Source: Ferrovibrio sp.
GTDB taxonomy: Bacteria > Pseudomonadota > Alphaproteobacteria > Ferrovibrionales > Ferrovibrionaceae
DNA length: 38,251 nucleotides
Assembly (NCBI RefSeq): GCF_002796975.1
Contig: NZ_PEKV01000011.1
Coordinates: forward strand, 1 to 38,251
Direction: 5' to 3'
Below the pieces are notes generated by a model. The model was not told the origin of the DNA, did not search any database, and saw only the letters and a program-made list of their open reading frames with translations. The translations under genes were made by a program, and so were the position numbers. Every line of letters starts with the position of its first letter. The stretch's first letter is position 1. Below are positions 1-38,251 of this stretch, one piece after another.

Positions 1-1
1 G

Positions 2-472
2 GCGCTGAAGAAATCCGAAGCCGCCTGCCGCCAGCTGGTCAGTCGTGCGCAGAAACATCTGAAAGACGCCCGGCCGCGTTTCGAGGCCGATCAGGCTGCG
101 GCGCGCGATCTGGCGAAGAAATTCGCCGCTGCCACCAGGGCCGGCGATGCATCGCTGTTTGCCGGGTTGCTGGCCGAGGATGCGATGCTATGGAGCGATG
201 GTGGCGGCAAGGCCTCGGCGGCGATCAACGTGATCCACGGGCCGGACAAGATCGCGCGCTTCTTCGTCGGCATCGCCGGCAAGATGCCGGCTGGCATCCG
301 TCGCGTCGTCGCCGTCATCAACGGCCAGCCGGGCTGGATCCTGTTCGACGGCGACAGGCCTTATCTGGCACTGGCAATGGATATCGTGGGCGAGTCCCTG
401 CGCAACGTGTTCATCGTGCGCAACCCGGACAAGCTGGCGCGGCTCAGTGTCTATGCGCCGCAGGCGAGGTAG
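2..472 (+). CDS. ECF41-family RNA polymerase sigma factor, C-terminal part (5' truncated by window edge)
   Basis: The reading frame is open from the first bases of the window, so the start lies outside it. The visible part begins with the end of a sigma-4 helix-turn-helix (KKSEAACRQLVSRAQKHLK) followed by a SnoaL-like C-terminal extension of about 120 residues. Two hallmark motifs of the ECF41 group are present: DGGGK (codons near 197-211) and NPDKL (near 422-436), the latter almost at the C-terminus. In this family the extension acts as a fused regulator of sigma activity in place of an anti-sigma factor. The missing N-terminus should carry sigma-2 and the linker with the WLPEP motif. The target promoter and any partner gene, usually an oxidoreductase or carboxymuconolactone decarboxylase, are not visible here. 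Family assignment is confident; function in this organism is unknown. Confidence 0.85.
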   Translation, partial: ALKKSEAACRQLVSRAQKHLKDARPRFEADQAAARDLAKKFAAATRAGDASLFAGLLAEDAMLWSDGGGKASAAINVIHGPDKIARFFVGIAGKMPAGIRRVVAVINGQPGWILFDGDRPYLALAMDIVGESLRNVFIVRNPDKLARLSVYAPQAR

Positions 473-486
473 CGATCATATTATAC

Positions 487-577
487 CGTCATCCTCGGGC
501 CCAGAAAGCTTCGTCTTGGCCGAGGATCCCATTTTTCAATGTTTTAATGGGATGCGCGGATCAAGTCCGCGCATGAC
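487..577. repeat. REP/BIME-like inverted pair, family A, copy 1
   Basis: It begins GTCATCCTCGG and ends GCGCATGAC. It consists of three hairpins: CCTCGG...CCGAGG, a middle ATCCCATT...AATGGGAT, and GCGCGGA-tcaag-TCCGCGC. It lies between the 3' ends of two convergent genes. The same modular plan recurs at 20980-21072 with different but still paired stem sequences. Confidence 0.75.
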
Positions 578-586
578 AAAAAGGGC

Positions 587-802
587 TTAGACGTAGATGT
601 CGACATGGCGGCCGAGTTTGCCGTGCACGGCACGCAGCACTTCGGCAAAGGTGCGGCGCTTCTTCGGCTGTTGCGCCGCGCGCTCCGCATCGCCCAGCCG
701 CAAGGCGCGCTGCCACAGCCGCTCTTCCATATAGCGTTCGGTGGCCCGCGTCGTTCGTCTGTAGGCGGTGGCGGGGGTTACCCGGGTGATGGTCGTCATC
801 AT
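587..802 (-). CDS. small basic protein of unknown function, 71 aa
   Basis: The chosen start is the ATG at 802, preceded by an AGGAGA Shine-Dalgarno element about 7 bases upstream; a longer in-frame extension to 955 would run through the structured leader and is not supported. The product is rich in Arg, Ala and Thr (MMTTITRVTPATAYRRTTRA..., ending GRHVDIYV), with no signal peptide or membrane segment. I do not recognise a family. The gene is convergent with the upstream sigma factor gene and follows argG on the same strand, separated from it by the argG terminator, so it is probably a separate transcription unit. The good ribosome binding site and the hairpin-bearing leader argue that it is real. 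Confidence 0.6.
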   Translation of the reverse strand: MMTTITRVTPATAYRRTTRATERYMEERLWQRALRLGDAERAAQQPKKRRTFAEVLRAVHGKLGRHVDIYV

Positions 803-831
803 GGCAAGTCTCCTGTCTTCTACGGGAGCAG

Positions 832-867
832 GCCGGAGCCATCCGGCAACTGCGGCCCTCTTCAGGG
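832..867 (-). promoter_or_regulatory. two tandem hairpins in the leader of the 71-aa gene
   Basis: On the minus strand, reading toward the gene, there is CCCT-gaag-AGGG (867-856) and then GCCGGA-tggc-TCCGGC (847-832). The second is a perfect 6-bp stem with a tetraloop. They lie 30-65 bases upstream of the start codon. Their role is unknown; they could be an untranslated-region regulatory structure. Confidence 0.45.
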
Positions 868-953
868 TCGTGCCAGTAAAAAGTAGTGGGGAATCACGCA
901 ATTGGGTTGCGACCAGACTGTGGCCATACGTGACAAGATCGCGACAGGACAAC

Positions 954-982
954 AAAAAGGCGGACTGAAAAGCCCGCCTTTC
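954..982 (-). terminator. intrinsic terminator of argG
   Basis: On the minus strand a GGCGG...CCGCC stem (974-978 with 959-963, extended by A-T pairs) is followed by five T residues. It lies about 40 bases after the argG stop codon. Confidence 0.8.
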
Positions 983-1019
983 CGGTAAATATCGCCGCAG
1001 CGAAGCTGTGCCGTAAGAC

Positions 1020-2240
<1,221 letters not shown>

Positions 2241-2277
2241 CGGGCGCACTCCTTAAATGCTCGGAAAATCGGGCCGG

Positions 2278-2305
2278 AGTATAGGCAGGCGTCGGGGCCG
2301 CGCAA
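2278..2305 (-). promoter_or_regulatory. sigma-70-type promoter candidate for argG
   Basis: On the minus strand TTGCGC (2305-2300), a 16-bp spacer and TATACT (2283-2278). The -10 box matches the consensus at five of six positions. Predicted start near 2271, giving a 5' untranslated region of about 30 bases. Confidence 0.55.
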
Positions 2306-2421
2306 GGTGCAAGACCGCCCCAGCAGGGGCTTTCGTGGGACTGAAAAGGGCTGAAAGACTGGATTTCTGGGGGTGATCTGAAAGGATGCCCCCAACGGCG
2401 ATGTGAGCTACCGGGGGAAGA

Positions 2422-3015
2422 ATGAAAATCCGTAATCTGGCGATTGGTTCGCTGCTGGTCTTTGGCCTGTCGGCCTGTTCCGCGGCATTAGTGCCGTCGT
2501 CTTCCAATCCCAAGATCAAACTCAGACAGGCCGATGAATTGCTCTATCAAAGCAATCGCCCGGGACCGGCTGAACGCCTAATTACCGAAGCCTATGAGAT
2601 CTATCAGCAGCGCGGCGATGAAGAGGGAATGGGAGATGCCTATCAACTCTACGGGTTTTTCTTTCTCTCGCAGGCTGTCATCAACTCGTCGGCAGTCTAC
2701 ACCCGCGCCGGGTTTGCCGATGGTTCATCATATGAAAACCGTTTCCATTCTTCTGCGGCCTATTTCGAGCGCGCAGCGGCTTTATTCCTGAAAAGCGGAA
2801 AGTTCGACTCCGCCACAAGCGCGCAATTCAATGGTGCCCGTTCGCATGCCTGGGCTGGCGAACGCGACAAAGCCTGCTCAGCGTTTGACAGAAGTCTGGA
2901 ATCGTACCGCAAGAATATTGCGGCCAATCCGGGCGTGAAGGTTAGCTTGCCGGCTGGCTATTCCAATTATGAAGTTCTGGTGCGCGACGAGAAGACGAGA
3001 GTTGGTTGCGCCTAG
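2422..3015 (+). CDS. putative lipoprotein with TPR-like helices, 197 aa
   Basis: The N-terminus is a lipoprotein signal: MKIRN, a hydrophobic stretch, then LSAC with the lipidated Cys at position 19. The mature protein is mostly helical. Segments such as RLITEAYEIYQQRGDEEGMGDAY and YFERAAALFLKSGKFDSATS resemble degenerate tetratricopeptide helices, which bind protein partners. GGGGGAAG lies just upstream of the ATG. Base composition is lower in GC than the flanking genes, hinting at accessory origin. It stands alone, followed by a convergent gene. A role as a membrane-anchored scaffold is only inferred; I cannot assign a pathway. Confidence 0.75.
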   Translation: MKIRNLAIGSLLVFGLSACSAALVPSSSNPKIKLRQADELLYQSNRPGPAERLITEAYEIYQQRGDEEGMGDAYQLYGFFFLSQAVINSSAVYTRAGFADGSSYENRFHSSAAYFERAAALFLKSGKFDSATSAQFNGARSHAWAGERDKACSAFDRSLESYRKNIAANPGVKVSLPAGYSNYEVLVRDEKTRVGCA

Positions 3016-3054
3016 CCTGCCCCAATTTCGGCTAAATCGGTCCCCAGATAGGGA

Positions 3055-3273
3055 CTAGAAGTCCGAGACGATACCCTTGCGTTCCCAGTCGCCGTAGCGG
3101 GTCGGCTCGGGCCCTTTGGGGCCGTCCTCTTCGCCGGGTGCCTGGGTCAGCTTGATTGCCGGCTGGGCCGGCGCCAGCGGCTTGCCGGTCTTGGGGTCAA
3201 TCGGCCGGGTGTCATTGGCATAGCCGTCCGGATTAAGGGCGGCATCGGAAATGGGTTTCGGATCGTCGGCCAT
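3055..3273 (-). CDS. DUF1674 protein, succinate dehydrogenase assembly factor 4-like
   Basis: The C-terminal signature GPEPTRYGDWERKGIVSDF is diagnostic of DUF1674, whose eukaryotic member Sdh8/SDHAF4 binds the flavinylated SdhA subunit during complex II assembly. The protein is 72 aa from the ATG at 3273, which gives MADDPKPISD. An in-frame ATG at 3288 is also possible, and neither has a strong Shine-Dalgarno sequence. It is acidic, soluble and lacks a signal. It is divergent from htpX. No sdh genes are in the window, so the assembly role rests on family knowledge. Confidence 0.85.
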   Translation of the reverse strand: MADDPKPISDAALNPDGYANDTRPIDPKTGKPLAPAQPAIKLTQAPGEEDGPKGPEPTRYGDWERKGIVSDF

Positions 3274-3380
3274 GGGAAGCGGGACCATCTTGCGGAGGGG
3301 TTCAGCGTCCTTACATATAGCGGTGCGACCCGGCCGGAAAGCTTTGGCAGGCATGGGCGGGCGCAGAAAAGGGTTGCGAG

Positions 3381-4373
3381 ATGAACTACTTCAAGACGGG
3401 TCTGCTGCTGGCTGCCATGACGGCGCTGTTCGGTGCCGTCGGTTTCCTGATCGGCGGCGAGAGCGGCATGCTGATCGCGCTGGCGCTGGCCGCGGCGATG
3501 AACCTGTTCGCCTACTGGAACAGCGACAGGATGGTGCTCTCCATGTATGGCGCGCGCGAGGTCGATGCGCAGACCGCACCGGAATTCTACGGCCTGGTGC
3601 AGCAGCTGGCGCAGCGCGCCGGCCTGCCAATGCCGCGCGTCTACGTGATCGACAACGACCAGCCCAATGCCTTCGCCACCGGCCGCAATCCGGAAAATGC
3701 CGCCGTGGCGGCCACCACCGGGCTGCTGCATTCGCTCAGCCGCGAGGAAATCGCCGGCGTGATGGCGCATGAACTGGGCCATGTGAAAAACCGCGACACT
3801 CTGATCATGACACTCACCGCCACGCTGGCGGGTGCTATCGGCATGCTGGCGAATTTCGCCATGTTCTTCGGCGGGCGCAGCTCCGACGGAAACCGCGGCG
3901 GCCTTGGCATCATCGGCAGCCTCGCCGTGATGATCCTCGCGCCCGTCGCCGCCATGCTGGTGCAGATGGCGATCAGCCGCAGCCGCGAATATGCCGCCGA
4001 CAAAGCCGGCGCCGAGATCAGCGGCAATCCGCAGGCACTGGCCTCGGCGCTGCAGCGGATCAGCGGCACGGTCGAGCGGGTGCCCAATCCGCAGGCCGAG
4101 GGCAATCCGGCCACCGCGCATATGTTTATCATCAATCCGCTGAACGGCAGCGGCGTGGACAGCCTGTTCTCGACGCATCCCAGCACCGAGAACCGCGTTG
4201 CCGCGCTGATGCAGATGAGCAGTCAGATGACCGGCGGCATGCCGCGCCGGCAGGCGGCCTATGCCGCGGCGGCTTCGCCGATGCCCGTGCGTCCGGCGGG
4301 TACGTCGTCGGGCACGGGTTCAGTTCCTTCGTCGGGCCGCGCTCGCCGTTTCAGCCCGTGGGGCAAGCGATAA
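3381..4373 (+). CDS. htpX: HtpX-like inner-membrane zinc metalloprotease (M48)
   Basis: M48 peptidases of this group cleave misfolded or damaged membrane proteins at the cytoplasmic face. Visible features are two N-terminal membrane helices (residues about 5-45), HELGH at 130-134 supplying two zinc ligands and the catalytic Glu, two further hydrophobic segments, and the downstream [12 protein letters not shown] motif holding the third zinc ligand. The segment [15 protein letters not shown] near the C-terminus is also typical. The 330-residue length includes an Ala/Pro/Ser-rich tail of about 35 residues beyond the usual end. The start ATG follows GGGTTGCGAG. It is transcribed away from the DUF1674 gene and ends against a palindromic repeat shared with the convergent ABC transporter gene. 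Confidence 0.93.
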
Positions 4374-4382
4374 AATCCTAGA

Positions 4383-4454
4383 TCGTCATCCCCGCGAAAG
4401 CGGGGATCCAGACTGTAGAAAGACTGGGTTCCCGCTTTCGCGGGAACGACGATA
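4383..4454. repeat. REP/BIME-like inverted pair, family B, copy 1
   Basis: Two inverted REP units: CGTCATCCCCGCGAAAGCGG and, in opposite orientation, CCCGCTTTCGCGGGAACGAC, separated by a short spacer. It sits between the convergent htpX and ABC transporter genes, where it could end transcription from both sides. Other copies are at 21094-21164 and 38091-38219. Confidence 0.8.
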
Positions 4455-4460
4455 AGGTTT

Positions 4461-6200
4461 TCAGGTTGCTGCGATGAGTTTGGCCGGTTCGCCCGGCGCG
4501 CTGGCCTCCAGCTTGCGTTTGTGCGTGTGGAAAGCCTGCAGCGCAGGCTTATGCCCGATACTCAGGATCGCCGTCTGGGGTAAGGCTTCGCGCAGCGCGG
4601 CCAGCGCTTTCTGCTCGCTGGCCTCGTCCAGCGACGCCGTCGCCTCATCGAGATAGAGCCAGCGCGGCTTCATCAGCAACGCGCGGGCGAGCTGCACGCG
4701 CTGCTGTTCGCCGCCGCTCAGACGCTGATCCCAGGCGGCATCCTCATCCAGCTGCGACTCCAGTTTGCCCAGGTCGAGTGCCGCCAGCGCCGCACGGTAG
4801 TCGTCCTCGCTGAAGGCCGCCGGATCGCGCGGATAGGACAGTGCCGCGCGCAGACTGCCATGCGGCAGATAGGGTTTCTGCGGCAGGAACAGGCTCTGGT
4901 CGTCGCCCGGGCGCTGCAGCCGGCCTTTGCCGAACGGCCACAGCCCGGCGATGGCGCGCAGCAATGTGGTCTTGCCCTTGCCCGAGCCGCCCTGCACCAG
5001 CAGGCTGTCGCCGGCCGCCAGCTGCAGGCCATCTGCTTGCATCAGCGGCTTGCCGTCGGGCAGGTCGAGCTGCAGCGTCGCGACATTCAGCGCCGCGCCA
5101 TCCGTTGCCACTGCCACCTGCGACTGCGCGGCCACCTGCTGCGCCCGTTCCAGGCCGTTGCGGAAAGTGGTGAGGCGGTCGATCACCGCGCGCCATTCGG
5201 CGATCTCGGAATAGGCGTTGATGATGTAGCTGAGCGCCTGCTGCACTTCGCCGAAGGCCGAGACGATCTGCATCAACCCGCCGAGCTGGATCGCGCCGCC
5301 GAAATAGCGCGGTGCGCCGACCACGAAGGGAAAGATCAGCGCCAGCTGGCCATAACCGCTGGTGAACCAGGTCAGCTGCTTGGTCTTGCGCATCAGGTCG
5401 TAAAAATTGGTGAAGACATGGGCGAAGCGCGCACCCAGCCCCGCGCGTTCCACCGCCTCGCCATGCTGGAAGGCGATGCCCTCGGCATGTTCGCGCACAC
5501 GGACCAGATGAAAGCGGAAGTCGGCTTCCAGTTTCTGCTTGTCGAAATTGATCTTCACCAGCGGGCGGCCGATCAGATGGGTCAGCCAGGTGCCGGCGGC
5601 GGCATAGAAGAAGGCGGCCCAGACCATGTAACCCGGAATGCTGATCGCATGGCCGGCCAGCGTGAAATCGAGCGGACCGGAGATGGTCCACAGGATGCTG
5701 AGGAAGGAGACCAGCGTGACGACGGCATTGAGCAGGCCGAGTGTGAGTGTCAGCGAGTAGGCCGGGAACAGCCGCAGGTCTTCCGAGATGCGCTGGTCGG
5801 GATTGTCGGTGCCGAGCCCCAGCATCTGCATGTGGTAGTAGTTCTTGTCGCCGAGCCAGTCGTTCAGCCAATGCTCGGTAAGCCAGCGGCGCCAGCGGAT
5901 CTGCAGCATCTGCTGCAGGTAGAGTTTATAGACCGCGACGACGATGAAGGCGAAAGCGACGACCGTGAAATACAGCAGCTGGGTCTTGAAGGTCTCGTAA
6001 TCCTTGTCCTGCAGTGCCGTGTAGAAGGTGTTGTACCAGAAATTGAACCACACGCTGAGGGCAACACCGGCGAGGTTCAGGATCACGATCACGATCAGCA
6101 GGCCCCAGGCACTGCGGCGTTCCTTCGGATCTGAGAAATAGGGTTTGGCCAGCGTCCAGAGGGCGCGGAAGAAATTCGGCGTGGCAAAAGTCTGTGGCAT
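4461..6200 (-). CDS. SbmA/BacA-type ABC transporter, fused permease and ATPase
   Basis: A 579-residue protein with an ABC_membrane_2 domain (about residues 1-340) and a C-terminal ATPase. The membrane part has helices at about 30-60 and 75-100 and the conserved RWRRWLTEHWLNDWL. The ATPase has Walker A GGSGKGKTT near residue 400, the signature LSGGEQQR near 494 and Walker B WLYLDEATASLDE near 518. Relatives include E. coli YddA and mycobacterial Rv1819c, which imports hydrophilic compounds including vitamin B12; substrates of this subgroup vary. I chose ATG 6200 (MPQTFATPNFF), since the upstream in-frame extension only shadows the receptor gene. It lies 131 bases after the TonB receptor on the same strand, so it may carry the receptor's ligand across the inner membrane. 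That link is inference. Confidence 0.88.
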   Translation of the reverse strand: MPQTFATPNFFRALWTLAKPYFSDPKERRSAWGLLIVIVILNLAGVALSVWFNFWYNTFYTALQDKDYETFKTQLLYFTVVAFAFIVVAVYKLYLQQMLQIRWRRWLTEHWLNDWLGDKNYYHMQMLGLGTDNPDQRISEDLRLFPAYSLTLTLGLLNAVVTLVSFLSILWTISGPLDFTLAGHAISIPGYMVWAAFFYAAAGTWLTHLIGRPLVKINFDKQKLEADFRFHLVRVREHAEGIAFQHGEAVERAGLGARFAHVFTNFYDLMRKTKQLTWFTSGYGQLALIFPFVVGAPRYFGGAIQLGGLMQIVSAFGEVQQALSYIINAYSEIAEWRAVIDRLTTFRNGLERAQQVAAQSQVAVATDGAALNVATLQLDLPDGKPLMQADGLQLAAGDSLLVQGGSGKGKTTLLRAIAGLWPFGKGRLQRPGDDQSLFLPQKPYLPHGSLRAALSYPRDPAAFSEDDYRAALAALDLGKLESQLDEDAAWDQRLSGGEQQRVQLARALLMKPRWLYLDEATASLDEASEQKALAALREALPQTAILSIGHKPALQAFHTHKRKLEASAPGEPAKLIAAT

Positions 6201-6331
6201 GGGAATTCCCGGGCAGGGCAGCGCATCGAAATGCAATGCGCAAACCCTAGCCCGGGAAATGTGGCGAAGTCTCGGCCAGTCGGCTGAAAAAATGGCAGAT
6301 GAAAAATACTTAATCCGGCCGCCGCCTGCCG

Positions 6332-8383
6332 TTACCAGCGATATTCGATCCCGGCATAGACGGCGCGGCCGTCGCCCGGATTGAACAGGGCCGAGGCCGC
6401 CGTGGCGCTGGCGGCGACGCCGGTATTGGAAATATAGGTCCTGTCGAGCAGGTTGCGGCCATCGATGAAGGCTTTCAGCCCGCCGCCGAAGTCGTAGCCG
6501 GCCTTGGCACCGAGCAACGCGTAAGATGGCGTTTTCAGCGAATTGGCGTTGTCGACATAATAGCCCTGCGGCACCCATTCGACATTCGGACCAGCATACC
6601 AGCCGCTGGCATGGCTGTAGCGCAATTCGGCCCGCAATAGGTGCCGCGGCGCGCCGGGAATGTCGTTGTCGCGATAGACCGCGTCATTGTCGAAGCGGAA
6701 GTCGCTGAAGGTATAGGCCAGCCGCAGCGCCGTCTTGTCGCCCAGGCTCAGGCTGTCGCGGAGCGCCGTCCAGGCGCCGCCGAGTTCGAGACCCTGATGC
6801 ACGGTCCTGTCGGCATTGAACACACTGGTCGTGCTGTTGACGGTCTGGAACTGCAGTTCGTTCTGTATCCAGGCGTAGTAGACCGCTGCATCCCAGGCGA
6901 GATCGCCGCGGCTGCCGCGGGCACCCACTTCCAGGGTTTTTGACTCCTGGCTCCTGAGATTGTTCTGTACCGTCATGGTGCCGAGTTCCGAGAACGGCGG
7001 CGGTTCGCTCGACCAGCTCAGATTGGCAAAGGCCTGCTGCTGCAGCGCATAGTCCCAGCGCGCGCCGAGTTTGGGGTTGACGCTGTCGTAGTTGCGCTCG
7101 AACGACTGGTTGCCGTTGCTTAAGAATTTGTCTTCGTAGTCGCGCGTCGCCAGCGTGCCCTGCAGGCCGGCGATCAGCGCCACCTCCGGCACGACATAGA
7201 AGGCATTCTCGCCATATAGCTCGGTGGTGACCGAGGTCTGGTCCGAGTTGGCCGACAGCGCGCCGCGGTCGCCGCCGGCATTGGCAAAGACCTTCGCGTG
7301 ATTGACGCCGGCAAAATAGTTGGCGCCGAGCGTGACCTCGTTGCGATGGCCGGCCAGTTCGAGATCGCCGGTCCAGCGCAGGAAGCCGCCGCCATTGGTC
7401 TCGTCATTGTCGACCAGGATGGCGCTGCTCAGCGGGTGGAACAGCTGCTTGTTCGCCAGGAACACGCCCATCGTCGCCTCGCCGCTGTCGGTCAGGACGG
7501 TGGTCTTGTTGGCGCCGCGCAAGGCTTCGATGTCGCGCTTGGTGTTGCCGGTGAAGCTGGTGGCTGCGGTCTGGCGCGGATTGCTCAGCGCCTGCGCCCT
7601 AGTGAGGCTGCTCGGGATCTTCTGGTTGATGTCGGCGGCCGAGAGGAAGAAGCGGGTTTCCGCGCCATCGCCGAAGCGATAGCCGACATTGCCGTTCAGA
7701 CGTTTGTAATCCTGGCCGGTATGGTCGCGAAAGCCACTGCTGTGGCTGTAGGTCGGGGTGACGTAATAGTCGAAATTGCCGGTGGCCGCGCCAGCCGCGA
7801 ACTGCGTGCGCAGACTGTCGAAACTGCCGAATTCCTGGCGCAGCAGGAAGCCCGGATCGCTGCGGCCGGTCGGGCTGACAAAATTCACCGCGCCGCCGAG
7901 CAGCGAAGCGCCGTATTGCAGCGCATTCGCACCCTTGTAGATTTCGGTGTAGTCGACCGTCAGCGGATCGATCTCCATCGTGTCGCCGGCGCCATCGGCA
8001 TCGGTGATCGGGATGCCGTCGCGCAGGATGCGGGTGCCGCGCAGGTGGAAGGTGCGCGACAGGCCGGAGCCGCGGATCGACAGCCGCGAATCCTCCTGGC
8101 CGTATTTCGATTGCGCGAACACGCCCGGCACGTAGTCGAGAATATCCTTCACCGCATTGGCGCGGCCGTCGCGTACCTCCCCGGCCGGCACGACATCGAC
8201 GCCGCCGGCGGTTTTCTCGATGCGCAGCCTGGCCTCTTCGGCGGAAGGCACGGTGATCGATTCATCGGCCGCTGTGGCGGTGACGGTGATGGGTTGTGTA
8301 ACGACCTGCGCGTGAGCGGAGGTCACGACCAGGCCCACGGCCAAAAGGCCGGGCAGGGTGATGCGCGACATGATGTGTTCCAT
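6332..8383 (-). CDS. TonB-dependent outer-membrane receptor
   Basis: A 683-residue protein with a signal peptide ending at SAHA, a plug domain (about 50-165) and a 22-strand barrel ending in the aromatic C-terminus EYRW needed for BAM-dependent assembly. Plug landmarks are AVKDILDYVPGVF, LSIRGSGLSRTFHLRGTRILRDG and YGASLLGGAVNFVSP. The TonB-box region is probably QPITVTATA. The start may be ATG 8383 or ATG 8371; neither has a strong Shine-Dalgarno sequence. Downstream of a DUF2946 gene and a YcnI-PCuAC gene, it resembles the receptor component of copper-repressed uptake clusters. Its plug is not diagnostic, and heme, siderophore or other metal-chelate transport cannot be excluded. Confidence 0.93.
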   Translation of the reverse strand: MEHIMSRITLPGLLAVGLVVTSAHAQVVTQPITVTATAADESITVPSAEEARLRIEKTAGGVDVVPAGEVRDGRANAVKDILDYVPGVFAQSKYGQEDSRLSIRGSGLSRTFHLRGTRILRDGIPITDADGAGDTMEIDPLTVDYTEIYKGANALQYGASLLGGAVNFVSPTGRSDPGFLLRQEFGSFDSLRTQFAAGAATGNFDYYVTPTYSHSSGFRDHTGQDYKRLNGNVGYRFGDGAETRFFLSAADINQKIPSSLTRAQALSNPRQTAATSFTGNTKRDIEALRGANKTTVLTDSGEATMGVFLANKQLFHPLSSAILVDNDETNGGGFLRWTGDLELAGHRNEVTLGANYFAGVNHAKVFANAGGDRGALSANSDQTSVTTELYGENAFYVVPEVALIAGLQGTLATRDYEDKFLSNGNQSFERNYDSVNPKLGARWDYALQQQAFANLSWSSEPPPFSELGTMTVQNNLRSQESKTLEVGARGSRGDLAWDAAVYYAWIQNELQFQTVNSTTSVFNADRTVHQGLELGGAWTALRDSLSLGDKTALRLAYTFSDFRFDNDAVYRDNDIPGAPRHLLRAELRYSHASGWYAGPNVEWVPQGYYVDNANSLKTPSYALLGAKAGYDFGGGLKAFIDGRNLLDRTYISNTGVAASATAASALFNPGDGRAVYAGIEYRW

Positions 8384-8475
8384 GCGAAATGGTCCGGCCG
8401 AGGCCGCGGAGCGGCGCAGCGGAGACTGCGCGCGGACTCCGGGCGTCGAGGCCGAAGAGTTGCCGAAGAAAAGGG

Positions 8476-9456
8476 TTAGTGCTTGTGTTCGTGGCCGCCA
8501 GCGGGGGCAGGCGCGCCGGCCTTCTGCACCGGTACGATCACCGTCACGCTGCCGGCCTTCTCAAAGGTCAGCGTCAGCGGGAAGCTGTCGCCTTCCTTCA
8601 GAGCCTGCTTCAGCCCGATCAGCATGATATGATAGCCGCCGGGTTCCAGCGCGGTCTGGCCATTGGCCGGCACGGGAACATTCTCGACCCCGCGCATGCG
8701 CATGGCATCGCCGTCCTTGATATGCGTGTGAAGTTCCACGCTTCCGGCCACCGGCGAGGTTGCCTTCACCAGCCTGTCGGCCGTGCCGCCGCTGTTTTTC
8801 AGCACGAGGAACACACCGCCGACTTTCGCCGGGGTGGCGCGCGCAAACGGCTGCTCGACCGTGATATCGCCGGCCTTGGCCGGCATCGGCATGCTGCCAT
8901 GCTGGTGCTGGCTGTGGTTCATCTGCGCCATCTGCATGCCGCCGTGAGTGTCGGCAATGCGGATCAGTGCGGCGGGGCGTTCGACGCGCTGGCCGGCCAC
9001 CGGGATCTGGTCCCAGCGTACTTCGCCGCCGGCGCAGGTCTGCACGACCGGCAGCCAGAACTGTTTGCCGGGTTCGTTGGGCAGTTTCAGCACCAGGCCG
9101 AATTCATCGAACTGTTCATTCGGCAGGCTGCCGCCGCTCCAGCTGATCGCGCTGACCACCGTATCGGCCATGCGGCCATGGCCTGCATCGACCGGCTTTT
9201 CCAGCTTCGCGGTCTCGACCTTGACCTCCCAGCCCGGCTTGGGCTGCGCGCTGGCATTGGCGATGTCTGCGGGGATGGTGACGCGGATCGCGGTGGTCGG
9301 CTTGCCGGCGCCGCAGCCATGACCGATGCGCAAGGCGGTGCGGAAATAGCTGCCGGGCTTCGCCTCGGCGGGATCGGCGACGATATGGGCAAAGGATGCG
9401 GTGGCGGAAACCAGCGTGACCAGCGCAGCCGCGCCGGCAATCTTGAACATCGACAT
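8476..9456 (-). CDS. YcnI (DUF1775)-PCuAC fusion, periplasmic copper chaperone
   Basis: The start is ATG 9456 with GGGAG about 7 bases upstream; longer in-frame forms lack a signal peptide start. The protein has 326 residues. After the signal peptide, cleavage at SFA-H would leave His24 at the mature N-terminus, the copper ligand position of YcnI proteins. The DUF1775 domain spans about 24-185. A Met/His-rich linker (GGMQMAQMNHSQHQHGSMPM) leads to a PCuAC domain (about 215-310), with ligand pattern VELHTH...MRMRG...YHIM matching the H-M-H-x-M copper(I) site. The tail GGHEHKH could add sites. Such proteins pass copper to cytochrome oxidase assembly or uptake. The fusion, and the neighbouring DUF2946 and receptor genes, support a periplasmic copper-delivery role. 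Confidence 0.92.
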   Translation of the reverse strand: MSMFKIAGAAALVTLVSATASFAHIVADPAEAKPGSYFRTALRIGHGCGAGKPTTAIRVTIPADIANASAQPKPGWEVKVETAKLEKPVDAGHGRMADTVVSAISWSGGSLPNEQFDEFGLVLKLPNEPGKQFWLPVVQTCAGGEVRWDQIPVAGQRVERPAALIRIADTHGGMQMAQMNHSQHQHGSMPMPAKAGDITVEQPFARATPAKVGGVFLVLKNSGGTADRLVKATSPVAGSVELHTHIKDGDAMRMRGVENVPVPANGQTALEPGGYHIMLIGLKQALKEGDSFPLTLTFEKAGSVTVIVPVQKAGAPAPAGGHEHKH

Positions 9457-9496
9457 GGGAAACTCCCGAAAACCTGAAACGGAAAGGTGGCGTGGT

Positions 9497-9964
9497 TCAG
9501 GACAGGGAGGGGATGGGGGGCGCGCGGGCCTGCTGCGGCGGATGCTGCGCCTGGGCCAGCGTGCTGCGGCCGGCGGCGCCATAGAGAACCGTGACGGCCA
9601 GCACCGGCGCGGCCGGTTCGGCAGCGGGAGACGGCAGGATGGCCGGCTGCAACCCGGCGAAGGACAGGCAGACCGGGCAATGCTTGGCGATCTTTGCGCT
9701 CCGGGCCGGGTCGGGATCGACCGGCGCGCCGTCTTTCAGGGCGATGGTGCGGAAACCCAGCGCCGAGCAGAGGACCACCTGTTCGATACCGTTGGCGGCC
9801 TGCACCTGGCGGGCGACCTGCTGGGTCAGCGGCAGCAGTCCGTGGAAGGTCAGCGCAAACAGCCCCAGCAGCGCGGCAAGGCGCGACAGGCCGGAGACGG
9901 TTTGGCGACGGAAAAACATATCTGTACGCATATCTTTGGCAGACGGTTTCGGCAAGGCGGCCAT
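9497..9964 (-). CDS. DUF2946 family protein
   Basis: Up to 155 residues, with a hydrophobic segment LAALLGLFALTFHGLLPL near the N-terminus and the characteristic HCPVCLSFAGL motif, whose His-Cys-x2-Cys suggests metal binding. Family members are usually found beside copper-related TonB receptors and PCuAC genes, as here, and their function is not established. The start is uncertain: ATG 9964 gives the full length, while ATG 9931 or 9919 would place the hydrophobic segment nearer the N-terminus. It is the first gene of the leftward cluster, 40 bases upstream of the YcnI-PCuAC gene, so it is likely cotranscribed with it. Confidence 0.82.
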   Translation of the reverse strand: MAALPKPSAKDMRTDMFFRRQTVSGLSRLAALLGLFALTFHGLLPLTQQVARQVQAANGIEQVVLCSALGFRTIALKDGAPVDPDPARSAKIAKHCPVCLSFAGLQPAILPSPAAEPAAPVLAVTVLYGAAGRSTLAQAQHPPQQARAPPIPSLS

Positions 9965-10058
9965 TTGACGCAGAAGCCCGCGGCTTTTAAGGTCTTGCGA
10001 TCGTTCGGCGGCCGAGTCCCCACCCTATGGTGTCCTGGCCGGCCGTTCCATATTGCCC

Positions 10059-10075
10059 AAGTCCGCTGCGGACTT
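10059..10075. promoter_or_regulatory. palindromic operator candidate in the DUF2946/hupE divergent region
   Basis: AAGTCCGC-T-GCGGACTT is an exact 8-bp inverted repeat around one base, 26 bp upstream of the HupE start and about 95 bp from the DUF2946 gene. It could serve as an operator for either unit. Confidence 0.45.
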
Positions 10076-10101
10076 ACGCCACTCTTCCACGGAGGTTTCC
10101 C

Positions 10102-10713
10102 ATGCTGCGTCTGGTCGTCGGCCTTACAGCCTTCCTTGTGGCGGCTCCGGCATTCGCCCATCACGCCATGGGCGGCGAGACGCCCAACTCCCTGTCGACC
10201 GGCCTGATCTCGGGCCTGGCGCATCCGGTGCTTGGCCTCGACCATCTGGCCTTCATCCTGGCTGCTGGCCTGCTGGCCGCGCCGCGCGGCCGCGGCCTTG
10301 TTCTGCCGCTCGCCTTCGTTGTCGCCTCTGCGGTCGGCTCGCTGCTACATCTGGCCGGGATCGGCCTGCCGGCCGGCGAGATCGTGGTGGCCGGCTCGGT
10401 GCTGCTGCTCGGCATGCTGCTGGTGCTGCAGAGCCGGATCGACGACGGCCTGTTCGCCGCCATTCTGGCCCTGGCCGGCCTGTTCCATGGCTATGCCTTC
10501 GCCGAAAGCATCTTCGGTGCCGAACAGACGCCGCTGGTGTCGTATCTCGCCGGCCTGGCCGTCATGGAATATGCCATCGCCGCCGGCACCGTGCTGGTCT
10601 GGCGCTTCCTGTCGCGCCAGCATGCCGCGCAGCTGCCGATGCTGAACCGCCTCGCCGGCGCCGGCGCGGTGGCCATCGGCACCTTCTTCCTCGTCTTCAA
10701 CATCACCGGCTGA
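10102..10713 (+). CDS. HupE/UreJ family permease
   Basis: The product has 203 residues with a cleavable signal (ends AFA-HHAMGG), then about six membrane helices. Diagnostic motifs are HPVLGLDHLAFILAAGL near residue 40 and LAGLFHGYAFAE in the middle of the protein. HupE/UreJ proteins import nickel or cobalt for hydrogenase and urease in several bacteria, but many members have no such partner and may carry other metals. The start ATG has GGAGG 6 bases upstream. It diverges from a copper-type cluster and no hydrogenase, urease or cobalamin gene is visible, so metal specificity is open. Only about 135 bp separate it from the DUF2946 gene, too little for a typical cobalamin riboswitch. Confidence 0.9.
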   Translation: MLRLVVGLTAFLVAAPAFAHHAMGGETPNSLSTGLISGLAHPVLGLDHLAFILAAGLLAAPRGRGLVLPLAFVVASAVGSLLHLAGIGLPAGEIVVAGSVLLLGMLLVLQSRIDDGLFAAILALAGLFHGYAFAESIFGAEQTPLVSYLAGLAVMEYAIAAGTVLVWRFLSRQHAAQLPMLNRLAGAGAVAIGTFFLVFNITG

Positions 10714-11017
10714 ACTCCTCAGCTGTTTGGCCGGCTGATCCAGTCTCCATTTTGTTACAGGGCGGGTGGCTGCAGAGCGCGGCGCCCGCCCTTGACTTAT
10801 CTGCGGCGCGTTGGTATTTCGCTTGAACAGCGGCCCAACTTCTTCCGGGCCGGGGCCGTTCAGGCACACCTTCCGCACTTTTTAAATTTCAGTTCATCAT
10901 GCGGAACCTGCGCGGGCGGCTCTCACCACCTCCCTCCATGGCTGCCGTTCCGTCCTTCTGCGGAGCCGGCGCCCAAATCTCCCAATCACATCCGCTCCAG
11001 CCTGAGTCGACGAGTCC
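10714..11017 (+). other. 304-bp intergenic region: hupE end and rho leader
   Basis: It contains a GGGCGGG...CCCGCCC stem (10760-10791) with little T-tract, a weak terminator candidate for hupE. This runs into TTGACT (10792-10797), a 17-bp spacer and TATTTC (10815-10820), a possible but weak rho promoter. A further hairpin GGCCC-aacttcttcc-GGGCC lies at 10832-10851. The remaining ~165 bases before rho are C-rich on the coding strand and G-poor, a composition favourable to Rho binding, so autoregulation of rho through its leader is plausible. No gene was found. Confidence 0.4.
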
Positions 11018-12379
11018 ATGAATCTTCAGGAACTGAAAACCAAATCCCCCACCGACCTGCTGGCCTTCGCCGAAGAGCTGCAGATCGAGAACGCCTCCAC
11101 CCTGCGCAAGCAGGACATGATGTTCGCGATCCTCAAGCAGCTCGCCGACCGCGAAGTCGAAATCACCGGCGAAGGCGTGCTGGAAGTGCTGCAGGACGGC
11201 TTCGGCTTCCTGCGCTCCGCCCAGGCCAACTATCTGCCGGGCCCCGATGACATCTATGTCAGCCCCAACCAGATCCGCCGCTTCGGTCTGCGCACCGGCG
11301 ACACCATCGAGGGTACGATCCGCGCGCCGAAAGACGGCGAGCGCTATTTCGCGCTACTCAAGGTCAACACGATCAACTACGAAGATCCCGAGCAGACGCG
11401 CCACAAGGTGCATTTCGACAACCTGACGCCGCTCTATCCGGACGAACGCCTGCGCATGGAACTGCCGCAGCAGGCTGTCGAGGAAGAGGCGCCGGCCGCG
11501 GCTGCCGCCCCCGCCGTGAAGGGTTCGACGCTGAAGAGCCGCAGCGGCAGCAGCAAGACCGAAAAGATCATCTCGCAGCCGAAGAAGGATGTTTCGGCTC
11601 GCGTCATCGACCTGATCTCGCCGCAGGGCAAGGGCCAGCGTTCGCTGATCGTCGCGCCGCCGCGCACGGGTAAGACCGTGCTGCTGCAGAATATCGCGCA
11701 TGCCATCAGCCACAATCACCCGGAAGTCTATCTGATCGTCCTGTTGATCGACGAACGTCCGGAAGAAGTGACCGACATGCAGCGCACGGTGAAGGGCGAG
11801 GTGATTTCCTCCACCTTCGACGAGCCGGCCAGCCGCCACGTGCAGGTCACCGAGATGGTGCTGGAAAAGGCCAAGCGCCTGGTCGAGCACAAGCGCGACG
11901 TCGTCATCCTGCTCGATTCGATCACGCGTCTGGCACGCGCCTACAACACCGTGGTGCCGTCGTCGGGCAAGGTGCTGACCGGCGGCGTGGACGCCAACGC
12001 GCTGCAGCGCCCGAAGCGCTTCTTCGGCGCCGCCCGCAATATCGAAGAGGGTGGCTCGCTCACCATCATCGCCACCGCGCTGATCGAAACCGGGTCGCGC
12101 ATGGACGAAGTGATCTTCGAAGAATTCAAGGGCACCGGTAACTCGGAAATCATTCTCGACCGCAAGCTGTCGGACAAGCGCACCTTCCCGGCCATCGACA
12201 TCACCAAGTCGGGCACCCGCAAGGAAGAACTGCTGGTCGACAAGGGCGTGCTGGCCAAGATGTGGGTGCTGCGCCGCATCCTCATGCCGATGGGCGGCCA
12301 GGATGCGATGGAATTCCTGCTCGACAAGATCAAGCACAGCAAGACCAACGCCGATTTCTTCGACTCGATGAATACCTGA
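11018..12379 (+). CDS. rho: transcription termination factor Rho
   Basis: Rho is a hexameric RNA-dependent helicase ending transcription at C-rich untranslated RNA. The domains in order are an N-terminal helical domain (1-48), the cold-shock-like RNA-binding domain ([20 protein letters not shown]) and the RecA-type ATPase, with Walker A PPRTGKT near 214, [25 protein letters not shown] and the Q-loop region [23 protein letters not shown]. At 453 residues it is about 30 longer than common proteobacterial Rho. The excess is a linker at about 149-190 between the RNA-binding and ATPase domains, starting [20 protein letters not shown] and then Ser/Lys-rich. The start is ATG 11018, with a weak ribosome site. 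A strong intrinsic terminator follows. Confidence 0.97.
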
Positions 12380-12406
12380 TCGGCAGAGCCGGATCGGTGA
12401 CGAAAC

Positions 12407-12440
12407 ACGGGCGGGGCCACAAACCCCGCCCGTTCTTTTT
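12407..12440 (+). terminator. intrinsic terminator of rho
   Basis: ACGGGCGGGG-ccacaaa-CCCCGCCCGT is a perfect 10-bp stem followed by TCTTTTT. It starts 27 bases after the rho stop codon. Confidence 0.92.
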
Positions 12441-12510
12441 GCGGCATCCGGACCTTTTTGCGGGTTTGCTCAGTTTGTCTGGGAAGGACACCCTGACAGG
12501 AGCAAACACC

Positions 12511-13050
12511 ATGCCTCGCATATTGCTGACCACCACTCTCGCTGTTTGCATATTCGCCGCACCGGCTGTGCTGGCGGCCGAGAAAAGCATTCCGATCAAC
12601 GCCGTGTCGGCGAACGGCACCGGCATCGCGCTGGGCACCATTGTTGCAAAGGACACGCTGCAGGGCCTGCTGCTGACGCCCGACCTGAAACAGGTCGGCC
12701 AGCCAACGGGTCCGCGCGGTTTCCACCTGCATGAAAAGCCCGATTGCAGCACCGGGCCCGGCGCTGACGGCCGCCCGGCCGCCGCCATGGCCGCGGGCGG
12801 GCATTACGATCCGATGAAAACCGGCAAGCATCACGGCCCGCATGCCAGGGACGGCCATAAGGGCGATCTGCCGCCGCTGGTGGTGAATGCCGATGGCACG
12901 GCGACGCTGCCGGTGATCGCGCCGCATCTTAAAGTACGCGACCTCGCCGGCAAGGCGCTGATGATCCATGCCGGCGGCGACAATTACAGCGACACGCCGG
13001 CGCCGCTGGGCGGTGGCGGCGGACGCATCGCCTGCGGCGTGATCAAGTAA
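12511..13050 (+). CDS. sodC: periplasmic Cu/Zn superoxide dismutase
   Basis: It converts superoxide to oxygen and hydrogen peroxide in the periplasm. The 179-residue product has a signal peptide ending AVLA-AEK. Metal ligands are visible in GFHLHE (copper), GGHYDP and the HHGPHARDGHKGDLP segment (zinc and bridging ligands), and IHAGGDNY (copper). The cysteines in EKPDCST and GRIACGVIK form the conserved disulfide. The start ATG is preceded by ACAGGAGC. It forms a single-gene unit between the rho terminator and a palindromic repeat. Its copper cofactor may tie it loosely to the copper cluster 2 kb upstream, but no shared regulation is seen. Confidence 0.94.
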   Translation: MPRILLTTTLAVCIFAAPAVLAAEKSIPINAVSANGTGIALGTIVAKDTLQGLLLTPDLKQVGQPTGPRGFHLHEKPDCSTGPGADGRPAAAMAAGGHYDPMKTGKHHGPHARDGHKGDLPPLVVNADGTATLPVIAPHLKVRDLAGKALMIHAGGDNYSDTPAPLGGGGGRIACGVIK

Positions 13051-13059
13051 GGAACGCCC

Positions 13060-13163
13060 TCACCCTCCCGCTTCGCGGGCCCCTCCCTCTCCCACTGCGT
13101 GGGAGAGGGGAAAGCGGTGCAGTCCTTCCTCTCCCGCTTGCGGGAGAGGGCCGGGGTGAGGGT
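13060..13163. repeat. palindromic repeat, family C, copy 1 (composite)
   Basis: It starts CCCTCACCCTCCCGCTTCGC and ends GCCGGGGTGAGGG, with internal hairpins CTCTCCCACTGCGTGGGAGAG and CTCTCCCGCTTGCGGGAGAG. It lies between sodC and the AraC gene, and its end abuts a possible start codon of that gene. It is related to the perfect hairpin at 25825-25872. Confidence 0.75.
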
Positions 13164-13175
13164 ATGCTGGGGATC

Positions 13176-14030
13176 ATGGCGCATACCCCGACCACCGACT
13201 GGCTCGATTTCGCCCGCGATGCGCGCAGCGGCACCGAAGCCGTGCGCGCCCGGTTCCATGCCCATGCCTACGATCCGCATTTCCACGACCAGGTACTGGT
13301 CGGCGTCACCGAACAGGGCGTGCAGCAGTTCCGCTGTCGGCGCGAAATTCATCGCAGCACGCCCGGCCGCATGATTTTCATGGAGCCGGGCGAAACGCAT
13401 GACGGCGAAGCCACCGCCGCCGACGGTTTTACTTACGCGATGCTGTATTTCGATCCGGCCTGGCTGCAGCAGAGTGCGTCGCTGTATGCGGAACGTCAGA
13501 CCGGCGAGACGGTGTTCCATTTCCCGCGCACGCTGGACGACGATGCGCCGCTGGCGCAGGCCGTGCGCATGGCACGCCGCCAGATCGCTTCGCCTGAGAG
13601 TCGCATGGCCCGCGATGCCGCGCTCGATCATGTCGTTGCCCTGCTGGCGCAGCGTTTCGCCGGCGCGCCGATGGAAAAGGGCATAAGGGCGCCGCGTGCG
13701 GCAAAGCTGGCGCGCGAGGCGATGGATGCAGGTTTCGACGGCGATCTCGGGCTGGACGACCTGGCGGCTGCCGCCGGCACCGACCGCTTCCGCCTGACGC
13801 GCGCATTTTCCACTGCCTACGACCTCAGCCCGCATGCCTATCTGGTGCAGCGCCGGCTCAATCGTGCGCGCCTGCTGCTCAGCCGTGGCGAAACCCCGGC
13901 GGCCGTGGCGGCCGCCACCGGCTTTGCCGACCAGAGCCATATGGGCCGCTGGTTTCGCCGTGCCTTCGGCATGACGCCAGCAGCCTACCGGCGGCTCTGC
14001 ACAAATCTTCCAGACCCGCGGGCAGCCTGA
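13176..14030 (+). CDS. AraC family transcriptional regulator
   Basis: The product has about 284 residues. An N-terminal AraC-type ligand-binding cupin (HAHAYDPHFHDQVLVGVTEQG ... GRMIFMEPGETHDGE) is followed by a C-terminal double helix-turn-helix (about 185-275), with LGLDDLAAAAGTDRFRLTRAF in the first and AAVAAATGFADQSHMGRWFRRAFGMTPAAYRR in the second. The two candidate starts are ATG 13164, at the very edge of the repeat, and ATG 13176 (MAHTPTTDW), which I prefer because GGGG precedes it. The gene ends 39 bases before a co-oriented DUF2000 gene; AraC regulators of this type are often paired with such genes, so it may control it. The inducer is unknown. Confidence 0.9.
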   Translation: MAHTPTTDWLDFARDARSGTEAVRARFHAHAYDPHFHDQVLVGVTEQGVQQFRCRREIHRSTPGRMIFMEPGETHDGEATAADGFTYAMLYFDPAWLQQSASLYAERQTGETVFHFPRTLDDDAPLAQAVRMARRQIASPESRMARDAALDHVVALLAQRFAGAPMEKGIRAPRAAKLAREAMDAGFDGDLGLDDLAAAAGTDRFRLTRAFSTAYDLSPHAYLVQRRLNRARLLLSRGETPAAVAAATGFADQSHMGRWFRRAFGMTPAAYRRLCTNLPDPRAA

Positions 14031-14069
14031 CGGCATCCTCGGCTCTCATTCGAGCCAAGAGGGACTTTC

Positions 14070-14477
14070 GTGTTCACCACCAAGATCGCCATCGTCGTGC
14101 GCGAGGATCTCGCGCAGTGGCAGAAGCTCAACGTCACGGCGTTTCTCGCGAGCGGCATTGCCGCATCCGTACCGGATTCTATTGGCGAGCCTTACGTCGA
14201 CGCTGTAGGCAGGCGTTACGCCGCCATGTGCGGTCAGCCGATTCTGATCTTCGCAGCAACGCTGGCGGAGTTACAGAAAGCGCATGGCCGCGCTGCCGAA
14301 CAGGCTCTCGTCATCGTGCCTTACGTGGAGGCGATGTTTGCCACCGGGCATGACGCCGCCAACCGCGCGGTGTTTGCCGAAGGCGACGTGACGGCGCAGA
14401 CCTGGGTCGGGCTTGCCCTGCATGGCGAGCGCAAGGCGGTCGACAAGGCGCTGAAGGGCCTGAAGCTGCATCCCTGA
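14070..14477 (+). CDS. DUF2000 family protein
   Basis: A 135-residue soluble protein matching DUF2000 along its length: KIAIVVREDLAQWQKLNVTAFLASGIAA, PYVDAVGRRYAAMCGQPILIF and QTWVGLALHGERKAVDKALKGLKLHP. The fold is alpha/beta and related to peptidyl-tRNA hydrolase 2-like proteins, but no biochemical role is established. It starts at GTG 14070 with AAGAGGG about 6 bases upstream. A small GGCTC-tcattc-GAGCC hairpin (14041-14056) lies in the gap after the AraC gene, probably without ending transcription. The pair forms a likely two-gene unit. Confidence 0.85.
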   Translation: MFTTKIAIVVREDLAQWQKLNVTAFLASGIAASVPDSIGEPYVDAVGRRYAAMCGQPILIFAATLAELQKAHGRAAEQALVIVPYVEAMFATGHDAANRAVFAEGDVTAQTWVGLALHGERKAVDKALKGLKLHP

Positions 14478-14507
14478 TAAAAAATCGGCCGGGACCGCAG
14501 AATGGAC

Positions 14508-14535
14508 TTGTAACTGCAAATCATTTGCATATACT
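14508..14535 (+). promoter_or_regulatory. promoter candidate P1 with palindrome in its spacer
   Basis: TTGTAA (14508-14513), a 16-bp spacer and TATACT (14530-14535). The spacer is almost filled by the perfect palindrome TGCAAAT-C-ATTTGCA (14515-14529). A protein bound there would exclude RNA polymerase, so the site looks like a repressor operator. A predicted start near 14541 would lead into the structured RNA candidate. Confidence 0.55.
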
Positions 14536-14729
14536 CATCTTCATCGCGCTCCCGCGCGGTTCTTAGGTCGGCCTCGTCACTCTGCTGGTCGTGACGAGGT
14601 TCGTGGTCGGTCCGTCAGAACGGGGCATTGGCGGGCCGACCCGACCGAACGTCTCCACATTCCAATAGAATCAGTGGCTTGCCCACAAGCTATGCAATAT
14701 TTGCGCGTGAGTTCAGTTTTATTTGCATA
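14515..14729. promoter_or_regulatory. cluster of three TGCAAAT/ATTTGCA sites
   Basis: Site 1 is TGCAAATCATTTGCATA (14515-14531). Site 2 is the imperfect TATGCAATATTTGCG (14691-14705). Site 3 is the half-site ATTTGCATA (14721-14729), 18 bp upstream of the second promoter's -35 box. The stretch is locally AT-rich against a GC-rich background. It is consistent with one regulator acting on both promoters of the met locus; the regulator is unknown. Confidence 0.45.
14541..14650 (+). ncRNA. structured RNA candidate (small RNA or long leader)
   Basis: It begins just after the P1 -10 box. Hairpin 1 is CGCGC-tccc-GCGCG (14545-14558). Hairpin 2 is CCTCGTCAC-tctgctggtc-GTGACGAGG (14572-14599), a perfect 9-bp stem. 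Hairpin 3 is CCGT-caga-ACGG (14612-14623). An 8-bp pairing GGTCGGCC (14566-14573) with GGCCGACC (14634-14641) encloses hairpins 2 and 3. No open reading frame with a ribosome site and no T-tract terminator was seen, so it may be a long leader instead. I do not recognise an RNA family. Confidence 0.4.
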
Positions 14730-14747
14730 ACTGACTGTGGAATTAAA

Positions 14748-14778
14748 TTGACTTTCGTATCTGTGTGTGAAATATAGG
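14748..14778 (+). promoter_or_regulatory. promoter candidate P2 for the leader peptide-metNIQ operon
   Basis: TTGACT (14748-14753) followed, after 17 bp, by AATATA (14771-14776), or after 19 bp by TATAGG (14773-14778). Predicted start near 14783, about 135 bases upstream of the leader peptide. Confidence 0.4.
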
Positions 14779-14880
14779 GATCATCCAGTCTCGCTTTACG
14801 GCAGAGATCGGATCGCGGGATTTGAAGGGCAGCTTGCACCGCGCACCAATGCTAAAGCGCCACGGCGTGGACAGTTCTGT

Positions 14881-15021
14881 CTGCGGTCGTGGGCCCGGAG
14901 ATATCGGAGACGACCCATGACCGCCACGCGCAAAACCCGACTCTGTTGTTGTCGCTGACCGCAGCTTTCTGCCGTCACCCTGTTCGCGACAAGACCGCCG
15001 GCATCTGACCGGTCAACGGAG
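14881..15021 (+). promoter_or_regulatory. attenuator-like competing RNA stems around the leader peptide
   Basis: CTGCGGTC (14881-14888) pairs exactly with GACCGCAG (14957-14964), which begins at the leader peptide's stop codon, so the whole peptide ORF lies in the loop. GGTCGT (14885-14890) can instead pair with ACGACC (14910-14915), hiding the leader's GGAGA ribosome site. GACCG at 14957 or 14993 can alternatively pair with CGGTC (15010-15014), 3 bases before the GGAG ribosome site (15018-15021) of the next gene. These pairings exclude one another, as in ribosome-controlled attenuation. Confidence 0.5.
14917..14958 (+). CDS. polycysteine leader peptide MTATRKTRLCCCR
   Basis: A 13-codon ORF with a strong Shine-Dalgarno sequence GGAGA (14906-14910) 6 bases before the ATG. 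It ends in three consecutive TGT cysteine codons (14944-14952), CGC and TGA. Its position, 70 bases upstream of an operon for a sulfur amino-acid-type ABC importer and inside competing RNA stems, points to a sensor of charged tRNA-Cys: slow decoding at the Cys run would change which stem forms. Polycysteine leader ORFs acting as cysteine-responsive attenuators are documented in mycobacteria; the same logic here is inference. The peptide itself is probably not a stable product. Confidence 0.65.
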   Translation: MTATRKTRLCCCR

Positions 15022-15028
15022 TATTCCC

Positions 15029-15244
15029 ATGAGTGAAGCCTATCTGATCGAGGCGGCCGGCGAGGCCGCCGGTGTGGTTGTCCGCGAACGCGGCGGCTAT
15101 CGCTTCTTCGCTTCGGCGCCCCAGTTCAATGTCATCGAACAGCAGCTGTTCCGCCGCACCGCAGATGCTGCGCGCGCCGCGCGTGCTTTGGCTGCCAACG
15201 ATAACCAGTTTTCACGAGCCCAGTTCAGCAGAATAGGGAGGTAG
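15029..15244 (+). CDS. small protein of unknown function, 71 aa, first structural gene of the metNIQ operon
   Basis: It starts at ATG 15029 with GGAG 7 bases upstream. The product begins MSEAYLIEAAGEAAGVVVRE and continues GGYRFFASAPQFNVIEQQLFRR, then an Ala/Arg-rich helix. It is soluble with no signal, Cys or metal motif. I do not recognise a named family, although small proteins with this ERGGYRFFA-type pattern appear familiar from alphaproteobacterial genomes. Its stop codon lies within the ribosome binding site of the next gene, and the gap to it is 4 bases, so translational coupling is likely. Being closest to the attenuator-like leader, it would be the first gene controlled. Confidence 0.75.
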   Translation: MSEAYLIEAAGEAAGVVVRERGGYRFFASAPQFNVIEQQLFRRTADAARAARALAANDNQFSRAQFSRIGR

Positions 15245-15248
15245 TGTC

Positions 15249-15518
15249 ATGGCCAACACCCAGATTCTCATCGACGCCCCCGTGCAGGTGACGCATCACG
15301 AGCGTGGCCGGCGCGCATCGCTCGCCGACCGTCTGCAGGCCGCTTTCGGTGCTTTCGTCGCGCCGGAGAAGTTCGCCGACGCCAAACCCGCCAGCAACGA
15401 CAACAGCCATTCCTGGCCGAGCGAGTCCACCTCGTTCGCTGACCCTTTGGCTTTGCCACCCGACTGGCATGGCGGCAATGACTTGCTGTCGCTCAGTTTC
15501 CTTCCCTTCGACCGCTAA
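15249..15518 (+). CDS. small protein of unknown function, 89 aa, second gene of the metNIQ operon
   Basis: It starts at ATG 15249 with GGGAGG 7 bases upstream. The sequence is MANTQILIDAPVQVTHHERG, then a helical RASLADRLQAAFGAFVAP, then a Ser/Asp/Pro-rich, probably disordered segment ending SFLPFDR. No membrane segment, signal peptide or Cys is present and no family is recognised. It is 6 bases upstream of metN. Strong ribosome sites and tight packing with the preceding small gene and metN support that it is translated and belongs to the operon. Whether the two small proteins act in transport or its regulation is unknown. Confidence 0.72.
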   Translation: MANTQILIDAPVQVTHHERGRRASLADRLQAAFGAFVAPEKFADAKPASNDNSHSWPSESTSFADPLALPPDWHGGNDLLSLSFLPFDR

Positions 15519-15524
15519 GAGTCC

Positions 15525-16580
15525 ATGATCGAACTGCACTCCATCACCAAGCGCTTCGACACGCCGTCCGGCGGTGTCGAAGCCTTGCGCAATGTCAGCC
15601 TCCAGATCCGCCAGGGTGAAATCTTCGGCGTGATCGGCCGCTCCGGAGCCGGCAAGTCGACGCTGATCCGCGTCATCAATCTGCTGGAACGTCCCGATGA
15701 CGGCGGTAAGGTCATCGTCGCCGGCCGCGACCTGACCGCGCTGCCGTATTCTGAGCTGCGCGTCGCCCGGCGCGACATCGGCATGATCTTCCAGCATTTC
15801 AACCTGCTGTCGGCGCGCAGCGTGTTCGACAATGTGGCGCTGCCGCTGGAACTGCGCGGCGAGTCGAAGGCCGCCATCAAGGCCAAGGTCGAGCCGCTGC
15901 TGGAACTGGTCGGGCTGGCGGACAAGGCCGGGCAGTATCCGGCACAGCTGTCGGGCGGCCAGAAGCAGCGCGTCGGCATTGCCCGTGCGCTTGCGACTGA
16001 CCCCAAGGTGCTGCTCTGCGATGAGGCCACCTCGGCGCTCGATCCGGAAACCACCGAACAGATCCTCAAGCTGATCAAGGATATCCGCGACCGCCTGAAT
16101 CTGACCGTCGTACTGATCACCCATGAGATGGCGGTGGTGAAGGAGATCGCCGACCGCGTTGCCGTGATGGAGCAGGGCCGCATCATCGAGCAGGGCGAGA
16201 CCTTCGAGGTTTTCACCCGGCCGCAGCATGCCACCACGCGCAGCTTTGTGGCTGATCTGATCGGCTTCGACCTGCCGCCGGCGTTGCAGAAGCGCCTGGC
16301 AGTTCAGCCTGCTGCGAACGCCCGGCTCTGGCGCATCCTGTTCACCGGGCCGCATGCCGACGAGCCGGTGATCGCCGAACTGTCGCGCAATCTCGGCCTC
16401 GATCTGAACATCCTGCATGGCCGGATCGACGAGATTCAGGGCCGCCCCTTCGGCGTCATGGTGGTGCAGGCCCGCGGCGACGAAGCCAAACTGATCGCCG
16501 CCAAATCCTGGCTCGCCGGCAAACAGCTCACTGTTGAGGAACTTGAAGATGTCATCGCAATTGATCGCGCTGCTGTTTGA
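15525..16580 (+). CDS. metN: methionine ABC transporter ATP-binding protein
   Basis: MetN powers the MetNI importer. Its 351 residues carry Walker A GRSGAGKST (about 37-45), the Q-loop region GMIFQHFNLLSARSVFDNV, signature LSGGQKQRVGIARAL (about 143-157), Walker B VLLCDEATSALDPE (about 163-176) and the switch His in LITHEMAVV. The C-terminal part (about 260-345) is the NIL domain (RILFTGPHADEPVIAELSRN ... EIQGRPFGVMVVQARG), which binds methionine and inhibits ATPase activity in E. coli MetN. The start ATG 15525 lies 6 bases after the preceding small gene. Its end overlaps metI by 32 bases. Confidence 0.96.
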   Translation: MIELHSITKRFDTPSGGVEALRNVSLQIRQGEIFGVIGRSGAGKSTLIRVINLLERPDDGGKVIVAGRDLTALPYSELRVARRDIGMIFQHFNLLSARSVFDNVALPLELRGESKAAIKAKVEPLLELVGLADKAGQYPAQLSGGQKQRVGIARALATDPKVLLCDEATSALDPETTEQILKLIKDIRDRLNLTVVLITHEMAVVKEIADRVAVMEQGRIIEQGETFEVFTRPQHATTRSFVADLIGFDLPPALQKRLAVQPAANARLWRILFTGPHADEPVIAELSRNLGLDLNILHGRIDEIQGRPFGVMVVQARGDEAKLIAAKSWLAGKQLTVEELEDVIAIDRAAV

Positions 16581-17202
16581 CGGCCTGATTGAAACCCTGG
16601 TGATGGTCGGTGTCTCCGGCGGCATCGGCGCGCTGTTCGGCATTCCACTCGGCGTCATCCTGATCCTGACCGACCGCGGCGGGATTTTGCAGAGCCTGAC
16701 GGTGAACCGCGTGCTGGGTCTTGCCATCAACGCGGCACGCTCGACGCCGTTCATCATCCTGATGGTCGCGATCATTCCCTTCACGCGCCTGGTCGCCGGC
16801 ACCTCGATCGGCACGGCGGCGGCCATTGTGCCGCTGACCATTGCCGCGATCCCCTTCATCGCCCGGCTGGTCGAAACCGCTCTGCGCGAAGTGCCGTCGG
16901 GCCTGATCGAGGCCGCCGATGCCATGGGCGCGACGCCCCTGCAGATCGTGGTGAAAGTGCTGCTGCCCGAAGCGCTGCCGGGAATTATCGCTGGCCTCAC
17001 CATCACCTTCGTCAGCCTGATCGGCTATTCCGCCATGGCGGGCGCGGTCGGCGGCGGCGGTCTGGGCGATATCGGCATCCGCTACGGCTACCAGCGTTTC
17101 CTGCCCGAAGTGATGCTCGCCGTCGTGCTGGTGCTGATCGTCTTCGTCCAGGGCGTGCAGTCGGCGGGCGACCGCCTGGTGCGCAAGCTCAGTCATCGTT
17201 GA
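16549..17202 (+). CDS. metI: methionine ABC transporter permease
   Basis: A 217-residue inner-membrane permease with five helices. The EAA loop that docks to MetN is clear: REVPSGLIEAADAMGATPLQIVVKVLLPEALPGI (about residues 120-153), followed by GLTITFVSLIGYSAMAGAVGGGGLGD. I chose ATG 16549 because GAGGAA lies 8-9 bases upstream; a TTG at 16534 is also in frame. It starts inside metN, overlapping by 32 bases, so the two are probably translationally coupled, consistent with a fixed subunit ratio. Confidence 0.95.
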   Translation: MSSQLIALLFDGLIETLVMVGVSGGIGALFGIPLGVILILTDRGGILQSLTVNRVLGLAINAARSTPFIILMVAIIPFTRLVAGTSIGTAAAIVPLTIAAIPFIARLVETALREVPSGLIEAADAMGATPLQIVVKVLLPEALPGIIAGLTITFVSLIGYSAMAGAVGGGGLGDIGIRYGYQRFLPEVMLAVVLVLIVFVQGVQSAGDRLVRKLSHR

Positions 17203-17239
17203 ATTCTAACTTTAAGCCTCCCCCAGAAAAGGAAAAACC

Positions 17240-18031
17240 ATGTCGATTACCCGTCGTACCGTTACCGCAATCCTTGGTGCCGTTCTCTTCGCTGCTCCCG
17301 CGCTCGCCCAGGACAAGCCGATTAAGGTCGGCGTCACTGCCGGGCCCCACGCGGAAATCTTCGAAGTGGTGAAGAAGGTCGCCGAGAAGGACGGCCTGAA
17401 GATCCAGGTGATCGAATTCACCGACTATATCCAGCCCAATGCCGCGCTGAATGCCGGCGACCTGGATGTAAATTCCTACCAGCACCTGCCGTACCTGGAA
17501 GCGCAGATCAAGGATCGTGGCTACAAGCTCACCAATATCGGCTACACCGTGAATTTCCCGATGGGTGTCTATTCCAAGAAGGTGAAGTCGCTCGCCGCGC
17601 TGCCGAATGGTGCGCGCGTCGGCATCCCGAACGATCCGACCAATGGCGGCCGTGGCCTGCTGGTGCTGGAAACCGCCGGCCTGATCAAACTGAAGCAGGG
17701 CGCCGGCCTGAAGGCGACGCCGCTGGATATCGCTGACAACCCGAAGAAGATCCGCATCGTCGAACTCGATGCCGCCCAGCTGCCGCGCGCGCTGGATGAA
17801 CTCGATGCCGCCGCGATCAACACCAACTACGCGATCCCGGCCGGGCTCTCTCCTACCAAGGACGCAATCGCCAGCGAAGGTGCCAAGGCGCCCTATGTGA
17901 ACATCATCGCCGTGCGTACGCAGGACAAGGACAGGCCGGAATATGCCCGCCTGGTGAAGGCCTATCAGTCGGCCGAGGTGAAAGCCTTCGTCGAGCAGAA
18001 ATACCAGAAGGCCGTTGTCACGAGCTGGTAA
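17240..18031 (+). CDS. metQ: MetQ/NlpA family substrate-binding protein
   Basis: Periplasmic binding component delivering substrate to MetNI. The 263-residue precursor has a cleavable signal ending ALA-QDK, with no lipobox Cys, so it is soluble rather than lipid-anchored, unlike E. coli MetQ. Family segments are KVGVTAGPHAEIFEVVKKVAEKDGL, EFTDYIQPNAALNAGDLDVNSYQHLPYLE, GARVGIPNDPTNGGRGLLVLE and AAINTNYAIPAGLSPTKDAI. AAGGAAAAACC provides a ribosome site. It is 37 bases after metI and is followed by a terminator. Family members bind L- or D-methionine, and some bind methionine sulfoxide or cysteine-related compounds; the polycysteine leader upstream makes the exact ligand worth testing. Confidence 0.94.
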   Translation: MSITRRTVTAILGAVLFAAPALAQDKPIKVGVTAGPHAEIFEVVKKVAEKDGLKIQVIEFTDYIQPNAALNAGDLDVNSYQHLPYLEAQIKDRGYKLTNIGYTVNFPMGVYSKKVKSLAALPNGARVGIPNDPTNGGRGLLVLETAGLIKLKQGAGLKATPLDIADNPKKIRIVELDAAQLPRALDELDAAAINTNYAIPAGLSPTKDAIASEGAKAPYVNIIAVRTQDKDRPEYARLVKAYQSAEVKAFVEQKYQKAVVTSW

Positions 18032-18080
18032 GCGTTTTCAGATTACCGTCCGCGCAAGTTCTCCCCGGACACGGACGTAC

Positions 18081-18115
18081 GAAGCCCGCCGGTCGCAAGA
18101 TCGGCGGCTTCTTCA
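18081..18115 (+). terminator. terminator of the metNIQ operon
   Basis: GAAGCCCGCCGGTC-gcaa-GATCGGCGGCTTC forms a 13-bp stem with a single bulge and one G-T pair, followed by TTCATA. It lies 50 bases after metQ. Confidence 0.75.
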
Positions 18116-18132
18116 TATACTAACTAGCGATA

Positions 18133-18789
18133 TCACCCTGACAATTCTTCATACTCACAGCGACGTTGCCTCACCTCTTGAATAAGTAGAGCGACGTCGT
18201 TTGCCAACGACCAAAAGCCCGATGCAAAGTCATTGATCTCTTTGGCAGTGAAGGCGTACTCAGGGGTGAAATCTCCGCCCCAGCTATTGAGCTTTACCTT
18301 CTTCGTGCTGGTCATAGCCGGAACTAAATTCCAGTAATCGTCAGATTTCTCACCCTCAACCGCCAAATCATTTGGTTTATTGTAATTCTTTGCCACAATT
18401 CCATGGGCAATCTCATTTCGGCGAGTAGAGAACTGCTCAGATGCCTTTATTGCCTGATTGACTCTCTTCTGCAGCGATGAGAATGGAAATTCGGAGAAGT
18501 ACGCTTCCGATGCTGCTTTGAGCATATCTCTCCTGATTTGTGACGTAGTCACCACGCCGTATGCACGATGACTAGCGTGGGAATCTAAATTAATCCCCAC
18601 AAGGCAATCAAAGAGGCCGGCGAATTCAAGCTCCAATTTCTCCCAAGCCGACAGCGCTTTGCCAACAGCTGTGTATATCGTGGTGGAATCCTTGTCTCCG
18701 CCACCAGATAGAGGAGGTCTATCCCAAGGCTTTGTGTTTTGAGCGAGCCTTTTTGAAGTCGCACCCAACTGCTTTGGAAGTTTTGGCAT
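18133..18789 (-). CDS. unknown protein with HEPN-like R-x4-H motif, 218 aa, AT-richer than neighbours
   Basis: A mostly helical soluble protein with no recognised full-length family. Residues 123-130 read RRNEIAHG, placing Arg124 and His129 in the R-x4-6-H pattern typical of HEPN domains, many of which are RNases in toxin or defence systems while others are inactive. The region before it (ALSAWEKLELEFAGLF ... QAIKASEQFSTRRNEIAHG) fits the two long HEPN helices. Codon use and composition are much less GC-rich than all surrounding genes, suggesting lateral acquisition. The start ATG 18789 lacks a strong ribosome site. It stands alone between the met terminator and hugZ; no antitoxin or nucleotidyltransferase partner adjoins it. 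HEPN assignment is tentative. Confidence 0.7.
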   Translation of the reverse strand: MPKLPKQLGATSKRLAQNTKPWDRPPLSGGGDKDSTTIYTAVGKALSAWEKLELEFAGLFDCLVGINLDSHASHRAYGVVTTSQIRRDMLKAASEAYFSEFPFSSLQKRVNQAIKASEQFSTRRNEIAHGIVAKNYNKPNDLAVEGEKSDDYWNLVPAMTSTKKVKLNSWGGDFTPEYAFTAKEINDFASGFWSLANDVALLIQEVRQRRCEYEELSG

Positions 18790-18860
18790 AACGTGCGTCT
18801 CTATGCTTAATTGAAATTCCGGCTCGGTGAACCATCAACCCTAAGTTAGGACAATCAAGA

Positions 18861-19586
18861 TCAGGCGCTACGCGCCTGCTTCACCAGCCGCACCAGTTCG
18901 ATGCGGGCCTCGTCGGCGGTGGCAATCGTCCTGCCGAAATTGAGCCGGGCCAGATCATTCTCGCGGATCAGGTCGCAGCCCTCGGCGTCGATGCCACACA
19001 GGCTCCAGCCGTCGCCGCTTCGCCCCAGCAGTTTTTGCGCATAGAGCTGCACGGCATCGGCATGGTCGATGTTCATATGTTCAAGAATGCCGGATTCCGC
19101 ATCGATCAGCTTCTCCGTCTCGCCGGGATAGAGATAATCGTCGAGCCAGTGGATTTTGCCGAAACCGGCCACGATATGCGCGCGCTCAATCGTCAGATGA
19201 TAGAAGGCGAAATCGCCGAAGCCGGCATACATCTCGGCCGAGGGATGCCGGGCGAGAAAGCGGGCGCGATGGCGCGGGTCTTCGGTCTTCGCCGCGCGGC
19301 CCAGCAGCGAAACGCGCGGGCCGGTCAGAGGTTCGGCCAAACCCGCCGTGCCGTCGCAGAGCAGCGAGACGCGGTCGTTGCCGAGCAGGTTCTTGGTATG
19401 CTCGGCCAGCCGCGAGATCAGCAGGATCGGTGCGGCATCGTGATCGAAGGCGACCAGCACCAGGGACGCATAAGGCTGACCGTTCTGCCCGGCCATCGTG
19501 GTGGCAAGGCTGGCGGTTTTGCAGGCGCGCGTCACGGCACGGGCCTGCTGTGCGGGGGATTTGGTGTCGACGGGCAACTCGGCCAT
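18861..19586 (-). CDS. HugZ family protein (split-barrel flavin/heme-binding fold with DUF2470)
   Basis: A 241-residue soluble protein. The N-terminal two thirds is a pyridoxamine-phosphate-oxidase-like split barrel (ARAVTRACKTASLATTMAGQNGQPYASLVLVAFD ... PRVSLLGRAAKTED). The C-terminal part is a DUF2470 domain with EHMNIDHADAVQLYAQKLLG. Members such as Helicobacter HugZ bind and degrade heme, but most homologues are untested, and heme utilisation is only one possibility. It starts at ATG 19586, its first base shared with the stop codon of the PII-like gene (TGATG), so translation is coupled. It is the last gene of a three-gene operon with a bicarbonate-transporter homologue, an unexpected partner for a heme-related protein. 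Confidence 0.9.
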   Translation of the reverse strand: MAELPVDTKSPAQQARAVTRACKTASLATTMAGQNGQPYASLVLVAFDHDAAPILLISRLAEHTKNLLGNDRVSLLCDGTAGLAEPLTGPRVSLLGRAAKTEDPRHRARFLARHPSAEMYAGFGDFAFYHLTIERAHIVAGFGKIHWLDDYLYPGETEKLIDAESGILEHMNIDHADAVQLYAQKLLGRSGDGWSLCGIDAEGCDLIRENDLARLNFGRTIATADEARIELVRLVKQARSA

Positions 19587-19891
19587 CAGAACCGGTCCGC
19601 CCGCGAGACTTCAACATCGGAGATGTAGACCACCGCCACGGCATCGGCGAAGCGGGTGTGGAAATTGTCCAGCACGGCGCGCGCGACGGCCTCCGTGGCC
19701 ACCGCCACGATCATCACATTGTCAAAAGCGCGGGTGATGTCATCGCCGCTGCGCTCGCCGTGTTTGCCGCCGCCGATCACGCGCGGAAACAAGCTCCAGC
19801 CTTTCACGCCCTGACTGCTGAGCCAGTCGAGCACCGGCTTCTGCAGCGGTGCTTCCACGATGATCTCGATCTTCTTGCGCGGATGGGCCAT
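19586..19891 (-). CDS. PII-like (SbtB-type) signalling protein
   Basis: A 101-residue protein starting MAHPRKKIEIIVEAPLQKPV with the ferredoxin-like alternating beta/alpha pattern of the PII superfamily. The presumed T-loop region is SLFPRVIGGGKHGERSGDDI. Its position directly after an SbtA gene, with a 4-base gap, matches cyanobacterial sbtA-sbtB, where SbtB binds adenine nucleotides and controls the transporter. The cyanobacterial C-terminal Cys redox loop is absent; the protein ends RADRF. I chose ATG 19891, as an upstream in-frame ATG at 19954 lies within sbtA. It overlaps hugZ by one base. Superfamily assignment is good; the ligand is unknown. Confidence 0.82.
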   Translation of the reverse strand: MAHPRKKIEIIVEAPLQKPVLDWLSSQGVKGWSLFPRVIGGGKHGERSGDDITRAFDNVMIVAVATEAVARAVLDNFHTRFADAVAVVYISDVEVSRADRF

Positions 19892-19895
19892 GTGT

Positions 19896-20882
19896 CTAAT
19901 TCCCGAACAGCCGCTGCGCCAGGGTGAGGTAGAGCGGCAGGCCGATGGCGACATTGAAGGGGAAAGTGATCGCCAGCGCCAGTGTCACCGACAGCGAAGG
20001 ATTGGCGGAGGGCAAAGCCAGTCGCATGGCGGCCGGCACGGCGATATACGATGCCGAAGCCGCCAGCACTGCCAGCAGCATGGCGCCGCCGGTCGAGAGC
20101 CCCAGCGCAGCGGCGGCGAGGAAGCCGCAAGCGGCGCCGATTGGCGGCATCACAAGGCCGAACAGGATCAGTGCCCTGGGGAAGCTGCGCGCGGCGCGGC
20201 CCTGCCGTACAGCGACGAGCCCCATATCGAGCAGGAAGATGCAGAGCGCGCCATTGAATAGATCGGCCACGAAGGGGCGTATTTTGGCAAGGCCGGCATC
20301 GCCGGTGATCCAGCCGATGGCGAAGCCGCCCATCAGCAGCATGACAGACCCGTTGACCAGCACCTCGCGGAACAATGCGCCGCGCTCGCTGGCGCGCGCC
20401 TGCATGCCGGGGTTTTTCTGCTGTCCGGCCAGCAGCAGGCCGATCAGGATCGCCGGGGTTTCCATCACCGCGGTCATGGCGACGAGATAGCCTTCATACG
20501 GGATGTCGCGGCTGCGCAGGAACTCCGCCGCCGTCACGAAGGTGACGATGCTGATCGAGCCGTAATGCGCCGCGATGGCGGCGGCATTGGTGCGATTCTG
20601 CTGCCACACGCCGCGCAGCAGGGCGAAGGCGATCAGCGGCAGCGCAAGGCTCAGTGCGAGAGCAGCAAGAATGGCGCCGGCCAGCGCCAAGCCGCTCGCG
20701 GCATGCATGGCGACGCCGCCCTTGAAGCCGATGGCGAACATCAGGTAGATCGCCAGCGCCTTGGCGGCGCCTTCGGGGATTTCCAGATCGGAGCGCAATG
20801 CAGCCGCGACCGCACCCAGCACGAAGGCCAGGATCATCGGCGACAGCAGGTTGCCGGCGGCGAGATGCAGAAGCTCGGTCAT
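19896..20882 (-). CDS. SbtA-type sodium-dependent bicarbonate transporter homologue
   Basis: A 328-residue protein of about ten membrane helices in two inverted halves, the SbtA fold. Recognisable segments are LSPMILAFVLGAVAAALRSDLEIPE at the N-terminus, IYLMFAIGFKGG, HYGSISIVTFVTAAEFL and MTAVMETPAILIGLLLAG in the first half, and ASASYIAVPAAMRLALPSANPSLSVTLALAITFPFNVAIGLPLY in the second. Cyanobacterial SbtA imports bicarbonate with sodium. In heterotrophs the role may be to supply carboxylases, and substrate specificity is unproven. It leads a leftward operon with the PII-like gene and hugZ. Its start, ATG 20882, has no strong ribosome site. No carbon-fixation gene is in the window. Confidence 0.9.
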   Translation of the reverse strand: MTELLHLAAGNLLSPMILAFVLGAVAAALRSDLEIPEGAAKALAIYLMFAIGFKGGVAMHAASGLALAGAILAALALSLALPLIAFALLRGVWQQNRTNAAAIAAHYGSISIVTFVTAAEFLRSRDIPYEGYLVAMTAVMETPAILIGLLLAGQQKNPGMQARASERGALFREVLVNGSVMLLMGGFAIGWITGDAGLAKIRPFVADLFNGALCIFLLDMGLVAVRQGRAARSFPRALILFGLVMPPIGAACGFLAAAALGLSTGGAMLLAVLAASASYIAVPAAMRLALPSANPSLSVTLALAITFPFNVAIGLPLYLTLAQRLFGN

Positions 20883-20979
20883 GATCGCCGCAGCATGGCG
20901 CAGGCTGCACGATGGCGAAAGGCTCAGGGTGTTAAGCGATGCCAGCTATGACGTGCAGGCATGGCGGGTCGCCGAAACC

Positions 20980-21072
20980 CGTCATCCTCGGCCTTGTGCC
21001 GAGGATCCATCCCGTGGCCGTCGCATGCGGGATGGCGCAGATGGAACCCCGGGACAAGCCCGGGGATGACGA
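20980..21072. repeat. REP/BIME-like inverted pair, family A, copy 2
   Basis: The left unit is CGTCATCCTCGGCCTTGTGC followed by CGAGGATCC, the right unit (opposite orientation) CCCCGGGACAAGCCCGGGGA followed by TGAC. A variable central hairpin CATCCCG...CGGGATG lies between. It sits upstream of sbtA, next to a family B copy. Confidence 0.8.
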
Positions 21073-21093
21073 TCTTTCTTTTTACTTCCTTAC

Positions 21094-21164
21094 TTCGTCG
21101 TCCCCGCGAAGCGGGAACCCAGTCGGCGGAAGGACTGGGCTACCGCTTTCGCGGGAGCGACGAG
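21094..21164. repeat. REP/BIME-like inverted pair, family B, copy 2
   Basis: CGTCGTCCCCGCGAAGCGGG and the inverted CCGCTTTCGCGGGAGCGACG are separated by a spacer containing the pairing CCCAGTC...GACTGGG. It lies 7 bases from the 3' end of the quinone oxidoreductase gene. With the family A copy beside it, the two fill most of the 288-bp gap 20883-21170; nothing else was seen there. Confidence 0.8.
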
Positions 21165-21170
21165 TAAGGC

Positions 21171-22145
21171 TTACGGCAGCAGCAGCGTCGAACCGGTGGT
21201 CTTGCGCGCTTCGAGGTCTTCATGGGCGCGGGCGGCGTCCTTCAGCGCATAGGTCTGCGGTACTTCCACCTTCACCTTGCCGCTGCTCACCACTTCGAAC
21301 AGCGCCTTGGCCGAGGCCACCAGATCCGCGCGCTTCGCCGTATAGGTCACCAAGGTCGGGCGCGTCACATAGAGCGAGCCCTTGCCAGCCAGCGTCGCGA
21401 TCTCGAACGGCGGCACCGGGCCCGAGGCATTGCCGAAGCTGACCATCAGGCCGAACGGCGACAGGCAGTCGAGCGAGCCGGCCCAGGTATCCTTGCCGAC
21501 GCCGTCATAGACCACCGGCACGCCGGCGCCCTTGGTGATCTCCTTCACGCGTTCGGCGAAGTTTTCCGTGCGGTAATTGATGATGTGGTCGTAGCCATGC
21601 GCTTTGGCCAGCTTGGCCTTGTCCTCGCTGCCGACCGTGCCGATCACGGTGGCGCCGAGCGCCTTGGCCCACTGGCCGAACAGCAGCCCGACGCCGCCGG
21701 CGGCGGCATGGAACAGCACGGTGTCGCCCGGCTTCACCTTGTAGGTGCGCTGGACCAGGTATTCCGTCGTCATGCCCTTCAGCATGATGGCGGCGGCGGT
21801 CTGGTCGGAGATGGCCTGCGGCAGCACGACGACGCGGTCGGCCTGCATCAGGCGCTCTTCAGAGTAAGAGCCGAGCGGCGCGGACGCATAGGCCACGCGG
21901 TCGCCGACCTTGATATCGTTCACGCCATCGCCGACGGCAGTGACGGTGCCGGCGCCTTCCATGCCGAGCACGAGCGGCAGCGGCAGCTTGTACAGGCCGG
22001 TACGATGATAGGTGTCGATGTAGTTCAGGCCGGCGGCGGAATTCTTCAGCCGGATCTGGCCGGGGCCGGGCGCGCCGACCTCGACCTCTTCCCATTTCAT
22101 CTTGTCGGGGCCGCCGGCTTCGTGGATGCGGATCGCGTGTACCAT
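21171..22145 (-). CDS. NADPH:quinone oxidoreductase, zeta-crystallin-like MDR family
   Basis: A 324-residue cytoplasmic enzyme. The N-terminal GroES-like domain (MVHAIRIHEAGGPDKMKWEE ... LVLGMEGAGTVTAVGDGV) is followed by a Rossmann domain with the NADPH motif FHAAAGGVGLLFGQWAKALGA (about 145-165). Zinc-binding cysteines of alcohol dehydrogenases are missing, as in the Qor branch, which reduces quinones by one-electron transfer. I chose ATG 22145, because the upstream in-frame extension only covers the dienelactone hydrolase gene. It follows that gene by 25 bases on the same strand, suggesting one transcript, possibly for detoxifying reactive carbonyls or aromatics. Confidence 0.93.
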   Translation of the reverse strand: MVHAIRIHEAGGPDKMKWEEVEVGAPGPGQIRLKNSAAGLNYIDTYHRTGLYKLPLPLVLGMEGAGTVTAVGDGVNDIKVGDRVAYASAPLGSYSEERLMQADRVVVLPQAISDQTAAAIMLKGMTTEYLVQRTYKVKPGDTVLFHAAAGGVGLLFGQWAKALGATVIGTVGSEDKAKLAKAHGYDHIINYRTENFAERVKEITKGAGVPVVYDGVGKDTWAGSLDCLSPFGLMVSFGNASGPVPPFEIATLAGKGSLYVTRPTLVTYTAKRADLVASAKALFEVVSSGKVKVEVPQTYALKDAARAHEDLEARKTTGSTLLLP

Positions 22146-22170
22146 TGTCTTTGAACTTTCTCTGGTTCGA

Positions 22171-22854
22171 TCAGGAGAGGTGCGACTTGAAGAAATTGGC
22201 CGTGCGTGTATTGGCAGCGTAGGCGGCATCCTTGTCGTAATGCTCGCCGCCGACGCGGGCGAAGGCATGGTCGTGGCCCACATATTCGTGCAGCGTCACG
22301 TTGCTGTTGCCGGCGACAGCGGCCTTCACCTTGGCCTGCTGGTCCTTGGGCACGAACTTGTCTTCGGTGGCGACATGCATCAGCAGCGGCTTTTTGATAT
22401 TCGCCACCTCGCCGGTATGGTCGGCGAGGCCGACGCCGTAATAGGAGACGGCGGCATCCACATCGCTGCGCGCCGCCATCAGGAAGGCGAGCTTGCCGCC
22501 CAGACAATATCCGACCGTGCCGACCTTGCCGCCGGTCAGCTTGCGCAGCGCTGCCAGCGACGATTTGAGGTCTTCCACGCCCTTGTCGACATCGAAGCCA
22601 CCGAACAGCTTGAAGGCCTTGTCCCAGTGTTCCTTGGTCTTGTCGGTGATGTCGACGCCGGGCTCCTGGCGCCAGAACAGGTCGGGGCAGAGTGCGACGT
22701 AACCTTGGGCGGCCAGATCGTCGCAGATGTCGCGCATCACCTGGTTGATGCCGAAGATTTCCTGAATGACCAGGATGCCCGGACCTTTATTGCCGGCCTG
22801 ATAGGCGCTGAACGTGCCGCCGTCAGCGGCATTGATCGTGACCGTCTTTGCCAT
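22171..22854 (-). CDS. dienelactone hydrolase family protein
   Basis: A 227-residue alpha/beta hydrolase of the DLH family, which opens dienelactones in chlorocatechol degradation and, in broader members, cleaves other esters. The nucleophile is Cys in GTVGYCLGGKLAF, the acid Asp in HVATEDKFVP and the catalytic His in YVGHDHAFAR. The N-terminal IQEIFGINQVMRDICDDLA is family-typical. The start ATG 22854 has GGGAGAG 9 bases upstream. No catechol-pathway genes adjoin it, so the natural substrate is unknown. It is the first gene of a two-gene unit with the quinone oxidoreductase. Confidence 0.93.
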   Translation of the reverse strand: MAKTVTINAADGGTFSAYQAGNKGPGILVIQEIFGINQVMRDICDDLAAQGYVALCPDLFWRQEPGVDITDKTKEHWDKAFKLFGGFDVDKGVEDLKSSLAALRKLTGGKVGTVGYCLGGKLAFLMAARSDVDAAVSYYGVGLADHTGEVANIKKPLLMHVATEDKFVPKDQQAKVKAAVAGNSNVTLHEYVGHDHAFARVGGEHYDKDAAYAANTRTANFFKSHLS

Positions 22855-22986
22855 TGCGCTCTCTCCCTGTCTGAAAACCGGGGAAACTCTAAGCAGCGTG
22901 AGGGAGGGCGGCAACCGGCAGGGCCGTGACCGTGTAACCCGGTTACAACCAGGAAAGCAAAAGCGGGGAAATTGGTTCGGATAAGT

Positions 22987-23511
22987 TCAGAACAGGCTGA
23001 CCTGCTCCGAGGGCACATAGGCGCCCTCGTGGCGCAGCAGCCAGCGCTTGGTCTCCAGCCCGCCCTTGCCGGAATAGCCGCCGGCATCGCCGCCGGCCGC
23101 CAGAATCCGGTGGCAGGGGATGATCACCGGGATCGGATTGGCGCCGCAGGCGCTGCCCACCGCGCGCGCATCCACCGTGCCGGTGCCGACGGCGCTGGCG
23201 GCTTCGCCATAGCTGCGCGTGCGGCCGGCCGGAATCGCCAGCATGAAATCCCACACGGCCTGCTGGAATTCCGTGCCGGCCGGATCGAGCGGCAGGTCGA
23301 ACTGGAATTTGCCATCCCGGAAATAGATTTCCAGCTGGCGCGCTGCTTCATCCAACAGGGCCTGGGCCTCGGGCGGCGTATCGATATCGGCCGCCTTCGC
23401 CCCCCGGCCACCCCAGTCCAGCTTCACGATGGCCTGCGTGGTGGCGAAAACGGTGAGCGAGCCCAGCGGGCTCGGCAGGGTCAGGCTGTAGGTGGCGCGG
23501 TTTTTCGTCAT
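22987..23511 (-). CDS. ogt: methylated-DNA-[protein]-cysteine S-methyltransferase
   Basis: It repairs O6-alkylguanine and O4-alkylthymine by transferring the alkyl group irreversibly to its own cysteine. The active site PCHRI lies in NPIPVIIPCHRILAAGGDAGGYSGG-type context near residue 140, and the upstream EFQQAVWDFMLAIPAGRTRSYGEAA is the DNA-binding helix region. Its 174 residues fit the Ogt form without the N-terminal Ada domain. I used ATG 23511; a longer in-frame start exists at 23589 but enters the region divergent from cobW. It is a single gene, divergent from cobW. Confidence 0.94.
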   Translation of the reverse strand: MTKNRATYSLTLPSPLGSLTVFATTQAIVKLDWGGRGAKAADIDTPPEAQALLDEAARQLEIYFRDGKFQFDLPLDPAGTEFQQAVWDFMLAIPAGRTRSYGEAASAVGTGTVDARAVGSACGANPIPVIIPCHRILAAGGDAGGYSGKGGLETKRWLLRHEGAYVPSEQVSLF

Positions 23512-23602
23512 CGGTTCTGATACTTGACTGGTGCAGCCGGAAGGCTGGACTTCAACCTTCAGGCCACTATGGTTACGCCCAAATTCCACACATCAATAGC
23601 AT

Positions 23603-23615
23603 GGCCGGACCGGCC
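23603..23615. promoter_or_regulatory. GGCCGG-A-CCGGCC palindrome ahead of the cobW ribosome site
   Basis: A perfect 6-1-6 inverted repeat directly abuts the GGAGA ribosome binding site of the CobW gene. It could be a weak translational hairpin or an operator. No match to a Zur box was recognised in this divergent region. Confidence 0.25.
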
Positions 23616-23629
23616 GGAGATATCCGCTT

Positions 23630-24775
23630 ATGTCACAGTCATTGTCCGATTTCGACAAGACGCCCGTCACGGTTCTTACCGGTTATCTGGGCGCCGGCAA
23701 GACCACCTTGCTGAACCGCATCCTGACCGAGAATCACGGCAAGAAATACGCCGTCATCATCAATGAATTCGGCGAAATCGGCATCGACAACGAACTGGTG
23801 GTGGATGCCGACGAGGAAGTCTTCGAGATGAACAACGGCTGCATCTGCTGCACCGTGCGCGGCGACCTGATCCGCATCATCGAAGGCCTGTTCAAGCGCA
23901 AGGATCGCTTCGACGCCATCGTGGTGGAAACCACCGGCCTGGCCGATCCGGGCCCGGTGGCGCAGACCTTCTTCGTCGATGACGACGTGTCGCGCCGCGC
24001 CCGCCTCGATTCCATCGTCACCGTGGTGGATGCGCGCCACCTGCCGGCCCGCCTGAAGGACAGCCGCGAAGCCGAGGAACAGATCGCCTTTGCCGATGTG
24101 ATCGTGCTGAACAAGACCGATCTGGTCAGCCCGGCCGAACTGGCTGAGGTCGAGCGCCGCATCCGCAGCGTGAACAAGTTCGCGCAGATCCATCATGCGA
24201 CGAAGTGCGACGTGGCGCTCGACAAAGTGCTGGACCGCGGCGCCTTCGATCTCAACCGCATCCTCGATCTCGAGCCGGACTTCCTGAAGAACAATCCGGC
24301 CCATGGCGAAGCCGGCCATGTGCATGACGAGCATTGTGGGCACGATCATCACCACGATCACGGCCATCACGATCATCATGGTCATGGGCACAACCCGGCC
24401 CATGGCGAAGCTGGCCATGTGCATGACGAACATTGCGGCCATGATCACCATCACGACCATGGTGACAGTATCCACGACACGACCGTGAAGAGCGTGTCGC
24501 TGAAGCTGGATACGCCGGTCGATTCGCGCAAGTTCGATGCCTGGATCGGCGAACTGCTCGCCACCAAGGGCCAGGACATCCTGCGCAGCAAGGGCATTCT
24601 CGACTTCAAGGGCAGCGACAAGCGCTTCGTCTTCCAGGCCGTGCATATGATCAAGGATGGCGATTTCCAGCGCGACTGGCGCAGCGATGAAGACCGCGTC
24701 TCGCGTCTGGTCTTCATCGGTCGCGAGCTCGACCGCGATGCCCTGCAGCAGGGCTTCGAGGGTTGCCGCGCCTGA
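23630..24775 (+). CDS. CobW/ZNG1 family GTP-dependent metallochaperone
   Basis: A 381-residue COG0523 G3E GTPase. Walker A is [12 protein letters not shown] (about residues 18-29), the zinc-binding CxCC motif is GCICC (about 70-74), and the guanine-specificity motif is NKTD (about 161-164). [10 protein letters not shown] is typical. A His-rich insert at about 222-281 contains an identical 24-residue unit twice. The CobW C-terminal domain follows ([22 protein letters not shown] ... [11 protein letters not shown]). These proteins deliver zinc, cobalt or another divalent metal to client enzymes using GTP. The start ATG 23630 lies 11 bases after GGAGA. The stop overlaps the WD40 gene start (TGATG), so the two are coupled. 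Confidence 0.94.
24293..24463 (+). repeat. tandem duplication in the His-rich insert of the CobW protein
   Basis: The unit begins [16 protein letters not shown] and encodes 24 residues at codons 222-245 (24293-24364) and again at 255-278 (24392-24463), separated by HHDHHGHGH. The two protein copies are identical, but I count 11 synonymous base differences in 72 bases. Confidence 0.9.
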
Positions 24776-25821
24776 TGTCGACCATGGGTAAAGCGTCTCC
24801 CGGCACGCAGGTCGGTTTCAAAGCCTATCTCTGGCAGTTCCAGTCGGGCGTGGTGGCGGTGGCCAGCGCCGATTCCGCCGGCCATGCCGGCTTCGGCCTC
24901 GGCGACGGTTCGATCGCGCTGCGGCCGTTCGATACTCCGGATGCCGAGACTACGCGGCGGCTGATCGCGCATCCCGACTCTGCGCTGCTGTGCCTCGCCG
25001 CCTCGCCCGATGGCAAAGGTTTCGTCTCCGGCGGCGATGACGGCCGCCTGATGCTGACAACTGTCGATGGAGAAGGCAGCGAGTTGGCGAGCGTGCCGCG
25101 CAAATGGATCGAGCATGTCGCTGTTGCCGATAATGGTGGCGGCATTGCCTACGCAGCCGGCAAGCGTGTCGGCCTGCTGGATGGCGAAGGCCGTCCGGTG
25201 GCGATATTCGAGGATCATCCCAGCACGGTGGCCGGCCTTGCCTTCAATCCGAAGGGCAAGCGTCTGGTGGCAGCCCATTACGGTGGCGTGTCGCTGTGGT
25301 GGTGCAAGGCAGATGCCCAGCCGGCGAAAAGGCTGAACTGGAAAGGCTCGCATATCGCCGCCACCTGGTCGCCGGACGGCAAGTTCGTCATGACGGCGAC
25401 GCAGGAAAACGAACTGCATGGCTGGCGGCTGGCTGACTCGGCCGATATGCGGATGAGCGGCTATCCGACCAAACCGCGTTCCTTAAGCTGGTCGAAGGAC
25501 GGCCGCTGGCTCGCCACTTCGGGTGCCGAAGTGGTGGTGGTGTGGGATTGCAAGGGCAAGGGTCCGATGGGCACTGCGCCGCTCGAACTCAGCCGCGGTG
25601 CGATCGTCACCGCCGTGGCCTGCCATCCGCGCCATGGCCTGATCGCTTCGGGCCATGCCGACGGCCAGATCCGCATGGGCCGTATCAGCGACGAGTCGAG
25701 TATCGAACTGGAAAAGCTCGGCGCGGCGTCGGTCACCTCGCTGGCCTGGAGCCGCGACGGACGTTATCTGATCGCCGGCGGCGAAGACGGTTCAGCCGGG
25801 ATTCTCGATTTCGGGATGTAA
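24775..25821 (+). CDS. WD40 repeat protein linked to cobW
   Basis: A 348-residue predicted seven-bladed beta-propeller. WD-type blades are visible, for example LLCLAASPDGKGFVSGGDDGRL, HIAATWSPDGKFVMTATQENELHGW, PRSLSWSKDGRWLATSGAEVVVVWD and VTSLAWSRDGRYLIAGGEDGSAGI. There is no signal peptide, so it is cytoplasmic. The ATG at 24775 shares a base with the cobW stop codon, which points to translational coupling and a shared function, perhaps as a scaffold or client partner of the metallochaperone; this pairing recurs in alphaproteobacteria. An in-frame TTG at 24763 is less likely. The role is inferred only from context. Confidence 0.88.
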   Translation: MSTMGKASPGTQVGFKAYLWQFQSGVVAVASADSAGHAGFGLGDGSIALRPFDTPDAETTRRLIAHPDSALLCLAASPDGKGFVSGGDDGRLMLTTVDGEGSELASVPRKWIEHVAVADNGGGIAYAAGKRVGLLDGEGRPVAIFEDHPSTVAGLAFNPKGKRLVAAHYGGVSLWWCKADAQPAKRLNWKGSHIAATWSPDGKFVMTATQENELHGWRLADSADMRMSGYPTKPRSLSWSKDGRWLATSGAEVVVVWDCKGKGPMGTAPLELSRGAIVTAVACHPRHGLIASGHADGQIRMGRISDESSIELEKLGAASVTSLAWSRDGRYLIAGGEDGSAGILDFGM

Positions 25822-25824
25822 ACA

Positions 25825-25872
25825 CCCTCACCCCAACCCTCTCCCGCTTGCGGGAGAGGGTTGGGGTGAGGG
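25825..25872. repeat. perfect 48-base hairpin repeat, family C, copy 2
   Basis: Two 23-base arms, starting CCCTCACCCCAACCCTCTCC on the left, are exact reverse complements around a TT loop. It fills the whole gap between the convergent WD40 and holA genes, ending one base from the holA stop codon, and could end transcription from both sides. Confidence 0.85.
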
Positions 25873-25873
25873 C

Positions 25874-26890
25874 CTATCGTGAAACCTTTGCCGCCCGCGC
25901 AATGCGCAGCAGCGCATCGCCGCAGGCGCTGGCGGCCGGCATGCCGGTGCTTTTCGCCATCAGCTCGGCATCGGTGAGGATTTCCAGCGCGCGCATCAGT
26001 CGCTCGCTCGACCAGGTGCGCATCTGCCGTTCGAAACCGGCGCTGCGCGTCCAGTGCACGCCCAGCCGCTTCGGATCCATCGCGTTGCCGGCCTCGCGGC
26101 TGGCCGCGGCCAGATGCAGCTTCTGGCCATGCTTCTGCGCCACGCGCAGAATCGCCACCGGCGATTCCCCGGCGCCCTCGCAGCGCGTCAGCGCGTCGGT
26201 CAGCTGGTTGAAGTCGCCGCCGAAAGCGGCAAAGGCGGCGTCATCCAGGAACAAGGTCGAGCTGTCGCCGATCACCGCCTCGCAGTCTTGCAGGCTGATC
26301 GGCGTGGTGTCGTCGCCCTTGTAGAGCAGCAGCTTGGCGATCTCGCCGCGCGTGATCATGCGGTCGGCACCCAGGTTGTCGAGCAGGTAGGCCATGGCGT
26401 CGGGCGCGATCTTCTTGCCGGCCTCCTTCACCATATCCTCAGCCAGACCCTGCAGTGCGCGGCTGTCGTCGGCATAACAGCCCAGCGCTACCCCGATATC
26501 AGCATCCTCGAAGGCGACGCGTAGCGACGAGCGCGGCGTCAGTTCGCCGGCCTCGACCACGATCAGCGCATCGCCGACCGCAGCCTTGAAAAATTCAGCA
26601 AACAGCTTGCCGTTGCGGTCGCCGGCACCCGAGATCATCACCACGCGACGGCCGCCGGTCAGCGCCATCGCCGCCGCTTCATCGGCCAGGCGTGCCGGAT
26701 CGTCCTGCAGCTGCGCGCCGGTCAAGGTGGCGACGCGGAACGGATCGCTTAAGTCGGGGCAGGCGCTTTGCGCGATCGCCTTGGCGCGTTCGCGGATCAG
26801 GCCGGCATCGCTGCCGAACAGCAGCACCGCGCGGATCTCAGGCCGGGGCCGCCTGACGAAGCCCTCGACCTCGCGCGCGGCCAGCTTCAT
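25874..26890 (-). CDS. holA: DNA polymerase III subunit delta
   Basis: The delta subunit opens the beta sliding clamp within the clamp loader. At 338 residues it has the normal length and family pattern: [36 protein letters not shown] at the N-terminus, VVMISGAGDRNGK in the AAA+-like domain, and LLDNLGADRMITRGEIAKLLLYKGD in the middle domain. It lacks a functional Walker A, as expected for delta. Its ATG overlaps the lptE stop as ATGA, so it is the third gene of the leuS-lptE-holA operon, an order common to many proteobacteria. Its 3' end abuts the 48-base hairpin repeat. Confidence 0.93.
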   Translation of the reverse strand: MKLAAREVEGFVRRPRPEIRAVLLFGSDAGLIRERAKAIAQSACPDLSDPFRVATLTGAQLQDDPARLADEAAAMALTGGRRVVMISGAGDRNGKLFAEFFKAAVGDALIVVEAGELTPRSSLRVAFEDADIGVALGCYADDSRALQGLAEDMVKEAGKKIAPDAMAYLLDNLGADRMITRGEIAKLLLYKGDDTTPISLQDCEAVIGDSSTLFLDDAAFAAFGGDFNQLTDALTRCEGAGESPVAILRVAQKHGQKLHLAAASREAGNAMDPKRLGVHWTRSAGFERQMRTWSSERLMRALEILTDAELMAKSTGMPAASACGDALLRIARAAKVSR

Positions 26891-27504
26891 TGCAGCAGGC
26901 CGCGCTGCAGCTCGGGCCGCTGCTGGACGGGTAACAGCTGAGCCGGCAACTGCTGACCACGCTGCTGCTGCTCCAGACGGCGCCGTTCCATTTCCGGCTT
27001 GCGGTCGAAGTAATTGCCCAGTCGCAGGCGAATCTGTTCGGCGACATCGCGCAGGGCGCGCTCGCGGGCATTTTTCTCACTGACCAGATTTGCGTAGTCA
27101 GCCTGGGTCACGTTGAACGAAGCTTGACTGGTTGCAGATATTGAAAACAGGTTGCCGCCGGTCTGGTAGTCGCGAAGATAGACAACGGCAGTCACCTGCA
27201 GATTGTTACGGGTGATCTCTTCGCTGCGCGTGACGAAGACCGAGCCAAGCGTTTCAGTGAGGCGATAGTCCAGTCGATAGGCGGGGCGGTCCGGCTGGCC
27301 GAGGGGAGTGAGGGTATCGACCAGATGATTGCGCAGTTGCTGCGAGGGTCGATCCTCAGGCTGGGCAATGCTGATCTGGGAAAATTCCTTCACCGTACTG
27401 GTATTGCCGGCCTGCTTGTACAGCGGCCGGAAGCCGCAGCCGGTCGCAACGCCGGTCAGCAGCAGGCTGACTGCCAGTATACGGATGGGCCTAGACCACG
27501 ACAT
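26887..27504 (-). CDS. lptE: LPS assembly lipoprotein LptE
   Basis: LptE is the outer-membrane lipoprotein plugging the LptD barrel that places lipopolysaccharide on the cell surface. The 205-residue product has a lipoprotein signal with lipobox near VATGC, followed by the family motif GFRPLY, and a core of alternating strands ([39 protein letters not shown]). After the helix [19 protein letters not shown] there is a Gln/Arg/Leu-rich tail of about 35 residues not expected in the core fold. It overlaps the leuS end by 14 bases and holA by 4, so the operon is tightly coupled. Confidence 0.9.
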
Positions 27505-30061
27505 TGACGATCCGGTTCGGCACGACGATCACCTTGCGCACGGGTTTGCCGTCGATGGCACGCACGACATTGTCGTTGGCCAGCGCCAGTTTTTCCAGCT
27601 CGGGCTGCGCCATGTCGCGGGCAACTTCGATGGTGGCGCGCAGCTTGCCGGACACCTGAACTGCGATGGTGACGGTCTCGTCGCGCGCCAGGTCGGCATC
27701 GGCGACCGGCCAGGGCTGCTCCAACAGCAGGCCGTCATGGCCGAGTGCCTGCCAGATTTCCTCGGCCAGATGCGGCACCATCGGACCGATCAGCTTGGCT
27801 AGCGTTTCCAAAGCCTCGCGTCGCGCCCAGGCGGTGGCCGCGTCGTCGCCCTTGGCGGCTTCCAGCAAATTGGCGAATTCATGGATGCGCGCCACTGCCT
27901 TGTTGAAATGGAACTGCTCCAGATCCTGCGTCAGCGCCGCAACGGTCTTGTGCAACTCGCGGCGCAGCTCCTCTGCCGCCGCCGGCCAGTCGGCCGGCTT
28001 GGGCGAAGCCTTGGCAGCGATGGGCCCGCGCGGCTCGGAAACCAGACGCCACAAACGCTGGGTAAAGCGCCAGGCGCCTTCGACGCCGGACTCGCTCCAT
28101 TCCAGGTCGCGTTCCGGCGGGCTGTCGGAGAGCATGAACCAGCGCGCGGTATCGGCGCCATAGGTATCGATGATCAGGCCGGGGTCGATGACGTTTTTCT
28201 TCGACTTCGACATTTTCTCGGTGCGACCCACCGTCACCGGCTCGCTGGTGCGCAGATGCACCACCTTGCCGCCGTCCTTCTTCACTTCGGTCGGTTCCAG
28301 CCAGGCGCCGTTCGCGTCGCGATAGGTTTCATGGCAGACCATGCCCTGCGTGAACAGACCGGCAAACGGCTCGCCGCTTTTCAGCGACAGATGTCCGGTG
28401 TCGCGCAGTGCGCGGGTGAAGAAGCGCGAATACAGCAGGTGCAGGATCGCATGCTCGATGCCGCCGATATACTGGTCCACCGGCATCCAGTAATCGACTT
28501 CGTCCTGCACCATGGGCACATCGGCGCGCGGGCTGCAGAAGCGGGCGAAATACCAGGATGAGTCGACGAAGGTATCGCAGGTGTCGGTTTCGCGCCGCGC
28601 CGCCTTGCCGCAGGTCGGGCAGTTCACATGCTTCCAGGTCGGATGATGATCGAGCGGGTTGCCGGGCTTGTCGAAGGTGACATCATCGGGCAGTTGTACC
28701 GGCAGATCCTGTTTCGGCACCGGCACGATGCCGCAGGCGTCGCAATGGATCACCGGGATCGGGCAGCCCCAGTAGCGCTGGCGCGACACGCCCCAGTCGC
28801 GCAGGCGGAAGGTGACGGTGCCTTCACCGGCCTTGAGTTCTTCCAGCTTTTTGATCGCCGCGCGCTTGGCAGCAGCGACATCAAGGCCATCAAGGAAACC
28901 GGAATTGATCGCGACTGTATTGTCTGTCTCGGTGAAAGCCTCGGTACCGATCTCGATACTGCTCTGGCCTTTCAGTGCGACAACCGCCTTGACTGAAAGA
29001 TCGTATTTGCGCGCGAAATCCAGGTCGCGCTGGTCATGGCCCGGGCAGCCGAAGATCGCGCCGGTGCCGTATTCCATCAGCACGAAATTCGCCACATAGA
29101 CCGGCAGGGTCCAGTTCGGATCGAAGGGATGCAGGCCTTCGATATCGATGCGATAGCCCTTCTTCTCGGCCTTCTCGAGTTCGGCTTCCGCAGTACCGCT
29201 CTGGCGGCAGTCCTCGATGAAGGCGGCCAGCTTGGCGTCGTTTTTTGCTGCTTCGGTGGCCAGCGGATGATCGGCGGCAATCGCGATGAAGCTGGCGCCG
29301 AACAGCGTGTCAGGCCGCGTCGAGTAAACCTCGATTTTGTCGGGACGATTTTTCAGCGCAAAGGAGAAGCGTGCGCCTTCGGATTTGCCGATCCAGTTCT
29401 GCTGCATCAGCTTGACGCGTTCGGGCCAGCGCTCCAGGCCATCCTGTAAGGCAGCGAGCAGATCGTCTGCGTAAGCCGTGATCCTGAGGAACCACTGCGA
29501 CAGCTTGCGGCGCTCGACCACGGCACCGGAACGCCAGCCGCGGCCGTCGATCACCTGCTCGTTGGCGAGCACGGTGTGATCCACCGGATCCCAGTTGACG
29601 AAGCTTTCCTTGCGGTCGATCAGGCCGGCCTTGAGGAAATCGAGGAAGATTTCCTGCTGGTATTTGTAGTAGCCCGGATGGCAGGTCGCGAATTCGCGGC
29701 TCCAGTCCAGAGAGAGCCCCATGCGCTGCAGTTCGGCGCGCATGTTGGCGATGTTGTCGTAGGTCCAGGCGGCGGGATGCACCTTCTTTTCCTGCGCGGC
29801 ATTCTCCGCCGGCAGGCCGAAGGCATCCCAGCCCATCGGATGCAGCACATTGAAGCCGCGCGCCCGTTTGTAGCGCGCGACAACGTCGCCCAGCGTGTAG
29901 TTGCGCACATGGCCCATATGGATGCGTCCCGACGGATAGGGAAACATCTCCAGCACGTAGTATTTCGGGCGCTTGGGATTGGCTTCGGCACGAAAGGCCT
30001 GGCGCTCATTCCAGGCGGCCTGCCATTTGGTTTCGACCGCCTTGGCGTTATAGCGGGACAT
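27491..30061 (-). CDS. leuS: leucyl-tRNA synthetase
   Basis: It charges tRNA-Leu with leucine. It has 856 residues, a usual length for a class I LeuRS with an editing domain. The HIGH motif appears as HMGH (about 43-46) in [18 protein letters not shown], and KMSKS at about 617-621 in [17 protein letters not shown]. The editing CP1 domain includes a [11 protein letters not shown] segment near 250, and zinc-type cysteines occur in [11 protein letters not shown] and [13 protein letters not shown] use ATG 30061; a TTG one codon upstream is also in frame. It is the first gene of the leuS-lptE-holA operon and lies 60 bases after the DUF3576 gene, which may belong to the same transcript. Confidence 0.97.
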
Positions 30062-30120
30062 CAACGATTCCGGTGTTGAACGAATGCGGGTGGTGTGCGG
30101 TGGGCGTCAGGCACGGCCGG

Positions 30121-30708
30121 TCAGCGGCGCGCCTCGGCCTCCATGCGGAATTCGCGGGCGCGCTGCAGGATGGCGTTTTCCATGCTGACTGCAGTATTGG
30201 GCGCGGCAGCCTGGTCGGCCCAGTTGTCGCCCTGCCGCACCTGGCGGAACACGGCAACGCGGATACCGTCGGCGCGCAGCGCGCGATCGAGGATGTAGAC
30301 ATTCACCTTGAAGCGCTCGGCCGGCGTCTGCGGCGGGGTATACCAGTCGGTGATGATCACGCCGCCGAAAGGATCGGCCGAGACCAGCGGCATGAAGGAT
30401 ACGGTGTCCAGCGTGGCGCGCCACAGGAAACTGTTGACGCCGATGCCGCCACCGCCGCCTTCGTCTTTCTTCTTGTCGCCGCCCAGGATGTTCAGGCCGC
30501 CGGAGCCGAAAACCGACTGCCGCGGAGCCGTCGGGGCCGGATCATAGGTGCCGTACTGGTTCTTTTCCGGAAAGTAGGTCTGGGTCTCGCCGTCGCCGCG
30601 GGCGGCGCAGCCGGACAGGGCAAGCAGTGCGATCAACGCGCAGGACAGCATCGCTCCGCGATGCGAAAAATCCCGGCGGTACAAACAGGTTGGGCGCACA
30701 GACGCCAT
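30121..30708 (-). CDS. DUF3576 family lipoprotein
   Basis: A 195-residue lipoprotein with signal MLSCALIALLALSGC after an Arg-rich n-region. I chose ATG 30708 since GGAGG lies 9 bases upstream; a shorter start at 30651 would remove the basic extension but has a poorly spaced ribosome site. The mature part has a Gly/Lys-rich low-complexity segment (GGDKKKDEGGGGGIGVN), then the conserved SFLWRATLDTVSFMPLVSADPFGGVIITDWYTPP, typical of DUF3576. Family function is unknown. The gene is upstream of leuS in many alphaproteobacteria, and the co-operonic lptE hints at an envelope role, which is inference. Confidence 0.88.
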   Translation of the reverse strand: MASVRPTCLYRRDFSHRGAMLSCALIALLALSGCAARGDGETQTYFPEKNQYGTYDPAPTAPRQSVFGSGGLNILGGDKKKDEGGGGGIGVNSFLWRATLDTVSFMPLVSADPFGGVIITDWYTPPQTPAERFKVNVYILDRALRADGIRVAVFRQVRQGDNWADQAAAPNTAVSMENAILQRAREFRMEAEARR

Positions 30709-30867
30709 CGTGGCAATCCTCCAGAAACGCATACTGCAGCAACGGGCCCGCAGTCTATAACAGCCCCGGTTGACCGGCCAGTATTAGGCCTGCCGGATTG
30801 GCGGGATTGTCAGGCCGGGCGAAAGGGCTTAAGTCCGGGCGCGACGTCGGCCACGAGTCAGCTGGAC

Positions 30868-31758
30868 ATGAATTCGAACACGCAGTCGGCCCAGGATCTT
30901 TTGCAGCTCGCCTGGCAGGCCCAGTCGACCGGGCAGCTCGACCGGGCAGCTGAAATTTACCGGAAAGCGCTCGACCTCGAGGAAACTGCGCCATCCTGGC
31001 TGGGGTTGGGCCAGTGCCATCTCGAGCGCAAAGACCCGTCGGCCGCGCTGGCGGCCTTCCGGCGTGCCCAGGCCCTGATGCCGCAATCGGGTGCGATCCG
31101 GCATATGGTCGACATGCTGGAGGGCAGCCGGGTGCCGGATCGGGCGCCGGACGACTATGTCGTCTGGGTTTTCGACGGCCATGCCGAGAGTTTCGAGGCC
31201 CATCTGGCGGCGCTGAATTATCGGGGACCGCAGATGGTCGCCGGCCTGGCCGAGGGCATCTGGGCCAAAGACGGCAGCCGGGCGATCCTCGATCTGGGCT
31301 GTGGCACCGGGCTGAATGCACCGATATTCAGGCCTTATGCGCAGCGGCTGGATGGTGTCGACCTGGCGCCGCGGATGCTGCAGCAGGCATCCCGCCGTGG
31401 CGGCTACGACCATCTTTACAAGGCCGAGGCGCATGCCTTCCTGCGCCGTCCACCCTGCCGCTACGACGTTGTCCTCGCCACCGATGTCTTCATCTATATC
31501 GGGCAGCTGGACGAGATATTTTCTCTTTCAGAACAATATCTTAATAAAAACGGCGAATTGCTGTTCACGGTCGAGCTGACTGCGGGCGCACAGCCGGTGG
31601 AACTGCGGTCCAGCGGTCGCTTCCGGCAGACCGACACCTATATCCGTATGCTGGCCGAGCGGACCGGATTCGCCGTTGCCGCCACCCATGACGAGGCGCT
31701 CCGAGTCGAAAACGGTGTGCCAGAGGCCGGGCGTGCCTACCGACTCGTGCGCCGATAG
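30868..31758 (+). CDS. TPR-containing class I SAM-dependent methyltransferase
   Basis: A 296-residue cytoplasmic protein. An N-terminal TPR-like region (about 1-75: AWQAQSTGQLDRAAEIYRKALDLE and CHLERKDPSAALAAFRRAQALMP) precedes a Rossmann methyltransferase with motif I LDLGCGTGLN (about 141-150), the SAM-adenine strand LDGVDLAPRML and motif post-I/II segments YDVVLATDVFIYIG and GELLFTVEL. The start ATG 30868 has only a weak ribosome site; a much longer in-frame reading exists upstream but lies antisense to the DUF3576 gene and is rejected. The TPR suggests a protein or large substrate, which is not identifiable. It is divergent from the leuS group and upstream of the porins, probably separate from them. 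Confidence 0.87.
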   Translation: MNSNTQSAQDLLQLAWQAQSTGQLDRAAEIYRKALDLEETAPSWLGLGQCHLERKDPSAALAAFRRAQALMPQSGAIRHMVDMLEGSRVPDRAPDDYVVWVFDGHAESFEAHLAALNYRGPQMVAGLAEGIWAKDGSRAILDLGCGTGLNAPIFRPYAQRLDGVDLAPRMLQQASRRGGYDHLYKAEAHAFLRRPPCRYDVVLATDVFIYIGQLDEIFSLSEQYLNKNGELLFTVELTAGAQPVELRSSGRFRQTDTYIRMLAERTGFAVAATHDEALRVENGVPEAGRAYRLVRR

Positions 31759-31996
31759 GCTGCGGCATTAACCGCGCCTTCATATCCTGGCCCCAATCAC
31801 GATCCGCAGATCACCGGCGCATGAAGAGTTATCTATTTGATGTAGAAAGAAAATAAATGGCTGTTGGCGATTCTGTGTGGCGCAATTGCAACACCGGTTC
31901 CAAAAGTCTCGGGAAAAGTGCTGCTTTAATTGACACTTGCGGGGCGCAAATGGCTTGATCCTCGGCGATCAGCGGCCCGTCTGGCTGTTTGTTCAA

Positions 31997-32011
31997 TGCT
32001 AGTGACTAGCA
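31997..32011. promoter_or_regulatory. palindrome TGCTAGT-G-ACTAGCA upstream of the first porin
   Basis: A perfect 7-1-7 inverted repeat lies 37 bp before the porin start codon, in a 290-bp AT-richer upstream region (31759-32048). It is a candidate operator or a leader hairpin. A TTGACA box further upstream (near 31930) could be the -35 element, although no good -10 partner is clear. Confidence 0.4.
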
Positions 32012-32048
32012 CTGCAACCCTAATCCCGGTGGGAGAGGAAAGAGGAAA

Positions 32049-33203
32049 ATGAAGAAGACTCTGCTTCTGCAAACGGCGCTCGTTGCCGCTGCCGGCCTGT
32101 TCGTGGCCGATATCGCTAACGCGCAGACCAAGGAAGTTCCGCTCGGCCTGACGGTCGGCGGTTACTACAATCAGCTCCTGCAGTGGCAGGACCGCTCGCC
32201 GAACGGCGGCCAGTCCGACCATGGCATCAAGCAGGACTCGGAAATCCATTTCAATTTCCGTGGCGTCCTGGCGAACGGCACCGTGATCGGTGGCCGCGTT
32301 GAACTGGAGTCCGGCACCTACGGCGACCAGATCGACGAAACCTACATGTTCGTCGAGCACACCGAATTCGGCCGCGCTGAAATCGGTTCGATGGACTCGG
32401 TCACCACCAAGATGATCTACGGTGCGCCGAATTCGCTGCCGAACTACAGCACCACGGTGCAGTCGGAATACTCGGCGGTGAACAACGCCCCGCTGATGCG
32501 TTTCGCCAACAACATGGACGACACCAATCACATCAACCTGTACTCGGCTTCGAACCGCTACTTCGGCTCGAAGGCGGGCAAGGGCCTGCAGATCGGCGTC
32601 GCCTACTCGCCGGACAACTGCCAGGATCTGACCACGACCGGCACGCAAAACGGTTGCGGCAATGGTTTCTTCAGCCCGGTCGGTCTTGAGCAGCAGTTCA
32701 ACGCTGCCGCCAACTACCTCGAGTCGTTTGGTGCCGTCGACGTTGCCCTCTACGCTGGCTATAACAGCGTGAAGGTTCTCGGCACTGGCGCCGCGACTGC
32801 CCCGAGCAGCCGTGAGAGTGGCTGGCAGGGTGGCGCGACCTTCGGCTACAACCTGGGCGACGGTTCGCTGATCCAGGTCGGCGGTGCCTACACCAACGAA
32901 GACGTGACTGCGGTTCGTGAGCGCAAGGGCTGGACTGCCGGCGTGCGCTACCTGACCAACGGTGCGACCCCGGGCTCGGTCGGTATCGGCTTCGAATATG
33001 CCGACCGCAACGAGAGCAACTCGGCTGGCGCGGCCACCCGTGCGGGCGATCTGGAATACTGGCATGTCGGCCTGACCTACCAGGTCGCCGCCGGCATCCT
33101 GGGCTTCGTTGGCGTCGGTGTGTCCGACACCACCGATACCGTTACCGCTGGCAGCAACGTCGACCAGACCTTCGGCGTTGTCGGTGTCAACCTGACGTTC
33201 TAA
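32049..33203 (+). CDS. porin, Porin_4 type (paralogue 1)
   Basis: A 384-residue outer-membrane beta-barrel. The signal peptide MKKTLLLQTALVAAAGLF... ends at ANA-QTKEVP. Alternating strands follow, with TVGGYYNQLLQWQDRS at the first strand, EIHFNFRGVLANGTVIGGRVELE, and EIGSMDSVTTKMIYGAPNS in the region of the constriction loop. The C-terminus ends QTFGVVGVNLTF with the terminal Phe required for barrel insertion. The start ATG follows GGGAGAGGAAAGAGGAAA, a very strong ribosome site. A classic terminator follows. A paralogue lies immediately downstream. It is likely a general or anion-type diffusion porin; specificity is not readable. Confidence 0.93.
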   Translation: MKKTLLLQTALVAAAGLFVADIANAQTKEVPLGLTVGGYYNQLLQWQDRSPNGGQSDHGIKQDSEIHFNFRGVLANGTVIGGRVELESGTYGDQIDETYMFVEHTEFGRAEIGSMDSVTTKMIYGAPNSLPNYSTTVQSEYSAVNNAPLMRFANNMDDTNHINLYSASNRYFGSKAGKGLQIGVAYSPDNCQDLTTTGTQNGCGNGFFSPVGLEQQFNAAANYLESFGAVDVALYAGYNSVKVLGTGAATAPSSRESGWQGGATFGYNLGDGSLIQVGGAYTNEDVTAVRERKGWTAGVRYLTNGATPGSVGIGFEYADRNESNSAGAATRAGDLEYWHVGLTYQVAAGILGFVGVGVSDTTDTVTAGSNVDQTFGVVGVNLTF

Positions 33204-33226
33204 TCCACTCTTCGGATTGGATGGAG

Positions 33227-33259
33227 AAGGGCGGGGATTTCCCCGCCCTTTTTCTTTTT
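33227..33259 (+). terminator. intrinsic terminator after the first porin
   Basis: AAGGGCGGGGA-TT-TCCCCGCCCTT is a perfect 11-bp stem followed by TTTCTTTTT, 23 bases after the stop codon. It isolates porin 1 from porin 2. Confidence 0.93.
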
Positions 33260-33535
33260 GGGGAATTGAATCGCGGTGGCGGCCGGCAGTTTCGGATATG
33301 ACGGGCGGACTGGGTTGTCCGGGATGATTTGGTCCTGGGCCTGTGACGGCCGACACAGGAATGGATGCCCGATTTGCCACACCACTGCGGAAAGCATCCG
33401 GCTTTCGCGGAATTGCGTAACGGCGGCCTGCACTTGCGTTGACTTCGGTCCGTAGACGATCTTACTTCGTGGCGTGGTGAAGCCGTGGGCCATCGCTTTG
33501 GCGCTGACAGGTCAATCAAAACCCAAGGACTCCGC
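33260..33535 (+). other. upstream region of the second porin
   Basis: Part of a 332-bp gap between the two porin genes. It contains a hairpin CCTGTG-acggccga-CACAGG (33340-33359) and a TTGACT box (33439-33444) without a convincing -10 partner. The second porin probably has its own promoter here, because a strong terminator precedes the region. No gene was seen. Confidence 0.4.
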
Positions 33536-34801
33536 ATGAAAAAGACGCTCCTGCTCCAGACTGCCCTGGTGGCGACCGCCGGCCTGTTCCTGGCCGATAT
33601 TGCCTCCGCCCAGACCAAGGAAGTGCCGATCGCCGTCACCGTCGGTGGCTACATGGCCCAGGTCTTCAAGGCTGCCGATCTCGACAATAGCCGCACCCTG
33701 AATGGCCGCCAGAACAACGGCTTTTCGACGGATGCGGAAATCTATTTCAACATCCGCGGCGTGCTGGCCGACGGCACCGTGATCGGCGGCCGCGTCGAAC
33801 TGGAAGGCTCCACTGAAGCCGACCAGATCGATGAGACCTATATGTTCGTCGAGCGCAGCGATATCGGCCGTGTGGAACTCGGCTCGACCGATCGTGCGGC
33901 CTCCAAGATGGTTTTCGGCGCCCCCACAGCCATCCCCGGCTATGGCACCATCGACCCGACTGGTGCGATCTCCATCACCAATGCGCCGACCGGCGCACGC
34001 ACCAGCGGCAATCTGACCAAGTTCGCCGGCGCACCGGATGATGCCAATGGCATCAACCTCTACACCTCGGCCAACCGTTACTTCGGTTCCAAGGCGGGCA
34101 AGGGCCTGCAGCTCGGCTTCTCCTACACGCCGGACGGCTGCCAGGACTTCAGCAATGCCGGCAGCACGATCGGCTGCGGCGGCGGCTTTACCGCGGACAA
34201 CGATGCCGGCCAGGTCTCGAAGGCCTATACCTTTGCGGCCAATTATCTTGAATCCTTCGGGGCCCTCGATATCGGTGTCTTCGGTGCCTACAACCGCTTC
34301 GACATCGAAGCCAACAGCGCCGGTTCGCTGACGAACGGTTCGGCCACCCTGTTCAAGAGCGATGGTCTCGAAGGCTGGGCGGTCGGCACCACGGTGACCT
34401 ACAACATCGGCGACGGTTCGTCGGTGCAGGTCGGCGGCGCCTGGAAGAAGGAAGAAATGGGCGTCGGTCCGAACGACGAGCGCAATGTCTACACTGCCGG
34501 CGCGCGTTATCTGACCAACGGCACCAACCCGGGTTCCTTCGGCGTCGGTGTCGACTGGGCCAAGACCAAGGCTGACCAGGGCAACATCGCCGGCACCGCG
34601 GTCAGCGGTGAGGACGAGTACACCTGGGTCTCGCTCGGCGTGACCTATCAGATCGCCAGCGGCATCGTCGCCTTCGGCGGTGTCGGCCAGTATGAGTATG
34701 AAGACGCCATCGCGGCCGGCACGGTCGTCGGCGGCACGGCTCAGGCCGACAACGACGCCAAGGCGAAGTTCGCCATCGTCGGTGCGCGCCTCGACTTCTA
34801 A
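33536..34801 (+). CDS. porin, Porin_4 type (paralogue 2)
   Basis: A 421-residue barrel closely related to the preceding porin. The signal peptides differ at few positions and both mature proteins begin QTKEVP. Shared blocks include RGVLA(N/D)GTVIGGRVELE, ADQIDETYMFVE, NRYFGSKAGKGLQ and a YLTNG(A/T)NPGS-like segment. It is about 37 residues longer, mainly in loop regions near 95-190 and 235-275. It ends AIVGARLDF with a C-terminal Phe. I chose ATG 33536 with AAGGA 6 bases upstream, since an in-frame GTG at 33485 lies before the signal peptide. The pair arose by tandem duplication and probably serves different substrates or conditions. Confidence 0.93.
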   Translation: MKKTLLLQTALVATAGLFLADIASAQTKEVPIAVTVGGYMAQVFKAADLDNSRTLNGRQNNGFSTDAEIYFNIRGVLADGTVIGGRVELEGSTEADQIDETYMFVERSDIGRVELGSTDRAASKMVFGAPTAIPGYGTIDPTGAISITNAPTGARTSGNLTKFAGAPDDANGINLYTSANRYFGSKAGKGLQLGFSYTPDGCQDFSNAGSTIGCGGGFTADNDAGQVSKAYTFAANYLESFGALDIGVFGAYNRFDIEANSAGSLTNGSATLFKSDGLEGWAVGTTVTYNIGDGSSVQVGGAWKKEEMGVGPNDERNVYTAGARYLTNGTNPGSFGVGVDWAKTKADQGNIAGTAVSGEDEYTWVSLGVTYQIASGIVAFGGVGQYEYEDAIAAGTVVGGTAQADNDAKAKFAIVGARLDF

Positions 34802-34826
34802 GTCAGGCCATTATGGCAAACGGGAG

Positions 34827-34857
34827 AGGGCCGCAGCGGTGCGGCCCTTTTCTTTTT
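34827..34857 (+). terminator. intrinsic terminator after the second porin
   Basis: GGGCCGC-agcggt-GCGGCCC is followed by TTTTCTTTTT, 27 bases after the stop codon and just before the convergent ubiB stop. Confidence 0.9.
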
Positions 34858-34863
34858 CCGGGA

Positions 34864-36426
34864 TTACAGGAACAGCGCCAGCACGAGCAGCGCGGCCACT
34901 GTCCACAAAGCCCAGAGCAGCGGCCGGCGGCGGCGCGCATTGGCCAGGGCCTGGCTCTCGGCCAGCGCCGCAATACTGGCCGGGCTGAGCTGCAGGCCTT
35001 CCGTCTTGGCAGTTTCGGCCAGCACTTCCAGATCGCGCGCCACCTGCGGCAGCTTGCGGGCGAAATTCATCATGCTGCCGGCGGTTTCGCGTATGTAGGC
35101 TTCCGGGCCCATATGCGCGCGCGCCCAGTCCTCGATCACCGGGCGGGCCGCGTCCCAGAAATTGATCTCGGGGTCCAGGCTGCGCGCCACGCCTTCCACC
35201 GTCACCATGGTCTTCTGCAGCAGCAGCAGATGGGTCTGCGTCTGCATGCCAAAGGTTTCGGTGATCTGGAACAGCTGAGCTAAAAGTCGACCGACCGAAA
35301 TCTCCGCCACCGGGCGATCCAGGATCGGTTCGCCGATCGAACGGCAGGCCTGCGCGAAAGCATCGACGCTGCGGTCGGCCGGCACATAGCCGGCCTCGAA
35401 ATGCACTTCCGCCGCACGGCGCCAGTTCCCGGTCAGGAAGGCGCCCAGCATCTCGGCCATGAAACGCCGCGTCTTGAGATCCAGACGCCCCATGATGCCG
35501 AAATCCACCAGCTCTAACCGCCCGTCCGGAGCGACGAAGAGATTGCCGTGATGCATGTCGGCATGGAAATAGCCGTCGCGCAGCGCCTGCTTGAGGAAGA
35601 CGCGGATCACGCGGTCGGCCACCACCGTCACGTCGATGCCGGCCGCAACCAGCGCCGCCCGGTCTTCGATGGCGGTGCCGCTGATACGCTGCACGGTCAT
35701 CACGCGCCGCCCGGTGCGCTGCCAGTCGATGGCCGGCACGATCACATCGGCATCGTCGATGAAATTATCGCGCAGTTCCGAGGCGGCTGCCGCTTCCAGC
35801 CGCAGGTCGAGTTCGATCGACACCCATTCGGCCAGCGCCAGCACCACCTCGCGCGGCCGCAGGCGCGCCATGCCGGCGAGATGGCGCTCCATCGCCTCAG
35901 CCATCCAGGCGAATAGTTTCAGATCGCGCGCAAAGGCCGCTTCCACGCCTGGCCGCAGCACTTTCACCGCCACCGGCAGGCCGGTCGTGGTGGTGGCGAG
36001 ATGCACCTGCGCCACGCTGGCGGCGGCCACCGGCAGGATCTCGATATCGGCATAGAGCTGTTCGGGCGGCGCGCCGAGTTCGGCGGTGATGATCGCATGC
36101 GCCGCTTCCCAGGAAAATGGCGGCAGCTTGTCGCGCAGGCGGCCGAGATCTTCCGCCAGCGCCGGGCCGACCAGATCGGGCCGCACCGACAGCACTTGGC
36201 CGAGCTTGATGAAACTGGGGCCGAGATCGGCCAGGGCAGCCGCCAGCCGTTCGCCTTCGCGCAGATCGGGGCGGCGCCTGCCGAACAGGGCCTGGAACAG
36301 GCGCAGCGCAGATTTGGCCGTGGCGCCGCCGACCGGCGCCTGCTGCAGCAGGAACAGCGCATCGTGGCGCGCGAAGCAGCGGCCGATGGCGAACAGGCGG
36401 AACAGGTGGCGCAGATCGGTCAGCAC
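34864..36426 (-). CDS. ubiB: UbiB, ABC1/ADCK-family ubiquinone biosynthesis ATPase
   Basis: UbiB is an atypical membrane-associated kinase-like ATPase needed for ubiquinone synthesis, probably handling lipid intermediates. Visible are the KxGQ motif FIKLGQVLSVRPDL, the Ala-rich loop AAASVAQVHLA, VAVKVLRPGVE (lysine), HADMHHGNLFVAPDGRLELVDFGIMG (catalytic and metal-binding segments) and a C-terminal membrane helix LLWALWTVAALLVLALFL. No ATG lies near the expected N-terminus. I chose GTG 36426, giving MLTDLRHLFRLFAIGRCFARHDALF, which fits UbiB N-termini; TTG 36471, overlapping ubiE, is the alternative. It follows ubiE directly. Confidence 0.93.
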   Translation of the reverse strand: MLTDLRHLFRLFAIGRCFARHDALFLLQQAPVGGATAKSALRLFQALFGRRRPDLREGERLAAALADLGPSFIKLGQVLSVRPDLVGPALAEDLGRLRDKLPPFSWEAAHAIITAELGAPPEQLYADIEILPVAAASVAQVHLATTTTGLPVAVKVLRPGVEAAFARDLKLFAWMAEAMERHLAGMARLRPREVVLALAEWVSIELDLRLEAAAASELRDNFIDDADVIVPAIDWQRTGRRVMTVQRISGTAIEDRAALVAAGIDVTVVADRVIRVFLKQALRDGYFHADMHHGNLFVAPDGRLELVDFGIMGRLDLKTRRFMAEMLGAFLTGNWRRAAEVHFEAGYVPADRSVDAFAQACRSIGEPILDRPVAEISVGRLLAQLFQITETFGMQTQTHLLLLQKTMVTVEGVARSLDPEINFWDAARPVIEDWARAHMGPEAYIRETAGSMMNFARKLPQVARDLEVLAETAKTEGLQLSPASIAALAESQALANARRRRPLLWALWTVAALLVLALFL

Positions 36427-36439
36427 GGTGTCCAGCCAC

Positions 36440-37198
36440 TCAAATCCGTCGCGCCGAATGCAATGCGGCAATGCCGCCGCTCAGATCGCGTACGGCGACA
36501 TTGCGGAAGCCGGCCGCCGTGATCATGTCAGCGAAGCGTTCCTGGTTCGGGAAGCGGCGGATGCTTTCCACCAGATAGCGGTAGGAGTCGGCATCGCTGG
36601 CGACAATGCCGCCGATTTTCGGCAGCAGGTTGAAACTGTAGAGGTCGTAAATCTTCGCCAGCGCCGGATTGCGCACGGTGGAGAATTCTAGGCACAGAAA
36701 ACGTCCGCCCGGTTTCAGCACGCGGAAGGCCTCGGTTAGCGCCGCCTCGATATGCGTCACGTTACGGATGCCAAACGCGATGGTATAGGCATCCACCGAA
36801 CGGTCGGGCAGCGACAGCTTTTCGGCGTCCATGCAGGCCCAGGTCAGGCGGCCGAGCCGTGCCTGGTCGATGGCGCGGTTGCGGCCCTGTTCCAGCATCG
36901 CGGCGTTGATATCGGCCACGATCACTTTGGACTGCGGTGCGCGGTCGAGGATGCGGAAGGCGATATCGCCGGTGCCGCCGGCCACGTCCAGCACGGCGAT
37001 CTCGCCATGCGGATTGAGCCAGTCGATCATGGCGGCTTTCCACAGGCGATGGACGCCGCCCGACATCAGGTCGTTCATGATGTCGTAGCGGCTGGCGACC
37101 GAATCGAACACCCCGCGCACCAGGCGCGCCTTTTCGGTCTCGGCTACGGTGCGGAAGCCGAAATGGGTCTCGCTGCTGTCAGAACCTGTCTTGCTCAT
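36440..37198 (-). CDS. ubiE: bifunctional demethylmenaquinone / 2-polyprenyl-6-methoxybenzoquinol C-methyltransferase
   Basis: A 252-residue SAM-dependent C-methyltransferase of ubiquinone (and, where present, menaquinone) synthesis. The family signatures are [24 protein letters not shown] near the N-terminus, motif [17 protein letters not shown] and [36 protein letters not shown]. The start ATG 37198 ([15 protein letters not shown]) is chosen over longer in-frame readings that run antisense into mutM. It lies just upstream of ubiB, forming a two-gene ubiquinone unit, and is divergent from mutM with 61 bp between, the usual alphaproteobacterial arrangement. Confidence 0.96.
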
Positions 37199-37259
37199 GG
37201 CGGCCAGACCATAGCCGAAATGGGCCCTGAACGGTATAGAGACAGCCCAGAGGATTGCG

Positions 37260-38084
37260 ATGCCCGAATTGCCCGAAGTGGAAACCACCCGCCGGGGACT
37301 GGCCCTGAAACTGGAGGGCCGGCGCATCACGCGCATCGAGGCGCGCCGCCCCGATCTGCGCTTTCCGCTGCCGAAGAATTTCGCCAAGTCGATTCAGGGC
37401 CGCCGGGTCGAGGCGCTGGAGCGCCGCGCCAAATACATCCTGGTCCGGCTGGAAGGCGATCTGGTCTGGATGATCCATCTCGGCATGTCGGGCCGCATGG
37501 TGATCCGCGCCGGCTGGCCCAACGATATCGGGCCGCATGATCATGTGATCTTTGCCACCGAGGACGGCTCGGCCGTCACTTTCAACGATGCGCGCCGCTT
37601 CGGCATGATGGATCTGGTGCCTGCGAAGCAACTCGCCACACACCGGCTGCTGGCCGGAATCGGACCTGAGCCGCTCGGCGCGGATTTCACGCCGGCGGTG
37701 CTGGCGGCGGCGCTGGCGGGCAAGAAGACACCCATGAAGGCGGCGCTGCTGGACCAGACCGTGGTGGCCGGGCTCGGTAACATCTACGTCTGTGAGGCGC
37801 TGTTCCGTGCCGGCATTCATCCCGAGAAGATCGCCGGCACGGTGAAGGCCGACAGGCTGAAGCTGCTGGTGCCTGCCATCAAGGCGGTGCTGAGCGAGGC
37901 GGTCGAGGCCGGCGGGTCTTCGTTGCGCGACTACGTGCAGTCGGATGGCGAGCTGGGCTATTTCCAGACCCGCTTCCGGGTCTACGACCGCGAGGGCGAG
38001 GCCTGCGTCACCTGCAAATCGAAGGTGCAGCGGATCGTGCAGTCTGGGCGGTCGACTTTCTTTTGCAGGAAGTGCCAGCGCTAG
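37260..38084 (+). CDS. mutM: formamidopyrimidine-DNA glycosylase
   Basis: It removes 8-oxoguanine and formamidopyrimidines from DNA and nicks the site by beta,delta-elimination. The N-terminus PELPEVE provides the catalytic Pro and Glu after Met removal, and a conserved Lys lies in [13 protein letters not shown]. The helix-two-turn-helix [20 protein letters not shown] binds DNA, and the C-terminal zinc finger ACVTC...FFCRKCQR holds four cysteines (about 247-273). The length of 274 residues is normal. The ATG follows AGAGGATTGCG. It is divergent from ubiE and followed by a palindromic repeat. Confidence 0.97.
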
Positions 38085-38090
38085 CCATTT

Positions 38091-38219
38091 TCGTCGTCCC
38101 CGCGAAAGCGGGGACCCAGAATCCCGAGACTCAGGCAGTTGCCCCTGGATTCCCGCCCGTCGCGCTTTGCGCGACAGTGTATGTAAGGCGGCAAAGCCGC
38201 CGGGCGCGGGAATGACGAG
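38091..38219. repeat. REP/BIME-like element, family B, copy 3 (expanded)
   Basis: It begins CGTCGTCCCCGCGAAAGCGG and ends GGGCGCGGGAATGACGAG. The two outer units are separated by about 85 bases with the extra hairpins CGTCGCGC-TTT-GCGCGACA and GGCGGC-aaa-GCCGCC. It lies 7 bases after mutM. Confidence 0.75.
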
Positions 38220-38251
38220 TGATTTTTGGCCATAGTTTGTGTCCTTCCAAG

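Follow-up and report, generated by a model that had tools for sequence, protein, structure and literature searches.

The window analysed here, a 38,251 nucleotide stretch from Ferrovibrio sp. (contig NZ_PEKV01000011.1, positions 1 to 38,251), carries a five-gene operon; this and all other window features described below lie on the forward strand. The genes of the operon are ORF1 (15029–15244, 71 aa), ORF2 (15249–15518, 89 aa) and, identified by profile search, metN (ABC transporter ATPase, 15525–16580), metI (permease, 16534–17202; a TTG start is listed and a later start is likely) and metQ, encoding an NlpA-type substrate-binding protein (17240–18031). MetI scores 252.8 bits against a curated NCBIfam cut-off of 212 and MetQ 265.2 bits (TIGR00363) against 228.85, while the top family for MetN is ABC_MetN at 409 bits, below its own cut-off of 499.7. 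With homologues of all three subunits in one operon, a MetNIQ transporter is encoded, MetN being the one below cut-off. A first-pass annotation of this DNA had reported such an operon, ending in metN-metI-metQ, behind a 13-codon ORF with a ribosome site and three Cys codons, and both observations were confirmed.

The leader ORF (14917–14958) reads ATG ACC GCC ACG CGC AAA ACC CGA CTC TGT TGT TGT CGC TGA and encodes MTATRKTRLCCCR, with a single Arg codon between the Cys run and the stop. Its Shine-Dalgarno sequence (SD), GGAG at 14906–14909, lies 7 nt 5′ of the ATG, and the gap from its stop to the ORF1 start is exactly 70 nt.

Pfam and NCBIfam profile searches found no family for ORF1 or ORF2. 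ORF1 belongs to an unannotated small-protein family that is often encoded first after Cys leaders; its 20 aligned members (64–105 aa) share I-E, A-G and F motifs, and when members were scanned against Pfam nothing beyond weak similarity to unrelated DUFs came up (best E 0.0048). Its predicted fold (mean pLDDT 87) combines two helices with three strands and has no significant match in the PDB. The family can be written as the pattern I-E..AG....GFRFFAA..F..LD, and its loci include L205, L206, L189, L211, L217, L225, L231, L236, L232, L234, L240, L079, L084, L137 and L276, among others. In one clade of the genus (L012, L013 and L014) the C-terminal part of ORF2 (LADPLALPPDW..LSFLPFDR) is fused to ORF1 in a single protein.

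Directly 5′ of the leader lies a diverged SAM-II-type riboswitch (14812–14897), which the first-pass annotation missed. The aptamer (14812–14861) has both the P1 stem (14814–14818 with 14839–14843) and the P2 pseudoknot (GGCAGCTTGC, 14828–14837, with GCTAAAGCGCC, 14851–14861) of SAM-II. It is followed by a hairpin, P3 (14860–14892), in which CCACGG (14860–14865) pairs with TCGTGG (14887–14892); its CC is shared with P2, so that P2 and P3 compete. The window aptamer scores 69 bits with our covariance model R1 and 16.5 bits with Rfam SAM_alpha (RF00521), whose gathering threshold is 36. Rfam at that threshold has no match in the window, and a normal Rfam scan therefore misses the element. The pairings were examined in 89 distinct sequences, aligned by fitting to a model that contained P1 and P3 without P2. 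In these P1 is paired in 100%, P2 in 94.9% (six invariant pairs, and two with two-sided changes) and P3 in 99.2%, with two-sided changes in five of its six pairs. A strict scan of the window for sigma-70 promoters found none, although inspection by eye shows the stretch TTGACT...TATAGG, immediately upstream, to be retained in the closest relatives.

The scan of named genomes separated two forms of SAM-II: a canonical one with terminators, in beta- and gamma-proteobacteria, and an alphaproteobacterial one that adds the hairpin P3 and mostly has a start codon a short distance downstream. Among canonical beta- and gamma-proteobacterial loci six of the eight tested pass the Rfam threshold, and these terminator-bearing copies were set aside as a different form. 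They include L059, L060, L061, L070, L095 and L120, which score as SAM-II; those of them that precede metX-like genes could correspond to the ‘metXZ’ RNA element, given without a ligand in PMC4239095. The Ferrovibrio genome itself also contains a single canonical copy (67 bits); it lies 5′ of a gene for a PLP enzyme, metZ-like by our reading. Some loci carry two nearby SAM-II-type aptamers (L193, L068, L178, L224, L242, L243, L245 and L202); in L193 and L068 the upstream aptamer passes the SAM_alpha threshold and the downstream one is of the alphaproteobacterial form with P3.

The score of the window aptamer, far under the SAM_alpha threshold, counts against a SAM switch, since the ligand could have changed. 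An element that binds something else, such as SAH or a Cys-related metabolite, ahead of a leader that still senses tRNA-Cys would also account for a form that is not confined to met genes but stands before cysG/cysI and uptake genes too. Genes of metZ/metA/metX type nevertheless follow many of these elements, one locus of this form (L198) passes the SAM_alpha threshold with 36.8 bits, and the core segments TTTGA, GCTTGC and GCTAAAG are invariant, so we hold a changed ligand to be distinctly unlikely.

The first-pass annotation had proposed a comparison with relatives, in which the Cys run, its ribosome site and the flanking stems should be conserved while the rest drifts, and had named loss of the Cys codons as evidence against a leader peptide. 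In the genus all three elements are kept and no such loss was seen. Homologues of metN occur in seven of the ten genus genomes sampled, the window's own included, and in every one of the seven the upstream leader ends LCCCR, LCCCRA or LCCCCA. An eighth genome (G004), without a metN match, has the same aptamer, MTTTRKSQLCCCR and ORF1, so the leader is kept in all eight genomes that carry the element. Across the eight loci the only long stretch 3′ of the riboswitch without any change, even at synonymous sites, is CTCTGTTGTTG (CTC TGT TGT TG, Leu-Cys-Cys-Cys); the other leader codons drift.

Two wider searches were tried and abandoned. A genome-wide count of CCC-Arg codons was dropped because chance matches were too many. 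Among 385 genomes GCTAAAG..ATG..CTSTGYTGYTGY picked out two members of the genus and an unrelated sequence; the pattern was too narrow, and the covariance model replaced it.

Model R1 matched in 75 of 385 sampled alphaproteobacterial genomes, representing 50 of 276 genera. Short ORFs were called behind the matches by a fixed rule: the first ATG with an SD of at least 4 bases, 10–150 nt after GCTAAA, opening an ORF of at most 45 aa. This gave 61 ORFs, 48 after removal of near-duplicates. Cys makes up 94 of the 918 residues in these 48 (10.2%) and is clustered in the last ∼7 residues, compared with 4.7 ± 0.6% after dinucleotide shuffling of the ORF bodies and 3.7% and 2.3% in the other two frames. 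A CC or CxC motif is present in 24 of the 48; over 500 shuffles this number averaged 3.6 and reached at most 10, and in each other frame it is 1 of 48. Examples are MTTCCP and MTCCCP, MKTSISNRKPASPRKNHQRCC (Azospirillum), MTDANDLRNRPRFRSPLCRCRR (Bosea), ..IGHECCPF (Microvirga) and MVCLMCPCSHRR (a Rhodospirillales isolate). Because differing nucleotides encode CC, CRC, CPC and CLC, in frame only, the Cys codons themselves appear from these sequences to be selected. TGT accounts for 64 of the 94 leader Cys codons and for 42 of 275 in neighbouring genes (p=4.5e-21, a value that, like all p-values given here, is made optimistic by the relatedness of the sequences), which indicates a constraint acting on the nucleotides in addition to that on the codons.

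Such ORFs might instead be made for their peptides, as functional small Cys-rich proteins rather than attenuators. Small proteins rich in Cys are known, and so is a leader peptide of Sinorhizobium that functions in trans (PMC7298713). A peptide function seems very improbable, since the ORFs share only the Cys cluster near the stop and differ in length (6 to >30 aa) and in their remaining sequence, and since third codon positions are conserved in the genus.

The attenuator reading agrees with the genes that follow. Downstream genes were classed by sequence clustering, with Pfam/NCBIfam checks on representatives and the rest by eye from the sequences; the uptake class comprises MetNIQ, sulfate-binding proteins, sulfonate-type and family-5 binding proteins, porins and outer-membrane receptors. 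A leader with at least two Cys codons precedes 39 of 54 uptake or ORF1-family loci and 0 of 48 methionine-biosynthesis or siroheme/sulfite-reductase loci, a split that is complete on one side and whose p=3.8e-16 is optimistic, the loci being related and the categories coarse. For the ORF1 family the count is 29 of 33 loci. At L276 the gene that comes after ORF1 and its leader, which ends CSACC, is peroxiredoxin-like (MSIQLGQIAPDFTQ..), and redox genes may therefore belong to the regulon. Five sphingomonad-type loci with the same riboswitch form (L058, L075, L108, L117 and L130) have ORFs of 5–10 codons with 0–1 Cys codon, before receptor- or dioxygenase-like genes.

Three further pairings follow P3 in the window. 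The 3′ arm of P3, GCGGTCGTGGG (14883–14893), is complementary to 14914–14924, over the leader start codon. Its CGUGGG thus has two partners, either CCACG at the 3′ end of the aptamer, whose CC is also needed by P2, or the leader start region. Across 40 loci the pairing of the arm with the leader start of its own locus is stronger than with permuted ones (−13.19 versus −12.10 kcal/mol, p=0.0016). Second, ACTCTGTTG (14940–14948), over the Leu-Cys-Cys codons, is a putative anti-SD of ORF1: as RNA, ACUCUGUUG pairs with CAACGGAGU (15014–15022) in a 9-bp helix that closes the ORF1 SD region CAACGGAG (15014–15021). The invariance of CTCTGTTGTTG covers this arm, and in L012 and L014 the register is shifted on both sides, CCTCTG pairing with CAGAGG. 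The minimum-energy fold of the window holds the anti-SD and anti-start helices together. It also contains a hairpin over the last Cys codons, the stop and the sequence downstream (14949–14992), formed by TTGTCGC/GCGACAA with an inner hairpin TGACCGCAG/CTGCCGTCA. The stability of the whole 5′ region is not unusual (z = −0.09).

The effect of a ribosome was modelled by making its footprint single-stranded, in folds that ignore pseudoknots and kinetics. Predicted accessibility of the ORF1 SD in the window is 0.05 in free RNA and 0.52–0.55 when a ribosome occupies either the Cys codons or the stop. For the eight genus loci a footprint on the Cys codons raises it from 0.00–0.11 to 0.26–0.46. Over 30 loci mean accessibility of the next gene's SD goes from 0.17 to 0.31 (p=2e-5 versus free RNA, p=0.015 versus footprints at other positions), with several of the 30 showing no predicted opening. 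A permutation test of complementarity between leader codons and SD was marginal over the same number of loci (p=0.035); a universal helix of this kind was therefore given up, and we claim it for the genus alone. A ribosome at the stop codon is predicted to open the ORF1 SD as much as one on the Cys codons, so the model depends on dwell time, with the duration of the stall as the assumed discriminator. Sealing the aptamer in the fold left accessibility of the leader start unchanged, near zero in either state, because this start is already paired in the free fold; the SAM step consequently rests on the conserved competing pairings and not on an energy calculation.

The locus thus has the marks of a Cys-type leader-peptide attenuator: a short ORF with a ribosome site and clustered Cys codons, retention in relatives, a position 5′ of genes of the same metabolism and, by prediction in the genus and weakly across all loci, mutually exclusive RNA structures. 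Its readout might be transcriptional. In that case an untranslated or quickly released leader would admit termination by Rho or, in some clades, by an intrinsic terminator, and stalling would prevent it. Terminator-like hairpins with a U run do follow the Cys leader in L198, L207 and, weakly, L210, suggesting such a readout in that clade; a Rho-dependent readout has been suggested for the cys leaders of Actinobacteria (PMC1262725) and is reported for a riboswitch-controlled small ORF of M. tuberculosis (PMC12810186). The window itself has no intrinsic terminator or terminator-like site, which fits translational readout, as does the anti-SD helix. An intrinsic terminator as the general readout was accordingly rejected for the window and kept for L198 and L207, and we regard transcriptional control as unlikely here.

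With translational readout the parts can be assembled into a model, grounded by observation or computation in the conservation of all parts, the excess of in-frame Cys, the pairings and the change in SD exposure predicted from them. SAM would be sensed by the diverged aptamer, as its conserved core and fold suggest. When SAM is bound, P2 would keep the CC that P3 requires; if the riboswitch reading holds, SAM would in this way protect GCUAAAGCGCC and expose the CGUGGG arm, which would pair with the leader start and leave the Cys leader untranslated. When SAM is scarce P3 would form and the leader would be translated, as the competing, conserved pairings imply. The Leu-Cys-Cys codons, with no ribosome on them, would pair with the ORF1 SD and keep ORF1-ORF2-metNIQ closed, whereas a ribosome waiting for Cys-tRNA would cover the anti-SD and open it. 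Activity of the operon would then peak under a joint shortage of SAM and charged tRNA-Cys. We infer that the aptamer binds its ligand and that the ribosome stalls, and likewise the sign of regulation and the AND logic. The gene distribution fits that logic: uptake operons supply both cysteine and methionine, and methionine-biosynthesis copies have no Cys leader.

For the window we consider it moderately probable, from sequence and modelling, that ORF1-ORF2-metNIQ is governed by a two-input RNA switch for sulfur starvation that responds to SAM and charged tRNA-Cys. The original proposal of a leader responsive to Cys-tRNA over uptake of a sulfur compound is supported by conservation in the genus and by the occurrence of such leaders in many genera before sulfur-uptake genes; it was incomplete in lacking the riboswitch, whose position before the leader makes Cys probably one of two inputs. 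More broadly, the recurrence of riboswitch and Cys leader before sulfur-uptake genes in many Alphaproteobacteria suggests a two-input switch there also. We give about even chances to a widespread device in which a SAM-II-type riboswitch gates a Cys-codon leader, placing sulfur-uptake operons under an AND gate of low SAM with low Cys-tRNA, and with the Cys codons serving as anti-SD of the first gene, often of the undescribed small-protein family.

If true, a single RNA would read two sulfur signals one after the other, translation of an amino-acid-sensing leader being permitted or withheld by a metabolite riboswitch. This would explain a methionine transporter that answers to cysteine, would make the uptake operons agents of general sulfur scavenging, and would leave methionine-biosynthesis genes with SAM control alone, in line with the split between gene classes above. 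It would also define a testable sulfur-starvation regulon in Alphaproteobacteria, Azospirillum, Bosea and Microvirga among them, and it points to an uncharacterised small-protein family heading these operons.

The polycysteine ORFs of mycobacteria are leaderless. Cys-codon leader ORFs have been described before cys operons in Actinobacteria (PMC1262725), and ‘polycysteine’ leader ORFs of mycobacteria are mentioned in PMC13236596. The leaders found here resemble the actinobacterial ones in being short ORFs with a Cys run near the stop, 5′ of sulfur-metabolism genes and without an obvious terminator; they differ in phylum, in having their own SD and a preceding SAM-II-type riboswitch, and in standing mainly before uptake operons, often headed by ORF1. 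The uORFC-8-2 motif upstream of cysS in Rhodobacterales, a tandem-Cys uORF proposed as a ribosome-mediated attenuator (PMC8632094), ends in an intrinsic terminator, uses mainly UGC and has no described riboswitch. Here UGU dominates, a riboswitch precedes and the window has no terminator; the combination of a terminator after the uORF and cysS downstream is not found.

The SAM-II (metA/SAM_alpha, RF00521) riboswitch (PMC1273637), known before metA and metZ in S. meliloti (PMC9373788), shares with our element P1, the pseudoknot P2, the TTTGA/GCTTGC/GCTAAAG core and an association with alphaproteobacterial sulfur genes; ours departs from it in its sub-threshold Rfam score, its conserved P3 competing with P2, and a leader ORF rather than metA or metZ as its presumed direct target. 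No Cys leader is described for SAM-II in those two papers, and a survey of proteobacterial methionine regulons (PMC4239095) does not list SAM_alpha for its Rhodospirillales genomes or use the term ‘leader peptide’. In the literature open to our search, to which most subscription journals did not belong, we saw no account of a Cys leader placed under a SAM-II-type riboswitch.

SAM and a tRNA signal are also integrated at the RNA level in the Clostridium ubiG operon, through a Cys T-box and an S-box antisense RNA (PMC2940859), and in a SAM-I element of Xanthomonas to which uncharged initiator tRNA binds as well (PMC7270179); those systems use other RNA parts and no leader peptide. Riboswitch-controlled uORFs in M. 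tuberculosis, under B12 (PMC11260477) and Mbox (PMC12810186) elements, come close in another respect: whether their small upstream ORF is translated depends on a riboswitch, and that ORF affects the next gene. The abstracts of these two papers describe no sensing of charged tRNA by the uORFs, whereas here the leader would itself be a second, amino-acid input.
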